Source of the DNA: Flavobacteriaceae bacterium
GTDB taxonomy: Bacteria > Bacteroidota > Bacteroidia > Flavobacteriales > Flavobacteriaceae
Length of the DNA stretch: 64,000 nt
Direction: 5' to 3'
NCBI GenBank assembly: GCA_013373385.1
Contig: JABXHX010000010.1
Coordinates: forward strand, 1 to 64,000
Below are positions 1 through 64,000 of the stretch, one piece after another. The notes under the pieces are model-generated. The model ran no database searches. It was not told the origin of the DNA and saw nothing but the letters and a program-made list of their open reading frames with translations. The position numbers and the translations under genes are program-made. Positions within the stretch are counted from its first letter, which is position 1, and every line of letters starts with the position of its first letter.

Positions 1-41
1 AACAATAAATTTGAATAGATTAGAAATATAAACAGTTCTAA

Positions 42-593
42 TTAGGGGAAGCTTACATTATCTGGCGCTTTAATCTGCGTTCCTAAATCATCGTATTCCC
101 TATTAAGTTTTGTTTCTATTGTCTTATCGTACCCTTTTACATTAAACTCTGACCCAAAAAATTTCTTACCATATATTGTCTTACCGCTTCTCATATTATC
201 AAATTCTTTCATTCCATAAAGAATAAATAAATTATTAAATTGCTCCAAGTATTCTATATTAACAGCAACTTCTATTCGTTTCAATTTAAGATGTTCACTC
301 TGTATTTTTAATTTAGATTCTATTTGCTCAATAGCGTTATTTAACTCAGAGAAAGTAAAGTCAGAATAATTATTGCTATTTATGAATTTATGTAATGAGT
401 TTTCAATGGTGAGTCTACCTCCTGTTATTTTTATAACTAAGTTTCTATATGATGCACTATGACATCTATATTTTCCTTCAAAATTATAACGTGGATAAAA
501 GGTTTCTCCAAATAAATTAAATGGCTTTGTAGATGAAGGAATAGAATATACGTTTTCCACATCCTCCGCTTTGAAGTTATCTATCATTTTCAT
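42..593 (-). CDS. Truncated phage/plasmid replication initiator (gene II/X-like)
   Basis: A 183-residue protein whose middle resembles the replication initiators of filamentous phages and small plasmids of Bacteroidota (gpII/X family). It has an 'NSLHKF..SNNYSDF' segment, a helix rich in Glu/Ile/Lys, 'LKRIEVAVNIE', and the late 'VKGYDKT' motif. Such proteins normally exceed 300 residues and nick the origin to start rolling-circle replication. This one stops soon after the YDK motif, so it is probably decayed. A different - strand frame stays open from the stop to the window edge (41 bases), compatible with but not proving a frameshift. No capsid, integrase or origin is seen beside it. Start taken at the ATG at 591-593; a second ATG lies 6 bases in. 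The family call comes from remembered motif pattern and is moderately sure. Confidence 0.5.
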   Translation of the reverse strand: MKMIDNFKAEDVENVYSIPSSTKPFNLFGETFYPRYNFEGKYRCHSASYRNLVIKITGGRLTIENSLHKFINSNNYSDFTFSELNNAIEQIESKLKIQSEHLKLKRIEVAVNIEYLEQFNNLFILYGMKEFDNMRSGKTIYGKKFFGSEFNVKGYDKTIETKLNREYDDLGTQIKAPDNVSFP

Positions 594-732
594 TAAAATG
601 ATAGGTTATTAGCACTCGTATTACTGACTATTGGATATAATCCAGACTCTTCCAGCAAAGTCTTTAGTTTATATATATTTTTAAAATCTAGATAAACTTG
701 GTTTGAAAATAATTTCGTCTTGTGTACAAGGT

Positions 733-768
733 AAAACTCTAGCTTTTCAGCTAGAGTTTTTGTTTTTT
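733..768 (+). terminator. Intrinsic terminator left of galE
   Basis: Perfect 11-bp stem AAAACTCTAGC (733-743) / GCTAGAGTTTT (750-760) with a 6-nt loop, followed by TGTTTTTT. No complete + strand gene precedes it in the window, so it looks like the orphan end of a lost + strand transcript beside the replication-protein remnant. Confidence 0.8.
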
Positions 769-811
769 AAAAACTTTGCAATTATATATTCTTATTCTTT
801 TCTATTTGATT

Positions 812-819
812 TATATTTG
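812..819 (+). promoter_or_regulatory. galE -7 promoter element
   Basis: TATATTTG matches the Bacteroidota -7 consensus TAnnTTTG and lies 21 nt before the galE ATG. No clear TTG at -33. Confidence 0.55.
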
Positions 820-840
820 AGCTTCATAAAAAACATTTAA

Positions 841-1857
841 ATGAAAATATTAGTTACTGGTGGATTAGGTTATATTGGCTCTCATGTAGTTGTTGAGTTG
901 TTAAACGAAAATTTTGAAGTGGTTATTCTAGACAACTTATCTAACTCATCTGAAAATGTTTTAGATGGAATTACTGCTATCACTCATAAGAAACCAGAAT
1001 TTATTAAATTAGATTTAAGAGAGAAATCTGCCGTTCAAGATTTTTTTAAAAAGTATAGCGATGTATCTGGAGTCATCCATTTTGCGGCATCAAAAGCAGT
1101 TGGAGAAAGTGTTGAGTTACCGTTATTGTATTACGAAAACAACCTTAACACACTCATCTATTTGTTAAGTCAATTAAAAGACAAAAACAACGCTCAGTTT
1201 ATTTTTAGTTCATCGTGTACCGTGTATGGGCAAGCAGACGAATTACCAATTACTGAATCTGCACCGACAAAACCAGCAGAATCTCCTTACGGAAACACCA
1301 AGCAAATAGGCGAAGAAATCATTAAAGATATTTGCAAGGTTACTCCGAACTTAAATGCAATTGCCTTGCGTTATTTTAATCCAATAGGCGCCCATGAATC
1401 TGCTGAAATTGGCGAGCTACCTCTAGGTGTTCCTCAAAATTTAGTTCCATACATTACCCAAACTGCAATTGGCATGAGAGAAGAATTATCTGTGTTTGGA
1501 GATGATTATCCTACTGAAGACGGTACCTGTATTAGAGATTATATACATGTAGTAGACTTAGCTAAAGCACATGTAGCTGCTTTAAAAAGACTTGTTAATG
1601 CTAAGAACAAAGATAATTTTGAAGTCTTTAATATTGGAACAGGTAAAGGCTCTTCTGTATTAGAAGTGATTACGGCTTTTGAAAAAGTTTCTAACACAAA
1701 ATTAAACTATAAAATTGTTGACAGACGAGAAGGAGATATTACTGCTGCTTATGCAGATACACACAAAGCAAATACTGAGCTTGGTTGGAAATCTATCTAT
1801 TCGTTAGAAAAAGCCTTATTGTCTTCTTGGAAGTGGGAACAGAAAATTAGAAGCTAG
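841..1857 (+). CDS. galE: UDP-glucose 4-epimerase
   Basis: Interconverts UDP-galactose and UDP-glucose in the Leloir pathway and supplies UDP-galactose for surface glycans; cytoplasmic. The 338-residue length is normal for the short-chain dehydrogenase epimerases. The NAD-binding glycine motif GGLGYIGSH is at residues 7-15, the active-site Ser segment SSSCTVYG is near 123-130, and the YxxxK pair is Y150/K154. The start at 841 follows a TAnnTTTG promoter and puts the Rossmann motif at the very N-terminus. The gene faces galK, and the two stop codons share the 4 bases CTAG. No galT or galM is seen in the window. Confidence 0.95.
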   Translation: MKILVTGGLGYIGSHVVVELLNENFEVVILDNLSNSSENVLDGITAITHKKPEFIKLDLREKSAVQDFFKKYSDVSGVIHFAASKAVGESVELPLLYYENNLNTLIYLLSQLKDKNNAQFIFSSSCTVYGQADELPITESAPTKPAESPYGNTKQIGEEIIKDICKVTPNLNAIALRYFNPIGAHESAEIGELPLGVPQNLVPYITQTAIGMREELSVFGDDYPTEDGTCIRDYIHVVDLAKAHVAALKRLVNAKNKDNFEVFNIGTGKGSSVLEVITAFEKVSNTKLNYKIVDRREGDITAAYADTHKANTELGWKSIYSLEKALLSSWKWEQKIRS

Positions 1858-3005
1858 TTCACTCTAAAAACCCCTTTTCCTAAAGTAACAGTGTAAAAAC
1901 TACATGGTTTGTAAAACTTTTTGATATACGCCTCTTCTACTTCTTTTTTAAACTGCTCTATTTCTGTAGCTTTCAAAAGGTTTATGGTACAACCACCAAA
2001 ACCACCACCCATCATTCTTGCTCCGATTACAGCAGCACTTTCTTTTGCACAACTGACTAAAAAATCCAGTTCGGCACAGCTAACATTGTATTGCTGCTGC
2101 AACCCATTGTGTGACGCAAATAACAGTTCTCCAAATCGTTTTAAATCATTTTTTTCTAAAGACTCTGCAGCTGCTAAAACCCTCCTGTTTTCTTCCAAAA
2201 CATATAGTGCTTTTTGAAAATCTGCTTCAGACAAGTCTTTTTCTATAGATTGCAAGTCGCTTATTGCTACTTCTCTTAATGATGTTACACCTAATTTAGC
2301 TGCTACACTTTCGCATACATTTCTTCTATCGTTATAAGCACTATCAGCCAAACTGTGTTTTACATTTGTGTTAATAAGAAGTAATTTGTATTGATTAAAT
2401 TTTACTTGATAGGTTTTAGATGCTAAGGTTTTGCAATCTAACAATAATGCCGAATCTTGCACACCAAACATACTTGCAAACTGATCCATGATTCCGCATT
2501 TTACTTCCACAAAATCGTGTTCTGCTTTTTGAGAAATGGCAATCATTTCTTTTTTAGACAGTTTTAAATCAAACAATTCGTTCAGTCCAAAAACAATGCT
2601 ATTTTCTAAGGCTGCAGAAGATGATAAACCAGCACCTGAAGGTAAGTCTCCCGCAAAAACAATATCAAAATTTTCGGTTAATTTGCTTTTTTCTTGCACT
2701 CCTGACACAACACCCAACACATAATTTAACCACCAATTATTGGTTACTGGTTTTAAGTGATCTAACAAAAATGTTTCTGACCTATTTTTATCAATTGCGT
2801 AAACCTCGCAGCTATCTTTATTGTTTTTTTGAATGGCACACACAATTCCTTTATCAATTGCTGCAGGAAACACAAATCCGTTATTATAATCTGTGTGTTC
2901 CCCTATCAAATTAATTCTTCCAGGAGAAAAAATCAAAAGAGGTTCTTTTCCAAACCTTTTTTGAAACTCTAATTCAACTTTTTGTGCCAATGCATTATTT
3001 GCCAT
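1854..3005 (-). CDS. galK: Galactokinase
   Basis: Phosphorylates galactose to galactose-1-phosphate with ATP, the first step of the Leloir pathway; GHMP kinase superfamily. The galactose-recognition motif GRINLIGEHTDYNNG is at residues 29-43, the GHMP ATP loop GAGLSSSAAL lies near 123, the catalytic Asp is in 'KCGIMDQFAS' near 175, and the third motif GGGFGGCTINL is near 335. Length (383) is typical. Convergent with galE, sharing 4 bases at the stop codons, so no space remains for a terminator between them. A long 5' region (3006-3327) with a dyad precedes it. Confidence 0.95.
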   Translation of the reverse strand: MANNALAQKVELEFQKRFGKEPLLIFSPGRINLIGEHTDYNNGFVFPAAIDKGIVCAIQKNNKDSCEVYAIDKNRSETFLLDHLKPVTNNWWLNYVLGVVSGVQEKSKLTENFDIVFAGDLPSGAGLSSSAALENSIVFGLNELFDLKLSKKEMIAISQKAEHDFVEVKCGIMDQFASMFGVQDSALLLDCKTLASKTYQVKFNQYKLLLINTNVKHSLADSAYNDRRNVCESVAAKLGVTSLREVAISDLQSIEKDLSEADFQKALYVLEENRRVLAAAESLEKNDLKRFGELLFASHNGLQQQYNVSCAELDFLVSCAKESAAVIGARMMGGGFGGCTINLLKATEIEQFKKEVEEAYIKKFYKPCSFYTVTLGKGVFRVN

Positions 3006-3327
3006 AAATAACTTATAAAAAACTCACAATGTATAACTTAGAAATCACACCTGCTAAGTGAGTTTAAAAACAGAAAGCATTCAATAATATTTTTATGCAA
3101 TACTAATTAAAATCTACCATTTTTAAACCAACTACTCCAAGAAATCTATCAGTTATTTTTACCACTCATTTTTTTTATTTGTATTGATTTCTTTCAGATT
3201 AGTCATCGGCCCTAATTATTATGGATACAAACCCTTTTGATTAGAAATTACGAACTACAAATTTTAGTATTTGATTTGTAATAAATATTTATGACAAAAA
3301 TACTTTTAATTATAGCTAGTATAAAAC
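3006..3327. other. Intergenic region upstream of galK, with interrupted dyad
   Basis: 322 bases without a supported gene. Just upstream of galK is an interrupted inverted repeat: AAACTCAC (3020-3027) plus ACTTAG (3036-3041) on one side can pair with CTAAGTGAGTTT (3054-3065). It could be an operator or a 5'-UTR hairpin. The rest is AT-rich with no clear promoter motif, ORF or terminator, although it should contain the galK promoter. Confidence 0.4.
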
Positions 3328-4425
3328 CTATTTATCAACTTGTAGCATCTCTTTTGTAGCAACCGTTCTAAAACCAACATGGTCTGAACCTGTATCAGCA
3401 CTTGTGCCCATTTTTGCCGAAATTCTAAAACTAGCACAGTACGATTCGTGGCACAAAAATGAACCTCCTTTAATAATGTATTCTACTTGATATGGGTTGG
3501 TCGGGCTGTATGAGGTACTTGCTCCTTTAGGATTGTGTATAATTTTAGAAGTATCTAATTCTTTGTAATAATTTACATTGTATAAATCATTGGTTAGCTC
3601 CCAAACATTTCCTAACATATCGTACAAACCTATACTGTTTGGTGGATATTTTTTTACGGGAGCTAAATATTTGAATCCGTCTTTATCTATATTCTTTGTT
3701 GGAAACACACCTTGCCAAGTATTTGCATTTTTATTTAACATTGATTGCTTATTACCCCAAGTAAAAATAGTTGCTGTTTCATTTCCCAAAGCTGCAGACT
3801 CCCACTCTGCTTCTGTTGGCAATCTTCTGTTTGCCCATTTACAGTAAGCCAAAGCATCTTCTCTAGCAATATGTACTACAGGAAAATCATCCTTACCTTG
3901 TATTGAGGATTTTGGCCCCTGCGGATGTCTCCAATTTGCACCGCTCTTCCACGTCCACCATTGCGCATAATTTTGCATTCCTACTACAGCTTTTACATGT
4001 TTATTAAAAATTAAACTTCCTGGCTGCAATAAAGAATCGTGTGGTTTTTGAGTACCACTTGGCAATTGTTTTTTTAACGCATTCCAATCAATTTTTCTTT
4101 CAGCAACAGTCACATAATTAGTTGCAGCTACAAAGGCTTTAAACTGAGCATTGGTAACTTCGGTTTTATCAATAAAAAATCCATCTACCTTAACTTTATG
4201 TGCTGGTTTTTCTCTTTGCATTGCATACTTATCTGTTGCTTTTGCACCTTGTAAAAAAGTCTTTGTTTGTACCCAAACCATTCCTTTGGGCATCTTACCT
4301 GTGAGGTCTTCTATAGTTCTTTTTTGCTTTGTATTGTCTTTTTCACAACTCAATACCCAAAAAAGCACAAGCAATAAGCTCATGAAACAGATAAAAGCTT
4401 TTTTCTTTACAATTTGCATAAACAT
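3328..4425 (-). CDS. Formylglycine-generating enzyme-like lipoprotein (SUMF1 family)
   Basis: Predicted outer- or inner-membrane lipoprotein: hydrophobic segment and lipobox WVLSC, lipidated Cys27. The rest is one FGE-sulfatase domain running from 'MVWVQTKTFLQG' to the end. The C-terminal block 'KGGSFLCHESYCASFR' carries the Cys pair (C325, C330) corresponding to the catalytic cysteines of true formylglycine-generating enzymes, and 'HVGFR' closes the fold. Relatives such as gliding protein GldK share the fold but usually lack this pair. The likely role is oxidation of a Cys/Ser in type I sulfatases to formylglycine, but no sulfatase is in the window. Next to galK/galE, so a link to sulfated galactans is possible but unproven. 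Confidence 0.75.
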   Translation of the reverse strand: MFMQIVKKKAFICFMSLLLVLFWVLSCEKDNTKQKRTIEDLTGKMPKGMVWVQTKTFLQGAKATDKYAMQREKPAHKVKVDGFFIDKTEVTNAQFKAFVAATNYVTVAERKIDWNALKKQLPSGTQKPHDSLLQPGSLIFNKHVKAVVGMQNYAQWWTWKSGANWRHPQGPKSSIQGKDDFPVVHIAREDALAYCKWANRRLPTEAEWESAALGNETATIFTWGNKQSMLNKNANTWQGVFPTKNIDKDGFKYLAPVKKYPPNSIGLYDMLGNVWELTNDLYNVNYYKELDTSKIIHNPKGASTSYSPTNPYQVEYIIKGGSFLCHESYCASFRISAKMGTSADTGSDHVGFRTVATKEMLQVDK

Positions 4426-4556
4426 ATCTAATTAAAAAGTAAAAAAGTAAAAACGCACCTTCTTACTAAGTTGAGTAAAAATACTAGAATTATTAGTAAA
4501 AGATTAAGAATGTTCCCTATATCTTTTTATATATTTGGTTTCCTAAAATTTTATCT

Positions 4557-5138
4557 ATGGACGAATTTATTTTATATGTAAAAATGGGCTTGTATCATGT
4601 GTTGGATTTTTCTGCCTACGATCATATCTTATTTTTAGTTGTATTGGCGGTAATTTTTTCTTTCAACCAACTTAAAAAAGTACTGTGGCTAATTACACTT
4701 TTTACCATTGGTCATACAATTACATTAGCACTTTCTGCTTACGGAATATTAAAAATTGATGTCAAAATTGTAGAATTTTTAATACCAGTTACCATATTTA
4801 TAACCGGTCTATTTAATCTTTTTAACTTAACTAAAACAGCTAAAAGCAAAGAAAATCTCAACTTGATTTTTGCCTTGTTTTTTGGATTGATTCACGGTTT
4901 AGGTTTCTCTAATTATTTTAGGAGGATGATTGGTAAAGAAGAAGACAAACTCTTCCCTTTATTAGAATTTGCTTTAGGGATAGAAATAGCACAAGTAATT
5001 ATTGTTTTAGGTATTTTAATCATTGGAACGCTGTTGCAATCGTTTTTTAAAGTTTCGAAAAGAGATTGGATTATGGTTACCTCATCCATCGTAATTGGTT
5101 TTGTAACACCTATGATGATTGAACGTGTTTTTTGGTAA
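4557..5138 (+). CDS. HupE/UreJ-like membrane protein
   Basis: 193 residues with about six membrane segments. Conserved-looking histidines sit in or near helices: 'GLYHVLDFSAYDHILF' near residues 12-27, 'FTIGHTITL' near 51 and 'FGLIHGLGFS' near 110. This pattern fits the HupE/UreJ family, members of which are linked to nickel or cobalt uptake; many Bacteroidota copies are uncharacterised. No hydrogenase or urease genes are nearby. Stands alone, upstream of the dCMP deaminase gene, which has its own promoter motif. Confidence 0.7.
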   Translation: MDEFILYVKMGLYHVLDFSAYDHILFLVVLAVIFSFNQLKKVLWLITLFTIGHTITLALSAYGILKIDVKIVEFLIPVTIFITGLFNLFNLTKTAKSKENLNLIFALFFGLIHGLGFSNYFRRMIGKEEDKLFPLLEFALGIEIAQVIIVLGILIIGTLLQSFFKVSKRDWIMVTSSIVIGFVTPMMIERVFW

Positions 5139-5168
5139 ATAATTAACGAAATGTTACATAAAACACAC

Positions 5169-5176
5169 TAATTTTG
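5169..5176 (+). promoter_or_regulatory. -7 promoter element abutting the dCMP deaminase start
   Basis: TAATTTTG matches TAnnTTTG. Only 4 bases separate it from the GTG start at 5181, so transcription would begin at or next to the start codon and give a nearly leaderless mRNA, unless a different promoter is used. Confidence 0.45.
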
Positions 5177-5180
5177 TTAC

Positions 5181-5606
5181 GTGGATACTAAAAAGCAACT
5201 TAAATACGACAGAGCATACCTTAAAATGGCTCAAGAATGGGGCAAACTTTCGCATTGCGAAAGAAAAAAAGTGGGTGCTTTAATCGTAAAAGGAAGAATG
5301 ATTATTTCTGATGGATTTAACGGTACTCCAACTGGCTTTGAAAATCCGTGTGAAGATGAAGACAATTACACCAAATGGTATGTGCTACATGCAGAAGCCA
5401 ATGCCATTTTAAAAGTTGCTTCTTCTACCCAATCTTGTAACGGAGCAACATTGTATATTACTCTATCTCCGTGTAAAGAATGTAGCAAACTCATCCACCA
5501 AGCGGGAATTAAAAGAGTTGTGTATGCAAACGCATACAAAGATGATTCGGGCTTAAAATTTTTAAAAAAAGCCGGTGTAGAATTAATGCAGTTAGCGTAT
5601 GAATAA
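5181..5606 (+). CDS. Deoxycytidylate deaminase (ComEB-like)
   Basis: Zinc-dependent deamination of dCMP to dUMP, feeding dTMP synthesis. The HAE motif (H70, E72) and PCKEC motif (C98, C101) supply the zinc ligands and catalytic Glu; 'SDGFNGTPTGF' is the substrate-loop signature of the dCMP branch. The start is GTG at 5181: the N-terminal 'KKQLKYDRAYLKMAQEWGKLSHC' stretch reads like a conserved part of the family, so the later ATG at 'MAQEW' would remove real protein. It overlaps the next gene by 8 nt (ATGAATAA), suggesting coupled translation. Confidence 0.88.
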   Translation: MDTKKQLKYDRAYLKMAQEWGKLSHCERKKVGALIVKGRMIISDGFNGTPTGFENPCEDEDNYTKWYVLHAEANAILKVASSTQSCNGATLYITLSPCKECSKLIHQAGIKRVVYANAYKDDSGLKFLKKAGVELMQLAYE

Positions 5607-7200
5607 AAATAATTATTTACCAATCTATTTTGCTTTTGCCATAATTATCGGAATTTTAATCGGTAGCTTTTTTAACGGTGGCACAAGTGCTAGTAACCTA
5701 TTTGCTAAAAAATCTTCTAACGAAGCTAAAATAAAACGACTTATAGATTACATTCAACAAGATTATGTAGACTCGGTAAACACCGATAATTTGTTAGATG
5801 GTGCCATCACTCAAATTTTAGGCAAATTAGATCCACATTCTGTTTACATTCCAAAAGAGAACTTACAAGAAGTTACCGAAAACATGCAAGGTAATTTTGT
5901 AGGGATTGGCGTACAGTTTAGAATGATAAAAGATTCTATCACAGTAATTCAACCCATTAAAGGTGGCCCAAGTATTAAAGCAGGGATAAAAGCAGGAGAT
6001 CGAATTTTAAAAGCAAATAACGACACCCTGTACGGTAAAAAATATACTAGCAATACCATCCCAAAATATTTAAAGGGGCAATCGGGTACAGAAGTGAACT
6101 TGCAAGTATACCGCAAAACAAACGATTCTCTGTTTAATGTTACCCTAAAAAGAGGAAAAGTAGCCATAAAAAGTGTAGAAGTTTCGTACATGATTAATGA
6201 TTCTATTGGCTACATCAAGCTAAAACGTTTTGCCAGAACCACCTATAAAGAATTTAAAAATGCGCTTAAAAAACTGCAAAAAAAGGGAATTACAGATTTG
6301 GTTTTAGACCTTAGAGGTAATGGCGGTGGTTATATAGATATTGCCAACAAAATAGTAGATGAGTTTCTAGAAGATGGTAAATTAATCGTCTTTACCAAAG
6401 ACAACAAAGGCAATATTGATGAATCGTACGCAACACATCGAGGTTCTTTTGAAAAAGGCGGTTTGTATGTTTTAATTGACCAAAACTCAGCCTCTGCATC
6501 AGAAATTGTTGCAGGAGCACTACAAGATAACGACAGAGGAGTTACCATTGGTAGACGCTCTTTTGGAAAAGGTTTAGTACAAGAAGAAAAAGATTTGGGC
6601 GATGGCTCTGCGATAAGGTTAACTATTGCTCGTTATTATACACCTACTGGAAGATCTATTCAAAAACCTTACGAAAAAGGAAACGGTAAAAAGTATTCTA
6701 GCGATATCAACAACAGAATTAAAAACGGAGAACTACTAAACAAAGACAGTATTAAAGTTGTAGATTCTCTTAAATACACCACGCCAAAAGGCAAAATTGT
6801 TTACGGCGGGGGCGGTATTGTTCCAGATGTTTTTGTAGCAATTGACACCACAGCTTATTTGAATAATTTTTACTTTAACACCATTCAAAATTTTGCTTTT
6901 GATTTGGTAGATAAAAATAGGAAAGAATTTTCTAAAGTAGCCTTAAATGATTTTATCAAATCATATGATATTGAGAAAGCCTACAAAACCTATCTAAATA
7001 AAATTAATGAAAGACTTTCTGACACCAGAAAACGTTTACACAAGCAATTTAATCCTACAAAAGAATCAGAAAAAACCATCAAACAATACTTAAAAGCCAC
7101 CATTGCAAATCAAATTTATGGAGATGAAGGTTTTTACAGAATTATTCAGTCTGATGACAAAATGCTCTTAAAAGTACTAGAGTTGGAAAGTAGCAATTAA
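5599..7200 (+). CDS. C-terminal processing peptidase, S41 family (CtpA-like)
   Basis: 533-residue periplasmic serine protease with an N-terminal membrane anchor (residues 7-25). A PDZ domain lies around residues 85-165, followed by the tail-specific protease fold. The Ser/Lys dyad is visible: S299 in 'NSASASEIVAGALQD' and K324 in 'SFGKGLVQ', with the 25-residue spacing known from E. coli Prc. A C-terminal extension (from about 440) is typical of Bacteroidota copies. It probably trims envelope proteins. Starts inside the dCMP deaminase gene (8-nt overlap). Confidence 0.92.
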   Translation: MNKNNYLPIYFAFAIIIGILIGSFFNGGTSASNLFAKKSSNEAKIKRLIDYIQQDYVDSVNTDNLLDGAITQILGKLDPHSVYIPKENLQEVTENMQGNFVGIGVQFRMIKDSITVIQPIKGGPSIKAGIKAGDRILKANNDTLYGKKYTSNTIPKYLKGQSGTEVNLQVYRKTNDSLFNVTLKRGKVAIKSVEVSYMINDSIGYIKLKRFARTTYKEFKNALKKLQKKGITDLVLDLRGNGGGYIDIANKIVDEFLEDGKLIVFTKDNKGNIDESYATHRGSFEKGGLYVLIDQNSASASEIVAGALQDNDRGVTIGRRSFGKGLVQEEKDLGDGSAIRLTIARYYTPTGRSIQKPYEKGNGKKYSSDINNRIKNGELLNKDSIKVVDSLKYTTPKGKIVYGGGGIVPDVFVAIDTTAYLNNFYFNTIQNFAFDLVDKNRKEFSKVALNDFIKSYDIEKAYKTYLNKINERLSDTRKRLHKQFNPTKESEKTIKQYLKATIANQIYGDEGFYRIIQSDDKMLLKVLELESSN

Positions 7201-7218
7201 TGCCGTTACTTTGTACCG

Positions 7219-7974
7219 ATGAAAATTACTGAAAATAAAAAAATTTATTTTGCTTCAGATCAGCATTTAGGAGCGCCAACACAAGAAAAAAGTTTTCCGA
7301 GGGAACAAAAATTTGTGGCTTGGTTAGACAAAATCAAAGAAGATGCAGCAGCTATTTTTTTATTGGGCGATTTATTTGATTTTTGGTTTGAATACAACAC
7401 CGTTGTTCCAAAAGGATTTGTACGTGTTTTAGGGAAATTAGCAGAGCTAAAAGACAGTGGAGTACCTATCTATTTTTTTGTTGGCAATCATGATTTATGG
7501 ATGAGAGATTACTTTGAAAAAGAATTAAACATTCCTGTATATCACAAACCGCAAGAATTTACTTTTAACAATACTACTTTTTTAATTGGTCATGGAGATG
7601 GTTTAGGCCCTGGAGACAAAGGCTACAAACGCATGAAAAAAGTTTTTACCTTTCCCTTTTTTCAATGGCTTTTTAAATGGTTGCATCCAGATGTAGGCAT
7701 GAAGTTGGGGCACTATTTATCTGTTAAAAACAAAGCCATTTCTGGAGATGAAGATGCGCAATTTTTAGGAGAAGAAAATGAATGGTTGGTACAGTATTGC
7801 AAACGAAAACTAGAAACCAAACACTTCGATTATTTTGTGTTTGGCCATCGTCATTTACCGCTTAATATCGATTTAAAAGATACCTGTAAATACATCAATC
7901 TAGGAGATTGGATTAGCCATTTTACTTATGGCGTTTTTGATGGAGAAACTCTTAAACTAAATACTTACAAATAG
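7219..7974 (+). CDS. lpxH: UDP-2,3-diacylglucosamine diphosphatase-like metallophosphoesterase
   Basis: Calcineurin-fold hydrolase of 251 residues. Metal-binding blocks appear in order: SDQH (D14, H16), 'LLGDLFDFWFEYN', 'VGNHDLWM', 'IGHGDGLGPGD' and 'FGHRHLP'. In lipid A synthesis LpxH cleaves UDP-2,3-diacylglucosamine to lipid X; the 'FDFWFEY' and 'GPGDKGYK' segments are typical of LpxH-like proteins. Acts at the cytoplasmic face of the inner membrane. It follows the S41 protease gene by 18 nt; a TA(n)TTTG-like TACTTTG (7206-7212) lies just upstream and may give it its own start. Confidence 0.85.
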   Translation: MKITENKKIYFASDQHLGAPTQEKSFPREQKFVAWLDKIKEDAAAIFLLGDLFDFWFEYNTVVPKGFVRVLGKLAELKDSGVPIYFFVGNHDLWMRDYFEKELNIPVYHKPQEFTFNNTTFLIGHGDGLGPGDKGYKRMKKVFTFPFFQWLFKWLHPDVGMKLGHYLSVKNKAISGDEDAQFLGEENEWLVQYCKRKLETKHFDYFVFGHRHLPLNIDLKDTCKYINLGDWISHFTYGVFDGETLKLNTYK

Positions 7975-8040
7975 TAGTTTTTAGCAATTTTTACGTAAAT
8001 CTTTAGCATTCTTTTAACAAGAAAAAAAATGCTATTATTG

Positions 8041-8048
8041 TAGCTTTG
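8041..8048 (+). promoter_or_regulatory. -7 element of the moxR-bat operon
   Basis: TAGCTTTG, exact TAnnTTTG match, 37 nt before the moxR ATG. No obvious -33 TTG. Likely drives the whole Bat operon. Confidence 0.6.
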
Positions 8049-8085
8049 TTTTCACTAAATTTAGAATCACACTTAAAATACTAAA

Positions 8086-9090
8086 ATGATAGAGCAACAG
8101 ACAAATGTAGATGTAAGAGCAATCAATGAAAAGATTGAAAGAGAAAGTGCCTTTGTAGACATTTTAACCCTAGAAATGAACAAGGTTATTGTTGGGCAAA
8201 AAGACATGGTAGAAAGGTTGTTAATCGGTCTTTTAGGGAATGGCCATATTTTATTAGAAGGTGTTCCAGGATTAGCAAAAACTCTGGCCATAAACTCACT
8301 ATCTAAAGCGGTACAAGCAACTTTTAGCAGGGTACAATTTACACCAGATTTATTGCCAGCCGATGTTATTGGCACCATGATTTACAATGTAAAAGAAAAT
8401 GATTTTTCAATAAAAAAAGGCCCTATTTTCGCAAACTTTGTCTTGGCAGATGAGATTAACAGAGCACCCGCAAAAGTGCAATCAGCTTTGTTAGAAGCCA
8501 TGCAAGAACGCCAAATTACTATTGGAGACGAAACCTTTAAATTAGACGAACCTTTCTTAGTAATGGCAACACAAAATCCGGTAGAGCAAGAAGGAACCTA
8601 TCCTTTGCCAGAAGCTCAAGTAGACCGTTTTATGCTAAAAGTAGTTATTGATTATCCAAAAATTACAGAAGAACAAACCATCTTGCGTCAAAATTTAAAT
8701 AACAATACAACTAGTATAAATCCAGTGATTTCTATTGATCAGATTCTAAAAGCAAGAGAAGCTGTAAACGAAGTATACATGGATGAAAAAATTGAGAAAT
8801 ACATTTTAGACATCATTTTTGCTACACGTTATCCAGAAAAATACAACTTAGAAAACTTAAAACCATTGATTGGTTTCGGAGCATCACCACGTGGAAGTAT
8901 CAACTTGGCTAAAGCCGCTAAATGTTACGCATTTATTAAGCGTAGAGGCTATGTAATTCCAGAAGATGTTAGGGCTGTTGTGTACGATGTGTTGAGACAC
9001 AGAATTGGAATTACTTACGAAGCCGAAGCAGAAAATGTAACCTCAGTAGATATTATCAACAGCATTATCAATCAAGTAGAAGTACCATAA
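8086..9090 (+). CDS. moxR: MoxR-family AAA+ ATPase
   Basis: 334-residue AAA+ ATPase thought to act as a chaperone for von Willebrand factor A proteins encoded beside it. Walker A GVPGLAKT lies at about residues 59-66, Walker B 'FVLADEINRA' near 122, sensor 'MATQNPVEQEGTYPLPEAQVDRF' near 163-185. First gene of an eight-gene run (moxR to batE); the same order is known from the Bacteroides aerotolerance operon. Cytoplasmic. Preceded by a good TAnnTTTG promoter. Confidence 0.92.
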   Translation: MIEQQTNVDVRAINEKIERESAFVDILTLEMNKVIVGQKDMVERLLIGLLGNGHILLEGVPGLAKTLAINSLSKAVQATFSRVQFTPDLLPADVIGTMIYNVKENDFSIKKGPIFANFVLADEINRAPAKVQSALLEAMQERQITIGDETFKLDEPFLVMATQNPVEQEGTYPLPEAQVDRFMLKVVIDYPKITEEQTILRQNLNNNTTSINPVISIDQILKAREAVNEVYMDEKIEKYILDIIFATRYPEKYNLENLKPLIGFGASPRGSINLAKAAKCYAFIKRRGYVIPEDVRAVVYDVLRHRIGITYEAEAENVTSVDIINSIINQVEVP

Positions 9091-9151
9091 ATAGCTCTTA
9101 GCATTTAGCAATTAGCTAACAGCAAAACGCAAAACGCCAACAGCTTAAAAA

Positions 9152-10021
9152 ATGGATACAAAAGAAATACTAAAAAAAGTTCGTAAAATAGAGATTAAGA
9201 CACGTAGATTGTCTGATCATATTTTTGGAGGCGAATACCACTCGACCTTTAAAGGTCGTGGTATGACATTTTCTGAAGTACGACAGTACCAATACGGCGA
9301 TGATATTAGAGCAATTGATTGGAATGTTACGGCGCGTTATAACGAACCCTTTGTAAAAGTCTTTGAAGAAGAACGTGAACTAACCATGATGCTTATGGTA
9401 GATATCTCTGGATCAGAATTTTTTGGTACAAATCAACAATTTAAAAGAGATACCGCTACAGAAATTGCTGCAACATTAGCATTTTCTGCAATTCAAAATA
9501 ATGATAAAGTGGGACTGATGCTGTTTTCTGATCAGGTAGAATTATACATTCCGCCTAAAAAAGGGAGAAGCCATGTGCTGCGAATTATTAGAGAACTGAT
9601 TGAGTTTTCACCTAAAAGTAAACAAACCAACATTGATGAAGCTTTAAAGTTTTTATCGAATGTGATGAAGAAAAAAGCCATCGTATTTTTATTGTCAGAC
9701 TTTATGGATGACAACTATGGACAAACACTAAAAATTGCTGGGAGAAAACACGATGTAACCGGAATAAAAATCTACGATAAACACGATGAAGAAATTCCGA
9801 ATTTAGGAATTGTTCCGATGCTTGATGCAGAATCTAATAACATACAATTAGTAAATACAAGCTCTAAAACTATCAGAAGAAATTACAAGGCAAATGCCCT
9901 TAGATTAGATACTTATTTTAAGAAAACATTTAGTAGAGCTGGCGCTGGGGCATTAAGTACAAGAGTTGATGAAAACTATGTGAAAAAATTATTAGGATAT
10001 TTTAAACACAAAGGAAGCTAG
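9152..10021 (+). CDS. DUF58 / vWA-like protein of the Bat operon
   Basis: 289 residues; the N-terminal 'RKIEIKTRRLSDHIFGGEYHSTFKGRGMTFSEVRQYQYGDD..IDWN' is the DUF58 signature. A vWA fold follows with an intact MIDAS-type DISGS at D84-S88. No membrane segment, so it is cytoplasmic and probably pairs with MoxR. The second gene of the operon, separated from moxR by a 61-nt gap made of 7-nt period repeats. No enzymatic role is known for this family. Confidence 0.9.
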   Translation: MDTKEILKKVRKIEIKTRRLSDHIFGGEYHSTFKGRGMTFSEVRQYQYGDDIRAIDWNVTARYNEPFVKVFEEERELTMMLMVDISGSEFFGTNQQFKRDTATEIAATLAFSAIQNNDKVGLMLFSDQVELYIPPKKGRSHVLRIIRELIEFSPKSKQTNIDEALKFLSNVMKKKAIVFLLSDFMDDNYGQTLKIAGRKHDVTGIKIYDKHDEEIPNLGIVPMLDAESNNIQLVNTSSKTIRRNYKANALRLDTYFKKTFSRAGAGALSTRVDENYVKKLLGYFKHKGS

Positions 10022-10028
10022 ATTGAAG

Positions 10029-10967
10029 ATGAAGCACATTTTACTTTACATATGCGTATTTTTTACAGCAACACTATTTGCGCAACAAAAACCAGTGGTA
10101 ACTGCAGAAGTTGATACAACAAACATTCGAATTGGCGAACAGCTTCAGTTTAAAATTACTGTAAATGATACTGCAAATGTTATCATTCCAAAATTAGAGA
10201 AACTGTTTGGTCTTGAAATTGTAGAAGAGCAAAAAATAGACACAATTAAAAATCAACTTGTAAAAAAATACACGCTAACAGGTTTTGATAGTGGAGCGTA
10301 TTACATACCACAACAACAAATATTTATCAAACAACGCTTGTATTTAACAGACTCACTATTAATAAATGTAGCCAATGTAGCAGTAGATACTACAAAGCAA
10401 AAGATGTTTCCTATCAAAGCTATTAAAAGTGAACCTTATCAATTTGATGATTTTAAACCCTATCTATGGTATGTACTTATTGCTTTAGTAATTATTGGTC
10501 TCATCTTGTATTTTATCTTTAGAAAGAAAAAAGAAGTAGAAGAAAAAATTGTTGTTCCTGCTTTGCCTCCATATGAAGAAGCACTACAAAAGCTACAACA
10601 ATTAGATGAAAAGTTATTATGGCAAAACAATCAAATCAAAGAATACTATAGTGAACTTACAGAAATTGTAAGAGGCTATATAGAAAGTGAATTAAAAGTA
10701 CCTGCTTTAGAATCTACTACAGATGAGTTGATTGAAACCATGAATGATTTTAACGATATAGAAGCAATTTCAACAACAAAAGAAACCATAAAAAAATTAA
10801 AAGGATTGTTGCAAGAAGCAGATTTAGTAAAGTTTGCAAAATCTAAACCAATGTCAGCACAAATTGAAGTGAACAGAAAAGAAGCAGAAGAAGTTGTTAC
10901 TGAGCTAAAACCAAAACAAAAAGAAACTCCAGAATTAAAAGAAGAAAATGATGAAGAACTGGAATAA
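10029..10967 (+). CDS. BatD-like single-pass membrane protein
   Basis: 312 residues if begun at the ATG at 10029, which gives a clean signal peptide 'MKHILLYICVFFTATLFAQ'; the longer frame would start at a TTG 6 bases earlier. A periplasmic beta-rich part (about 22-140) resembles the N-terminal repeats of BatD. One membrane helix near 145-165 is followed by a Lys/Glu-rich cytoplasmic helical part. It sits between DUF58 and batA in the operon. The exact function is unknown; it is inferred to be part of the Bat membrane complex. Its end overlaps batA by 20 nt. Confidence 0.75.
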   Translation: MKHILLYICVFFTATLFAQQKPVVTAEVDTTNIRIGEQLQFKITVNDTANVIIPKLEKLFGLEIVEEQKIDTIKNQLVKKYTLTGFDSGAYYIPQQQIFIKQRLYLTDSLLINVANVAVDTTKQKMFPIKAIKSEPYQFDDFKPYLWYVLIALVIIGLILYFIFRKKKEVEEKIVVPALPPYEEALQKLQQLDEKLLWQNNQIKEYYSELTEIVRGYIESELKVPALESTTDELIETMNDFNDIEAISTTKETIKKLKGLLQEADLVKFAKSKPMSAQIEVNRKEAEEVVTELKPKQKETPELKEENDEELE

Positions 10968-11961
10968 TGTTGAATTTTATAGTCCAGAATTTTTCTGGCT
11001 GTATTTAGTAATACCATTCGTAATTTTATGGTATGTGCTAGTTCGCAAAAAAAATGCAGCAACCTTAACCATCCCTAGTGTAAAAGGTTTTAAGGCAGAG
11101 CAATCTATCCTTTCAAAATTAAAACCAGCATTGTATGTGTTTAGAATTTTAGCACTTTGCCTTTTAATTTTAGCACTAGCAAGACCAAGAAATGTTGCGG
11201 TTAGCAAAAAAACAAAAACCAATCGAGGTATTGATATTGTTATGGCGGTAGATGTTTCTGCCAGTATGTTGGCTAGAGATTTAAAACCTAATAGACTAGA
11301 AGCGCTCAAAAAAGTAGCAACAGATTTTGTAAATCAACGTCCAAATGATAGAATCGGAATTGTTGTTTATGCTGCCGAAAGTTTTACGCAAACGCCTATT
11401 ACAAGTGATAAAAGTATTGTAAAAAGAACCATTTCTGAAATTAAATGGGGACAACTAGAAGGTGGTACTGCTATAGGTATGGGCTTAGGTTCTGCGGTAA
11501 ACAGACTTAAAGAAAGTAAAGCAAAAAGTAAAGTCATTATTTTACTAACAGACGGTGTAAATAATTCTGGTTTTATTGATCCAAAAACTGCAACCGAATT
11601 GGCAAAAGAACTAAACATTAAGGTATATACCATCGGTTTAGGAACAAATGGTATGGCAGATTTTCCGGTTAGTAAAGATCCAACAACCGGACAATTAATT
11701 TTTAGACAACAACAAGTAGAAATTGACGAAGAACTATTGAAATATATTGCAAAAGAAACTGACGGACAATATTTTAGAGCTACAGACAATGACAAGCTAA
11801 AAGATATTTACGACGAAATAAACAAATTAGAAAAAACAAAAATTGAAGAGTTTAAATATTACAATTATCAAGAGTTGTATAGAAGCTTTATATTTTTAGC
11901 TCTTGGTTTGTTACTCATAGAGTATGTATTAAAACACACGCTCTTTAAAAGTTTTATTTAA
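10948..11961 (+). CDS. batA: BatA: vWA-domain inner-membrane protein
   Basis: 337 residues: N-terminal helices (about residues 13-30 and 55-75), a vWA domain with complete MIDAS D102-x-S-x-S ('AVDVSASML'), 'TDGVNN' later, and a final helix near 312-330. The vWA domain therefore lies between membrane helices, as in aerotolerance proteins BatA/BatB. Two adjacent ATG codons (10948, 10951) lie inside the preceding gene, so translation is probably coupled. Role: metal-dependent adhesion module of the MoxR-Bat system, linked to oxygen tolerance in Bacteroides; the mechanism is unknown. Confidence 0.9.
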   Translation: MMKNWNNVEFYSPEFFWLYLVIPFVILWYVLVRKKNAATLTIPSVKGFKAEQSILSKLKPALYVFRILALCLLILALARPRNVAVSKKTKTNRGIDIVMAVDVSASMLARDLKPNRLEALKKVATDFVNQRPNDRIGIVVYAAESFTQTPITSDKSIVKRTISEIKWGQLEGGTAIGMGLGSAVNRLKESKAKSKVIILLTDGVNNSGFIDPKTATELAKELNIKVYTIGLGTNGMADFPVSKDPTTGQLIFRQQQVEIDEELLKYIAKETDGQYFRATDNDKLKDIYDEINKLEKTKIEEFKYYNYQELYRSFIFLALGLLLIEYVLKHTLFKSFI

Positions 11962-12097
11962 ATGGTTGTTAAATTGTTTATTTGTTTAAAAGTGTAATTG
12001 AAAATAAGTTATAAAGTAATCGAGTAAAAAGTTAAAAAGTTTCTTAGGCTAAAATATATCCAAAGCTTTTCAACTTTAAACTTTCAAACTAAAAAAA

Positions 12098-13129
12098 ATG
12101 TACCAAATAGAGGAACCAATATATTTTTATTTTTTTGCAATTGTTCCTGTAATAATTGTCGTATTTCTGTTGGCTTTTTGGTGGAAAAAAAGAACGCAAA
12201 AGAAATTTACAGATGTGGCATTATTAAAAAAATTGGCGCCAAATACATCTGTCTTTAAATCAGTTTTAAAATTGAGTTTTTTTTGTATTGGGTTAAGTTT
12301 TTTAATCATTTCACTGGTCAATCCAAAAATGGGCACAAAACTAAAAACCGTAAAAAGAGAAGGTGTAGATGTGGTTTTTGCCTTAGATGTTTCTAAGAGT
12401 ATGTTGGCAGAAGACATTGCTCCGAATCGATTAGAAAAGGCCAAACAAATCATTTCTAAAATTATTGACAAATTAGGCAGTGATAGAGTCGGCATTATTA
12501 TTTATGCAGGGAATGCTTATCCTTTATTACCCATAACTACAGATCATGCCGCTGCAAAAATGTTCTTACAAAATGCAGCTCCAGATATGGTGTCTAGTCA
12601 AGGAACAGCCATAAATCAAGCCTTAAATTTGGCAAAGACTTATTATAATGACGATGAACAAACCAATCGCTTTTTAATTATCATTTCTGATGGTGAAGAC
12701 CATCAAGATGAAACAAAAAATGTAGCACAAAACATGTCTAAAGAAGGCATTAAGGTATATTCCGTTGGCGTTGGTACAGAAAAAGGGAGTCCAATACCAA
12801 TGAAAGTAAATGGCTCTTTAATTGGCTATAAAAAACACAAAGGAGAAACTGTAATTACCAGAAGAAATGCAACCGTATTAGAAACCGTTGCCAATGCAGC
12901 TAGCGGTAGGTACATAGACGGTAATAAAACCGAAACACCGGTAAAATTTATTGAAGAATTAATAACCAATGCACAAAAAAACGAATTTGAAACCAAACAA
13001 TTTTCTGATTATAAAGATCAGTTTCAATGGTTTATTGGTTTCGGACTTTTATTCTTGCTAATAGACATTTTCTTCTTAGATAAAAAGACAAAATGGATTA
13101 AAAAGATTGATTTGTTTAACGAGCATTAA
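12098..13129 (+). CDS. batB: BatB: vWA-domain inner-membrane protein
   Basis: 343-residue paralogue of the preceding batA with the same layout: helices near residues 10-28 and 52-72, MIDAS 'ALDVSKSML' with D97, 'ISDGEDHQDE' near 195, and a terminal helix near 305-325. It follows batA after 136 nt of AT-rich sequence with short AAGTT/AACTT repeats but no terminator, so it should be in the same transcript. Batch B is the second vWA partner in the five-protein Bat set. Confidence 0.9.
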   Translation: MYQIEEPIYFYFFAIVPVIIVVFLLAFWWKKRTQKKFTDVALLKKLAPNTSVFKSVLKLSFFCIGLSFLIISLVNPKMGTKLKTVKREGVDVVFALDVSKSMLAEDIAPNRLEKAKQIISKIIDKLGSDRVGIIIYAGNAYPLLPITTDHAAAKMFLQNAAPDMVSSQGTAINQALNLAKTYYNDDEQTNRFLIIISDGEDHQDETKNVAQNMSKEGIKVYSVGVGTEKGSPIPMKVNGSLIGYKKHKGETVITRRNATVLETVANAASGRYIDGNKTETPVKFIEELITNAQKNEFETKQFSDYKDQFQWFIGFGLLFLLIDIFFLDKKTKWIKKIDLFNEH

Positions 13130-13141
13130 CCTATAGAAATC

Positions 13142-13966
13142 ATGAAAAAAACAAAATACATATTCTTATTGCTTTTGATGGTTTTCTCATCAACCCTAAG
13201 CGCACAAAAAGATTCTATTGCTTTACAAAGAGAAGCAAGAAAATTTGTTCGTGAAGGAAACAAGCTATATCAACAAGAAAAATATACAGATGCGAGCGTA
13301 TCATTTAAAAAAGCTTTAGAAAAAAATGCTGCCTATAAAAAAGCAAGCTATAACTTAGGAAATGCATTGTATCAGCAAAAAAACTTTAAAGAAGCAACAC
13401 CACAATTTGTACTAACAGCAGAAGATGCTGAAGATAAATTTACCAAAGCTGAAGCTTTTCATAATTTAGGAAATACGGCTATGGAACAGAAACAATATCA
13501 GCAAGCAGTAGAAGCCTATAAAAACGCTTTAAGAAATAATCCGAATGATGATGAAACGCGTTACAATTTAGCCTTGGCAAAAAAGTTATTGAAAAAAGAA
13601 CAAAACGACAATAAGAAGAATAAAAACGATAAGAACAAGAACAACAAAAATAAAAAAGACAACAAAGACAAGAAAGGAAACAAAGAGAAAGACGACGATA
13701 AAGGCAAGGATAAAAAGAAAGACAACAAAAAAGACGACGACAAAAAGAAAGATAACAAAGACGGGAAAAACAATCAGAATAAAGACCAAAAAAAGAACCC
13801 TAAAAATAACAATCAAAAACAACCGCCAAAACCTAAAAAGGGGATGTCTCCTCAGCAAATAAAACAGCTGTTAGAAAGCTTAAATAATGAGGAAAAGAAA
13901 ACCCAAAAGAAAATAAACGCAAAAAAGACAAAAGGCAAGAAAATAAAACAAGAAAAAGATTGGTAA
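13142..13966 (+). CDS. batC: BatC: TPR protein with Lys/Asp-rich tail
   Basis: 274 residues. Signal peptide 'KYIFLLLLMVFSSTLSAQ', then about three TPR units (residues 33-150: 'GNKLYQQEKYTDASVSFKKAL', 'YNLGNALYQQKNFKEA', 'HNLGNTAMEQKQYQQA'). From about 155 to 235 it is an extreme low-complexity stretch of Lys, Asp and Asn encoded by A-rich DNA (13600-13810). It ends with 'MSPQQIKQLLESLNNEEKKTQKKI', a motif found in BatC proteins. Probably a periplasmic scaffold. The Lys-rich stretch can vary in length between strains. Confidence 0.88.
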   Translation: MKKTKYIFLLLLMVFSSTLSAQKDSIALQREARKFVREGNKLYQQEKYTDASVSFKKALEKNAAYKKASYNLGNALYQQKNFKEATPQFVLTAEDAEDKFTKAEAFHNLGNTAMEQKQYQQAVEAYKNALRNNPNDDETRYNLALAKKLLKKEQNDNKKNKNDKNKNNKNKKDNKDKKGNKEKDDDKGKDKKKDNKKDDDKKKDNKDGKNNQNKDQKKNPKNNNQKQPPKPKKGMSPQQIKQLLESLNNEEKKTQKKINAKKTKGKKIKQEKDW

Positions 13967-14015
13967 CAAAGCAATTTTCTTTAACTAGAAAAAGATAGTA
14001 TTTTTGAAAACCATT

Positions 14016-15782
14016 ATGAAATATATAAGACTTTACATATTATTTCTACTCGCTAGCATACTTTCTCAAACGGTACTTGCTCAAAGTGACGTTGCGTTTA
14101 AAACAAGTGTAAGTAAAAGTAAGTTAGGTGTAAATGAGCGTTTTAGAATTGTGTTTTCTATCAACAAACAAGGTGCAGATAATTTTGCACCACCAAGTTT
14201 TAATGGCTTTAAAGTCATTGCAGGCCCTAGTCAATCTATCAATCAATCTTGGGTTAACGGTAAGGTTAGTTTTTCTCAAGGCTATACATACATACTACAA
14301 CCTACGGCAAAAGGAAGCTTTACAATACCTGGTGCTACCATTCTGTACAAAGGAAAAAAGTTAACATCTAATGCTGTTAAAATGACTGTTTTAAAAGCTG
14401 TTGACATTCCGCCTAACCCAAACGATCCAAATTATATTGCCCAACAAAATGTACATTTGGTTGCAGAAGTGTCTAAAACCAAACCTTATGTGGGCGAGGG
14501 TATTTACGTAGAATACAAATTGTATGTGAGTGAAAACATCAGCGTAAGAGATTTTACAGTAACAGAATCGCCACAATACAATGGCTTTTGGAATCAAGAA
14601 ATAAAAATCAATAACCTACAAATAAAAAGAGGAATTTACAACGGAGAAAATTACCGATATGTGGTTCTTAAAAAAGCATTACTCATTCCAACTAAATCTG
14701 GCAAACTAGCTATTGAACCGATGAAAATGGACATCCTTATTGGTGTGCCAACTGGAAGAGAAGACTTTTTTAGGAATCCTATTTCTAGAAATATTACCAA
14801 AACATTTGCTTCTCCATCAAAAACAATTTCTGTAAAAGCATTACCTCTTGAAGGAAAACCAGAAAACTTTAATGGTGCCGTGGGGAACTTTATGTTTTCG
14901 GTTACCGCAAATAAAAACGATTTAAAAGCCAACGAATCTTCTCAAATAAAAGTCGCTGTTACCGGAAAAGGAAATTTAAAATTATTTGAAATACCCAAAA
15001 TAGAAACTCCTAAAGAATTAGAAATATTTACGCCAGAGCACAAAGAAGTTGTGCAAACTACTTTAAGTGGCATCAGAGGTTCTGTATACGATTTATACAC
15101 CGTTGTACCACAATATAAGGGTAAATATAAAATTCCGAGTGCGTCGTTTTCGTATTTTAATCCAGAAGAAAAAAAATACAAAACCATTGCTACAGATGAT
15201 TTGTATGTAAATGTATTAGAAGGAAAAGAAATTGTTACCAATACCAATGTTGTTGCTAAAAAAGACATTGCTATTACAGGTAAAAACTTTAGATATATAC
15301 AAACAAAAACAACCTTTAAATCTCTAAAAAAAGAAGATTTCTTTAAAACCAATCTCTTTTACATACTCCTCATTTTACCTTTAATTGCTATTCCAATCGG
15401 AATTGTAATCTATAACAAAGCATCAAAAAGAAATAGTGATTTAGCTGGTGTAAAACAGCGCAAAGCAGACAGACTAGCAAGAAAATATTTATCAGAAGCT
15501 AAAAATCAATTGGGCAATAAAGAAGCATTTTACATCGCCTTAGAAAAAGCTTTACACAATTATTTAAAGGCTAAATTACAAATTGAAACTGCAGATATTA
15601 GCAGAGATAAGATTCGTGAAATATTACAAAACAAAACTGTTGAGGCTACAACCATACAGAAATTTATTGAAGTATTAGACAATTGTGATTTTGCTAGATA
15701 TACGCCTATTACAGATGTAATGATGAATGATGAGTACCAAAATGCTATACAAGTAATAACCGCATTAGACAAAAACTTATAA
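14016..15782 (+). CDS. batD: BatD: periplasmic oxygen-tolerance protein
   Basis: 588 residues when begun at the ATG at 14016, which gives the signal peptide 'MKYIRLYILFLLASILSQTVLAQ'; the longer frame starts at TTG 14004. A long beta-rich periplasmic part (about 25-440) contains repeated Ig-like units ('VNERFRIVFSINKQGADNFAPPSF', 'PFVGEGIYVEYKLYVS'-like). One membrane helix lies near 450-470, and a cytoplasmic helical tail follows ('ALEKALHNYLKAKLQIETADISRDKI'). Family: BatD/oxygen tolerance. Follows batC by 49 nt; batE begins 2 nt after it. Confidence 0.88.
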   Translation: MKYIRLYILFLLASILSQTVLAQSDVAFKTSVSKSKLGVNERFRIVFSINKQGADNFAPPSFNGFKVIAGPSQSINQSWVNGKVSFSQGYTYILQPTAKGSFTIPGATILYKGKKLTSNAVKMTVLKAVDIPPNPNDPNYIAQQNVHLVAEVSKTKPYVGEGIYVEYKLYVSENISVRDFTVTESPQYNGFWNQEIKINNLQIKRGIYNGENYRYVVLKKALLIPTKSGKLAIEPMKMDILIGVPTGREDFFRNPISRNITKTFASPSKTISVKALPLEGKPENFNGAVGNFMFSVTANKNDLKANESSQIKVAVTGKGNLKLFEIPKIETPKELEIFTPEHKEVVQTTLSGIRGSVYDLYTVVPQYKGKYKIPSASFSYFNPEEKKYKTIATDDLYVNVLEGKEIVTNTNVVAKKDIAITGKNFRYIQTKTTFKSLKKEDFFKTNLFYILLILPLIAIPIGIVIYNKASKRNSDLAGVKQRKADRLARKYLSEAKNQLGNKEAFYIALEKALHNYLKAKLQIETADISRDKIREILQNKTVEATTIQKFIEVLDNCDFARYTPITDVMMNDEYQNAIQVITALDKNL

Positions 15783-15784
15783 AG

Positions 15785-16552
15785 ATGAAAAAACTTTTTT
15801 TCTTATACATACTATTCTTGTCTACTACTGTGTTATTTTCTCAAAACAACACGCAACTTGTTTTTGAAAAAGCAAACAATCTTTATAAAGAAGGCAAGTA
15901 CCAAGAAGCTGTAAAGTTGTATCAAGAAATAGAAGCAACAGATGCTGTTTCTTCGGCTTTATACTACAATCTAGGCAATGCATATTACAAATTAAACAGT
16001 GTAGCAAATACCATTTATTATTACGAAAAAGCATTACTGCTAGACCCATTAAATACAGATGTAAAGAATAATTTAGCATTTGCAAAACGCATGACTATTG
16101 ATAGAATAGAAGCCTTGCCACAAACATTTTTGCAAAGATTAAATGCCAATTACTTACAAAAACTATCTTATAATCAATGGGCATTAATAGCCGTGATTTG
16201 TTCGTTTATAGCTGCTATATTGTTTTTACTGTTTTATGCATCATCAATTTCTATTAAAAAGAGAGTCTATTTTTTAACAAGCATGTTTTCTTTTGTGTTA
16301 TTAATTGCTACTACTACAATAGCCTACAATCAATATCAAATAAAGCAAAGTAAAAAATATGCCATTGTTTTTGCTTCAAAAACAACAGTTAAAAATGCCC
16401 CTACAATAAATTCTGATGAAGTTTTTGAACTACACGAGGGGACTAAGGTTACAGTACTTGATGCTGTAGATGACTGGAAAAAAATTAAGTTAGCAGACGG
16501 AAAAATTGGCTGGATTACAGCCAACGATATAAAAATGTTAACCAATAATTAA
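15785..16552 (+). CDS. batE: BatE: TPR and SH3 domain membrane protein
   Basis: 255 residues. Signal peptide 'FFLYILFLSTTVLFSQ', two TPR units (about 23-100: 'ANNLYKEGKYQEAVKLYQEIEA', 'YYNLGNAYYKLNSVANTIYYYEKAL'). Two membrane helices lie near 135-155 and 160-182, then a bacterial SH3-like domain at the C-terminus (190-250: 'TTVKNAPTINSDEVFELHEGTKVTVLD.DDWKKIKLADGKIGWI'). Last gene of the Bat operon, 2 nt after batD. Confidence 0.88.
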   Translation: MKKLFFLYILFLSTTVLFSQNNTQLVFEKANNLYKEGKYQEAVKLYQEIEATDAVSSALYYNLGNAYYKLNSVANTIYYYEKALLLDPLNTDVKNNLAFAKRMTIDRIEALPQTFLQRLNANYLQKLSYNQWALIAVICSFIAAILFLLFYASSISIKKRVYFLTSMFSFVLLIATTTIAYNQYQIKQSKKYAIVFASKTTVKNAPTINSDEVFELHEGTKVTVLDAVDDWKKIKLADGKIGWITANDIKMLTNN

Positions 16553-16604
16553 CCTTTCATTTTTTAAAAAATAAGTATATTCGCAAGAATTTTTTATAAA
16601 AAGT

Positions 16605-16904
16605 ATGTCGCTACATAAAAACAACATAGCTGTTTTTTTCTCAATAGTGTTTATGATATTTATTACTGCACCAACGGTAATATCTATTATAGATGATTCT
16701 ATTGATGTGACATTTATTTATTCAAACTCAGAAGAAGAAACAGGGAAACAACAAGCAGAAAAGCTTAAGGTAGAACTTTCTACATTAAAAATAAACGAGT
16801 TTATCTTTTCTTCATCAAAAAAAGTAAGTCACTTAAGACATAAAAATAAAAACTATACAAAACCATTGTTAAATATGGTTTTTCCGCCTCCTGAACAGGT
16901 GTAG
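16605..16904 (+). CDS. Small conserved membrane-anchored protein upstream of SulP
   Basis: 99 residues. One N-terminal hydrophobic segment (residues 8-30), an acidic/lysine-rich middle and a basic tail ending 'NMVFPPPEQV'. No known domain recognised. A TATATTCGCA stretch about 31 nt upstream resembles a degenerate -7 element. The frame is complete and sits exactly between the Bat operon and the SulP gene on the same strand; I believe it is a real small gene, possibly an accessory to the transporter, but the function is unknown. Confidence 0.6.
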   Translation: MSLHKNNIAVFFSIVFMIFITAPTVISIIDDSIDVTFIYSNSEEETGKQQAEKLKVELSTLKINEFIFSSSKKVSHLRHKNKNYTKPLLNMVFPPPEQV

Positions 16905-17004
16905 TTTTTTTCACTTTCTCTTTTTTCTTATAAAAAGAGACAATCATTCAATTAACTAATTATAAAACATATCTTTATTCTTAATAGAGATAAAAAATAT
17001 TTTT

Positions 17005-18864
17005 ATGAAAAATTTATTTTCAAACATAAAAGGTGATGCTTTTGGAGGTATCACAGCAGGTATTGTTGCACTACCATTAGCTTTGGCTTTTGGAGTTTCT
17101 TCAGGATTAGGACCAACTGCAGGATTATATGGTGCTATTTTTATCAGTTTCTTTGCCGCTTTATTCGGAGGCACAAACACTCAAATTTCTGGACCAACCG
17201 CGCCAATGACAGCTGTAAGTATGGTGGTTATTGCAGGAATTATTGCTACAAATGATGGTGATGTATCTAAGGCGCTGCCCGTAATATTAACAGTTTTTTT
17301 ACTAGCAGGTTTAATGCAAATTGGACTTGGTATTTTAGGTCTAGGTAAATACATTCGATACATTCCGTATCCTGTGGTTTCTGGTTTTATGACTGCCATT
17401 GGAGTTATTATTTTACTAACTCAAATATTGCCATCATTAGGATACTACCCAAAAGAAGATGTAGCCTTTGTAAACCAATTTAAACCTCAAGCAGAAGAAG
17501 TTATTTTAGAAAACATATTAAAAGAAGAGGCTGGCGAAGGAATCTTAGTACTTGAAGATTTTAAAGAAACCATTAATAGAGCTTCTAAAATTACACAAGA
17601 CGATATTTTAAAAGAATCTCAAACCTTAGCAGGTAAAGAAACCTCTGGAGCATTAGGAGCTATCAAAGCTATTCCAAGAGCCTTACAAAATATCAATTGG
17701 TTAGAGTTAATTTTAGCCCTAGGAACCATCTTTATTATTTATGGTTTTAAACGAATTACCAAAGCTGTACCAAGTACACTTGTTGCTTTAATTGTAATGT
17801 CTGGTATTGCTGTTGGCTTTGGCTTAGACTATAGGCCTATTGAGGAAATTCCAAGTGGTTTGCCAGTACCTAACCTAGAAATCTTTACTGAATTTCAGTT
17901 AAGCAGTGTTATGCCATATATATTTACTGCACTAACCCTAGCATTACTTGGAGCAATTGACTCGTTGTTGACTTCTGTTGTTGCAGATAATATGACAAAA
18001 ACCAAACACAAACCAAACAAAGAACTAGTAGGGCAAGGAATTGGAAACAGTATTGCAGCAGTATTTGGGGGTATTCCTGGTGCAGGGGCTACAATTAGAA
18101 CCGTAGTAAATATTACTTCTGGTGGTAAAACTAAATTATCGGGTATGATTGCTGGAGTAATGTTATTAGTAATCTTACTAGGTTTAGGCCCAGTTGCTTC
18201 AAAAATTCCGGCTGCTGTATTAGCTGGTATTTTAATTACCGTTGGTATTGGTGTAATGGATTACAAAGGATTAAAAGCAATTCCTAGTTTACCACGCGAT
18301 GCTAAAATTGGTCCAATTAAAATTAGTTCTGAGGTAATCATTATGTTTGTTGTACTAATTCTTTCAACTTTCTGGAACTTAGTATACGCAGTTGGTATTG
18401 GATTAGTGATTGCATCGTTAATGTTTATGAAAAAAATTGGAGATGTTTCTGCAGAACGCTCTGATGTAAAATCACTAAAGAAAGAAAAAGGTTGGGCAGA
18501 TGAACAAAATTTCCCTGAAGAATTAAAAGAAAAAGTGTTTATCAAACACATTAAAGGACCTTTATTCTTCGGAACTACAAGTGATTTCCACAGTTTGGCA
18601 GCTCAGATACCGTCCACAGCATCTACCGTAGTAATTAGATTGGGTAGAATGCAGTATATGGATCAATCTGGATTGTATGCAATGGAAGATGTATTGCAAG
18701 AACTAAACAAAAACAACGTTAAGGTATTGTTTGTAGACTTGCAAAAACAACCTAAATACATGATGGAACGAATTGATATCATTCCTGATTTAATTTCTAA
18801 CGAGTATATTTTCAAAACTTTTGATAAATGTACCACTTGGATAAAAGAAAATATAAAACACTAA
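17005..18864 (+). CDS. SulP-family anion transporter with STAS domain
   Basis: 619 residues. The N-terminal half starts 'DAFGGITAGIVALPLALAFGVSSGLGPTAGLYGA', the SulP core signature, with about ten or more helices. 'LLGAIDSLLTSVVAD' and 'GNSIAAVFGGIPGAGATIRTVVN' are conserved transport motifs. A hydrophilic insertion of some 80 residues (about 147-230) separates early helices. A cytoplasmic STAS domain occupies about 515-600 ('TVVIRLGRMQYMDQSGLYAM'). The gene is followed 11 nt later by a carbonic anhydrase, which points to bicarbonate rather than sulfate as substrate. That is inference from context. Confidence 0.88.
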   Translation: MKNLFSNIKGDAFGGITAGIVALPLALAFGVSSGLGPTAGLYGAIFISFFAALFGGTNTQISGPTAPMTAVSMVVIAGIIATNDGDVSKALPVILTVFLLAGLMQIGLGILGLGKYIRYIPYPVVSGFMTAIGVIILLTQILPSLGYYPKEDVAFVNQFKPQAEEVILENILKEEAGEGILVLEDFKETINRASKITQDDILKESQTLAGKETSGALGAIKAIPRALQNINWLELILALGTIFIIYGFKRITKAVPSTLVALIVMSGIAVGFGLDYRPIEEIPSGLPVPNLEIFTEFQLSSVMPYIFTALTLALLGAIDSLLTSVVADNMTKTKHKPNKELVGQGIGNSIAAVFGGIPGAGATIRTVVNITSGGKTKLSGMIAGVMLLVILLGLGPVASKIPAAVLAGILITVGIGVMDYKGLKAIPSLPRDAKIGPIKISSEVIIMFVVLILSTFWNLVYAVGIGLVIASLMFMKKIGDVSAERSDVKSLKKEKGWADEQNFPEELKEKVFIKHIKGPLFFGTTSDFHSLAAQIPSTASTVVIRLGRMQYMDQSGLYAMEDVLQELNKNNVKVLFVDLQKQPKYMMERIDIIPDLISNEYIFKTFDKCTTWIKENIKH

Positions 18865-18875
18865 AAAAAATTAAA

Positions 18876-19511
18876 ATGACACATATAAATAACGCAATAA
18901 ATAAAGAGATTCAAGATACACTAACAGCAGATAAGGTCTTACAAGATTTACTAGACGGTAATGCAAGATTTGTTAACAACAATGCAAATACAGTAGACAC
19001 TGCTGCATTGGTTTCACAAACCACAGGCGGGCAATTTCCGAAAGCTGTAGTACTTTCATGTATCGATTCTCGTGTACCAGTAGAGTTAGTTTTTGACCAA
19101 ACTATCGGAGATATTTTTGTAGCTCGGGTAGCTGGTAATTTTGAAAATACTGATATTTTAGGTAGTATGGAATACTCGTGTAAAGTAGCCGGTAGTAAAC
19201 TAGTTTTTGTGTTAGGACACGAAAGCTGTGGCGCTGTAAAAGCTGCCTGTGACCATGTTGAATTAGGAAACATTACAGCATTATTAGATAATATTCAGCC
19301 AGCAGTTTCAAAGTCAGAAAGCGAAATTTCTGGCGAACACAACTCTTCTAATACTGAGTTTGTGAACCAAACAATCAAAAACAATGTGTTGTTAACTATA
19401 GAAAGAATTAGAGAAAAAAGTCCAATTTTAAAAGAAATGGAAGACAACGGTGAAATTAAAATTGTTGGGGGTGTATATCACTTATCTAACGGAAAGGTTT
19501 CTTTGTATTAA
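18876..19511 (+). CDS. Beta-class carbonic anhydrase
   Basis: 211 residues from the ATG at 18876; an upstream in-frame extension would lie inside the SulP gene and is not needed. Zinc ligands and the Asp-Arg dyad are visible: 'LSCIDSRVPVE' (C62, D64, R66) and 'LGHESCGAVKAA' (His and Cys ligands). Catalyses CO2 + H2O to bicarbonate + H+. Directly downstream of the SulP gene and ended by a strong terminator at 19532, so the two probably form a two-gene bicarbonate transport/hydration unit. Confidence 0.92.
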   Translation: MTHINNAINKEIQDTLTADKVLQDLLDGNARFVNNNANTVDTAALVSQTTGGQFPKAVVLSCIDSRVPVELVFDQTIGDIFVARVAGNFENTDILGSMEYSCKVAGSKLVFVLGHESCGAVKAACDHVELGNITALLDNIQPAVSKSESEISGEHNSSNTEFVNQTIKNNVLLTIERIREKSPILKEMEDNGEIKIVGGVYHLSNGKVSLY

Positions 19512-19531
19512 CTTATACTTAAAGTACTATA

Positions 19532-19562
19532 AAAGCCGCTCAAAAGAGCGGCTTTCTTTTTT
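19532..19562 (+). terminator. Intrinsic terminator after carbonic anhydrase
   Basis: Perfect 10-bp stem AAAGCCGCTC / GAGCGGCTTT with AAAA loop, followed by a C then a run of seven or more T. Confidence 0.93.
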
Positions 19563-19751
19563 ATCAGAGTTTCCAGTAATGGTGACTCACCAAAAACCGT
19601 GAGACAAAAAGCCTGTAGATGAGTATTGTACACAACAAACTATCACTATATATTTGAACTCTAAAAAATACCATATAGCAATATATGCTTACCCCTATTA
19701 TTTGTTACATAAAGCAATTAAATTTTTCCCCTAGATTTTTTAATCACTTTT

Positions 19752-20279
19752 TCATTTCACCTTTTCAAGAATTTTATCAATTGCATCTTCTTCTCCATCG
19801 TCTTTAATAATAGAAGGAAAAATAGTAGGCGCAATACTTTTTACAGGTTTATACAAGATTGATTCTTCTAAAGTTTGTTTGTTTAGAAATGTAATAGATG
19901 TGTTTAACTTCTGAAAAAAAACAAAAATAATACTAAGTACCAACGCTACTTTTAGTAATCCAAAAACACCACCCAGTATTTGGTTTAATGTTCCCAAAGC
20001 AGCTAAATCAGCTAGTTTAGTTAAAAACTTACCTAACAAACTTACCACAACTACAATCAAAACAAAGGTAATGGCAAAAGCAGCCAATGAAATTTGCTTC
20101 TCTCCCCACGAAACACTTTCTTTTAAAAAATCACCAATAAAATAAGAAAAATGGATAGCCCCCCAAATACCACCAATTAAAGCAACTAAAGAAGCAACTT
20201 CTATAAATAAGCCTTTCATTAAACCTCTTACTAGTCCAAATAAAAGAAAGATTGCAATTATAACATCAAAAACATTCAT
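19752..20279 (-). CDS. cvpA: CvpA family membrane protein
   Basis: 175 residues with four membrane helices (about 5-25, 30-50, 65-90, 102-122) and a short charged tail. 'NVFDVIIAIFLLFGLVRGLMKGLFIEVASLVALIGG' is the CvpA/colicin V production signature. The biological role in Bacteroidota is not known; in E. coli it is tied to colicin V export and envelope physiology. Monocistronic on this strand. The 240-nt gap between it and the carbonic anhydrase holds that gene's terminator and otherwise nothing I can name. Confidence 0.85.
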   Translation of the reverse strand: MNVFDVIIAIFLLFGLVRGLMKGLFIEVASLVALIGGIWGAIHFSYFIGDFLKESVSWGEKQISLAAFAITFVLIVVVVSLLGKFLTKLADLAALGTLNQILGGVFGLLKVALVLSIIFVFFQKLNTSITFLNKQTLEESILYKPVKSIAPTIFPSIIKDDGEEDAIDKILEKVK

Positions 20280-20374
20280 TGTTGTATATATTAGTTAGTT
20301 ATTGCGAACTTACTATAAAAAGACTAAAAATTCAAATGCACTAGATTTTAATCTTAATTCTATGTCAGATACTT

Positions 20375-20382
20375 TATATTTG
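20375..20382 (+). promoter_or_regulatory. -7 element of the 121-residue gene
   Basis: TATATTTG, exact TAnnTTTG match, 11 nt before the ATG. Confidence 0.55.
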
Positions 20383-20393
20383 TGTCCTAAATT

Positions 20394-20759
20394 ATGATGA
20401 CAGAAAAAACTTCTTTAAAAGAAAAATGGGATTATTTGGTTAAAAATTTAACCACTCAATTTGCAGATGGCGATACGCTAACCATAGATGCAATTATATA
20501 CTTAATAGGTGTACAAGAATTAGGACAAGGAAAAAGGAATTTTAAAAAAGACGAAAAAGTAAACCTAATTCACATAGCAATTTGTAGGCTTTTAGAACCT
20601 TACGGATACTATGAGTTTGATTTTTTTGATGCTGATGGTTGGCCGCATTACAAAACAAAAACCCAATTACCCAATTTAAAACCTGGTGAGCAGACCTTGT
20701 TAATGAAAGAAGCAATTATTGCCTATTTCGATGCATTAGACTTTTTTAAACATAGTTAA
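20394..20759 (+). CDS. Conserved hypothetical protein
   Basis: 121 residues, soluble, no signal peptide. Features: 'LKEKWDYLVKNLTTQFADGDTLTIDAIIYLIGVQELGQG', 'HIAICRLLEPYGYYEFDFFDADGWPHY' and a C-terminal helix ending 'YFDALDFFKHS'. It looks like one of the small uncharacterised proteins common to Flavobacteriia; no domain recognised. Two adjacent ATGs (20394, 20397). Own promoter motif at 20375; a weak AAGGTG/CACCTT hairpin follows the stop. Probably monocistronic. Confidence 0.7.
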   Translation: MMTEKTSLKEKWDYLVKNLTTQFADGDTLTIDAIIYLIGVQELGQGKRNFKKDEKVNLIHIAICRLLEPYGYYEFDFFDADGWPHYKTKTQLPNLKPGEQTLLMKEAIIAYFDALDFFKHS

Positions 20760-20814
20760 AACAAGGTGTTTTAACTATAACCACCTTTCTATTCTTATTT
20801 TCTATTTTAAATAG

Positions 20815-20822
20815 TACATTTG
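20815..20822 (+). promoter_or_regulatory. -7 element of the TlpA-like gene
   Basis: TACATTTG, exact TAnnTTTG match, 38 nt before the ATG. Confidence 0.55.
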
Positions 20823-20860
20823 GAACACTTCTTGAAAAAGAAAACTAAATATTAATACAC

Positions 20861-22195
20861 ATGAAAAAATTAGTTTTATTACTTGTGTTTATAAGCTGTA
20901 GTTTACAAGCACAATATCAAATTTCTGGTCAGTTACAACCTGCAAACAATTATTCTTGGGTTATTCTATATAAAATTGAAGGTGCAAGACAAATTTTTGT
21001 GAAAAATGAAAAAATTAACAACGGTAAATTTAACTTTACACTACCTGCCAATGCAAAAATGGGGACCTATAGGGTTACCTACAAAACTGAAGGCAATGGT
21101 TTTGCAGATTTTTTGTTCAATAAAGAAGATGTGGCGTTTATCTTTAATCCAGAGAAGGCAGAAGAAACTATACAATTTACAAAATCGGCAGAAAATAAAT
21201 TATACCAAGAGTACATCAAAACAGTATCTGTTGCACAAGCAAAAACAGATTCGCTTCAAGTTGCTTATATTAAAAATCCGCAGGTACAAACAGAGAAACT
21301 TTACAATGCTCAGCTATCAATAATAGCTGCTTTACAAAAAAAATACCTCGAAAAATCGAAAGGTAAAATGGTGTATCATTTTATTAAGGCTACCAACAGA
21401 TATAACAGCCCAACCATTGCTAAAAACGGACAAGATTATTTAAAGGCTATTGTAGCTCATTTTTTTGACACCATAGACTTTAACAACCAAGCACTTTACA
21501 ATTCTGCTTTTATTGTAGATAGAATTTTAGATTATGTGTTTTACATGAATTATTCTGAAGACCCAACCAAACAGTTTGAATTGCATAAAAACGCTGTTAA
21601 AGTGGTCGTTAATAAAGCAACCGATATTACTTTTAAAAAGGATATTATTGAATTTTTAATCAATCAATTTGCGAAATATCAATACACAAATTTTTCTGAT
21701 TATTTGGTAAAAGAATACTACAAAAAACTACCAGCTAACAAAAAAAATAAAGAATTTTTGAGTACCTATTACCAAAATACTGCGGTAAGTATTGGTAGAA
21801 AAGCTCCAGAAATTACTTGGACAGAAAATGGCAAAAGCTACAAACTTTCTACTATTAACGATGCGCAAAATTATGTGCTAGTTTTTTGGAGTACTGGTTG
21901 CGGACATTGTTTAAGAGAAATTCCGTTATTGTATAAACACACAGAAAATTCTAAAAACGTAAAAGTAATTGCTTTTTCTTTAGAAACAGAAGCTACCGAT
22001 TGGAATAAGCACATTAAAAAATATCCAAAATGGCATAATTTGATTGGATTAAAAAAATGGGAAAATCCTATAGCAAGAACTTATCAAATTTATTCTACTC
22101 CAACGTATATTGTGTTAGGAAGCGATAAAAAAATTATAGCAAAACCAAACACCTTAGAAGAAGTGAAAAAAATAGTAGATTATTTAGATAAGTAG
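20861..22195 (+). CDS. TlpA-like thiol-disulfide oxidoreductase with DUF4369-type N-terminus
   Basis: 444 residues, exported: signal peptide 'KKLVLLLVFISCSLQAQ'. Residues 20-110 are beta-rich, like the DUF4369 region of Bacteroidota redoxins; a helical linker follows. The C-terminal thioredoxin fold (about 310-440) has the active-site C347-G-H-C350 in 'FWSTGCGHCLREIPLL' and a cis-Pro loop 'IYSTPTYIVLG'. Likely a periplasmic reductant for cytochrome c maturation or general thiol redox; substrate unknown. Convergent with yraN after 6 nt. Confidence 0.88.
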   Translation: MKKLVLLLVFISCSLQAQYQISGQLQPANNYSWVILYKIEGARQIFVKNEKINNGKFNFTLPANAKMGTYRVTYKTEGNGFADFLFNKEDVAFIFNPEKAEETIQFTKSAENKLYQEYIKTVSVAQAKTDSLQVAYIKNPQVQTEKLYNAQLSIIAALQKKYLEKSKGKMVYHFIKATNRYNSPTIAKNGQDYLKAIVAHFFDTIDFNNQALYNSAFIVDRILDYVFYMNYSEDPTKQFELHKNAVKVVVNKATDITFKKDIIEFLINQFAKYQYTNFSDYLVKEYYKKLPANKKNKEFLSTYYQNTAVSIGRKAPEITWTENGKSYKLSTINDAQNYVLVFWSTGCGHCLREIPLLYKHTENSKNVKVIAFSLETEATDWNKHIKKYPKWHNLIGLKKWENPIARTYQIYSTPTYIVLGSDKKIIAKPNTLEEVKKIVDYLDK

Positions 22196-22201
22196 CGCAA
22201 T

Positions 22202-22561
22202 CTAAAAATACAAAAAAGCATCTTTTAAATGTTCTATTTGAAAGGTGTTTTGTTGTTTTACAATGGCAATAATATCAAACCGAACCTCAACATCTAAATC
22301 CTTTTCATTTACATAATAATCAATAGCAGAAATCAATAATTTTATTTTTTTAGGATTTACAAAATCTTGTGGATTTCCAAAATCTACTGTTGAACGTGTT
22401 TTCACTTCTACAACAGCCAGTACATTTTTCTTTTGTGCAATAATATCTACTTCTGCCTTTAAGTATCTATAGTTGGTTTCTAAGATAGTATAGCCCTTTT
22501 TTAATAGATACCTTATCGCAAGTTTTTCTCCTTCTTTTCCTAATTCATTGTGCTGTGCCAT
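22202..22561 (-). CDS. YraN / UPF0102 endonuclease-like protein
   Basis: 119 residues. The PD-(D/E)xK-like core is seen in 'NYRYLKAEVDIIAQKKNVLAVVEVKTR' (Asp and ExK at about 38-56). Preceded by the typical N-terminal 'LGKEGEKLAIRYLLKKGYTILETNYR'. Related to Holliday-junction resolvase folds; the cellular role is unresolved. Two nt downstream of the LD-carboxypeptidase gene, so co-transcribed with it. Confidence 0.88.
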   Translation of the reverse strand: MAQHNELGKEGEKLAIRYLLKKGYTILETNYRYLKAEVDIIAQKKNVLAVVEVKTRSTVDFGNPQDFVNPKKIKLLISAIDYYVNEKDLDVEVRFDIIAIVKQQNTFQIEHLKDAFLYF

Positions 22562-22563
22562 AA

Positions 22564-23577
22564 TTATTGTTTAAAAGACACATAAGATATTTTCTTTTTC
22601 ACATCAATTTCTACGCTTCTTCCAAAAATCAGCGCTCTATTGTCTTTTTCGTGACCCGCAGGAAAATCAAACAACACCGGAAAATCATATTCCGCCACTA
22701 CATCTAAAATTAATTGTTCAATAGATGTGCCCCATTTGGTGGTATTGTTTTTAATATTAGAAATATCGCCTACAATTAAGCCTTTACAATGTGTAAAAAA
22801 CCCGGCACGTTTTAAACTTTGTAACATCCTATCAATGCTGTACTTGTATTCTCCAATTTCTTCAATAAACAGAATTTTACCTTTGGTATCCATCTGGCTT
22901 TTAGAACCAAGCATCGATGTTAAAATAGATAGGTTTCCACCCACTAATTGTCCACTTGCTTTTCCTTTTCTATTATGCGTATTAGCTACAACTTTATATT
23001 TTAACCTTTTACCAAACAATGCTTTTTTAAATGTAGCAACTGTTTTTTTGATGTCTTGAATTGAGTCAATCATGCTGGTCGCCATCATACCATGAATTGT
23101 CTCAAAACCTAAGTTATGAATATGACTATGCAAAGCAGTAATATCAGAATATCCAATTACCCATTTAGGGCTTTCTTTAAATTTTGTAAAATCTAATCTG
23201 TCTAGAATTCTAACTGTTCCATAACCACCACGAGCAGCCCAAATTGCTTTAATAGTTGGATTATCCATTGCTTTTTGTAAATCTTCTGCACGTTCTGCAT
23301 CAGTTCCAGCAAAATGATTTCCTTGATTATACATGTGTTTACCAAAAACAACATGCAAGCCCCAACGCTTAGCTAACTTTGCTGCTTTTTGAATCTCTTT
23401 TTCTCTATTTTTTAAAACTCCAGCAGGAGCTACAATGGCAATGGTATCTCCTTTTTGTAAATATGGAGACTGTATTAAATTTGAATTACGAACACGAACT
23501 GAATCATTGCTATGTTGGGCATTTGTTGAGAAGCTACATGCCAACAGAAGAATTACTACAAAATATAATTTATTCAT
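22564..23577 (-). CDS. LD-carboxypeptidase (S66 family), exported
   Basis: 337 residues from the ATG at 23577, which opens a signal peptide 'MNKLYFVVILLLACSFSTNAQ'; a longer frame begins 96 nt upstream but adds non-signal sequence. Family blocks: 'KGDTIAIVAPAG', 'WAARGGYGTVRILD', nucleophile Ser in 'VIGYSDITALH', Glu in 'LFIEEIGE' and His in 'FPAGHEKDN'. Cleaves the L,D bond of muropeptide tetrapeptides in peptidoglycan recycling; here apparently periplasmic because of the signal peptide. Divergent from metG. Confidence 0.9.
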   Translation of the reverse strand: MNKLYFVVILLLACSFSTNAQHSNDSVRVRNSNLIQSPYLQKGDTIAIVAPAGVLKNREKEIQKAAKLAKRWGLHVVFGKHMYNQGNHFAGTDAERAEDLQKAMDNPTIKAIWAARGGYGTVRILDRLDFTKFKESPKWVIGYSDITALHSHIHNLGFETIHGMMATSMIDSIQDIKKTVATFKKALFGKRLKYKVVANTHNRKGKASGQLVGGNLSILTSMLGSKSQMDTKGKILFIEEIGEYKYSIDRMLQSLKRAGFFTHCKGLIVGDISNIKNNTTKWGTSIEQLILDVVAEYDFPVLFDFPAGHEKDNRALIFGRSVEIDVKKKISYVSFKQ

Positions 23578-23657
23578 TCTATTACAATTAAAAAAACCAT
23601 CCTGTAAATGTATCTCTTTTTGAGTGGTTAAAAAAATGTGGTTTTGATGCTTTTTCG

Positions 23658-23665
23658 TACTTTTG
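23658..23665 (+). promoter_or_regulatory. metG -7 element
   Basis: TACTTTTG, exact TAnnTTTG match followed by CC, 25 nt before the metG ATG. Confidence 0.6.
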
Positions 23666-23690
23666 CCATTCAAAAATCAGTCCAAAACAG

Positions 23691-25745
23691 ATGAGTTCAC
23701 AAAAGAGATATACAATTACCGCAGCATTACCTTACACGAATGGCCCAGTTCATATTGGTCATTTAGCTGGAGTTTATGTTCCTGCAGATATTTATGCGCG
23801 TTATTTACGTTTAACAGATAAAGATGTTGTCTTTGTTTGTGGTTCAGACGAACACGGTGTACCCATTACCATCAAAGCAAAAAATGAAGGGGTCACTCCA
23901 CAAGAAGTTGTAGATAAATACCATAAAATCATCAAAGATTCTTTTACTGATTTTGGTATTTCGTTTGATAATTACTCAAGGACTTCTGCAAAAATTCATC
24001 ACGATACAGCATCTGATTTTTTTACTAAATTATACAATGATGGAGAGTTTATAGAAGAAGTTACCGAACAATTATATGATGAGGAAGCAAATCAATATTT
24101 AGCAGATCGATTTGTAATTGGTACTTGTCCAAAATGTGGAAATGAAGAAAGTTATGGAGATCAATGTGAAAATTGTGGAACTAGTCATAATGCTACAGAT
24201 TTAATCAACCCTAAATCATCAATCACAGGAAATGTTCCTACATTAAAAGAAACGAAACACTGGTTTTTACCATTAGATAAACACGAAGCTTTTTTAAAAG
24301 AATGGATTTTAGAAGGTCATAAAAACGATTGGAAACCAAATGTACTAGGACAAGTAAAATCTTGGATTGACGATGGTTTACGACCAAGAGCCGTAACTCG
24401 TGATTTAGATTGGGGAATTCCTGTTCCTGTAGAAGGTGCAGATGGCAAAGTATTGTATGTTTGGTTTGATGCGCCTATCGGATATATTTCTGCAACCAAA
24501 GAATGGGCAGAACAAAACAACAAAGATTGGGAACCGTATTGGAAAGATGAAAACACCAAACTCATACACTTTATTGGAAAAGATAATATTGTGTTTCACT
24601 GTATTATTTTTCCAGCCATGTTAAAAGCACATGGAGATTTTATTCTGCCAGAAAACGTCCCAGCAAACGAATTTTTAAATTTAGAAGGGAACAAATTGTC
24701 AACTTCTAAAAATTGGGCGGTTTGGTTACATGAATATTTAATCGATTTTCCAGAAAAACAAGATGTGTTGCGTTATGCATTAACAGCAACAGCGCCAGAA
24801 ACCAAAGACAACGATTTTACTTGGAAAGATTTTCAGGCAAGAAATAACAACGAATTGGTGGCTATTTTTGGAAACTTCATCAACCGTGTGGTTGTTTTAA
24901 CCAACAAGTATTATGACGGACAAGTGCCATCAGCTGGAAATTTAACCGAATATGACGAGGAAACATTAGAAGCCTTAAAAGAATATCCATTAACTATTTC
25001 GAGGTCAATTGAACGTTATCGTTTTAGAGAAGCTTCACAAGAATTGATGAATTTAGCGCGTTTAGGAAACAAATATTTAGCCGATGAAGAGCCTTGGAAA
25101 GTTATTAAACAAGATTCAGCACGTGTAAAAACTATTATGAATGTAGCCTTACAAATTGCAGCTGGATTATCGGTATTATGTGAGCCTTTCTTACCTTTTA
25201 CATCTCAAAAATTAAAATCAATATTAAATATTGACAATCAATTAACTTGGAATGACATTTCATCAAAGGATGTGTTGCTAGAGGCAAATCATCAAATCAA
25301 TAAGGCTGAATTGCTTTTTGCAAAGATTGAAGACAAAGAAATTCAAGCGCAATTAGATAAACTACAAGCCACAAAAACTGCCAACGAAAATGCGAATAAA
25401 ACAATAGAGCCTCAAAAAGAAACTATTGAGTTTGATGATTTTACCAAGTTAGACATTAGAGTTGGTACAATTCTTGAAGCTAACAAAATTGAGAAAACTA
25501 AAAAATTACTAAAATTAAAAGTTGATGTTGGTATTGACATAAGAACTATTGTTTCTGGTATTGCAGAAAGCTTTAATCCTAAAGACATTATCGGTCAACA
25601 AGTAACCGTACTGTGTAATTTAGCTCCAAGAAAATTACGTGGTGTAGAAAGTCAAGGTATGATTTTAATGACCAACACTCCAGACGGAAAATTAGCTTTT
25701 GTAGAACCTCAACAAAAAGTAAACAACGGAAATCTTATTAGCTAG
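23691..25745 (+). CDS. metG: Methionyl-tRNA synthetase
   Basis: 684 residues, class I aminoacyl-tRNA synthetase charging tRNA-Met. HIGH motif H21-I-G-H24 ('[10 protein letters not shown]'). A zinc knuckle begins near C145 ('CPKCG..CENCG'), the KMSKS equivalent is 'KLSTSKN' near 335, the anticodon-binding helical domain runs about 390-550, and a C-terminal OB-fold EMAP/tRNA-binding domain from about 582 ('[15 protein letters not shown]') promotes dimerisation. Own promoter at 23658. No T-box or SAM riboswitch is seen upstream. Confidence 0.97.
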
Positions 25746-25816
25746 CAAGCTGCATATTATTTTATACTTTTTTAGCAACTATTAGATTAATTATTTAAAC
25801 TAAAAGAAGAAAAATT

Positions 25817-26524
25817 ATGAGAACAATTTTGAAAAAATCAGCAATTACAATCTTATCTTTAACTGTATTACTAAGTTTGGTAAACTGTAAAGCATTACAA
25901 AACGCAAACAACAAGCAAAAAGGTGCTATTATTGGCGCAACAAGTGGTGCCATTATTGGTGCTATTATTGGTAACAATGCTGGCAAAGGTGGTAACGGAG
26001 AAATTGGCGCCGTGATTGGTGGTGTTGTTGGTGGTGCAGCAGGAGTTATTATTGGACACGAAATGGATAAGCAAGCAAAAAGAATACAAGATGCACTTCC
26101 TGGAGCAAAAGTTGAACGTGTAGATAATGGTATAGTGATTACCTTAGATGAAAAAAGTGGAATTTATTTTGATACAAATAAATCTAACATCAATACAAAG
26201 TCTGCGACAACTTTAGATAAACTATCAAAAGTATTTATTGATTTTTCTGATACTAAAATCTTAGTAGTTGGACATACAGATAATGTTGGTAGTCAAAGCT
26301 ATAATATGAATTTATCAAAAACAAGAGCGTATGCTGTTTCTAATTATTTAATTAACAAAGGGCTTAAAGGAGATCGAATTTCTACCAATTGGTTTGGAGA
26401 AACACAGCCTAAATACACCAATTCTACAGCAGAAGGAAGAGCAAAAAATAGAAGGGTTAATATTGCCATTGTGCCTAGCGAGAAAATGATTAAAGATGCC
26501 AAATTAAAAGCAGATGCACAGTAA
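25817..26524 (+). CDS. OmpA-family lipoprotein with glycine zipper (YiaD-like)
   Basis: 235 residues. Lipobox 'LSLVNC' with Cys24. A glycine-zipper stretch ('GAIIGATSGAIIGAIIGNNAGKGG' and 'GAVIGGVVGGAAGVIIGHEMDK') spans about 35-90. A C-terminal OmpA peptidoglycan-binding domain (115-225) has 'VVGHTDNVGSQSYNMNLSKTRA' and 'GRAKNRRVNIAI'. It anchors the outer membrane to the cell wall. Ends with a bidirectional terminator shared with the next gene. Confidence 0.92.
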   Translation: MRTILKKSAITILSLTVLLSLVNCKALQNANNKQKGAIIGATSGAIIGAIIGNNAGKGGNGEIGAVIGGVVGGAAGVIIGHEMDKQAKRIQDALPGAKVERVDNGIVITLDEKSGIYFDTNKSNINTKSATTLDKLSKVFIDFSDTKILVVGHTDNVGSQSYNMNLSKTRAYAVSNYLINKGLKGDRISTNWFGETQPKYTNSTAEGRAKNRRVNIAIVPSEKMIKDAKLKADAQ

Positions 26525-26544
26525 TAATATCATCACAATTTATT

Positions 26545-26577
26545 AAAACCTTATAAGAATTTCTTATAAGGTTTTTT
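26545..26577. terminator. Bidirectional terminator
   Basis: Near-continuous dyad AAAACCTTATAAGAA / TTCTTATAAGGTTTT (26545-26559 and 26561-26575), A-run on the left, T-run on the right. Serves the OmpA gene on + and the 523-residue gene on -, whose stop codon (26564-26566) lies inside it. Confidence 0.85.
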
Positions 26578-28135
26578 GATACAATACTTTTGCTTTTTTA
26601 CGAATAACTTCTCCAACCGTATTCCCTTCAATTTTACTTTCTAACCAAGACAAAATATCTAGGTATAAAAAAGCGCGTTTTTCAAACGGATGTTGTTCAT
26701 ATTTCTTTAATCTTTTATAGATGTTTTTAAACTCACGTTTAATTTCGTGCGGATATACATCGCTTAAGGCTTTGATTGAGACAATAAATTCTTTCTGTAC
26801 AGCTTGTAAATTTTCCATTTTCAACAAAAATTTATACGTGTCTTTAAATTGCCTTTCTAGGTGATAATCCATACCACATTCGTAATGCGCAATTAAATTC
26901 AATACTCTTGCAAAACACTGTAAATCTTCTGCTGCTCGTAGGTTTTTTGAGTGAATAATTTTAGACAAGTACTCTATACATTTTCTGTTTTCTCCCATCC
27001 CAAAATACAAACAAGCAATCTTATAGTATAAAACTATAATATGGTGACTGTCTAATCTAGATTGATATTTTGCTATCTTATATTCAATCTCTCTAACCAA
27101 GTATTCACCTTCTCTAAAGGTGCCCTCAATAAAATGCAAATGCAATTGATTTGTAGAAAAATATTGAAAAATTAACAGTTCTGTATTACTGCTTAGCGGA
27201 ATTTTATGTTCTTTTATTTCTTGCTCAAAATAATCGAGTTCATTTTTAAACTTTACATGATGTTTTAAGAAGAAAAGCGACTCTAACAAGTAATTTTTTC
27301 CTTTTAAATAGAAAACAGGATGCAAAGATATCAGCTTAGTATCTGCATTAAAAAGTTCCACCCATTTGTGTGCGTACTTATAACACATTAAAAAATCTTG
27401 GGTTAAAAAGCTTTTCCAAACATAAGCTTTATACAACCATAACTTTTCTCTAAACCCAAGTGTATGAATGTCATATTCAGGCAATCTTGCTTCAAAATAA
27501 CTGTTAATTTTATCAAGCTCTGCATCATTTCTAGCCGGACCCGTTTTTAATAAAATACTATACAGTTGTAATGATAAATTAGATAATTTACTTGTAATTA
27601 CATTTTGCACACTTAACTCTTTTGCTTGTAGAGAAAGTTGATCTGCTCTTGTACTAATACTACGAGTAATATATTGTGTTTCTATAACTTTTTCGAGTTC
27701 AACAATTTCATAAGCAATATTTTTTTCTTCATTTTCAATTGCTATCGATTTTGCTTTGTCTAACAATTTCAAGCTTTGTTTATACAAGCCTTTTTGGTAT
27801 AATACCGTTGCAAAATCTAATTGTTCTCTAATTTGAATTCTAATATTCTGATGTGCAGGATTTAAACGTAAGCTAACCAATATCTGCTTATACAAATGTG
27901 CCTTTAAATTAGACAATTGCTGTTTTGTAACAATATTGCTTTCAATAATTTCACGTTCATTATATGCTTTTTGCTTATCGAGAAACTTAAATAATGAGAA
28001 AAATTTTGCATCAGTATTACCTCCCAATCTACCCACATACAAATTGAATTGTCTTTTTTCTGACTTTGACAAAGACTTTATCAATGCAAATAATGCATCC
28101 ACTTGATTATTGACTAACGTAATTGATTTTCTCAT
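26564..28135 (-). CDS. Conserved alpha-helical (TPR-like) protein of unknown function
   Basis: 523 residues, no signal peptide or membrane segment. The N-terminal 'LFALIKSLSKSEKRQFNLYVGRLGGNTDAKFFSLFKFLDK' is a recurrent opening in Bacteroidota helical-repeat proteins. The remainder is amphipathic helices suggestive of degenerate TPRs ('AHQNIRIQIREQLDFATVLYQKGLYKQSLKLLDKAKSI', 'YYKIACLYFGMGENRKCIEYLSKI'). Probably a cytoplasmic scaffold or regulator; the substrate is unknown. Divergent from leuA across 130 nt. Confidence 0.7.
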   Translation of the reverse strand: MRKSITLVNNQVDALFALIKSLSKSEKRQFNLYVGRLGGNTDAKFFSLFKFLDKQKAYNEREIIESNIVTKQQLSNLKAHLYKQILVSLRLNPAHQNIRIQIREQLDFATVLYQKGLYKQSLKLLDKAKSIAIENEEKNIAYEIVELEKVIETQYITRSISTRADQLSLQAKELSVQNVITSKLSNLSLQLYSILLKTGPARNDAELDKINSYFEARLPEYDIHTLGFREKLWLYKAYVWKSFLTQDFLMCYKYAHKWVELFNADTKLISLHPVFYLKGKNYLLESLFFLKHHVKFKNELDYFEQEIKEHKIPLSSNTELLIFQYFSTNQLHLHFIEGTFREGEYLVREIEYKIAKYQSRLDSHHIIVLYYKIACLYFGMGENRKCIEYLSKIIHSKNLRAAEDLQCFARVLNLIAHYECGMDYHLERQFKDTYKFLLKMENLQAVQKEFIVSIKALSDVYPHEIKREFKNIYKRLKKYEQHPFEKRAFLYLDILSWLESKIEGNTVGEVIRKKAKVLYQKTL

Positions 28136-28229
28136 AAAATACTGACTACATGAGTTTTAAATGTTTTTTTTCTCAATTAAACATCGTAAAGTATCTCTGT
28201 AAATTCTTATGCTTAGAAAAACCAATATA

Positions 28230-28237
28230 TAAATTTG
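28230..28237 (+). promoter_or_regulatory. leuACDB -7 element
   Basis: TAAATTTG, exact TAnnTTTG match, 28 nt before the leuA ATG. The short leader leaves no room for an attenuator of the kind seen before ilvD. Confidence 0.6.
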
Positions 28238-28265
28238 ATTTAGATAAAAAAATTAAAGTGTACTC

Positions 28266-29441
28266 ATGCAAGATAATAAGGTTCAAATTTTCGACACTAC
28301 ACTTCGAGACGGAGAACAAGTTCCAGGATGTAAATTAGACACCAAACAAAAACTAATCATCGCAGAAAGATTAGATTTTTTGGGTGTTGATGTCATTGAA
28401 GCTGGGTTCCCTGTTTCTAGTCCTGGAGATTTTAATTCGGTTTCTGAAATTGCTAAAATTGTTAAAAATGCAACTGTTTGTGGATTAACAAGAGCGGTTA
28501 AAAACGACATTAAAGTTGCAGCCGAAGCTTTACAATATGCAAAAGCACCAAGAATCCATACAGGTATAGGAACCAGTGATTCTCATATTCAATTTAAATT
28601 CAATTCAACTAGAGATAAAGTAATAGAAAGAGCTATTACAGCGGTTTCTTACGCAAAATCTTTTGTAAATGATGTAGAATTTTATGCTGAAGATGCAGGT
28701 AGAACAGATAATGAATTTTTAGCTAAAGTTTGTGAAGCAGTAATTAAGGCTGGTGCAACCGTACTAAACATTCCAGATACCACAGGCTATTGTTTACCTG
28801 AAGAATATGGAGCAAAAATGAAATATTTAAGAGAAAATGTAAAAGGAATTGAGAATGTCATTTTATCTTGCCACTGTCATAACGATTTAGGGATGGCTAC
28901 TGCAAATTCTATTGCTGGAGTTGTAAATGGAGCTCGTCAAATTGAATGTACTATCAACGGAATTGGAGAGCGCGCAGGAAACACAGCATTAGAAGAAGTG
29001 GTAATGGTATTAAAGCAACATCCTTATTTAAATTTACATACAGATATCAATACCAAATTGTTATACGATACCAGTTTAATGGTGCGAGAAAGTATGGGAA
29101 TACCTGTGCAACCAAACAAAGCTATTGTGGGTGCAAATGCTTTTGCGCACAGTTCTGGAATTCATCAAGACGGAGTTATAAAAAACAGAGAAACCTATGA
29201 AATTATGGATCCAGAAGATGTTGGTGTTACTGAAAGTGCTATTGTACTTACAGCAAGAAGTGGTAGAGCCGCTTTAGCGTATAGAGCTAAAAATATTGGA
29301 TACGAGCTAACAAAAATTCAATTAGATGCTGCGTATACAACATTCTTAGAAGTTGCAGATAAACAGAAAGAAATTAAAGATAATGATATTCATTTCATTA
29401 TGAAAAGAGTCAGTCAAACTTCAAAAATAGCAATCGCATAA
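28266..29441 (+). CDS. leuA: 2-isopropylmalate synthase, short form
   Basis: 391 residues. Condenses acetyl-CoA with 2-oxoisovalerate, the first committed step to leucine. The catalytic TIM barrel shows '[13 protein letters not shown]', '[10 protein letters not shown]', '[14 protein letters not shown]', '[19 protein letters not shown]' and '[16 protein letters not shown]'. The usual ~510-residue enzymes carry a C-terminal leucine-binding regulatory domain; this one ends just after the linker region, so classical feedback inhibition may be absent or different. First gene of leuACDB; its stop and leuC's start share one base (TAATG). Confidence 0.88.
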
Positions 29442-30838
29442 TGGGAAAAACATTATTTGATAAAGTTTGGGATGCACATGTTGTGGACACTATAGAAAAC
29501 GGTCCACAAATTTTATATATAGACAAACATTTAATACACGAGGTAACTAGTCCACAAGCTTTTAACGAATTAGAACAAAGAGGAATTCCAATTGCAAGAC
29601 CAGATAAAATTGTAGCTACTGCAGACCATAATACTCCTACAGTAGACCAACATTTACCTGTAAAAGATGCTTTATCAAAAAAGCAATTAGAACAACTATC
29701 TGAAAATTGTAAAAAGAATAATATTCCATTATATGGTTTAGGACATGAAAAAAATGGAATCGTTCATGTAATTGCTCCTGAATTAGGAATTACACAACCT
29801 GGAATGACTATGGTTTGTGGAGATTCTCATACCTCAACACATGGTGCGTTTGGTATCATAGCATTTGGAATCGGAACTAGTCAGGTAGCTCAAGTATTTG
29901 CGAGTCAATGTTTATTATTACAAAAGCCTAAAAGTTTACGTGTAAATGTAAATGGAAAATTGAAAAAAGGAGTTTTACCAAAAGATGTTATTTTATATAT
30001 CATCGCAAAGTTAGGAACCAATTCTGGTACTGGATACTTCTGTGAATATGCAGGGAATGTCTTTGAAGAAATGAGTATGGAAGGTAGAATGACTGTTTGT
30101 AACATGAGTATAGAAATGGGTGCTCGTGGAGGAATGATTGCCCCAGATCAAACTACATTTGATTATGTAAAAGGACGTGAGGAGGCCCCAAAAGGAGAAG
30201 AATTTGATAAAAAAGTAGCGTATTGGAAAACACTTCCAACTGATGAAGATGCAGTATTTGATCAAGAATATTGGTTGGATGCAGCTGATATAGAGCCAAT
30301 GATTACCTACGGAACAAATCCTGGAATGGGAATCAAAATCACTGAAAACATTCCAGCATTAAACGATAGTTCTTTTGAAAAATCATTGAACTATATGGAT
30401 TTCAAAAAAGGAGAATCATTAATTAATAAGCCTATCAATTATGTATTTATAGGTAGTTGTACCAACTCAAGAATTGAAGATTTTAGAGTAGCTGCCAACT
30501 ATGTTAAAGGAAAACAAAAAGCCTCAAATGTAAATGCTTGGCTGGTTCCTGGGTCACAAAAAGTTGCTAAGCAAATTGCTGAAGAAGGGCTTCAAAATGT
30601 ATTTGAAGAAGCAGGTTTTGTTTTAAGACAACCTGGTTGTTCTGCATGTTTAGCCATGAATGATGATAAAATTCCAGAAGGAGAATATTGTGTTTCTACT
30701 TCAAATAGAAATTTTGAAGGTAGACAGGGTCAAGGATCTAGAACCATTTTAGCTAGTCCACTAGTTGCTGCGGCTACCGCAGTTGCTGGAAAAATAATAG
30801 ATGTTACAAAAGAAGTTGAATCATTAGAATTAGCATAG
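29441..30838 (+). CDS. leuC: 3-isopropylmalate dehydratase large subunit
   Basis: 465 residues, aconitase family, isomerises 2- to 3-isopropylmalate together with LeuD. The [4Fe-4S] ligands are visible: C340 in '[13 protein letters not shown]' and C400/C403 in '[11 protein letters not shown]'. Other family blocks: '[25 protein letters not shown]' and '[22 protein letters not shown]'. Translationally coupled to leuA (1-nt overlap) and 2 nt before leuD. Confidence 0.96.
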
Positions 30839-30840
30839 TT

Positions 30841-31422
30841 ATGGAAAAGTTTACAATAGTAACATCAAGAGCAATTCCGTTACCAACAGAAAATATTGAT
30901 ACCGATCAAATTATTCCTGCGCGCTTTTTAAAAGCAACAGATAAATTAGGTTTTGGCGATAATGTGTTTAGAGATTGGCGTTTCCATAAAGATGGAAGCG
31001 CAAACAAAGATTTTGCATTAAACAACCCAAATTATAGTGGAAATATTTTAGTTGCTGGAGATAATTTTGGTTGCGGTTCTAGTAGAGAGCATGCAGCTTG
31101 GGCGTTAGTTGGCTATGGGTTTAAAGTAATTGTAAGTAGTTTTTTTGCTGATATTTTTAAAGGAAATGCGTTAAATAACGGATTATTACCAGTACAAGTA
31201 ACAGAAGAATATTTAAAAAAATTGTTAGCGCATTTACAAGAAAACCCTACTTCAGAAGTTATTGTCAATTTAGAAGAGCAAACAATTGAGTCTGCTATTG
31301 GAAAGGCAACATTTGAAATAAATACCTATAAGAAAACATGTATGATCAATGGCTATGATGATATTGATTTTTTAATCAGCAATAAAGATAAAATCAAAGC
31401 TTTTGAAGCTAAACATGTGTGA
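30841..31422 (+). CDS. leuD: 3-isopropylmalate dehydratase small subunit
   Basis: 193 residues, swivel subunit partner of LeuC. Key blocks: '[17 protein letters not shown]' near residue 15 and '[18 protein letters not shown]' near 76. Length normal. Two nt after leuC. Followed by a 133-nt gap containing a structured repeat element before leuB. Confidence 0.96.
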
Positions 31423-31431
31423 AAAAACCTT

Positions 31432-31540
31432 GCGTTAGCGATTGAAGTGGCATCCTTTTAATGTCGGTTCGAGTTTGCGAAGCAAGTATCGAGAACAAAT
31501 TAAAAGATATAACGAAAAGCGCGACCACTTGTGGTAACGC
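31432..31540 (+). repeat. Structured intergenic element between leuD and leuB
   Basis: A set of nested complementary arms: GCGTTA (31432-31437)/TAACGC (31535-31540), AAGTGG (31445-31450)/CCACTT (31525-31530), CTTTTAAT (31455-31462)/ATTAAAAG (31499-31506), and an inner hairpin TTGC-GAA-GCAA near 31474-31484. The outer sequence (GCGTTAGCGATTGAAGTGGC .. AACGAAAAGCGCGACC) looks like an interspersed structured element I recall from Flavobacteriia intergenic regions; the Rfam family Flavo-1 is one candidate I cannot test. Within its apical part lies a second repeat (31462-31496) also seen at 35647-35712. Confidence 0.65.
31462..31496 (+). repeat. Interspersed hairpin repeat, copy 1
   Basis: TGTCGGTTCGAGT (31462-31474) followed by GTATCGAGAAC (31486-31496). 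The same ends, TGTC(A/G)GTTCGAGT and GTATCGAGAA, bracket a larger element between ilvC and ilvA. Sits in the apical loop of the leuD-leuB element, so it looks like a nested insertion. Confidence 0.6.
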
Positions 31541-31555
31541 CCAAAAGAGGAAAAA

Positions 31556-32677
31556 ATGAAATATACGATTGCTGTAATTCCAGGAGATGGAATTGGACCA
31601 GAAGTGACCGAGCAAGCAAAAAAAGCTTTAAATGCGGTGGCAGATGTTTACAACCATACTTTTATTTACAAAGAGGCACTAATGGGTGCTTGTGCCATTG
31701 ATGCAACGGGAAATCCGCTGCCAGATGAAACCATAAAAACATGCAAAGCATCAGATGCTATTTTATTTGGAGCCATAGGTCATCCAAAATACGATAATGA
31801 TCCGACAGCTAAAGTAAGACCCGAGCAAGGCTTACTTAAATTGCGTAAAGAATTAGGATTATTTTGTAATGTGAGACCTGTAAAAGCATACGATCAACTG
31901 ATTGAAAATTCTCCATTAAAAAAGGAAATTATCCAAGGCACTGACATTTCAATCTATCGAGAATTAACCGGTGGAATCTATTTCGGAATAAAAGAATTAA
32001 GTGATGATGGAAAAGTAGCTTTTGACGGATGTTCTTATTCAGTTGAAGAGATTGAACGCATTGCACACTTAGCCTTCAAAGAAGCACAAAACAGACGCAA
32101 AAAACTAACCTTAGTTGATAAAGCAAACGTATTAGAAACATCTCGTTTATGGAGAAAAACTGTGACTGAATTATCAAATCAATATCCGGATGTAACATTA
32201 GATTTCTTATTTGTAGACAATGCAGCTATGCAGATGATTTTAAACCCAAAACAGTTTGATGTAATTTTAACAGAGAACTTATTTGGTGATATTATTAGTG
32301 ACGAAGCAAGTGTTATTGGTGGTTCTATTGGTTTATTAGCTTCTGCATCTGTAGGAGAAAAGAATGCGTTATTTGAGCCAATTCATGGTTCATTTCCTCA
32401 GGCAACTGGGAAAGACATAGCAAATCCATTAGCTTCTATTTTATCTGCAGCAATGTTATTAAATCATTTAGGGTTACATGAAGAAGCAAAAGCAGTTGAA
32501 AAAGCAGTTGAAAAATCATTAGTCTTAGGAATCACAACTGAAGATATACAAGGAAAGGATTCTTTCTCTGCATCTACATCTAAAGTAGGTGATTTTATTG
32601 CAGACTACATCGAAAATCAGGATGATAGTAATTTAAATTTTAAGAATATACATATGGGGCAAAGTACTATTATTTAG
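31556..32677 (+). CDS. leuB: 3-isopropylmalate dehydrogenase
   Basis: 373 residues. NAD-dependent oxidative decarboxylation of 3-isopropylmalate to the leucine keto acid. Family blocks: 'VIPGDGIGPEVTEQA' at the N-terminus, 'VRPEQGLLKLRKELGLFCNVRPVK', 'DKANVLETSRLWRKT' and 'DVILTENLFGDIISDEASVIGGSIGLLASAS'. Preceded by AAGAGG, an unusually good Shine-Dalgarno for this window, consistent with independent translation after the long leuD-leuB spacer. Ends at a strong bidirectional terminator. Confidence 0.96.
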   Translation: MKYTIAVIPGDGIGPEVTEQAKKALNAVADVYNHTFIYKEALMGACAIDATGNPLPDETIKTCKASDAILFGAIGHPKYDNDPTAKVRPEQGLLKLRKELGLFCNVRPVKAYDQLIENSPLKKEIIQGTDISIYRELTGGIYFGIKELSDDGKVAFDGCSYSVEEIERIAHLAFKEAQNRRKKLTLVDKANVLETSRLWRKTVTELSNQYPDVTLDFLFVDNAAMQMILNPKQFDVILTENLFGDIISDEASVIGGSIGLLASASVGEKNALFEPIHGSFPQATGKDIANPLASILSAAMLLNHLGLHEEAKAVEKAVEKSLVLGITTEDIQGKDSFSASTSKVGDFIADYIENQDDSNLNFKNIHMGQSTII

Positions 32678-32703
32678 CCTTATGTTTTTAAATTAATTAA
32701 TGC

Positions 32704-32735
32704 AAAAAGCAAAACCTCAATCGGTTTTGCTTTTT
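32704..32735. terminator. Bidirectional terminator between leuB and the aldehyde dehydrogenase gene
   Basis: Perfect 13-bp stem AAAAAGCAAAACC (32704-32716) / GGTTTTGCTTTTT (32723-32735), loop TCAATC, with flanking A- and T-runs on either side. Confidence 0.92.
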
Positions 32736-34333
32736 TATTTTTTTCTTAAAAAGTTAGAAGATTCATTTTCTAATAAGTCAGACAAAATTTTATCATTTGT
32801 CTCATTACTTTTAAAGGCCACCAAGGTTCTAATTGAGAAAGTGCGTAAGGCATCATAAACACTCAATGTGCTTACAGCAGAATCTTTTCTTCCAACAAAA
32901 GGAAACACATCTGGACCTCTTTGGCATTTTGCATTGATATTTACTCTACATACTTGATTTACTAAATTGTCTATTAATGGTGCCAATGCTTCTGAACTTT
33001 TACTAAACAAGCTTACTTGCTGTCCATATTTCGATTCAGAAACATAATCTAATGGTTCTTGAATATCTTTAAATGTTAAGATTGGCACTACAGGTCCAAA
33101 TTGTTCTTCTTCATAAATCCTCATCTTTTCATTTACAGGATATAAAACTGCTGGATAGACAAAACTCTCTTGTCTTTCTCCACCATTTTTATTAATTACA
33201 TTCGCACCTTTTTCTTCAGCATCAGCAATTAATTCTTGTATGTAATCAGGTTTATTTGGCTCTGGTAATGGCGTAATATTTACACCTTCTTCCCAAGGGT
33301 TTCCATACTTTAGTTTTTCTATTGCTGTTACAAACTTTTTACTAAACTCTTCAACAATATCTTCATGTACAAACAATATTTTCAACGCTGTGCATCGTTG
33401 CCCATTAAACGCCAATGCCCCGTTAACACATTCTCTCACTGTCAACTCTAAATCGCAATCTGGTAAAACAATTCCAGGGTTTTTAGCTTCTAATCCTAAC
33501 ACCAAACGCAGTCTATTTTTCTTAGGGTGATAACCTTGCAATGCGTTGGCAGATTTACTGTTTCCTATCAATGCCAAGACATCTACTTTTCCTGATTCTA
33601 AGATAGGTGTAGCTAATGTTCTACCACTTCCATAAATGATATTTACAACTCCTTTTGGGAAACTTTTTTGAAATGCTTCTAATAACGGAGACAATAATAA
33701 AATTCCGTATTTAGCGGGTTTAAAAATAGTTGTATTTCCCATAATCAATGCCGGAATCAACAAGCAAAAAGTTTCGTTTAATGGGTAGTTGTACGGACTT
33801 AAACATAGTACCACTCCTAGAGGAGCTCTACGAACTTGAGCTAGTATTCCGTCGTGATTCTTAATCTCGGAATGCTTTTGATCCATTTCTCTCAAGTTCA
33901 GAATGGTATCTTCAATATATTTTATAGTTCTATCAAATTCATTGCACGATTCTTCATAAGGCTTTCCAATTTCCCATAGTAACCAGTTGACAACTTCATC
34001 TCGTGTTTCTTGCATCATTTTTGCAAAATTCTCTATACAATTGATTCGTTCTTCAACTTTCATTGTTGGCCATTCACCTCTACCTTTGTCATAGGCTTGA
34101 TAGGCAGAATTTAACGCTTCTAAAGCACTCTCTTGAGTTTGATTTGGAATGGTTCCTAATAATGTGGGTTGTAACTTTCCTTTGGAATCTTTTTGATATA
34201 CAGGTGAATACACTGAAGTTGTTTCACCCTTCCATTCTTTTAATTTTCCATCAACTAAATATGTGTGCTGATTGAATGGCTTATCAATTTTATGCTTTTC
34301 AGGAATATGGATATTTTCAAATATATTTCTCAA
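32735..34333 (-). CDS. GapN-like NADP-dependent aldehyde dehydrogenase
   Basis: 532 residues, ALDH superfamily, closest in feel to non-phosphorylating glyceraldehyde-3-phosphate dehydrogenases (GapN/ALDH11). The nucleophile is C314 in '[11 protein letters not shown]'; '[34 protein letters not shown]' is the cofactor region. The usual LELGGK segment with the catalytic Glu is '[10 protein letters not shown]': counting back 34 residues from the Cys gives Gly280, while a Glu sits two residues nearer (E282). Function as GapN is therefore not certain. Last in the ilv run, 28 nt after ilvA, so probably co-transcribed with it and possibly an NADPH source for IlvC. Confidence 0.72.
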
Positions 34334-34361
34334 TTCAATAACTGCTTAAATTTTATGCAAG

Positions 34362-35627
34362 TTATATCAAATATTGAAATAAATCAGGTTTGTCGTTTAA
34401 ATAATCACCGTAGAAATTCTTGGCTTTCATCCTTTGAATAAGTGGATTTAGGTCTGAACTTTTTTTCAATTCAATCCCAACAATAGCAGGTGCGTTTTCT
34501 CTACTGTGCTTTTTAGAATATTCAAAATGAGTGATATCATCTTGTGGCCCTAAGATCTCAGCCACAAATTCTTTTAAGGCTCCAGCTCTTTGAGGAAATC
34601 GGATGATAAAGTAATGCTTTAATCCATTATATAATAAGGCTCTTTCTTTAATTTCTGGAGTTCTAGTGATATCATTATTAGAACCGCTAACCACACAAAC
34701 CACATTCTTTCCTTTTATTTCTTCTGCATAAAAATCTAAAGCAGATATTGTTAATGCTCCTGCTGGTTCAACAACAATGGCATCTTTATTATATAAATCT
34801 AAAATGGTCTGACATACTTTCCCTTCAGGAACGGTAATCATAGCATCTAAATTTTCTTTACATATTTGAAAAGTTACATCACCTACTTGTTGCACAGCTG
34901 CACCATCTACAAACTTTTCAATTTTTTCTAATCGAACATTTTTTCCTTTTTCAAATGCTGATTTCATTGAAGGAGCACCAGATGGTTCTACTCCAATAAT
35001 TTTTGTGTTAGGAGATAATACTTTAAATACTGAAGACAAACCAGAGGCCAATCCACCACCACCAACAGGTACAAAAACATAATCAATTGGTTCAGAAAAT
35101 TGTTCAATAATTTCTAATCCAACTGTTGCTTGTCCTTCAATAATTTTTGGATCATTAAAAGGGTGTACAAATGTTTTTTGAAGCAAATCACATTCTCTTT
35201 TTGCTTCTTTTTGAGCATCGTCAAAAGTATCTCCAACTAATTTGATTGTAATATATTCTCCACCAAACATTTTAACTTGTTCTAGCTTTTGTTTAGGGGT
35301 TGGAGTAGGCATAAAGATTGTTCCATGAATTTGGAGTTTCTGACAAGCAAAAGCTACTCCTTGCGCATGATTTCCTGCACTAGCACAAACAATTCCGTTC
35401 TTTAGTTCATCCTGATTTAACGAACTAATTTTATTATATGCTCCTCTAATTTTATACGATCGTACTTGTTGCAAATCTTCTCTTTTCAACAAAATATTTG
35501 CACCAAACTGTCGAGAATAATTGTTGTTATTTAATAAAGGAGTTACTGTAACTACATCTTTCAATGCAGTTACAGCTTCCTTCACATTTACTAACTTAGG
35601 ATAATATGTTGTTGTTTTGAGACTCAT
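34362..35627 (-). CDS. ilvA: Threonine deaminase (biosynthetic)
   Basis: 421 residues, PLP enzyme converting threonine to 2-oxobutyrate, the entry to isoleucine. PLP lysine K59 in 'VRSYKIRGAYNK'; phosphate-binding glycine loop 'VPVGGGGLASGLSS'; 'SGSNNDITR' near 315. A single C-terminal ACT-like regulatory domain (about 340-420: 'HYFIIRFPQRAGALKEFVAEILGPQDDITHFEY') replaces the double domain of the 514-residue E. coli form. Lies after ilvC across a 91-nt repeat-containing gap. Confidence 0.93.
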   Translation of the reverse strand: MSLKTTTYYPKLVNVKEAVTALKDVVTVTPLLNNNNYSRQFGANILLKREDLQQVRSYKIRGAYNKISSLNQDELKNGIVCASAGNHAQGVAFACQKLQIHGTIFMPTPTPKQKLEQVKMFGGEYITIKLVGDTFDDAQKEAKRECDLLQKTFVHPFNDPKIIEGQATVGLEIIEQFSEPIDYVFVPVGGGGLASGLSSVFKVLSPNTKIIGVEPSGAPSMKSAFEKGKNVRLEKIEKFVDGAAVQQVGDVTFQICKENLDAMITVPEGKVCQTILDLYNKDAIVVEPAGALTISALDFYAEEIKGKNVVCVVSGSNNDITRTPEIKERALLYNGLKHYFIIRFPQRAGALKEFVAEILGPQDDITHFEYSKKHSRENAPAIVGIELKKSSDLNPLIQRMKAKNFYGDYLNDKPDLFQYLI

Positions 35628-35646
35628 TGTTTTGTGTTGTAATTTA

Positions 35647-35712
35647 TTCTCGATACAATTTCCTTTTGATTTCGACTACGCTCAATCTGACAGAAAATTA
35701 CTCGAACTGACA
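35647..35712 (-). repeat. Interspersed repeat, copy 2 (ilvC-ilvA gap)
   Basis: Read on the - strand it begins TGTCAGTTCGAGT, contains TGTCAGATTGAGCGTAGTCG and ends GTATCGAGAA. The outer ends match the repeat nested between leuD and leuB (31462-31496). Common-looking Flavobacteriaceae interspersed palindromic sequence; no coding potential. Confidence 0.6.
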
Positions 35713-35718
35713 TTACAT

Positions 35719-37185
35719 TTATATTTTTTTCATCGCTGTCATAGAAGCTCTTAAAACTGCCCCTACTTTTTCAACTGCATGTCCTCTAATTGCAGTATTA
35801 ACAGCAATTAATTCTTGATTGTCTACACCATTATCTGAGCTAAATGATGTACCAATAATATCTGTATTCACTGTTTTCATAAAATCAGTTAATAATGGTT
35901 TACATGCATGATCAAACAAATAACATCCATACTCTGCTGTATCTGAAATTACACGATTCATTTCGTATAATTTTTTACGTGCAATGGTATTTGCAATTAA
36001 TGGTGTTTCATGTAAAGATTCATAATAAGCAGATTCAGCAATAATTCCTGATTCTGTCATTGCTTCAAATGCCAATTCTACACCAGCTCTTACAAAAGCA
36101 ACCAATAATGTTCCGTGATCGAAATATTCTTGTTCTGAAATTTCTTGATTTGTAATTGGTGTTTTTTCAAAAGCAGTTTCTCCAGTAGCTGCTCTCCATG
36201 CTAATAAGTTTTTATCATCATTTGCCCAATCTTCCATCATGGTTTTAGAAAAATAACCTGACATGATATCATCCATATGTTTTTGGAATAATGGACGCAT
36301 GATTTCTTTTAATTCTTCAGAAACTTGAAATGCTTTTATTTTTGCTGGGTTTGATAAGCGATCCATCATATTGGTAATTCCACCATGCTTTAAGGCTTCT
36401 GTAATTGTTTCCCAACCATACTGAATTAATTTTGCAGCATAACCAGGTTCGATTCCTTCCTCAACCATTTTGTCAAAAGATAAAATAGCTCCTGTTTGTA
36501 ACACTCCACACAAAATGGTTTGCTCTCCCATTAAATCAGACTTTACTTCAGCAACAAAAGACGATTGTAACACTCCCGCTCTATGTCCACCTGTTGCAAA
36601 TGCATATGCTTTGGCCTGTGCTAACCCTTTTCCTTCTGGATCATTTTCTGGATGGACTGCAATTAATGTTGGCACTCCAAATCCTCTTTTGTATTCTTCT
36701 CTAACTTCAGATCCTGGGCACTTTGGTGCTACCATAATTACTGTTAAGTCTTCACGAATTTGCATGCCTTCTTCTACAATATTGAATCCATGAGAGTATG
36801 ATAATGTTGCTCCTTTTTTCATCAACGGCATTACAGCATTTACCACATTGGTATGCTGCTTATCTGGAGTTAAATTCAATACCAAATCTGCTGTTGGCAC
36901 TAATTCTTCATAAGTCCCTACATTGAATCCGTTTTCAGTAGCATTTACAAACGATTGTCTTTTTTCTGCAATTGCTGCTGCTCTTAAAGTATATGAGATA
37001 TCTAATCCAGAATCTCTCATATTTAATCCTTGGTTTAGCCCCTGAGCACCACAACCTACAATTACAATTTTCTTTCCTTTTAATGCATCTATCCCATCTT
37101 CAAATTCTGAAGATTCCATAAACCTACATTTCCCTAATTCTGTTAATTGATCTCTTAACGATAACGTGTTAAAATAATTTGTCAT
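35719..37185 (-). CDS. ilvC: Ketol-acid reductoisomerase, long (class II) form
   Basis: 488 residues, the length of class II enzymes with a duplicated helical knotted domain. Converts acetolactate/acetohydroxybutyrate to dihydroxy acids with NADPH and Mg2+. '[33 protein letters not shown]' near 33-70 is the Rossmann nucleotide loop. '[27 protein letters not shown]' and '[17 protein letters not shown]' hold the metal/substrate residues. Part of the ilvD-B-N-C-A run on the - strand. Confidence 0.96.
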
Positions 37186-37202
37186 TTTTCTATTATTAAT
37201 GA

Positions 37203-37724
37203 TTAAAATGCAGTTAGCATTTCTGAAATATTCATTGGTTCTTTTGTAACTGATATTCTTCCTGACCTTACAAATTGCAACAATCTATAAGGTTTTAAAT
37301 CTTGATATAGTTTTTCTGTTTCATGTCTTCTTCCTGTTTTCTCAATCACAAAAAACTCACGAGAAACGGTTACTATATTTGCATGACTATCTTTAATGAT
37401 ATTCTGTATTTGACGTTCGTCAAATAGTGAGTCTGATGCTACTTTAAATAAGGCTGACTCTTGGTAAATAGTTTCTTCATCTGTATGAGCATATGCTTTA
37501 ATCACTTCAATTTGTTTTTCTAATTGCCCAACAATTTTTCTAGCTTGACTATCATCCATTGTAGCAACGATTACAAATCGATTTACATTTTCGATTTCTG
37601 ATTGAGAAGTGGTTAAACTCTCTATATTGATATGTCTTTTTAAAAAGATTGATGAAACTCTGTTTAACAATCCTACATTGTTTTCTGTATATACTGATAT
37701 GGTATATGATTTTTGATTCGCCAT
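37203..37724 (-). CDS. ilvN: Acetolactate synthase small (regulatory) subunit
   Basis: 173 residues. N-terminal ACT domain '[33 protein letters not shown]' binds valine for feedback control of IlvB; the C-terminal half '[45 protein letters not shown]' is the usual second domain. Six nt after ilvB and 17 nt before ilvC. Confidence 0.94.
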
Positions 37725-37730
37725 AATTTC

Positions 37731-39464
37731 TTAACTTAATCTTACGTCTGATACTGATGCTCCTGTCGGAATCATCGGGAATACATTATTTTCTTTTTCT
37801 ACACATACTTCTAAAAAGTATGATCCTTCTGTAGATAACATTTCTTCTACAGCACTTGCCAATTCTTCTCTTTTAGTAACTCTTTTTGCGTTGATATGAT
37901 ATCCTTTAGCAATGGTTATAAAATCTGGATTTACCATTTCGGTAGAAGCATATCTTTTGTCAAAGAATAATTGTTGCCATTGACGAACCATTCCTAAGAA
38001 TTCGTTATTTAACACTACAATTTTAACGGCAGCTTTGGTTTGTAAAATAGTTCCCAATTCTTGGATAGTCATTTGATAACCTCCATCACCGATAATGGCA
38101 ATAACTTCTCTATCTGGCGCTCCCATTTTTGCTCCAATAGCTGCTGGCAAAGCAAATCCCATTGTTCCTAAACCTCCTGAAGTAATGTTACTTTTAGTTT
38201 GTGTAAACTCTGCATATCTACAAGCCATCATTTGATGTTGACCAACATCTGAAACAATCACTGCTTTACCTCCAGTTTTACTATTAATTTCTTTCATTAC
38301 TTCTCCCATTGTAATTCCTTCTTTCGTTGGATACAATTCATCTTTAATAACTTTTTCAAACTCAATAGTATCATGGCTTCTATATTCTTGAAGCCATTCT
38401 TTATGAGAGTTTTCATTAACTAATGGTAAAATTTTCGCTAATGTTTCTTTTGCATTTCCTAAAACTGCGACATCAGTTTTTACATTTTTATCAACCTCAG
38501 CTGGATCAATTTCAAAATGAATTACCTTTGCTTGTTTAGCATAAGTTGCTAAATTTCCTGTAACTCGATCATCGAAACGCATCCCAACAGCAATTAACAC
38601 ATCACATTCATTGGTTAATTTATTTGGTCCATAATTACCATGCATTCCTACCATTCCTACATTTAATGGATGTTTAGAATCTAATGCAGATAATCCTAAA
38701 ATGGTCCAAGCAGAAGGGATTCCGGTTTTTTCAATAAACGCTTTGAATTCTTCTTCGGCTTCACCTAAGATTACTCCCTGACCAAAAACAATCATTGGTT
38801 TTTTAGCAGCGTTGATCAATTTTGCAGCTTCTAACAATTGCCCTTTATCGATGTCGGGCACAGCTTTATAGCTTCTGATTGAAGTACATTTTTCGTATTC
38901 AAAATCAAACGTATCAAATTGTGCATTTTTAGTAATATCAATTAATACAGGCCCTGGTCTTCCAGAACGTGCGATGTAAAATGCCTTAGCCAAAACTTCT
39001 GGAATTTCAGAAGCTTCAGTAATTTGATAATTCCATTTAGTAACTGGAGTTGAGATTCCAACAATATCTGTTTCTTGAAATGCATCAGACCCTAATAAAT
39101 GTTTTCCAACTTGTCCTGTAATACATACCATTGGAGTAGAATCTATTTGAGCATCTGCAATTCCGGTAACTAAATTTGTAGCACCTGGTCCAGATGTTGC
39201 CATAGCAACTCCAACTTTCCCGGTAACTCTTGCAAATCCTTGAGCTGAATGTGTGGCACCTTGTTCGTGACGCGTTAACACATGACGTAATTGGTCTTGA
39301 TATTTATACAATTCATCATAAATAGGCATAATTGCACCTCCTGGATAACCGTAAATTAAATCGACGCCTTCCGCTAACAAACATCTAATGACTGCTTCAG
39401 CACCAGAAATATGTTGTGTTTTCTTCTCGATTGTTAAATTGGCTGTTTGTGTTTGAGCTTTCAT
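37731..39464 (-). CDS. ilvB: Acetolactate synthase large (catalytic) subunit
   Basis: 577 residues, TPP- and FAD-dependent. The catalytic Glu region 'GVDLIYGYPGGAIMPIYDEL' is near residue 33. 'RHEQGATHSAQGFARVTGKVGVAMATSGPGATNLVTGI' follows, and the TPP-Mg motif 'IGDGGYQMTIQELGTILQTKAAVKIVVLNN' lies near 453. Condenses two pyruvates, or pyruvate with 2-oxobutyrate. Lies 17 nt after ilvD. Confidence 0.96.
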   Translation of the reverse strand: MKAQTQTANLTIEKKTQHISGAEAVIRCLLAEGVDLIYGYPGGAIMPIYDELYKYQDQLRHVLTRHEQGATHSAQGFARVTGKVGVAMATSGPGATNLVTGIADAQIDSTPMVCITGQVGKHLLGSDAFQETDIVGISTPVTKWNYQITEASEIPEVLAKAFYIARSGRPGPVLIDITKNAQFDTFDFEYEKCTSIRSYKAVPDIDKGQLLEAAKLINAAKKPMIVFGQGVILGEAEEEFKAFIEKTGIPSAWTILGLSALDSKHPLNVGMVGMHGNYGPNKLTNECDVLIAVGMRFDDRVTGNLATYAKQAKVIHFEIDPAEVDKNVKTDVAVLGNAKETLAKILPLVNENSHKEWLQEYRSHDTIEFEKVIKDELYPTKEGITMGEVMKEINSKTGGKAVIVSDVGQHQMMACRYAEFTQTKSNITSGGLGTMGFALPAAIGAKMGAPDREVIAIIGDGGYQMTIQELGTILQTKAAVKIVVLNNEFLGMVRQWQQLFFDKRYASTEMVNPDFITIAKGYHINAKRVTKREELASAVEEMLSTEGSYFLEVCVEKENNVFPMIPTGASVSDVRLS

Positions 39465-39481
39465 TTTTCTCTTTGTTTAAA

Positions 39482-41161
39482 TTATGCATCGGTTACACAT
39501 CCTTTAGATGCTGATGCCACAGTTTTTGCGTATTTATATAAAATTCCTTTGTTATGTTTTAATGCTGGCGTTCTCCAATTTGCTTTTCTTTCGGCAAGTT
39601 CTTCTTCAGACAACAACACATTAATTGAATTATTTTCTGCACTAATTCTTATAGTATCTCCTGTTTTTAATAAAGCAATAGTTCCGCCAGATTGTGCTTC
39701 TGGTGTTATATGACCAACTACAAATCCATGAGTTCCGCCAGAGAATCTTCCGTCTGTAATTAGTGCTACAGATTTACCTAAACCTGCACCCATAATTAAT
39801 GAGGTTGGTTTTAACATTTCTGGCATTCCTGGGCCTCCTTTTGGACCTACATAACGTATCACAACGACGTCTCCTTTTTCAACTTCTCCATTAGAGATTC
39901 CAGTATTTGCAGCTTGTTCTCCATCATACACCACTGCTTTACCTTCAAAATACAAGCCCTCATTTCCACTAATTTTAGCAACTGCTCCTTCAGATGCTAG
40001 GTTACCGTGTAAGATTTGAATGTTTCCAGATGATTTTAAAGCTTTATCCTTTGGATAAATTACATCTTGATCATTCTCAAAAGTCAATGGTTCTACATCA
40101 GCTAAATTTTCTGCTAGTGTTTTACCTGTTACTGTTAAACAATCGCCATATAAAAAGCCATTGTCTAATAAATATTTCATAACAGCTGGAGTACCTCCAA
40201 CACCATGTACATCTTCCATTAAGTATTTTCCGCTCGGTTTTAAATCAGCTATTAATGGCGTTCTATCACTCACTCTTTGAAAATCTTCTAGCGAAAAATC
40301 AATATCCGCAGCGTGTGCTATTGCTAAAAAGTGTAATACTGCATTTGTTGAACCTCCTAATGCGTTTACAATAGCGATGGCATTTTCGATTGATTTCTTA
40401 GAGATAATATCTAAAGGCTTTAAATCTAATTTTAATAGATTTAAAATAGCTTCAGCTGTGCGTTCGCTTTCTGTTAATTTATTTGGATTTTCAGCTGGAA
40501 TTGAAGAATTATATGGCAAAGAAAACCCCATTGCTTCTATAGCGGATGCCATTGTATTTGCCGTATACATTCCTCCACAAGCACCTGCTCCTGGAATGGC
40601 TCTTTTGATGATTTCTTTATATTCGTTTTCGTCAATTTCTCCTGCAACTTTTTGTCCTAATGCTTCAAAAGCAGAAACGATGTTTAATTTTCTCCCTTTG
40701 TAATTCCCAGAAGCAATGGTTCCTCCATACATCATTATTGATGGGCGATTTAAACGTAGCATAGCAATTACAGCTCCTGGCATATTTTTATCACAACCAA
40801 CTACAGAAATTAATCCATCATAACTTTGTGCATTCATTACAGTTTCTATTGAATCTGCAATAATATCTCTAGAAGCAAGTGAATAATTCATTCCAGAAGT
40901 TCCCATAGAAATTCCATCACTAACTCCTATAGTATTGAACCCTAAACCTACCATTCCTGCAATATTACATTCGGTTTTTACCTCAGCTGCCAATCTGTTT
41001 AAATGCATATTACAAGGATTACCATCATAACCTGTACTTGCAATTCCGACTTGCGCCTTCTGCATGTCTTCTTCTTGCAAGCCTACTGCATATAGCATCG
41101 CTTGAGATGCTGGTTGAGATTGATCTTGAGTTAATCTTTTACTGTGTTTATTCAGCTCCAT
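39482..41161 (-). CDS. ilvD: Dihydroxy-acid dehydratase
   Basis: 559 residues, Fe-S enzyme making the keto acids of valine and isoleucine. Fe-S ligands are in 'NPCNMHLN', '[15 protein letters not shown]' and '[13 protein letters not shown]'. The catalytic-end block '[24 protein letters not shown]' lies near 470. First structural gene of the operon, following a 470-nt leader with two attenuators (41331-41642). The start '[13 protein letters not shown]' fits the family; a 21-codon upstream ORF overlaps it out of frame. Confidence 0.96.
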
Positions 41162-41330
41162 TTTTAGTACTACTTTTTTTACGATTTTCGAAATTAGATA
41201 TTTGTCTATTCATCTGTTTTTGTTTTTAGTTTTCTAGCTTATAGTCAATAGATTAAATTTTTATTTAAATAGCTCACTATCAGTATTTTATAAAATTTTA
41301 CATTATGAAATTCAGTTGTTTTTTAATTAT

Positions 41331-41363
41331 AAAAAAAGCCTGTATGAATTGATACAGGCTTTT
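41331..41363 (-). terminator. Attenuator terminator 2 of the ilv leader
   Basis: On the - strand: 12-bp perfect stem AAAAGCCTGTAT / ATACAGGCTTTT (arms 41352-41363 and 41334-41345), loop CAATTC, then a T-run at 41331-41337. A copy of the 5' arm's partner, TTGATACAG (41388-41396), overlaps the stop codon of leader peptide 2 and can pair with CTGTATCAA of the terminator to block it. Confidence 0.92.
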
Positions 41364-41392
41364 GCTTTATTGTAAGGCATTAGTAATCTGTA

Positions 41393-41458
41393 TCAACTCG
41401 GCGGTGAGCTAATAATGACGATAATGACTACAATAATTATGTTCTTTATTAAATTCAT
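41393..41458 (-). CDS. ilv leader peptide 2 (21 residues)
   Basis: ATG at 41456-41458, stop TGA at 41393-41395. Residues 7-16 read IIIVVIIVII: ten consecutive branched-chain codons, 8 Ile and 3 Val in all. An in-frame ATG 15 nt upstream (41473) could lengthen it to 26 residues. It sits between the two terminators. A ribosome stalling on the Ile/Val codons would leave the downstream antiterminator TTGATACAG free; one finishing at the stop codon would cover it. This is the classic arrangement for translation-coupled attenuation. Confidence 0.85.
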   Translation of the reverse strand: MNLIKNIIIVVIIVIISSPPS

Positions 41459-41473
41459 TTTAATTGATTGCAT

Positions 41474-41504
41474 AAAAAAAGCCTTCCGAATTCGGAAGGC
41501 TTTT
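41474..41504 (-). terminator. Attenuator terminator 1 of the ilv leader
   Basis: A perfect 28-bp palindrome (41477-41504) built from AAAAGCCTTCCGAA and its complement, with a T-run (- strand) at 41474-41480. GGAAG just after the stop of leader 1 (near 41529-41533) can pair with CTTCC of its 5' arm, a weaker candidate antiterminator than in the second attenuator. Confidence 0.9.
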
Positions 41505-41534
41505 ATACTATTTTTAAATTATATATACACTTCC

Positions 41535-41597
41535 TTATCGTTGCTTTTGAATAGCAATGACAATACTAGAAATGATATTAATTACTTGTGTGTTCAT
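41535..41597 (-). CDS. ilv leader peptide 1 (20 residues)
   Basis: ATG at 41595-41597, stop TAA at 41535-41537. The core VINIISSIVIAI contains 6 Ile and 2 Val in twelve residues. It begins about 33 nt after the predicted transcription start and ends 31 nt before terminator 1. Composition, position and the following terminator all fit an isoleucine/valine leader peptide. Confidence 0.82.
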   Translation of the reverse strand: MNTQVINIISSIVIAIQKQR

Positions 41598-41634
41598 TTT
41601 GATTGGACAAATATCAAAAAATATTTTAAGCCTG

Positions 41635-41642
41635 CAAATTTA
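41635..41642 (-). promoter_or_regulatory. -7 element of the ilv leader transcript
   Basis: On the - strand TAAATTTG, exact TAnnTTTG match, placing the transcript start near 41630, upstream of both leader peptides. Confidence 0.6.
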
Positions 41643-41695
41643 TTTAAAGAAAAGTTAATTTTATTGTTGAAATATATTATTTGTTTTTAATACTA

Positions 41696-41703
41696 TATTT
41701 TTG
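41696..41703 (+). promoter_or_regulatory. -7 element of the ABC transporter operon
   Basis: TATTTTTG, TAnnTTTG match, only 5 nt before the ATG at 41709, so the mRNA would be leaderless or nearly so. An AAATA-TAT-TATTT dyad lies at 41670-41682, in the position of a possible operator. Confidence 0.45.
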
Positions 41704-41708
41704 CTGTT

Positions 41709-42335
41709 ATGCTAAAAACAGAGAACATTGCTTTTTCTTACAACCAAGAAACAACATTTAATTTTCCTAATATTAAATTAAATGATAATGATTCTCTATT
41801 GATACTTGGTGAATCTGGAATTGGTAAAACAACATTGTTGCATTTGTTGGCCGGGATTTTAAGTCCAGATGAAGGAAGTATTCTTATCAACAATACAAAT
41901 ATTTCTAAATTATCAGCTAAAAAATTAGATGCTTTTAGAGGAAAAAATATTGGTTTAATTTTTCAGAATACGATAGCTGTTTCTTCAATATCTATTTATG
42001 AGAACATTCAATCTCGATTATATTTTAGTGGCATCAAAAATCAAAAATCGGCAACTGAAGATATTTTAAAGCAATTGGATTTATCGCATGTAAAACATCA
42101 AAAGCCAAATACCTTAAGTACTGGTCAATTACAACGATTAGGAATTGCATTAGGTGTAATTCATAAACCTTGTGTGATTTTAGCTGATGAGCCTACTTCT
42201 AGTTTGGATGATAAAAACTGTGATTTAGTTATTGAATTATTAAAATCGCAAGCAAAAAAAGCAAATGCTAATTTGATAATCATTACTCACGACCAACGAA
42301 TTAAAAACTCGTTTGATAATACCCTTGTATTATGA
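41709..42335 (+). CDS. ABC transporter ATP-binding protein (LolD/MacB type)
   Basis: 208 residues. Walker A GESGIGKTT near 35, Q-loop 'LIFQN' near 83, signature 'STGQLQRLGIALG' near 138, Walker B 'CVILADEPTSSLD' near 154, H-loop 'ITHD' near 194. Energises the FtsX-type permease encoded next, with which it overlaps by 4 nt (ATGA). With the third gene the set resembles the Vibrio cholerae Zrg zinc-uptake locus more than lipoprotein-export LolCDE. Confidence 0.88.
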   Translation: MLKTENIAFSYNQETTFNFPNIKLNDNDSLLILGESGIGKTTLLHLLAGILSPDEGSILINNTNISKLSAKKLDAFRGKNIGLIFQNTIAVSSISIYENIQSRLYFSGIKNQKSATEDILKQLDLSHVKHQKPNTLSTGQLQRLGIALGVIHKPCVILADEPTSSLDDKNCDLVIELLKSQAKKANANLIIITHDQRIKNSFDNTLVL

Positions 42336-43528
42336 ACATATTAAAGTTGAGTTATAAAAACATCGTCACCAAACCGTTGCAAACTTTTTTAACGGTGTTA
42401 ATTTTATCGTTAAGTATCGGATTGTTGTTAGGGGTAAAACAATTGAATAAAGTTTTTGAATCGCAACTACAACAAAGTCTTAACGGAGTAGATATGGTAG
42501 TTGGTGCTAAAGGAAGTCCGTTACAATTAGTGCTTTCTGCTGTTTTACATATCGATAATCCTACAGGAAATATCTCATATAAAGAAGCACAAAAACTAGG
42601 CAAAAATCGATATATCAAAGAAGCGATTCCGGTTTCAATTGGCGATAATTACAAAGGATATAAAATTGTAGGAACTAACGAGTCTTTTATTAAACTTCAT
42701 AAGACAACACTAGAAAGTGGTCATTCATTTGAAAAGACCTTTGATGTAATTATTGGAAATGCTGTTGCAAAAAATCTGAATTTAAAAGTAGGTGACACCT
42801 TCAATAGCTCTCATGGAATGTTAGAAAATGCTATTGAGAGTCATGACAATCATCCATTAAAAGTTGTTGGAATTTTAAAGCCAACTCAAAATGTCATTGA
42901 TCGCTTAATTGTTACCAATTTAGAAAGCATTTGGCATTTACATGAGCATGAAGAATCTGGTGATACTCATAATCATGAAGATGATGAAATTACAGCCTTG
43001 CTTGTACAGTTTAAAAATAAAATGGGTCTATTACGATTACCTAGAACCATCAATAAAAATACTCAATTTCAAGCAGCTTTACCAAAATACGAATTGGATA
43101 AATTATTTCAATTTACTGCTATCGGAACCAAAGCAATTACTTGGATAGCCTTTGCTATTTTATTTGTTTCTGGCATCAGTATGTTTGTGAGTCTGTATAG
43201 AATGGTAAAAGAAAAAGCCAAAGAGTTAGCTTTGATTAGAACTTATGGAGCTAGCAGAAATAAATTGATACAATTGGTCTTTACAGAAGGATTATTGATT
43301 GGTTTGTTTAGTTTTATTTTTGGAATTGTAATAGCCACATTTAGTTTACAAGCAATTATTGCTTTAGTGAAAGAAACATATAAGCAACAAATCTATTTGT
43401 TAGAATATTCTCAAGATATTTTTGAAATGTTCTTATTTATCTTCGGAATTATTATTCTTGCAACACTGTTAGCCATTCAACCAATATTCAATATGGATAT
43501 CTCAAAAATTATCAGTAATGAAAATTAA
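42332..43528 (+). CDS. FtsX-type ABC permease with His-rich loop
   Basis: 398 residues. Four helices (about 15-35, 265-290, 318-345, 362-388) around a large periplasmic domain, the MacB/LolC/FtsX plan. Residues near 201-220 read 'HLHEHEESGDTHNHEDDE', a His/Glu/Asp-rich stretch typical of metal-handling proteins and not usual in lipoprotein or cell-division permeases. Overlaps the ATPase gene by 4 nt and the next gene by 11 nt. I infer transport of zinc or another divalent metal; the direction is unknown. Confidence 0.75.
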   Translation: MNILKLSYKNIVTKPLQTFLTVLILSLSIGLLLGVKQLNKVFESQLQQSLNGVDMVVGAKGSPLQLVLSAVLHIDNPTGNISYKEAQKLGKNRYIKEAIPVSIGDNYKGYKIVGTNESFIKLHKTTLESGHSFEKTFDVIIGNAVAKNLNLKVGDTFNSSHGMLENAIESHDNHPLKVVGILKPTQNVIDRLIVTNLESIWHLHEHEESGDTHNHEDDEITALLVQFKNKMGLLRLPRTINKNTQFQAALPKYELDKLFQFTAIGTKAITWIAFAILFVSGISMFVSLYRMVKEKAKELALIRTYGASRNKLIQLVFTEGLLIGLFSFIFGIVIATFSLQAIIALVKETYKQQIYLLEYSQDIFEMFLFIFGIIILATLLAIQPIFNMDISKIISNEN

Positions 43529-43970
43529 ATCAACCTTATTTCTTTTATTAGTTGTATTCATTTCTAACACTGCATTTAGTCAGTTAAAATTAACGTGGAA
43601 AGATGTAATTGATGTGTATGCAAAAGAAGTGCGCTTCTCTGAAAAAAATCCTGCAAAAGCAATTAAAGGACAAGGTAAATCTCTAAAAGACATAGAAGGT
43701 AAAAAAATTACAATTACAGGCTATTTTTTAGATTTAGACCCAGATGGCGAATGGTTTATGGTTTCAAAAAATCCGTTTGCTACTTGTTTCTTTTGTGGCG
43801 GCGCAGGTCCAGAAACTGTAATAGAGTTATTGGGTTTTAAAAACTCTAAAAAGAAATTTAAAACAGACGACATCGTACAAGTTACGGGCGTTTTAAATAT
43901 GATAACAGAAAACGAAAACGATATTAGCTTTGTGCTAGAAAAGTGTACCGTTAAACATATTAGCAAATAA
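43518..43970 (+). CDS. Exported DUF3299-like protein
   Basis: 150 residues. Signal peptide 'STLFLLLVVFISNTAFSQ'; mature beta-rich domain with 'IEGKKITITGYFLDLDPDGEWFMVSKNPFATCFFCGGAGPETVIEL' (CxxC near residues 92-95) and a final 'EKCTVKHISK'. This resembles DUF3299 proteins that travel with MacB-like ABC genes in zinc-regulated loci of gamma-proteobacteria. The Cys pair may bind metal. Starts inside the permease gene, so it belongs to the same operon. Confidence 0.65.
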   Translation: MKIKSTLFLLLVVFISNTAFSQLKLTWKDVIDVYAKEVRFSEKNPAKAIKGQGKSLKDIEGKKITITGYFLDLDPDGEWFMVSKNPFATCFFCGGAGPETVIELLGFKNSKKKFKTDDIVQVTGVLNMITENENDISFVLEKCTVKHISK

Positions 43971-44101
43971 ATTGCTTATCTCATAACAACAATTTTTTAG
44001 TTGTTAATAACATTTTTAATAACTCCTTTTTTTAAGCCTTACATTCTTTCTTTTTCCTTTTTACATTTATATCATAATAAAAGACCTTTTTATCTTTTTA
44101 T

Positions 44102-44563
44102 ATGAATTATTATCAATTTGACATTACATTTCAAGAAGTACCTGGTGAAATAAGCCTATGCTTTTCTATTACTGGGTGCAAGTTACAATGCAAAGGCTGT
44201 CACTCTACCTATTTATGGAATGCCAACAACGGAAAACCATTGCTTAAAAAAAACTACTTAGAACTGCTAAAGCAATACAAAGGTTATGCCTCATGTGTAC
44301 TCTTTATGGGCGGTGAATGGCACAAAGAAAAATTGATAGAATACCTCTCTCTTGCAAAACAAAACAACTTTAAAACCTGCCTTTATACTGGAGAAGAAAC
44401 TGTACCAAAAGCAATCTTAAATGAGCTAACTTGGATTAAAACGGGAAAATGGATTACTGCCAAGGGTGGACTAGACAACCCAGATACCAATCAAAAATTT
44501 ATATACCTAAGAACAAACACAATACACAATCACCTATTCTTAAAAAAACAACACCATGATTAG
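44102..44563 (+). CDS. nrdG: Anaerobic ribonucleotide reductase activating enzyme
   Basis: 153 residues, radical-SAM. The CxxxCxxC motif is in 'SITGCKLQCKGCHST' (near 21-28), with an aromatic-rich N-terminus and 'CVLFMGGEWHKEKL' (near 63). It installs the glycyl radical on NrdD. Gene order is nrdG before nrdD, with an 8-nt overlap (ATGATTAG). The 131-nt region upstream has no clear TAnnTTTG or FNR box; it contains a TGTTA-A-TAACA palindrome (near 44006). Confidence 0.9.
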   Translation: MNYYQFDITFQEVPGEISLCFSITGCKLQCKGCHSTYLWNANNGKPLLKKNYLELLKQYKGYASCVLFMGGEWHKEKLIEYLSLAKQNNFKTCLYTGEETVPKAILNELTWIKTGKWITAKGGLDNPDTNQKFIYLRTNTIHNHLFLKKQHHD

Positions 44564-46436
44564 ATTAACCGAAACTCAAGTAAGCAAAAAAATTAATTTT
44601 ATTGACCACTACATCAATTCAGCGAATGCCGCTGATGGATCTAAAGTTGATGCAAATGCAAACGTTACTTCCAAGAATATTGCCACCATGGAAGCCGAGC
44701 TAAATAAAGACATAAACATACAAGTAAACAGAGCCTTGGTTCAACGTAAAATTAAAATGCTTTTTGGTAAAGAATTGGCTGATGAATATACACGTCAAAT
44801 AGAATCGCACGAAATTTATGTGCACGATGAAACCTCTTTAAAACCCTATTGTGTTTCAATTAGCATGTATCCGTTTTTGTTTGATGGATTGACAAAACTA
44901 GGCGGAGAAAGTAGAGCACCGCAACACCTGGAGAGTTTTTGTGGTGAGTTTGTAAATTTAGTTTTTGCCGTTAGTTCACAATTCGCAGGTGCCTTAGCTA
45001 CGGTAGAATTTTTAATGTATTTCGATTATTTTGCTAGTAAAGATTATGGCGAAGCTTATTTAGAAACCGCTACAAAAACAATTGAAAATCATTTGCAACA
45101 TGTGGTGTATGCTATCAATCAACCAGCAGCTGCAAGAGGTTATCAATCTGTCTTTTGGAATATTTCTTTATATGATGAAGCTTATTTTAACAGTATGTTT
45201 GGTGATTTTGTTTTTCCAGATATGACCAAACCACAATGGAAAAATGTAAAGCGTCTACAAAACTTTTTTATGAAATGGTTCAACCAAGAACGCAACAAAG
45301 CAATCCTAACTTTTCCAGTAGTTACTGCAGCAATGTTGGTAAACGATGGAAAACCTGTTGATACAGAATTTACAGAAATGTGTGCACAAGAATTAAACGA
45401 AGGCAATTCGTTCTTTATTTATCAATCAGAAAATGCAGACAGTTTAGCATCGTGTTGCAGACTTAGAAACGAGATTAGTGATAATACATTTAGCTATTCA
45501 TTAGGTGCTGGAGGAGTTGCAACGGGTTCTATAAATGTGATTACTTTAAATATGAATCGTTTGGTGCAAAAGGGAGCAACTATTGTTGATGAAGTTCGAA
45601 AAATACACAAATACCAAGTGGCGTACAGAACACTAATCAACGAATACGAAGCTGCTGGATTGTTGCCAGTGTATAGCGCAGGATTTATCTCTTTAGACAA
45701 ACAGTTTCTAACCATCGGAATAAACGGAATGGTAGAAGCAGCCGAAAGTCAAGGTATCAATGTTGGCAATAACGAAATCTACAAAGCTTTTGTAAACAAA
45801 CACTTAAAAGCTATTTACGACGAAAATAAAATTGCTAAACAAACCTATGGTTATATGTTTAATACCGAATTTGTTCCAGCAGAAAATTTGGGAGTAAAAA
45901 ATGCCAAATGGGATAAAGAAGATGGATTAACAGTGCCAAGAGACTGCTACAACTCATATTTTTATAAGGTTGAAGATAAAAACACAAACACACTCGATAA
46001 AATTATTTTACACGGACAAGAAATTATTCAATATTTAGATGGTGGTTCAGCATTGCACTTAAACCTAGAAGAAGCGCCAAACAAAGAAGGCTTTATAAAG
46101 CTGATACATGCAACAGCAAAAGCAGGATGCAACTATTTTTGCTTTAATATAAAGATTACTATTTGTAATGAGTGCGACCATATAGATAAACAAACTGCAT
46201 ACAACTGTTCTAAATGTGGTTCAGAAAACGTTGATCACGGCACACGTGTTATTGGTTATTTAAAACGAGTATCAAGTTTTAGTTCTGGGCGTCAAAAAGA
46301 GCATCAACTAAGGCATTATCACAGACAAAATACCACTACAAAACTAGCCAAAAACAGAGCAGCAAAAATGTTACAATATCAGCATGCTAATAATGAAGTC
46401 TCTAAAATTAACTCGAAAGTAAACTTGAATAGATAG
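44556..46436 (+). CDS. nrdD: Anaerobic ribonucleoside-triphosphate reductase
   Basis: 626 residues, class III ribonucleotide reductase making dNTPs without oxygen. The glycyl-radical block 'GTRVIGYLKR' has Gly near 567; just before it is the Cys4 zinc site 'CNECDHIDKQTAYNCSKCG'. 'RDCYNSYFY' near 465 and 'NEGNSFFIYQSENADSLASCCRLRNEI' near 285 hold active-site cysteines. The N-terminus goes directly into the barrel with no recognisable ATP-cone, so dATP inhibition through that domain is unlikely. About 60 residues follow the radical glycine, longer than usual. Ends at a terminator hairpin. Confidence 0.93.
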   Translation: MIRLTETQVSKKINFIDHYINSANAADGSKVDANANVTSKNIATMEAELNKDINIQVNRALVQRKIKMLFGKELADEYTRQIESHEIYVHDETSLKPYCVSISMYPFLFDGLTKLGGESRAPQHLESFCGEFVNLVFAVSSQFAGALATVEFLMYFDYFASKDYGEAYLETATKTIENHLQHVVYAINQPAAARGYQSVFWNISLYDEAYFNSMFGDFVFPDMTKPQWKNVKRLQNFFMKWFNQERNKAILTFPVVTAAMLVNDGKPVDTEFTEMCAQELNEGNSFFIYQSENADSLASCCRLRNEISDNTFSYSLGAGGVATGSINVITLNMNRLVQKGATIVDEVRKIHKYQVAYRTLINEYEAAGLLPVYSAGFISLDKQFLTIGINGMVEAAESQGINVGNNEIYKAFVNKHLKAIYDENKIAKQTYGYMFNTEFVPAENLGVKNAKWDKEDGLTVPRDCYNSYFYKVEDKNTNTLDKIILHGQEIIQYLDGGSALHLNLEEAPNKEGFIKLIHATAKAGCNYFCFNIKITICNECDHIDKQTAYNCSKCGSENVDHGTRVIGYLKRVSSFSSGRQKEHQLRHYHRQNTTTKLAKNRAAKMLQYQHANNEVSKINSKVNLNR

Positions 46437-46443
46437 ATAAATT

Positions 46444-46490
46444 AAGGATAGAATATTTTTAAAAAGTTATAAATACTCTATCCTTTTTTA
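46444..46490 (+). terminator. Terminator after nrdD
   Basis: AAGGATAGAATATTT (46444-46458) pairs with AAATACTCTATCCTT (46471-46485) with a single mismatch, followed by TTTT. The stop of the convergent NrfD gene (46478) lies inside, so it may work in both directions. Confidence 0.75.
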
Positions 46491-47698
46491 TACCTTAATT
46501 TCCCTGTTTCTATTTTAATGGCTGTTTTTGCTAGAATTGTAAAAACCAATGCACCTAAAGCCCAAATTCCTAGAGTAACACCAATTTCAATTCCTGTCGG
46601 AGTGTATTCTGCAATCTTACCATATGGTCCTGGAATAAATCCTGGAACAATTAATCCAAATCCTTTTTCTATCCAAATAGCCACAAATAAAATAAAACAA
46701 GCAAAATATAACACCTTAAGATTGTTACGTAATTTGTGAAATGTTAACATAACTGTAGCCAATACGTTTAAAGAAATGGCTGTCCAAATCCAAGGTAATA
46801 AGGCTGTTTTTCCGTCTAATCCAAAGAATAAATAATAAGCACTTTCACTGTGATGTGTTGGTGCGTAGAATTCTTTAAACAATTCAGAAATCAACATAAT
46901 TAAATTAATTTGAGCTGCAACCGTTACCACCATGGCTATTTTCTTGATGGTTTTGTCTTTTATTTTAAACTCGGTAAACGTTCTAATAATAGCCAGAACT
47001 AAAATAATTAATGCAGGTCCAGCAGCAAATGCAGATGCTAAAAACCTAGGTCCCAAAAGTGCGTTATTCCAAAATGGCCTTGCTTGTAATCCTTGGTATA
47101 AAAATGCAGTTACTAAGTGAATTCCTACTGCCCAAAAAACAGATAAAATAGCTCCGGGTACATACACACTTTTTTTAGATTCTTTTCCTTGATAATGTCT
47201 AAACAAAATATAAAACGGAATAGAGATGTTTAAGAATAAATATCCGTTAAGCACAATAACATCCCAAGTTAACATTGAGTCAGGGAAGTTAAACACACCT
47301 ATACCAGGTATCATGTGCCATAGTACTGATGGACCACCCATATCTGCAACCACAAAAGCTAAACACATAATCAATGCTGCAACTGCTAGTCCTTCTCCAA
47401 TTAATACTGCTTGTTTAAAGTCAATATCTTTTAATACATAGGTAGGCATTACCAACATTACAGCTGCAGCGGCAACACCTACTAAAAAGGTAAAATTAGA
47501 AATATACAATCCCCAACTCACCCTATCAGTCATTCCCGTAACACTTAATCCTTCTTCTAGCTGTACAGAATAACAATACATTCCAACTAGCATTATAAAG
47601 GTTAAAAATGCCATCCAAATATGATATTTTTTAGAGCCATGTGTAATGGTATCTAAACTATCTCTTACTAAACTTTTAAAAACTTTGAATCGTCTCAT
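46478..47698 (-). CDS. NrfD/PsrC-family membrane subunit of the Nap operon
   Basis: 406 residues with roughly ten membrane helices. 'WGLYISNFTFLVGVAAAAVMLVMPTYVL' and 'WLLGPRFLASAFAAGPALIILV'-like segments match the quinol-binding NrfD/PsrC family. Oxidises menaquinol and passes electrons to the Fe-S protein encoded just upstream. Last gene of the nap run. Most Nap systems use NapC or NapGH here, so this subunit makes the operon distinctive. Confidence 0.85.
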   Translation of the reverse strand: MRRFKVFKSLVRDSLDTITHGSKKYHIWMAFLTFIMLVGMYCYSVQLEEGLSVTGMTDRVSWGLYISNFTFLVGVAAAAVMLVMPTYVLKDIDFKQAVLIGEGLAVAALIMCLAFVVADMGGPSVLWHMIPGIGVFNFPDSMLTWDVIVLNGYLFLNISIPFYILFRHYQGKESKKSVYVPGAILSVFWAVGIHLVTAFLYQGLQARPFWNNALLGPRFLASAFAAGPALIILVLAIIRTFTEFKIKDKTIKKIAMVVTVAAQINLIMLISELFKEFYAPTHHSESAYYLFFGLDGKTALLPWIWTAISLNVLATVMLTFHKLRNNLKVLYFACFILFVAIWIEKGFGLIVPGFIPGPYGKIAEYTPTGIEIGVTLGIWALGALVFTILAKTAIKIETGKLRYKKG

Positions 47699-47727
47699 TT
47701 GATTTTTTTATTTTCAACCTTGCATTT

Positions 47728-48858
47728 TTAATCCATATAATACCAGAACTTAGGCTCGGTTCCTAAATCTTCTTTTAATCTGAATACTTTTTTATTTTCT
47801 AACACCCAACGTATGGTACTGTTAGGGTCTAATAGGTTTCCAAAAACTCTTGCACCTGTTGGGCAGGCCTCAACACAAGCAGGATTTTTACCAGATCTAG
47901 AACGTTGCACACAGAATGTACACTTTTCCATGACTCCTTTTTTACGCATTCTGTTTCCTAGGTAATGCTGATTTTTATTTACTTCGTTTTCAGGAACTTC
48001 TGGCTTACTCCAGTTAAATCTACGTCCGTCATACGGGCAAGCTGCCATACAGTATCTACAACCCACACACCAATCGTAATCAATAACAACCAAACCATCG
48101 TCTTCTCTCCATGTTGCTTGTACAGGACACACATCTACACAAGGCGGATTATCGCAATGAAAACACTGTGTTCCCATATAAAAATGCCCTTGAGCAGGAA
48201 CTTCGTGATAGTAATTGTCATCTGCTTCATTAAAGTTAAATCCTTTTCCGTCTTTCATTTCATGAATACGGATATACTGCATTTGCGAATTTCTGTCTTG
48301 GTTGTTTTCTTCTACACAGGCACTCACACAATCCATATATCCTTTACATTTTGAGATATTGAACGCATACCCAAACAACACATTTTCTTCTGCATTTTTA
48401 GAAGACATGTTTATGGTTTTTCCTGTACGTAATTGGTAAGAACGCACTAGTCTATCAACCGTTGCTTTTTTCTCTTCATCGTTCATCAATTTATAGTTCC
48501 CTTTAAATTGCTCTTCCCAATCTATTTGCGCTTTTTCTTTAGATGTACTGCTAGAAGTTACACTTGTACAAGAAGACAGTGCTCCTGCACCAACCAATAA
48601 ACTTGCTGTTAGTTGTTTAAACGCATTTCTTCGATCTAGTTTTACATCAAATACTTGATCAAAACCATCTCTTTTACGTTCTTCTCCAATAGAAGCATCT
48701 ACTGCTGCTTTAAAAAATTCTTCTTCGTTTAATTCTTGATCCTTCTGATGAGAATTGCATCCGCCAGAAGTTTTTCCACAACCACAAGTACTTGTAGTAG
48801 TTTGCTTCTTCTTACTATTTAGGTTTAGAGAAAACCATTTTTTATTGTTATCACTCAT
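47728..48858 (-). CDS. Four-cluster ferredoxin subunit with internal Tat lipoprotein-like signal
   Basis: 376 residues. The N-terminal 75 residues contain a Cys-rich patch 'TCGCGKTSGGC'; 'LDRRNAFKQLTASLLVGAGALSSC' near 76-100 looks like a Tat signal with a lipobox after a long extension, a layout like ActB of alternative complex III. Four [4Fe-4S] Cys groups follow: 'CKGYMDCVSAC', 'CFHCDNPPCVDVC', 'CVGCRYCMAAC' and 'CTFCVQ..CVEAC'. Electron-transfer partner of the NrfD protein, like NrfC/PsrB/TtrB subunits. Overall role: shuttle from quinol to the cytochromes or NapA. Confidence 0.85.
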   Translation of the reverse strand: MSDNNKKWFSLNLNSKKKQTTTSTCGCGKTSGGCNSHQKDQELNEEEFFKAAVDASIGEERKRDGFDQVFDVKLDRRNAFKQLTASLLVGAGALSSCTSVTSSSTSKEKAQIDWEEQFKGNYKLMNDEEKKATVDRLVRSYQLRTGKTINMSSKNAEENVLFGYAFNISKCKGYMDCVSACVEENNQDRNSQMQYIRIHEMKDGKGFNFNEADDNYYHEVPAQGHFYMGTQCFHCDNPPCVDVCPVQATWREDDGLVVIDYDWCVGCRYCMAACPYDGRRFNWSKPEVPENEVNKNQHYLGNRMRKKGVMEKCTFCVQRSRSGKNPACVEACPTGARVFGNLLDPNSTIRWVLENKKVFRLKEDLGTEPKFWYYMD

Positions 48859-48865
48859 GCCTAAG

Positions 48866-49495
48866 TTATTTTCTTTCTTTTATTTTTTGTGTGTTAAAAC
48901 GTGCTGGCCACCTTGACTCAAAATGAGGTTTATGTGGATTGTGACAGTTTACACAAGTCATTGATGCTCTTGGTGGTGCCCAGCCACCAATTTGTTTTCC
49001 GTGTGCACCTCCCAACCAATCTTTATATTGTTTTGTATGACACTGGCTACACAGTTTATAACTCTTGTTAAAGTCGATATTATTTCCTGTAAGGCTTGTT
49101 AAATGATTGATGTTTTTACTATTATGACAAGTCACACAATTCATTGTATTAGCATTTGCATGATTTATTTTGATGTTCCAATGCGCCTTTTTCAAATCTT
49201 TACTTTGCATTTGTTGTAAAGGTTTTGTATGACATTCTGTACATGCGTAAGATTTAATCTGACCCTTGCGCTCTGGAATTAAAAACGAGGTACCATCTTC
49301 AGAGATTTGTATCATTTCAATATCTCCAAAATGTGTTTCAGAAGAAACCGAAACTCCTTTATAATTTTTACTTTTTGCCTCTATTTTATCTGTGATATTA
49401 TGATACTCTCCTTCTTTATGTTTACAAGAAGATATTAGCAGCATTACTAGCATAAAACTTGCTACTATATAAATAGTTTTTGTACTCTTATTCAT
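48866..49495 (-). CDS. Tetrahaem cytochrome c lipoprotein of the Nap operon
   Basis: 209 residues from the ATG at 49495, giving a lipoprotein signal with Cys24 ('LLISSC'); a longer upstream frame has no signal. Four CxxCH sites: C85, C120, C149 and C181. Its single membrane tie is a lipid, not the helix of NapC/NirT cytochromes, and there is no NapC sequence similarity I can see. It probably relays electrons between the Fe-S/NrfD module and NapB/NapA. Overlaps the napB-like gene by 8 nt (ATGAATAA). Confidence 0.82.
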   Translation of the reverse strand: MNKSTKTIYIVASFMLVMLLISSCKHKEGEYHNITDKIEAKSKNYKGVSVSSETHFGDIEMIQISEDGTSFLIPERKGQIKSYACTECHTKPLQQMQSKDLKKAHWNIKINHANANTMNCVTCHNSKNINHLTSLTGNNIDFNKSYKLCSQCHTKQYKDWLGGAHGKQIGGWAPPRASMTCVNCHNPHKPHFESRWPARFNTQKIKERK

Positions 49496-50180
49496 AATTT
49501 CTAGCTCTTGTGAAAATACCAATGTTAGTAGTTTCTTTATTATTAAGTGCATGGCATTGTCTACAATTAATTCTCTCTGGATGTGTTACTCGAATCTCTT
49601 TAGGAGCACTTGGTCCAGCGTGACAAGACAAACAATTTTCTCGCATTTGTATTTGATGCGGAATTACCGGCGGACTGCCCTTTAAAGCATTGTTAATACC
49701 TACTTTAGGTGCTTTTAGTCTTGGAAAATTAGTGCCTTTAAACAATGTATTGGTTTGTTGTGGCACATGGCATTGTCTACAATTAACCATTTCTGGGTGT
49801 GGAGTTACTGGCGCATAGGCTTTGAATTTCTCTGTAAAACCTCCGTTTTCATGACATTGCAAACAGGTTTTTCCACCCATGCTTCTTTCTGCTTTTACAG
49901 GATGAGGAATACTTGGCGGTGCTCCGTGATATGCTCTATTTTTATAATAAGTAGCTAGCTTTCTTTGATGATTTTTATCAATTGGCATATTGGCATATTC
50001 TAAGGCATAACCAGAACGCTGAAACACACCCGTTTCTGAAGGGATAATCGGTATAGGACGATTGTTTTCTATTGGAACATATGCTTCTTCTTGTCCTTGA
50101 TAATAACTATAATTCCAAACCGCAATAAATGCAATAAATAGAATTACAAAGAGTGATATAATACCTAATCGTTTTCTCAT
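49488..50180 (-). CDS. napB: NapB-like cytochrome with four haem sites
   Basis: 230 residues. One N-terminal membrane anchor (5-23). Residues 30-155 match NapB ('NRAYHGAPPSIPHPV', 'CLQCHENGG', 'CRQCHVPQQTNTLFKGTNF') with haem sites C106 and C134. Standard NapB ends there with two haems. This protein goes on with a second NapB-like unit: 'LKGSPPVIPH', 'CLSCH' (C183), 'THPERINCRQCH' (C206). It looks like an internal duplication producing a tetrahaem form. Four nt after napA. Confidence 0.85.
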   Translation of the reverse strand: MRKRLGIISLFVILFIAFIAVWNYSYYQGQEEAYVPIENNRPIPIIPSETGVFQRSGYALEYANMPIDKNHQRKLATYYKNRAYHGAPPSIPHPVKAERSMGGKTCLQCHENGGFTEKFKAYAPVTPHPEMVNCRQCHVPQQTNTLFKGTNFPRLKAPKVGINNALKGSPPVIPHQIQMRENCLSCHAGPSAPKEIRVTHPERINCRQCHALNNKETTNIGIFTRARNYE

Positions 50181-50184
50181 AATT

Positions 50185-52512
50185 CTATGCTTTTTCTACA
50201 TTAACAGCACATTTCTTATAGTCTGGTTCTTTTGAAATTGGACAAAAAGAATCTAGTGTAATGTCATTAATTAACATATTTTCATCAAAGAAAGGTACAA
50301 ATACCTGCATTGGTGCTGGTACCCCACGTTGGTTTATTGATGCTGGTAAGGTTATTTCTCCTCTACGAGTAGTCAATTTTACTTTATCGCCAGTTTTAAT
50401 CTGCATCCGTTTTGCATCGTCTGGGTTTAGTTCTACATAGGCCTGTGGCATTGCTTTGTGCAGTACTGGTATTCTACGTGTCATAGAACCTGTATGCCAG
50501 TGCTCAACCACACGACCGGTATTTAACCAATATGGAAATTCTTTATCTGGTTCTTCTGCTGCTGGCTCATAAGGACGTTGCCAAATTACAGCTTTACCAT
50601 CTGGTTTTCCGTAGAAATGGAATTCCTCTCCGTTACTACATGCTGGATCGTATTTTGAGTTGAATCTCCATTGGGTAGACTTTCCTTCAACATAAGGCCA
50701 GATTGCTCCTGACTCTTCTTTGAGCACTTCAATAGGTGCCATGTTGTGTTTTTTACCTTCGTGGAATTTACGGTATTCGGCGTAAATTTCTTCAATATGT
50801 GTTTCTGGTTTGTAATAGAATTGTTTTTCATACCCCAAACGTTTTGCTACCTCTATTAACTGCCAAGTATCGCTCATTGCTTCACCTGGGGCATCTACCA
50901 TTTTTTCAAAATATTGGGTTCTTCTTTCTGAGTTTCCATACATTCCTTCTCGCTCAACCCACATTGCTGATGGCAAAATAACATCGGCTATATCTGTTGT
51001 TGGGGTTGGATAAATATCAGAAACGACAATAAATCGTCCTTCTTTTTTAGCACCATCTCTATAACGTTTTAATTTTGGCATTGTAACCATTGGGTTGGTT
51101 ACTTGAATCCACATAAAACGAATATCGCCTCGGTCTAACGCTCTAAACATTTCTACTGTATGATAAGTTGGCTTCGGTGCGATATTTTCTACTGGTACGT
51201 CCCAAATTTTTGCAGCAAATGCTCTGTGTTTAGGATTCATTACTACACCTTTTGGTAATTTATGGGTTAAAGTACCTACTTCTCTAACAGTACCACAGGC
51301 TGATGGTTGTCCGGTTAACGAGAATGGACTGTTTCCTGGTGTTGAAATTTTTCCGGTTAATAAGTGAATGTTGTAAATCAAATTATTCATCCAAGTACCA
51401 CGTGAGTGCTGATTAACTCCCATACACCAAAGCGACATTACTTTCTTATTTGGGTTTCCATAATAAGAAGCCATGTATTTGATGTCTTTTGCAGAGACGC
51501 CCGAAATTTTTTCAACTTTTTCTGGCGTATAATCTTCTAAGAATATTTTAAAGTCATCAAAACTTATCTTTGTTGGTTTGTCTTTAAATTTGTACTTATC
51601 TTCTAAACCATACCCCATATTGGTTAGTCCTTTGCTAAAGTTACAGTGCTTTTCTACAAAAGATTTATTTACCCAACCATTCTTTATAATTTCGTAACAA
51701 ATGGCGTTGGCAACCGCTAAATCTGTTTGTGGCTTAAAAATGATTGATTTATCTGAAGCCATACTTGTACGGGTAGTACGAGTTGCAAAATCAATAATTT
51801 TTACTCCTCTTTTTAAACGCTGGTCTAACAATCTAGAAAATAATACTGGATGCATTTCTGCCATATTATTTCCCCATAAAAAGAATACATCTGCATGGTC
51901 AATATCTTCATAACATCCCATTGGCTCATCTGCTCCAAAAGATGTTAAAAATCCTGTTACGGCACTTGCCATACACAAACGTGCATTTGCTTCAACATTG
52001 TTTGTACCAATACATCCTTTAAATAATTTTGAGGCAACATAACCATCTGGAATTGTCCATTGACCAGAACCATAAATAGAGACTGCATCTTTACCGTGGT
52101 CTTTGATAGTCTCTTTCATTTTAGAAGCAATTAAATCTAGCGCTTCTTTCATTGTGGTTTCTACATACCTACCATTCTTTTTTACTAAAGGTTTTGTTAA
52201 TCTGTCTTTGCCGTACATAGACATTACTGAGTGATATCCCTTTACACAACACAACCCTTTGTTAACTGCAGATTTAGGATCACCTTTAACAGCTACAGCT
52301 TTACCATTTTCTACACCTACCAATACTCCACATCCAACACCACAAAATCTACATGGTGCTTTTTTCCAGTCTAAATTTGCTCCTTTTGGCAACTTTCTTT
52401 CTTGCTCTCCAGCAAACATAATTCCTGGAAACATGGTAGCAGCAGCAGTCATTGCAGATAATGCTGCCATCTTTTTAATAAAACTTCGTCTGTTTGTTGT
52501 TGAAGTGTACAT
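50185..52512 (-). CDS. napA: Periplasmic nitrate reductase, catalytic subunit
   Basis: 775 residues, molybdopterin oxidoreductase reducing nitrate to nitrite in the periplasm. Tat signal 'TNRRSFIKKMAALSAMTAAATMFPG' (residues 6-30). The [4Fe-4S] motif starts C54-x2-C57-x3-C61 with the last Cys at 87-88. The Mo ligand is the Cys in 'NARLCMASAVTGF' near 180. Somewhat shorter than E. coli NapA (~830). Follows napD by 3 nt and heads napA-napB-cytochrome-ferredoxin-nrfD. Confidence 0.95.
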   Translation of the reverse strand: MYTSTTNRRSFIKKMAALSAMTAAATMFPGIMFAGEQERKLPKGANLDWKKAPCRFCGVGCGVLVGVENGKAVAVKGDPKSAVNKGLCCVKGYHSVMSMYGKDRLTKPLVKKNGRYVETTMKEALDLIASKMKETIKDHGKDAVSIYGSGQWTIPDGYVASKLFKGCIGTNNVEANARLCMASAVTGFLTSFGADEPMGCYEDIDHADVFFLWGNNMAEMHPVLFSRLLDQRLKRGVKIIDFATRTTRTSMASDKSIIFKPQTDLAVANAICYEIIKNGWVNKSFVEKHCNFSKGLTNMGYGLEDKYKFKDKPTKISFDDFKIFLEDYTPEKVEKISGVSAKDIKYMASYYGNPNKKVMSLWCMGVNQHSRGTWMNNLIYNIHLLTGKISTPGNSPFSLTGQPSACGTVREVGTLTHKLPKGVVMNPKHRAFAAKIWDVPVENIAPKPTYHTVEMFRALDRGDIRFMWIQVTNPMVTMPKLKRYRDGAKKEGRFIVVSDIYPTPTTDIADVILPSAMWVEREGMYGNSERRTQYFEKMVDAPGEAMSDTWQLIEVAKRLGYEKQFYYKPETHIEEIYAEYRKFHEGKKHNMAPIEVLKEESGAIWPYVEGKSTQWRFNSKYDPACSNGEEFHFYGKPDGKAVIWQRPYEPAAEEPDKEFPYWLNTGRVVEHWHTGSMTRRIPVLHKAMPQAYVELNPDDAKRMQIKTGDKVKLTTRRGEITLPASINQRGVPAPMQVFVPFFDENMLINDITLDSFCPISKEPDYKKCAVNVEKA

Positions 52513-52515
52513 AAG

Positions 52516-52755
52516 CTAGTTCGTTTTTGATGTATTGAACCCAGAAACCATAGCAAGTAATTTTAAACTGCTTATTGTTTCTAGTTGTTGTTTTAAATTT
52601 TCTTCTTCTGCCTTGGTTTCAGTTTCTGTAACTACCACTAAAATATCTTTGTTTTCTGCGGGGATAACTTCGCATTGACTAATACTAGATAGCGCTTGAA
52701 TTAAGTCTTCTTTTTTCCCTTCATGTGGATGCGCTAAGTAACTTTTTATTGGCAT
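52516..52755 (-). CDS. napD: NapD-like Tat chaperone
   Basis: 79 residues from the ATG at 52755 ('MPIKSYLAHPHEGKKEDLIQAL'); a longer frame starts at GTG 52779, inside the promoter motif. NapD binds the NapA Tat signal until the cofactor is loaded. The N-terminal pattern 'PIKSYLAHPHEGK' and size fit. First gene of the operon, preceded by an FNR-type box. Confidence 0.8.
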   Translation of the reverse strand: MPIKSYLAHPHEGKKEDLIQALSSISQCEVIPAENKDILVVVTETETKAEEENLKQQLETISSLKLLAMVSGFNTSKTN

Positions 52756-52778
52756 TAATTCTGTATTATTTTGACACA

Positions 52779-52785
52779 CAAATTA
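52779..52785 (-). promoter_or_regulatory. nap operon -7 element
   Basis: On the - strand TAATTTG, one base short of TAnnTTTG, 23 nt upstream of the napD ATG. Predicted start of transcription near 52772. Confidence 0.4.
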
Positions 52786-52808
52786 CCATTTTTTTTAGTT
52801 TTTTATTT

Positions 52809-52822
52809 ATGATTTTTATCAT
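52809..52822 (-). promoter_or_regulatory. FNR/CRP-type operator upstream of nap
   Basis: ATGAT-TTTT-ATCAT: the TGAT-N4-ATCA core of Fnr-family boxes is exact. Its centre lies about 43 nt before the predicted nap transcript start, the position used by class II activators. Confidence 0.55.
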
Positions 52823-52992
52823 AACGCTAAGTAACAACTCATTGCATTGTATCTTAAAAGAAATAGCGTATAATTTTAAATAACTAATTTTAAATAATTT
52901 ATAACCTAAAATGAAAATTATTTACTTTAAAACACGTGCTTATTTATATTTAATATAAATTGCAAATAATCTTTATATATAATCCCATTAAA

Positions 52993-53337
52993 ATGTCTTA
53001 TAAAATTAGGAGTAAAATATGGTTAGAAATAAATGACACCATCTTTTTAGGCGAAGGTAGAGTGATGCTACTAAAAACCTTACAACAAACTAACTCATTA
53101 AATAAAGCAGCAAAAAAAATGAGCATGTCTTATAAGAAGGCTTGGAATTTAATTGATACTATGAATAAAAATTCTAAACAACCCGTAGCTGTTAAAAAAA
53201 TTGGCGGAAAAGATGGCGGCGGAACACAACTCACACCCTACGGAATAGAACTCATTGATAAATTTGAAAGTATTAATAAAAACTGTTGGAAACATTTAGA
53301 TAAGCAGCAAAAAAAGTATTTTGATTTATCTTCATAA
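52993..53337 (+). CDS. ModE-like winged-helix regulator (DNA-binding domain only)
   Basis: 114 residues from the ATG at 52993; the upstream extension starts at TTG and adds nothing recognisable. 'LGEGRVMLLKTLQQTNSLNKAAKKMSMSYKKAWNLIDTMN' is the N-terminal ModE/LysR-type helix-turn-helix, and 'GGKDGGGTQLTPYGIELIDKF' the wing. The molybdate-binding MOP domains of full ModE (~260 residues) are absent. Divergent from the molybdenum-dependent nap operon, so local regulation of nap or molybdenum metabolism is likely, but how molybdenum would be sensed is not visible. Confidence 0.75.
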   Translation: MSYKIRSKIWLEINDTIFLGEGRVMLLKTLQQTNSLNKAAKKMSMSYKKAWNLIDTMNKNSKQPVAVKKIGGKDGGGTQLTPYGIELIDKFESINKNCWKHLDKQQKKYFDLSS

Positions 53338-53368
53338 AAAAAATCGGCAGTAAAATTACCACCGATTT
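53337..53368 (-). terminator. Terminator after ssb
   Basis: Arms AAATCGG (53341-53347) / CCGATTT (53362-53368) with inner GTAA/TTAC pairs; on the - strand it is followed by a T-run (53337-53343). Lies between the stop codons of the convergent ModE-like and ssb genes. Confidence 0.75.
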
Positions 53369-53393
53369 CCTCTTTCATAACAACATCCCCGAA

Positions 53394-53729
53394 CTATTTA
53401 CCTCCTAACATTAACAACTCATTACAAACAATTTCAGTTGTATATTTTTTAACCCCATCTTTATCTTCATAAGATCGATAGGTGATTTTTCCTTCTATTG
53501 CAACTTCATTCCCTTTTTGTAAATATTGCTCAATAATTGCTGCGGTTTTATTCCATGCCACTACATTGTGCCATTGTGTGTCTGTTACTTTTTCTCCTTG
53601 GGCATTTTTGTAGGTTTCGTTTGTTGCAATAGATATTTTTGCTAATTTTTTACCAGAATCAAGGGTAATAATTTCTGGATCGTTTCCTAAGTTTCCAATA
53701 ATCTGAACTTTGTTTCTTAACGTACTCAT
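53394..53729 (-). CDS. ssb: Single-stranded DNA-binding protein
   Basis: 111 residues from the ATG at 53729 ('MSTLRNKVQIIGNLGNDPEIITL'); a 35-residue upstream frame extension has no SSB similarity. The OB-fold pattern 'KLAKISIATNETYKN..G.KVTDTQWHNVVAWNKTAAIIEQYLQKGNEVAIEGKI' is clear. It is short, lacking the acidic tail that recruits partner proteins in replicative SSB, so it may be an auxiliary paralogue. Divergent from the zinc-ribbon gene across a region with short dyads. Confidence 0.9.
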   Translation of the reverse strand: MSTLRNKVQIIGNLGNDPEIITLDSGKKLAKISIATNETYKNAQGEKVTDTQWHNVVAWNKTAAIIEQYLQKGNEVAIEGKITYRSYEDKDGVKKYTTEIVCNELLMLGGK

Positions 53730-53909
53730 AAGATAAGGTTTTAAATAATTAATAATTTGAATTGACAAATACTTCGATTGATTTGACAAGGCAAAGATGC
53801 AAACACATTCAAATTTTATTCGGTAAAAAAGCACTTACTTTCGTATGTAAACGATTGTAGTCGTTTGTAAATGTTTTTTAGTATCTTTAAAATCATAAAT
53901 TCAACATCT

Positions 53910-54260
53910 ATGGAAACTAAAAAATGTTTGGAGTGTGACGAACCTATTAAAGGGCGTATCGATAAAAAATTTTGTACAGATTACTGTAGAAACACTTATA
54001 ATAATAAGGTAAATAAAGAGAGTAAAAATCTTATTAGAAATACAAACAATCGACTAAGAAAAAACTACAAAATTCTGTCTGAGCTAAATGTAAATGGCAA
54101 AACCAAAGTAACAAGAACCAAGTTGTTTGATAAGGGATTTGACTTTAATTTTTTTACCTCTATTTACAAAACAAAAACTGGAAACGTATACTTTTATGTC
54201 TACGACCAAGGATATTTACCGCTAGAAAACGAAATCTATTTATTGATAAAAAAAGATTAA
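53910..54260 (+). CDS. Zinc-ribbon protein of unknown function
   Basis: 116 residues from the ATG at 53910. 'CLECDEPIKGRIDKKFCTDYCRNTYNNK' at residues 5-32 is a four-Cys zinc-ribbon-like finger of the DUF2116 type; it is followed by a basic linker and 'GFDFNFFTSIYKTKTGNVYFYVYDQGYLPLENEIYLLIKK'. Small Bacteroidota proteins of this kind are uncharacterised; nucleic-acid binding is a guess from the finger and basic linker. Divergent from ssb. Confidence 0.65.
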   Translation: METKKCLECDEPIKGRIDKKFCTDYCRNTYNNKVNKESKNLIRNTNNRLRKNYKILSELNVNGKTKVTRTKLFDKGFDFNFFTSIYKTKTGNVYFYVYDQGYLPLENEIYLLIKKD

Positions 54261-54317
54261 CAGCACGCTAAGCTATAAATTAAATAGTACTTTTATAACA
54301 ACTCATTTCTATATTAA

Positions 54318-56624
54318 ATGAAAAAATTTGTTTCCCTATTATCATTTCTCTTTTTGTTAGCAGCTGCTTATTGGGGTTTTGCTGATTTAAGTCCGACTCA
54401 AAATAACACAACAGTTTTGAGTACTGGTTTTTCTATAGATAAAGCGCTACATCATTTAAAAAATATTTCTGAATACCCGCATTTTACTGGATCAGAAAAC
54501 CACACAACTGTTCAAAATTACATTGTAAATGAATTACAAACATTAGGGTTAACAGTAGAAGTTCAACAACAAGTTGCCATTAATAACAAGTGGAGAGCAG
54601 CTGCAAATACACGTAATATTATTGCAACTATTAAAGGAAGTAAACCTGGAAAATCGTTGCTATTACTATCGCATTACGATTCAAATCCGCATTCATCACT
54701 TGGTGCAAGTGATGCGGGCTCTGGTGTTGTAACTATTTTAGAAGCAATACGAGTATTTTTAGAGAAAAACCAAACGCCTAAAAATGATATTATCATCTTA
54801 ATTTCTGACGCAGAAGAATTAGGCTTACTAGGTGCAAAGGCGTTTGTAGAAAAACATCCACTAGCAAAAAATGTAGGTTTGGTCTTAAATTTTGAAGCAA
54901 GAGGAAGTGGTGGCCCAAGCTATATGTTGATGGAAACCAATGGTAAAAACAGTAAATTACTTACTGAATTTCTGAAAGCAGGCTCTAATTATCCAGCAGC
55001 AAATTCTTTAATGTACAGCATTTATAAAATGCTACCAAATGACACCGATTTAACAGTATTTAGAAAACAGGCCAATGTAAACGGATTTAATTTCGCGTTT
55101 ATAGGTGACCATTTTGATTATCATACAGCTCAAGATACTTTTGAACGGTTAGACAAGACGTCACTACTACATCAAGCAGATTATTTGATGAATACCCTTA
55201 ATTATTTTGCCTTTTCAGATTTAACGAACCTAGATAGTACTACCGATAATGTGTACACCAATTTTCCGTTTGTAAAATTAATTCACTTTCCGTTTTCATG
55301 GATTTTACCTCTGTTGGTAGTAGCCATATTGTTGTTGTTTGTGATTTTATTTTTCGGAATTGCCTTAAATAAAATCACAATAAAAGGCTTGCTAAAAAGT
55401 TTTACACCATTCACAATTTCTCTTATGGTTTGTATAGCCATATCAATATTTCTTTGGAAAGGAATTGTACTAATTCACCCACATTACAAAGATATATTAC
55501 ACGGTTTTACCTATAACGGTTATACCTATATTATTGCGTTTGTATTGCTAAACTGTTGGCTAATCTTTAAAATTTATAACCCTTTTTTTAAAAAGTACAA
55601 TGGAGCAGATTTACTTATAGCACCACTCGTTTTTTGGTTGATGATTAACATACTCATCTATATATATTTACAAGGCGCTGCGTTTTTTATCATTCCGGTT
55701 TATTTTGCACTAATTACCTTGACAATTTTTGTTTTTGCTAATATTAAAAGAGCTACAAAAATTGTCATCGCTACTTTTTTTGCAGTTCCGTTAGTGTATA
55801 TGTTTGCTCCACAAATAAAAATGTTTCCTGTTGGATTGGGTCTAAAGAATTTATTTATTAGCGCAACAATACTAGTGTTGGTTGTTGGACTCTTACTTCC
55901 TGTTTTTGCCAGCTACAAATCAAGAAAATTATTGACAAGCCTTTTTGGTTTAGGAGCTATCTTATTTTTTGCCTTAGCCACTTTTCAAAGCGGATTTACT
56001 GAAACACGTAAAAAACCAAATAGTTTGGTTTTTATAAGCGATATTGATAAAAACGAATCTTATTGGGCTAGTTACGATACTAACTTAGACAAATACGCCA
56101 AACAGCAATTAGGGGAAAATCCTACTAAAGGAAATCCATTAACAGCCACTTCTAAAAGCAAATACAATACTGCTTTTCAATATTATAAAAAAACCGAAAA
56201 TAGGGCAATCAAAGCATCAGATGTAAACAAAACGAAAGATACCCTAATAGGGAATCAAAGAAATATCACACTTATTGTTACGCCACAACGAAAAATTCAT
56301 AAGATAGAGTTGTTTGCCAATCAAGAAACTACATTTAACTCACTTGCAGTACAAGATGTTTTTTTAGACAAAAAAAAGTCTACTGATGTTATACAAATTA
56401 AAAAAGGTACTGTAATGATTTATTATGTTACCCCTGCAGATAATCAACTAAAAATTGACCTAACTTTTGATGCTAACAGTACACCAAATTTAAGTATTAT
56501 TGAAGCTTCTTTTGATTTATTAAATCATCCATTATTTAACATTCAACCAAGAGACAATACCATGATTCCAATGCCTTTTGTAGTTAATGATGCCGTTGTT
56601 ACTTTACAAAAAGTAAATTTGTAA
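54318..56624 (+). CDS. M28 metallopeptidase fused to a multi-pass membrane domain
   Basis: 768 residues. N-terminal anchor (3-22), then an M28 aminopeptidase domain (about 35-300) with zinc ligands in 'SHYDSN' (H119), 'GASDAGSG' (D132), 'SDAEELG' (E166/E167), 'NFEARG' and a final His in 'GDHFDYHTAQDT'. About eight helices follow (310-560) and a beta-rich C-terminal part. The layout resembles ERMP1/Fxna-type membrane aminopeptidases. Substrate unknown; the active site faces the periplasm in the simplest topology. Convergent with pyk, 7 nt apart. Confidence 0.87.
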   Translation: MKKFVSLLSFLFLLAAAYWGFADLSPTQNNTTVLSTGFSIDKALHHLKNISEYPHFTGSENHTTVQNYIVNELQTLGLTVEVQQQVAINNKWRAAANTRNIIATIKGSKPGKSLLLLSHYDSNPHSSLGASDAGSGVVTILEAIRVFLEKNQTPKNDIIILISDAEELGLLGAKAFVEKHPLAKNVGLVLNFEARGSGGPSYMLMETNGKNSKLLTEFLKAGSNYPAANSLMYSIYKMLPNDTDLTVFRKQANVNGFNFAFIGDHFDYHTAQDTFERLDKTSLLHQADYLMNTLNYFAFSDLTNLDSTTDNVYTNFPFVKLIHFPFSWILPLLVVAILLLFVILFFGIALNKITIKGLLKSFTPFTISLMVCIAISIFLWKGIVLIHPHYKDILHGFTYNGYTYIIAFVLLNCWLIFKIYNPFFKKYNGADLLIAPLVFWLMINILIYIYLQGAAFFIIPVYFALITLTIFVFANIKRATKIVIATFFAVPLVYMFAPQIKMFPVGLGLKNLFISATILVLVVGLLLPVFASYKSRKLLTSLFGLGAILFFALATFQSGFTETRKKPNSLVFISDIDKNESYWASYDTNLDKYAKQQLGENPTKGNPLTATSKSKYNTAFQYYKKTENRAIKASDVNKTKDTLIGNQRNITLIVTPQRKIHKIELFANQETTFNSLAVQDVFLDKKKSTDVIQIKKGTVMIYYVTPADNQLKIDLTFDANSTPNLSIIEASFDLLNHPLFNIQPRDNTMIPMPFVVNDAVVTLQKVNL

Positions 56625-56631
56625 AGAACGT

Positions 56632-58059
56632 TTATTCTATCTGTGTAACTCGTAAAGTATTTACCATCCCTTTTTCCTCAACAGGCATGGCTGTTAAGTT
56701 AATTACATAATCTTTTGTTTTCACAAAGCCTTTTGCTTTTACAATTTTATTGATGTCTGCAACGGTATCATCTGTGCTCACATCTTTATTATAGTAAAAA
56801 GATTCTACACCCCAAAGTAAGCTCATTTTTGCCAATACTCTTTTTTCTGATGAAAATGCTAGTACATATGATTGTGGTCTCCAAGCTGAAATTTGAAATG
56901 CTGTATATCCACTATTTGTTAAGGTTAAAATTGCCTTAGCATTGATGTCATTTGCCATTAGTGCAGCATGATGACAGACTGACTTTGTTATAAAACGTTC
57001 TGTTCTGATATGAGGCGGATTTTGCGGAACTTTAATTAAGGTTGAATCTTCTACACTTTTTATAATCTCTGTCATCTTTTTTATTACAGCTACTGGATGT
57101 TTCCCCACAGAAGTTTCTCCAGATAGCATCACTGCATCTGCTCCATCCATAATTGAGTTGGCAACATCGTTTACCTCTGCCCTAGTAGGTACAGAATTTG
57201 TAATCATCGTTTCCATCATCTGTGTGGCAATAATTACCGGAATTCTCGCAATTTTTGCACGTCTCACTAATTTTTTCTGAATTAATGGAACTTCTTGCAT
57301 TGGTATTTCTACTCCTAAATCTCCTCGCGCCACCATAATTCCGTCACAATACGGAATCAATGCATCAATATTTTGAACAGCTTCTGGTTTTTCTATTTTA
57401 GCAACAACAGGAATTCTATGATCAGATTTCTGATCTATAATATCGTGTAAACTTCTTAAATCTTCTGGGTTTCTAACAAAAGAAAGTGCAATCCAATCTA
57501 CATCTTGCTCAATAGCAAAAAAAGCATCTTTTTTATCTTTCTCTGTTAAAGCGGGTAGTGATATTTTTGTGTTTGGTAAGTTTACCCCTTTTTTAGAACT
57601 CAATACACCTCCTACAACCACCTTAGTAATCACTTCGTTTTTCTTATTGGTTTCAATAACTTGAAAATTCAACTTACCATCATCAACTAAAATATGCTCT
57701 CCTACTTTTACATCTTTTGGAAAAGATTGATACGTCATAAAAGCTTTTTCTGTTGTTCCAACACATTCATCCGTCGTAAAAACAAAGATATCTCCTGCTT
57801 TTAACACAACATTATCCTCCATAACACCCACACGTAATTTAGGGCCTTGTAAGTCGGCAAGCACAGCTACATTACAGGTTTTTTCTTCGTTAAGTTCTCT
57901 TATTTCTTTTATTCTTTGCTTCACATTTTCATAGTCTGCATGTGAGAAGTTGATTCTAAAAACATTAACTCCCGCATCAATTAGCTCTGAAAGTGTTTCT
58001 TTAGAGTTTGTTGCTGGGCCTAGGGTTGCTAATATTTTTGTTTTTTTAAGTGTTGGCAT
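56632..58059 (-). CDS. pyk: Pyruvate kinase
   Basis: 475 residues. Transfers phosphate from phosphoenolpyruvate to ADP, last step of glycolysis. 'KILATLGPATNSKETLSELIDAGVNVFRINFSHAD' at the N-terminus, 'PVVAKIEKPEAVQNID' with the catalytic Lys/Glu near 220, 'GIMVARGDLGVEI' near 243 and 'MMETMITNSVPTRAEVNDVANSIMDGADAVMLSGETSVGKHPV' near 280-325. Last of acpP-fabF-rnc-IPExxxVDY-pyk, the standard Bacteroidota order, 3 nt after its upstream neighbour. Confidence 0.97.
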   Translation of the reverse strand: MPTLKKTKILATLGPATNSKETLSELIDAGVNVFRINFSHADYENVKQRIKEIRELNEEKTCNVAVLADLQGPKLRVGVMEDNVVLKAGDIFVFTTDECVGTTEKAFMTYQSFPKDVKVGEHILVDDGKLNFQVIETNKKNEVITKVVVGGVLSSKKGVNLPNTKISLPALTEKDKKDAFFAIEQDVDWIALSFVRNPEDLRSLHDIIDQKSDHRIPVVAKIEKPEAVQNIDALIPYCDGIMVARGDLGVEIPMQEVPLIQKKLVRRAKIARIPVIIATQMMETMITNSVPTRAEVNDVANSIMDGADAVMLSGETSVGKHPVAVIKKMTEIIKSVEDSTLIKVPQNPPHIRTERFITKSVCHHAALMANDINAKAILTLTNSGYTAFQISAWRPQSYVLAFSSEKRVLAKMSLLWGVESFYYNKDVSTDDTVADINKIVKAKGFVKTKDYVINLTAMPVEEKGMVNTLRVTQIE

Positions 58060-58062
58060 AAG

Positions 58063-58533
58063 TTAAAAAATTAAAAAATCTTTAGATTTTAATGTGTGAT
58101 GATCTACTAAATACGCTGTTATTACTTGATGTACCGATTTTATTTTTTCTATAATTTCTAAAACATACTGCTCTTGAAAGCCTCCTTCTAATTTTAAAAA
58201 ATAATCTATATTTTTCTTTTCAGAAATTAAATAGGTTTTTATTTGATTAGATGTAAAAAAGCCTTGAGGCTCGTTTACTGTTTCGTCTATGTATGTGTTA
58301 GATATTAAAAACCAATCGTGACTAAATTTTTTATTTCTAAACTCGTAAATAGAAAAAGACGCATTATTGTTCTTATTTTCAAAATCTAGATTATAATCTG
58401 CTCTAACAAACTTTGTGTTTAATGTTTCGTTTAGCACATATGCTAATTTAAACTCTTCTAATACAGCGTGAATACCGATTAAAGTATAATTACTATCAGA
58501 AAAGTCTTCTAATTCTAAAGAATGTATTTGCAT
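58063..58533 (-). CDS. IPExxxVDY family protein
   Basis: 156 residues, soluble. The motif that names this Bacteroidota-only family is present as 'LISEKKNIDYFLKLEG' near 102-117, following 'RADYNLDFENKNNNASFSIYEFRN'. Function unknown. Found between rnc and pyk in many Bacteroidota, as here, which supports the call. A 97-nt gap to rnc has no terminator I can see. Confidence 0.82.
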   Translation of the reverse strand: MQIHSLELEDFSDSNYTLIGIHAVLEEFKLAYVLNETLNTKFVRADYNLDFENKNNNASFSIYEFRNKKFSHDWFLISNTYIDETVNEPQGFFTSNQIKTYLISEKKNIDYFLKLEGGFQEQYVLEIIEKIKSVHQVITAYLVDHHTLKSKDFLIF

Positions 58534-58630
58534 AAGCTAAAACTGCTATTATCAATAACATTAAAACAGCTTGCACAAAATTACATATAGTTTAGGAAAC
58601 TACTAAATAAAAGTAACGAAATCGATATCG

Positions 58631-59371
58631 CTAAAAAGAATTGTCTATTTCTTTTTGTAAAGCAAAATAAACTCTTTTAGATGCTTGTTCTTCTGCTTTT
58701 TTCTTAGAAGTTGCCCTACCTTTTGCTATCGGCACTCCATCAATACTAATCTTAACACTAAAATGTTTTACATTTTCGTTTCCAGAATCTTCATAGGTAT
58801 CATAATCATAAGTTTTCTTTTGCTTTTGACACCATTCAATAATTAACCCTTTGTAGCTGGTAACTTTTCCTTCGAGTTTTTCTATATCTACATAAGGAAC
58901 AATTACTTTTTCGTAAATGAATTTCTTACAATAATTATACCCTCTATCTAAATAAATTGCTCCAATTAGGGCTTCAAAGATATTGCCATAAATATTTTCT
59001 CCAATATTTTCTTTTGCAATATTACTCTTTACAAACTTTATAAGGTTTAAATCTTTTCCTAGCTCATTTAAGTGTTCTCTACTAACAATTTTAGAACGCA
59101 TTTGTGTTAAATACCCTTCAGTACCTTTTGGTACTTTTTTATAGAGATAGGATGCAATGATAGAACCTAGCATAGCATCACCTAAAAACTCTAAACGTTC
59201 ATAATTTACAGGGTTTCCCTTTTCGTCTACTTCTTTTAAAGAACGATGGGTAAACGCCTTTTTATAGTAGTCTATTTTCTTAGGAGAAAAGTTGAGAAGG
59301 CTTTTTAATTCGTAATAGAAAGCCTCATTTTTTTTTGATTGGGACTTTACTATTTTTCGAATAAAATTCAT
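58631..59371 (-). CDS. rnc: Ribonuclease III
   Basis: 246 residues. Cleaves double-stranded RNA, including rRNA precursors. Catalytic signature 'NYERLEFLGDAMLGSIIASYLY' near 58-80, second acidic cluster 'NIFEALIGAIYLDRGY' near 129, C-terminal dsRNA-binding domain (about 170-240, 'VPIAKGRATSKKKAEEQASKRVYFAL'). Five nt after fabF. Confidence 0.96.
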   Translation of the reverse strand: MNFIRKIVKSQSKKNEAFYYELKSLLNFSPKKIDYYKKAFTHRSLKEVDEKGNPVNYERLEFLGDAMLGSIIASYLYKKVPKGTEGYLTQMRSKIVSREHLNELGKDLNLIKFVKSNIAKENIGENIYGNIFEALIGAIYLDRGYNYCKKFIYEKVIVPYVDIEKLEGKVTSYKGLIIEWCQKQKKTYDYDTYEDSGNENVKHFSVKISIDGVPIAKGRATSKKKAEEQASKRVYFALQKEIDNSF

Positions 59372-59376
59372 AAATG

Positions 59377-60627
59377 TTAATCCATTTTTTTGAGAGCAAC
59401 ACAGGCATTATGTCCTCCAAATCCAAAAGTGTTACTAATGGCTATTTTTACTGCTCGTTTTTGAGCGGTATTAAATGTAAAGTTTAGTTTACTATCAATT
59501 TGGTCGTCGTCTGTAAAGTGATTTATGGTTGGCGGAACGGTACTGTTTTTAATAGCTAATATTGAAGCAATTGCTTCAATAGCTCCCGCAGCCCCAAGTA
59601 GATGACCTGTCATTGATTTGGTAGAGTTGATATTGATTGTGTAAGCGTGGTCTCCAAAAACGTCTAAAATAGCTTTTGATTCTGCGATATCACCCAATGG
59701 TGTAGAAGTACCATGCATATTAATTGCGTCTACTTCTTCTGGCTGAATACCTGCATCTCTTAAACAGTTTAGCATGACATTTTTTGCACCTAAACCTTCT
59801 GGATGTGGTGCTGTAATATGATGCGCATCAGAAGACATTCCGCCTCCAATAACCTCAGCATAAATAGTAGCTCCACGTGCAATAGCATGTTCGTACTCTT
59901 CTAGAACTAGTGCACCTGCTCCTTCTCCTAAAACAAAACCTTCTCTGTCTTTATCAAATGGTCTTGATGCAGTTTCTGGGCTATCATTTCTGGTTGATAA
60001 TGCGTGCATGGCATTAAACCCTCCCATACCTGCTTCTGTAACGGCTGCTTCTGAACCACCAGTTACAATAACATCGGCATGGCCTAGTCTAATATAATTT
60101 AACGAATCAATAATAGCATTTGATGATGAAGCACAAGCAGAAACTGTTGCAAAGTTTGGTCCTCTAAACCCATTTTTTATAGAAATGTGTCCTGGCGCAA
60201 TATCTGCAATCATTTTTGGGATAAAGAATGGATTAAATCTTGGTGTTCCATCGCCATTATTAAAATTGGTAACTTCTGTTTGAAAAGTTTCTAACCCTCC
60301 AATACCAGAGCCCCAAATAACTCCAACTCTATCTGGATCAAATCCTGCCGAATGTAAACCTGAGTCGGCAATGGCTTCATCTGTAGCAACCAACGCATAT
60401 TGGGTAAACTTATCCATTTTACGCGCTTCTTTTCTGTCTAAGAAATCGGTTACTTTAAAATTTTTAACTTCACATGCAAAACGAGTTTTGAACTTAGTAG
60501 CATCAAAATACGTTATAGGTGCAGCCCCGCTAACTCCGTTAACTAAACCATCCCAATACTCTTGTATATTATTACCAATTGGTGTTAATGCACCAAGTCC
60601 AGTTACAACAACTCGTTTTATTTGCAT
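59377..60627 (-). CDS. fabF: 3-oxoacyl-ACP synthase II
   Basis: 416 residues, fatty-acid chain elongation. Active-site Cys165 in 'TVSACASSSNAI', two catalytic His in 'NMHGTSTPLGD' and 'STKSMTGHLLGAAGA', and 'ISNTFGFGGHNACVAL' at the C-terminus. Seven nt after acpP and 5 nt before rnc. Confidence 0.97.
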   Translation of the reverse strand: MQIKRVVVTGLGALTPIGNNIQEYWDGLVNGVSGAAPITYFDATKFKTRFACEVKNFKVTDFLDRKEARKMDKFTQYALVATDEAIADSGLHSAGFDPDRVGVIWGSGIGGLETFQTEVTNFNNGDGTPRFNPFFIPKMIADIAPGHISIKNGFRGPNFATVSACASSSNAIIDSLNYIRLGHADVIVTGGSEAAVTEAGMGGFNAMHALSTRNDSPETASRPFDKDREGFVLGEGAGALVLEEYEHAIARGATIYAEVIGGGMSSDAHHITAPHPEGLGAKNVMLNCLRDAGIQPEEVDAINMHGTSTPLGDIAESKAILDVFGDHAYTININSTKSMTGHLLGAAGAIEAIASILAIKNSTVPPTINHFTDDDQIDSKLNFTFNTAQKRAVKIAISNTFGFGGHNACVALKKMD

Positions 60628-60634
60628 ATGTAAA

Positions 60635-60871
60635 TTACTTTTTAGCGTCTTCTATATAGCTTACTGCTTGACCAACAGTTCCAATGTTTTCCGCTTGATC
60701 ATCTGGAATTTGAATATCAAATTCTTTTTCAAATTCCATAATTAACTCCACAGTATCTAATGAATCTGCGCCTAAATCGTTTGTAAAGCTAGCTTCGTTT
60801 GTTACTTCGTTATCGTCTACGCCTAATTTGTCTACGATAATAGCTTTTACTCTTGATGCAATGTCTGACAT
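60635..60871 (-). CDS. acpP: Acyl carrier protein
   Basis: 78 residues, acidic. The phosphopantetheine Ser is S37 in '[17 protein letters not shown]'. Carries growing acyl chains for FabF, encoded next. First gene of the operon, with promoter motif at 60904. Confidence 0.97.
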
Positions 60872-60903
60872 AATTTTGTAAGTTTTAAAATTTAAATCGG
60901 GGA

Positions 60904-60911
60904 CAAAAATA
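60904..60911 (-). promoter_or_regulatory. acpP operon -7 element
   Basis: On the - strand TATTTTTG, exact TAnnTTTG match, 32 nt before the acpP ATG. Confidence 0.6.
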
Positions 60912-61049
60912 CAAATCTTATTATTTAATTCTACCTTTTCACCCTAAAAATTGTTGAAACTAAAATAAAAAAAATCTTGAAACTTTTACCAAACTAGCAA
61001 ACTTTGTTAATAATTATTCTTTTTTTTGTAGTTACAGAAATCAATCTAC

Positions 61050-61613
61050 ATGAAAAGAATTGTCATTTTTGCTTCTGGCTCTGGCTCTAATGCAGAAAAT
61101 ATTATTCGCTATTTTACTACAAAAAAAACGGCAACTGTTGTAAAGGTGTTGTGTAACAACAAAGACGCAAAAGTTTTTGAGCGATGCAAAAAACTTCATG
61201 TTCCTTGTCAACTATTTACAAGAGATGATTTTTTTAATTCTGAAAATATTTTGCAACAGTTAAAAAAAGAGGCAGATAGTATTGTTTTAGCTGGTTTTTT
61301 ATGGAAAATTCCAACAAATATTATCACTGCGTTTCCAAACAAAATTATCAATATTCACCCTGCATTGTTACCAAAATATGGTGGGAAGGGCATGTATGGT
61401 ATGCATGTACATAACGCTGTTAAAGAAAATAACGAAACTGAAACAGGAATTACTATTCATTTTGTAAACGAAAACTACGATGAAGGCGCTATTATTTTTC
61501 AGGCTAAAACGCAACTAAATCCTTCAGATACTCCTGAAGATATTGCTCAAAAAATTCATTTATTAGAATATGAACATTTTCCTAAAGTTATTGAAACTGT
61601 AATGAATGGCTAA
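61050..61613 (+). CDS. purN: Phosphoribosylglycinamide formyltransferase
   Basis: 187 residues. Transfers a formyl group from 10-formyl-THF to GAR in purine synthesis. 'IVIFASGSGSNAENII' holds the phosphate loop; 'IVLAGFLWKIPTNIITAFPNKIINIHPALLPKYGGKGMYGMHVHNAV' holds the catalytic Asn-His pair; 'TGITIHFVNENYDEGAIIFQ' holds the Asp. Last 8 nt overlap the RNase H gene. Confidence 0.95.
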   Translation: MKRIVIFASGSGSNAENIIRYFTTKKTATVVKVLCNNKDAKVFERCKKLHVPCQLFTRDDFFNSENILQQLKKEADSIVLAGFLWKIPTNIITAFPNKIINIHPALLPKYGGKGMYGMHVHNAVKENNETETGITIHFVNENYDEGAIIFQAKTQLNPSDTPEDIAQKIHLLEYEHFPKVIETVMNG

Positions 61614-62250
61614 AAAGAAGCAAAAATATTATGTGGTCTGGGATGGTCATAAAAAAGGTGTTTTCAATTCTTGGGAAGACTGTAAAAAGCAGATTGATGG
61701 TTTTCAAGGGGCGCAATACAAAGCTTTTTCTGATAAAACTGAAGCACAGTTAGCCTACAATAAAAACTATGCTGCTTATAAAGGAAAAAACACTAAAAAA
61801 TCTATTTTATCTGAAGCCCAAAAAAAGAAATTTGGCATTCCTATTTTAGAAAGTATTTCTGTAGATGCTGCTTGTAGTGGTAATCCTGGAAAGATGGAAT
61901 ATAGAGGTGTCTTAACTCACAATAAACAACAAATTTTTATTAAAGGTCCATTTGAGAACGGCACTAATAATATTGGCGAATTTTTAGCTTTGGTTCATGG
62001 GTTGGCGTTGTTAAAAAGCAAGAAAAAAGAAGATATTCCTATTTATTCTGACTCTAAAATTGCTATGAGTTGGGTACAAAAAAAACAATGTAGAACTAAT
62101 ATTGTGTTTGACAACTCTAATAAAGATTTATTAGACTTGATTAAACGCGCAGAAAAGTGGCTTAACCAAAATTCTTATAAAAATCCCATCTTAAAATGGG
62201 AAACGAAAGCTTGGGGAGAGATTCCTGCTGATTTTGGGAGAAAATCTTAG
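61606..62250 (+). CDS. rnhA: RNase H1 with N-terminal viroplasmin/hybrid-binding domain
   Basis: 214 residues. N-terminal 45 residues 'KYYVVWDGHKKGVFNSWEDCKKQIDGFQGAQYKAFSDKTEA' form the viroplasmin-like hybrid-binding domain. Catalytic RNase H domain from about 83: first Asp in 'SVDAACSGNPG', Glu in 'NIGEFLALVHGL', Asp in 'IYSDSKIAMSW', and a last acidic site near the end. Degrades RNA in RNA-DNA hybrids. Overlaps purN by 8 nt (ATGGCTAA). Confidence 0.92.
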   Translation: MAKKKQKYYVVWDGHKKGVFNSWEDCKKQIDGFQGAQYKAFSDKTEAQLAYNKNYAAYKGKNTKKSILSEAQKKKFGIPILESISVDAACSGNPGKMEYRGVLTHNKQQIFIKGPFENGTNNIGEFLALVHGLALLKSKKKEDIPIYSDSKIAMSWVQKKQCRTNIVFDNSNKDLLDLIKRAEKWLNQNSYKNPILKWETKAWGEIPADFGRKS

Positions 62251-62277
62251 TTCAGTGTACAGTGAATAATTATCAAT

Positions 62278-62688
62278 TTACTTCTTATCTATTATTTTAA
62301 ATAAAAAGTCTAAAAGACCTTTTAGCTCTTTTGGTGGGTTTCCATGATCAAACGTATTTGTTTTATAAAGTTCTTTTGTTGTTTTAATTGTAAATGTTGC
62401 TTGCAATGCAGCATCAAAATAACTTTTGTTTGAAGGAGCTTTTAATTCTTTTAGCTTTGTGTGATGTACTTTTTCTAGCAAAGAACGTAATTCTTTTTTT
62501 TGTGTTTCAGACAGCTGAATGCTTTTTGTAGTTTTAGAATCTTTATAATTTAATGCACTTAAATCTGTACTTACTTCTATAAAGCTACCTCTTGTTACTG
62601 CCTCGTATTTAAGAAGTTTAATAGCACTTTCTTGAGCCTTACAAGAACTCAACATCATAATTAAAAGTAAAAAAAGAGGTATTTTCAT
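62278..62688 (-). CDS. Small lipoprotein of unknown function
   Basis: 136 residues from the ATG at 62688, giving a lipoprotein signal 'MKIPLFLLLIMMLSSC' (Cys16); a longer upstream frame crosses a terminator and is rejected. The mature part has 'EAVTRGSFIEVSTDLSALNYKDSKTTKSIQLSETQKKELRSLLEKV' and 'AALQATFTIKTTKELYKTNTFDHGNPPKELKGLLDFLFKI'. No known domain recognised. Separated from the M43 protease by a strong terminator, so independently transcribed. Confidence 0.7.
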   Translation of the reverse strand: MKIPLFLLLIMMLSSCKAQESAIKLLKYEAVTRGSFIEVSTDLSALNYKDSKTTKSIQLSETQKKELRSLLEKVHHTKLKELKAPSNKSYFDAALQATFTIKTTKELYKTNTFDHGNPPKELKGLLDFLFKIIDKK

Positions 62689-62710
62689 ATTAAAAACGTT
62701 TTGTCTAAAG

Positions 62711-62743
62711 ATAAAAAAAGGCGTCAACTTTTGACGCCTTTTT
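62711..62743 (-). terminator. Terminator after the M43 metalloprotease gene
   Basis: Perfect 13-bp stem AAAAAGGCGTCAA (62715-62727) / TTGACGCCTTTTT (62731-62743), 3-nt loop. On the - strand a T-run follows (near 62713-62719). Confidence 0.93.
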
Positions 62744-62758
62744 AAAAAGAATTTTTTG

Positions 62759-63721
62759 TTAGTCAGCCATAGAAGCTCTAAACCCTCCTGGTGCAAATAC
62801 TGCATCCATTCTAGCTTTTTGTCCTAATGTAAACATATTTAAACAAGAATCGCTTGTGTAATCCATAAAGTTCATAGTCATATCAGCAGAACCACAACTT
62901 ACATCTGGATATGTAGGACATCCTCTGTTTGGTGCGTCAGATTCTGGAGTATCGGCTACAAAATCATCAACTCCACATCCACCATCTCCCCAGATGTGAC
63001 GTAAGTTTAACCAGTGACCTACTTCGTGAGTAGCTGTTCTGTCTGAACCACCAACAAAATTAGCTCCTAAAACTACACCATCTGTAGCCCAGCTTCCGCC
63101 TGGGAATTGTGCATATCCTAAGATCTGACCTCCTCTGTATGGCATTTGATTTACTACCCAGATATTTAAGTATTCTTGCGGATTCACAACATCGCTTCCT
63201 CCTTGCGAAGTATATTTCATTTTGTCATCTGGTCTCCAGCTTCTCTTTTTAGAGTTTTGAACTCTAATAACTTGCTGAATTTCAAAAGAAATACCAATAT
63301 TTGCTTCTACACCAGCAAACTCTGCAGGAATAGTGTTTCTTCCTGGGTTTTGCATATTAAAATCTGCATTTAAAGCATCTACTTGTGCTTGTAAAGTTGA
63401 TAAAGATAAGTTTTCGCTAGCTGATCTATATATTACGTGAAAAACAATAGGAATAACAATTTTACCATTTACCAGTTTTCTCTGGTATTTATCTTTATTC
63501 TCAATAAAATCTTTGGTGTGCTTTTCAATTTTAGCCATTCTTTCTCTGATACTTGGGTCATGAAGTACGTTCGCTTCTAACACTCCCATTGTAGCACAAG
63601 GAGCTTTCATTTGTGGTGCTAAAACTGCTGTTTCTTGAATGTTCAAATCTCCTTCTGAAGCATTTTTACACGAAGCTAATAGTACTGTAACTGCCAATGC
63701 AGATAAAATTAGTTTTCTCAT
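62759..63721 (-). CDS. M43-family zinc metalloprotease, lipoprotein
   Basis: 320 residues. Lipobox 'LLASC' with Cys18. The catalytic zinc motif HExxHxxxxxH is 'HEVGHWLNLRH' followed by 'IWGDGGCGVDDFVADTPESDAPNRGC', and the Met-turn is 'MNFMDYTSDSC'. This is the cytophagalysin/pappalysin (M43) type common in Flavobacteriia. Probably an envelope or secreted protease that degrades external protein. No Por/T9SS C-terminal sorting domain is present, so it is anchored rather than secreted by T9SS. Confidence 0.9.
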   Translation of the reverse strand: MRKLILSALAVTVLLASCKNASEGDLNIQETAVLAPQMKAPCATMGVLEANVLHDPSIRERMAKIEKHTKDFIENKDKYQRKLVNGKIVIPIVFHVIYRSASENLSLSTLQAQVDALNADFNMQNPGRNTIPAEFAGVEANIGISFEIQQVIRVQNSKKRSWRPDDKMKYTSQGGSDVVNPQEYLNIWVVNQMPYRGGQILGYAQFPGGSWATDGVVLGANFVGGSDRTATHEVGHWLNLRHIWGDGGCGVDDFVADTPESDAPNRGCPTYPDVSCGSADMTMNFMDYTSDSCLNMFTLGQKARMDAVFAPGGFRASMAD

Positions 63722-63752
63722 TTTGTAATAAATTTTAATTAGTTAATAAATA

Positions 63753-63770
63753 TTTGTTAAACTTTGTTAA
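63753..63770. repeat. TTTGTTAA direct repeats upstream of the M43 gene
   Basis: TTTGTTAA at 63753-63760 and 63763-63770, 10 nt apart (one helical turn), with near-copies TTTGTTTAAC at 63833 and GTTAACAAAT at 63975. AT-rich background makes chance possible; could be a tandem operator for the M43 promoter. Confidence 0.35.
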
Positions 63771-63888
63771 TTATTTAGTGATTACTTATACTTATTATTA
63801 AAATATTTTAAATAATACAGATAATTAATCATTTTGTTTAACATTTCGCAATATGAGACTTTTTTTATAATACCGCAATACCCAAAAA

Positions 63889-63942
63889 CAGTGAGTGCAC
63901 TTTCACTGTTTTCAGTGAGACTATTCTCACCGTTTTCAGTGA
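63889..63942. repeat. CAGTGA/TCACTG inverted-repeat cluster
   Basis: Five half-sites alternate in 54 nt: CAGTGA 63889-63894, TCACTG 63903-63908, CAGTGA 63913-63918, TCACCG 63927-63932, CAGTGA 63937-63942. The unit TCACTG-TTTT-CAGTGA is a perfect palindrome and is repeated with one change as TCACCG-TTTT-CAGTGA. No ORF covers it; the neighbouring gene lies beyond the window. Other sequence between 63722 and 64000 is AT-rich and holds nothing else I can name. Confidence 0.7.
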
Positions 63943-64000
63943 ATAAAAATATTTATGTGACTGTTTTTCAGAAGGTTAACAAATAGATAAAAAATTTGTT

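Follow-up and report, generated by a model that had tools for sequence, protein, structure and literature searches.

Two putative Ile/Val leader-peptide attenuators in series upstream of the ilvDBNCA operon of a Flavobacteriaceae bacterium

The ilvDBNCA operon and its leader region

The window considered here, that is, the whole stretch of 64,000 nucleotides from a Flavobacteriaceae bacterium, carries the ilvDBNCA operon and its two-unit leader on the minus strand (Table 1). The ilvD gene starts at 41161 and is followed by ilvB, ilvN, ilvC and ilvA, and the products of all five genes exceeded the NCBIfam cut-offs, their identities thus fitting the order ilvD-B-N-C-A that the original prediction had placed downstream of two leaders. 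The elements that it had listed before ilvD, namely two Ile/Val leader ORFs and two intrinsic terminators, are all literally present. In both units, codons for the operon's amino acids abound in a short ORF, and an intrinsic terminator predicted from the sequence lies between this ORF and the first gene. The terminator 1 palindrome was given on the plus strand only in one terminator listing, and TTTATAATT is found directly 3′ of the terminator 2 stem (41363-41334). Leader 2 would be five residues longer (26 aa, as listed) if translated from the in-frame ATG at 41473; relatives start this leader at the place of the inner ATG (41458), which is most likely the start codon rather than 41473. On the far side from ilvD, the leader region is bordered by a divergent ABC-transporter-like gene (41709-42335, plus strand). 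No tRNA was detected in the window by ARAGORN.

Table 1. Features of the ilvDBNCA operon and its leader region (window positions)
Feature	Position	Strand	Basis
GATATTTG, conserved promoter -7-like element; predicted transcript start ~41603	41608..41615	-	Motif counts
TTTG, candidate -33 element, inside TAAATTTG (41642-41635)	41635..41638	-	Distance from -7-like element
Leader peptide 1 ORF, MNTQVINIISSIVIAIQKQR, 20 aa	41535..41597	-	ORF list, unit detector
Unit 1 segment 1, over Val/Ile codons; pairs with 41545-41535	41553..41563	-	RNA fold, helix counts
Unit 1 segment 2, 1:2 side, ending at stop codon	41535..41545	-	RNA fold, helix counts
Unit 1 antiterminator strand GGAAG, directly 3′ of stop; pairs with CTTCC 41498-41494	41530..41534	-	RNA fold
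Intrinsic terminator 1 stem-loop; T run 41478-41474 next	41479..41502	-	Sequence prediction
Leader peptide 2 ORF, MNLIKNIIIVVIIVIISSPPS, 21 aa; alternative start 41473	41393..41458	-	ORF list, relatives
Unit 2 segment 1, Ile-Ile-Ser-Ser codons; pairs with 41399-41391	41406..41414	-	RNA fold, helix counts
Unit 2 segment 2, 1:2 side, overlaps stop codon	41391..41399	-	RNA fold, helix counts
Unit 2 antiterminator strand TTGATACAG; pairs with CTGTATCAA 41357-41349	41388..41396	-	RNA fold
Intrinsic terminator 2 stem-loop; T run 41333-41331 next	41334..41363	-	Sequence prediction
ilvD, dihydroxy-acid dehydratase, first operon gene	39482..41161	-	NCBIfam TIGR00110
ilvB, acetolactate synthase large subunit	37731..39464	-	TIGR00118
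ilvN, acetolactate synthase small subunit	37203..37724	-	TIGR00119
ilvC, ketol-acid reductoisomerase	35719..37185	-	NF003557 / TIGR00465
ilvA, threonine ammonia-lyase	34362..35627	-	NF006390 / TIGR02079

The units were recognized by a detector that looks for an intrinsic terminator downstream of an ORF with a stretch of 11 residues of which at least six are Ile or Val. Applied to both strands of the window (minus the last 500 bases of each), it returned only the two units described above. No unit arose when the 700 nt preceding ilvD in the window were dinucleotide-shuffled 2000 times, nor in 240 shuffled sequences, each up to 600 nt long, made from the 80 named loci introduced below. When 273 ilvD-upstream regions were scanned, a unit was present on the coding strand of 191 versus eight on the reverse strand, and no third unit appeared in any of the 273 at a looser threshold. 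Detectors set to seven residue pairs without Ile or Val responded in 0 to 30 of these regions, while those set to Ile plus Leu and to Leu plus Val responded in 160 and 24, respectively.

The paired units among relatives and the promoter element

The 273 distinct regions, obtained after the last 400 nt had been used to remove six duplicates, were picked from lists and are not a random sample. The named loci are the best 80 among the matches listed; in the family set, ilvD was found in 233 of 299 genomes and the top 89 were used, one with less than 300 nt upstream being left out; and in the genus set, ilvD was found in 154 of 166 genomes, from which 109 regions were taken. In one GTDB genus, two ilvD types occur, about 85-92% and about 70% identical to that of the window, and the genus regions comprise the first 69 listed with the closer type plus 40 of the 42 listed of the ~70% type. 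Both types are carried by one genome (G319), and their coexistence suggests that ilv genes have been transferred.

By the detector, 61 of the 273 regions harbored two units, 130 one and 82 none, the pair of Ile/Val-rich ORFs and terminators being shared by many relatives of the window's bacterium. These two-unit regions comprise the window itself, 6 of 80 named loci, 6 of 86 family regions and 48 of 106 genus regions, the last proportion not being a frequency, because the ~70% type, which is the richest in tandems, had been chosen. Some doubtful rows were retained among the 61, namely L264, whose unit 1 has a long reading frame, and L264, L281 and L284, in which 77-156 nt separate the units. 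The order of the terminators, a CTTCC class followed by a CTGTATC class, was the same in 56 of the 61 tandems. The five with other first stems were found in Cyclobacteriaceae (L022), an Ignavibacteriota record (L024), Aquimarina (L031), Myroides (L043) and L235, a member of the same genus as the window whose second unit is of the CTGTATC class. On average, the two units of one leader are 57% identical. In Aquimarina L031, the units, located at -523 to -252 before ilvD, share 75% identity and look like a separate recent duplication.

The history of the pair was followed on a tree of the 138 of 273 rows with a full ilvD, which reflects the descent of ilvD and not that of the species. On this tree, the tandem label changed at least 10 times, six of the changes being forced by supported branches, which indicates that pairs were gained or lost many times. 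Among the 64 tree rows around the window, 41 had a single unit, 13 none and 10 a tandem; since a single unit is commoner than the pair in these close relatives, the pair is dispensable.

In many genus loci (e.g., Tenacibaculum caenipelagi L010, L134), the tandem is separated from ilvD by approximately 1.1-1.3 kb, a distance that includes one gene. In L010, L134 and L214, this position is occupied by a branched-chain aminotransferase-like gene, which reads from its sequence as ilvE. Additionally, in a record titled Thalassovita (Pseudomonadota; L051), ilvD clusters with rows from Bacteroidota and has an Ile/Val leader, perhaps as a result of a binning error.

Regarding the promoter, 47 of the 61 tandem leaders have the motif AT[AC]TTTG in the 40 nt preceding leader 1, where 1.2 would be expected, and the other 14 lack it in this interval, while between the two units it was found in none of the 61. 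A looser version, T[AC]TTTG, was present within 60 nt in 53 leaders, and in 44 of these its end lay 7-10 nt upstream of the ATG. The original prediction had located the promoter in a TAnnTTTG string at 41635-41642 and the transcript start near 41630. That string is present but not conserved, any TAnnTTTG within 100 nt being found in seven of the 61 leaders against 6.6 expected, and the element that is conserved, AT[AC]TTTG, lies about 27 nt further downstream; the TTTG at 41638-41635 would fit a -33 element relative to it. In Flavobacterium psychrophilum, the promoter box occupies positions -12 to -5 (PMC9723704), which would set the transcript start near 41603, six nucleotides before leader 1, instead of near 41630. 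The position of the element (41615-41608) therefore makes leader 1 nearly leaderless. In turn, the gap from terminator 1 to the start of leader 2 measures 13-25 nt in 54 of the 61 tandems, so short that it leaves little space for a second promoter. Since the promoter element is found only before leader 1 and the gap is short, both units most likely lie in series on one transcript.

Alternative helices and codon use in the leaders

In both units, three helices were predicted, corresponding to the 1:2, 2:3 (antiterminator) and 3:4 (terminator) pairings of classical attenuators, with segment 2 located at the leader stop codon. When the RNA of the window was folded only to the 5′ arm of the terminator, this arm paired with the strand at the stop codon in both units; when it was folded at full length, the terminator won, and the stop-codon strand paired back over the Ile/Val codons. 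Thus, by pairing and position, each unit has a predicted antiterminator that is mutually exclusive with the terminator and whose first strand lies at the stop codon, together with a 1:2 protector helix over the control codons. The same behavior was observed across the 61 tandem leaders, in which the expected number of 2:3 pairs in pre-terminator transcripts was 6.94 in unit 1 and 6.32 in unit 2, against 1.12 and 1.62, respectively, in shuffled leaders, while that of 1:2 pairs in the full RNA was 9.17 against 4.80 in unit 1 and 12.87 against 5.56 in unit 2. At least four expected 2:3 pairs before the terminator were reached by just 0.67 of the unit-2 leaders (0.15 of the shuffled ones), and the pre-terminator fold of L010 and that of L205 favor the 1:2 helix.

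The position of the antiterminator strand was equally consistent, since the longest complement of the terminator arm begins at most 4 nt from the end of the stop codon in 54 (unit 1) and 56 (unit 2) of the 61 tandems and in 82 of the 130 single units. Over 252 units, the stop-codon segment fits its own terminator arm best, with 4.87 consecutive pairs versus 3.90 with the arms of other units (Wilcoxon P about 1e-22). This gain is large in unit 2 (5.75 versus 3.30), smaller in unit 1 (5.28 versus 4.38) and small in single units (4.27 versus 3.95).

Two-sided changes were found in the 1:2 helix at eight of 10 pairs in unit 1 (49 distinct rows) and at five of nine in unit 2 (46 distinct rows), counts that are inflated by kinship among the rows. 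The fraction of paired cells was 0.79 in unit 1, where 500 re-dealings of the 3′ arms gave a mean of 0.73 and a maximum of 0.77, and 0.91 in unit 2, where they gave a mean of 0.85 and a maximum of 0.90; when the partners were slid by 1-3 columns, at most 0.56 and 0.47, respectively, remained paired. Single units of the CTTCC class, considered in the same register, showed 0.64 paired cells against a re-dealt maximum of 0.59 (98 rows). These margins are narrow because the helix arms are strongly conserved, and, within them, the two-sided substitutions support the RNA helices of both units. The helix is also kept where the peptide varies. In leader 1, the residues IAIQKQR of the window correspond to VIISQG in Tenacibaculum L010, and the arms TTGCT/AGCAA to TTGTGA/TCACAA, with the helix kept. 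Likewise, SLWTS or NFFKS may replace SSPPS at the leader C-termini with retention of the helix, for which 55 rows showed on average 4.8 of five pairs (4.35 when re-dealt).

The two control regions both contain Val and Ile codons, and the mean counts of Ile and Val per leader are 7.28 and 2.56 in unit 1 and 6.89 and 2.34 in unit 2. The units differ in the codons used, with GTG representing 0.28 versus 0.08 of the Val codons and ATA 0.02 versus 0.10 of the Ile codons in units 1 and 2, respectively. GTC contributes 0.40 and 0.52 of the leader Val codons versus 0.045 in the long ORFs of the window. A rare GTC could act as a tRNA-sensitivity device, an explanation that was rejected, since, of the GTC codons counted in distinct rows, 26 of 39 for unit 1 and 35 of 41 for unit 2 occupy codon -24, at which GTC pairs with segment 2. 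This pairing accounts for much of the bias, and the GTC excess would chiefly, although not surely in full, reflect a pairing constraint.

Proposed attenuation mechanism and its relation to known systems

The presence of two Ile/Val leader-peptide attenuators in series before ilvD, as originally predicted, is well supported at the sequence level by the ORFs and terminators with their conserved order, the alternative helices whose pairing is kept by two-sided substitutions, and the single promoter element. It is thus highly probable that one ilvDBNCA transcript passes through two ribosome-controlled Ile/Val terminators. According to this model, the transcript would begin about 6 nt before leader 1, and the polymerase would meet two intrinsic terminators, each behind its own leader ORF with Ile/Val codons. 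With ample Ile/Val-tRNA, the ribosome would reach the stop codon and cover segment 2, allowing the terminator to form. On the other hand, a ribosome stalled on the Val/Ile codons over segment 1 would leave segment 2 free to pair with the terminator's 5′ arm and let the polymerase read through. Since a single promoter and a single signal are common to both units, readthrough would be the product of two starvation-dependent probabilities, which would lower the off state and make the response steeper. What we infer from this architecture is that the leaders are translated, that ribosomes stall on them, that transcription terminates in vivo and that the two readthrough probabilities multiply; the sharper response formerly attributed to the pair is plausible.

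Three other explanations deserve consideration. The two units could sense different signals, such as Ile versus Val or distinct tRNA isoacceptors, in the manner of the Salmonella mgtCBR leader, whose ORFs answer ATP and proline. The average identity of 57% between the units and their somewhat different use of GTG and ATA would be in line with such a division, which is nevertheless unlikely, considering that the mean Ile and Val counts are nearly equal, that both control regions contain Val and Ile codons, and that the GTC excess is mainly confined to one codon whose pairing with segment 2 explains much of the bias. Even less probable is that only one unit is active and that the other represents a relic of duplication or recombination adding constitutive termination. 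The frequent gain and loss of the pair on the ilvD tree and the 130 regions that manage with one unit could be read in this way; a relic, however, should decay, whereas both tandem units keep the ORF, the helices and the terminator, with two-sided changes in both helices and the order of the terminator classes kept in nearly all tandems.

The small hydrophobic, sequence-conserved peptides could also be products in themselves, such as membrane peptides or toxins, and not sensors. This is very hard to reconcile with their location before ilv genes, with terminators in a narrow distance range, and with C-terminal residues that change while the RNA helix is kept, and it was considered extremely improbable. 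The model of two same-signal attenuators in series can be extended to the proposal that Bacteroidota repeatedly placed such pairs before ilv operons as a two-ribosome AND gate with ultrasensitive readthrough, in which leader 1 is nearly leaderless and leader 2 is read by internal or re-initiating ribosomes. This broader proposal is tentative, its chances falling somewhat short of even; if true, the AND gate would represent an ultrasensitive switch beyond the reach of a single classical attenuator. The same-signal pair beside single-unit relatives provides a natural experiment on the benefit of a second attenuator, and, as the same gene may be preceded by one unit or by two within a single GTDB genus, the question can be tested directly. 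Additionally, the location of segment 2 at the stop codon could serve as a search rule for leader-peptide attenuators across Bacteroidota.

Leader-peptide attenuators are known for trp, his, leu, thr, ilvGMEDA, ilvBN and pheA (PMC1183508). The ilvD leader shares with the classical amino-acid attenuators the ORF with control codons, the 1:2, 2:3 and 3:4 helices, the intrinsic terminator and the operon for the sensed amino acids, and differs from them in having two full units, a nearly leaderless first ORF and a promoter element of the Bacteroidota type. The Salmonella mgtCBR leader likewise has two short ORFs in one leader of one operon; however, its ORFs answer different signals (PMC3641672), whereas those of the ilvD leader, judged by sequence, are rich in the same residues and do not form a tandem of that kind. 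In addition, the mgtCBR stem-loops are described as unlike intrinsic terminators (PMC3641672), two of which are found in the ilvD leader. Two leader peptides also precede ermB, where, unlike in the ilvD leader, erythromycin is reported to induce translational attenuation (PMC8274638). In some Gammaproteobacteria, the rimP leader has a second, upstream terminator with a potential antiterminator (PMC2965389); it shares the two tandem terminators with the ilvD leader and differs from it in that no leader peptide or amino-acid signal is named in the accessible part of that report.

No Rfam family reached its gathering score in the ilvD leader, where Thr_leader scored 28.6 of 55 bits, Phe_leader 34.4 on the plus and 32.5 on the minus strand against a cut-off of 55, and Bacteroid-trp (RF01692) 21.9 of 49 bits. 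No T-box was found at gathering score in the window, and the 35 matches with E values up to 5 within 41290-41680 included none. T-boxes and riboswitches work without a leader peptide, as the RNA itself binds the tRNA or the metabolite. Double T-boxes and tandem riboswitches have been reported (PMC9413887; metE in PMC3641672) and share with the ilvD leader the arrangement of two attenuators in series on one transcript.

Within the Bacteroidota, the Rfam family RF01692, Bacteroid-trp, is a named peptide leader that likewise stands for attenuation by a leader peptide. A comparative attenuation study by Vitreschak and others, from 2004, is said to include Bacteroidetes. In 2010, leader peptides were known only from Proteobacteria and Actinobacteria, in addition to ermC and the Firmicutes case described in the same paper (PMC2965389). 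Hints of leader-peptide attenuation before amino-acid operons were reported in F. psychrophilum, in passages that name neither ilv nor tandems (PMC9723704), and sORFs reminiscent of leader peptides were reported in Bacteroides thetaiotaomicron, in passages that likewise name neither (PMC7366714). The original prediction knew of no description for Flavobacteriia; attenuation by leader peptides as such is already on record in the group (PMC9723704; Rfam Bacteroid-trp). No same-signal leader-peptide tandem before an amino-acid operon was found in the open-access literature searched, most subscription papers lying outside it. Leader-peptide attenuation in flavobacteria is thus already published, and what would be new here is the same-signal tandem.

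Single leader-peptide units seem to be used elsewhere in this lineage, as judged from the hisG, trpE-like and leuA-like genes of the window's own genome. A candidate leader, MTFIQFNHHHHFYICTQAN, with four His codons and followed by a terminator, precedes hisG (L302, on C69), and a candidate frame ending in MMKQQNIWWWNSLS, with three Trp codons and likewise followed by a terminator, precedes the trpE-like gene (L304, on C58). No terminator was found in the 700 nt upstream of the leuA-like gene, which, like the trpE-like gene, scores below its family cut-off. Downstream of the leuA-like gene, a Flavo-1 RNA (Rfam RF01705; 51 bits against a cut-off of 42) was identified at 31427-31530 of the window, on the plus strand, between the ORFs 30841-31422 and 31556-32677, which by position may belong to a leu operon.
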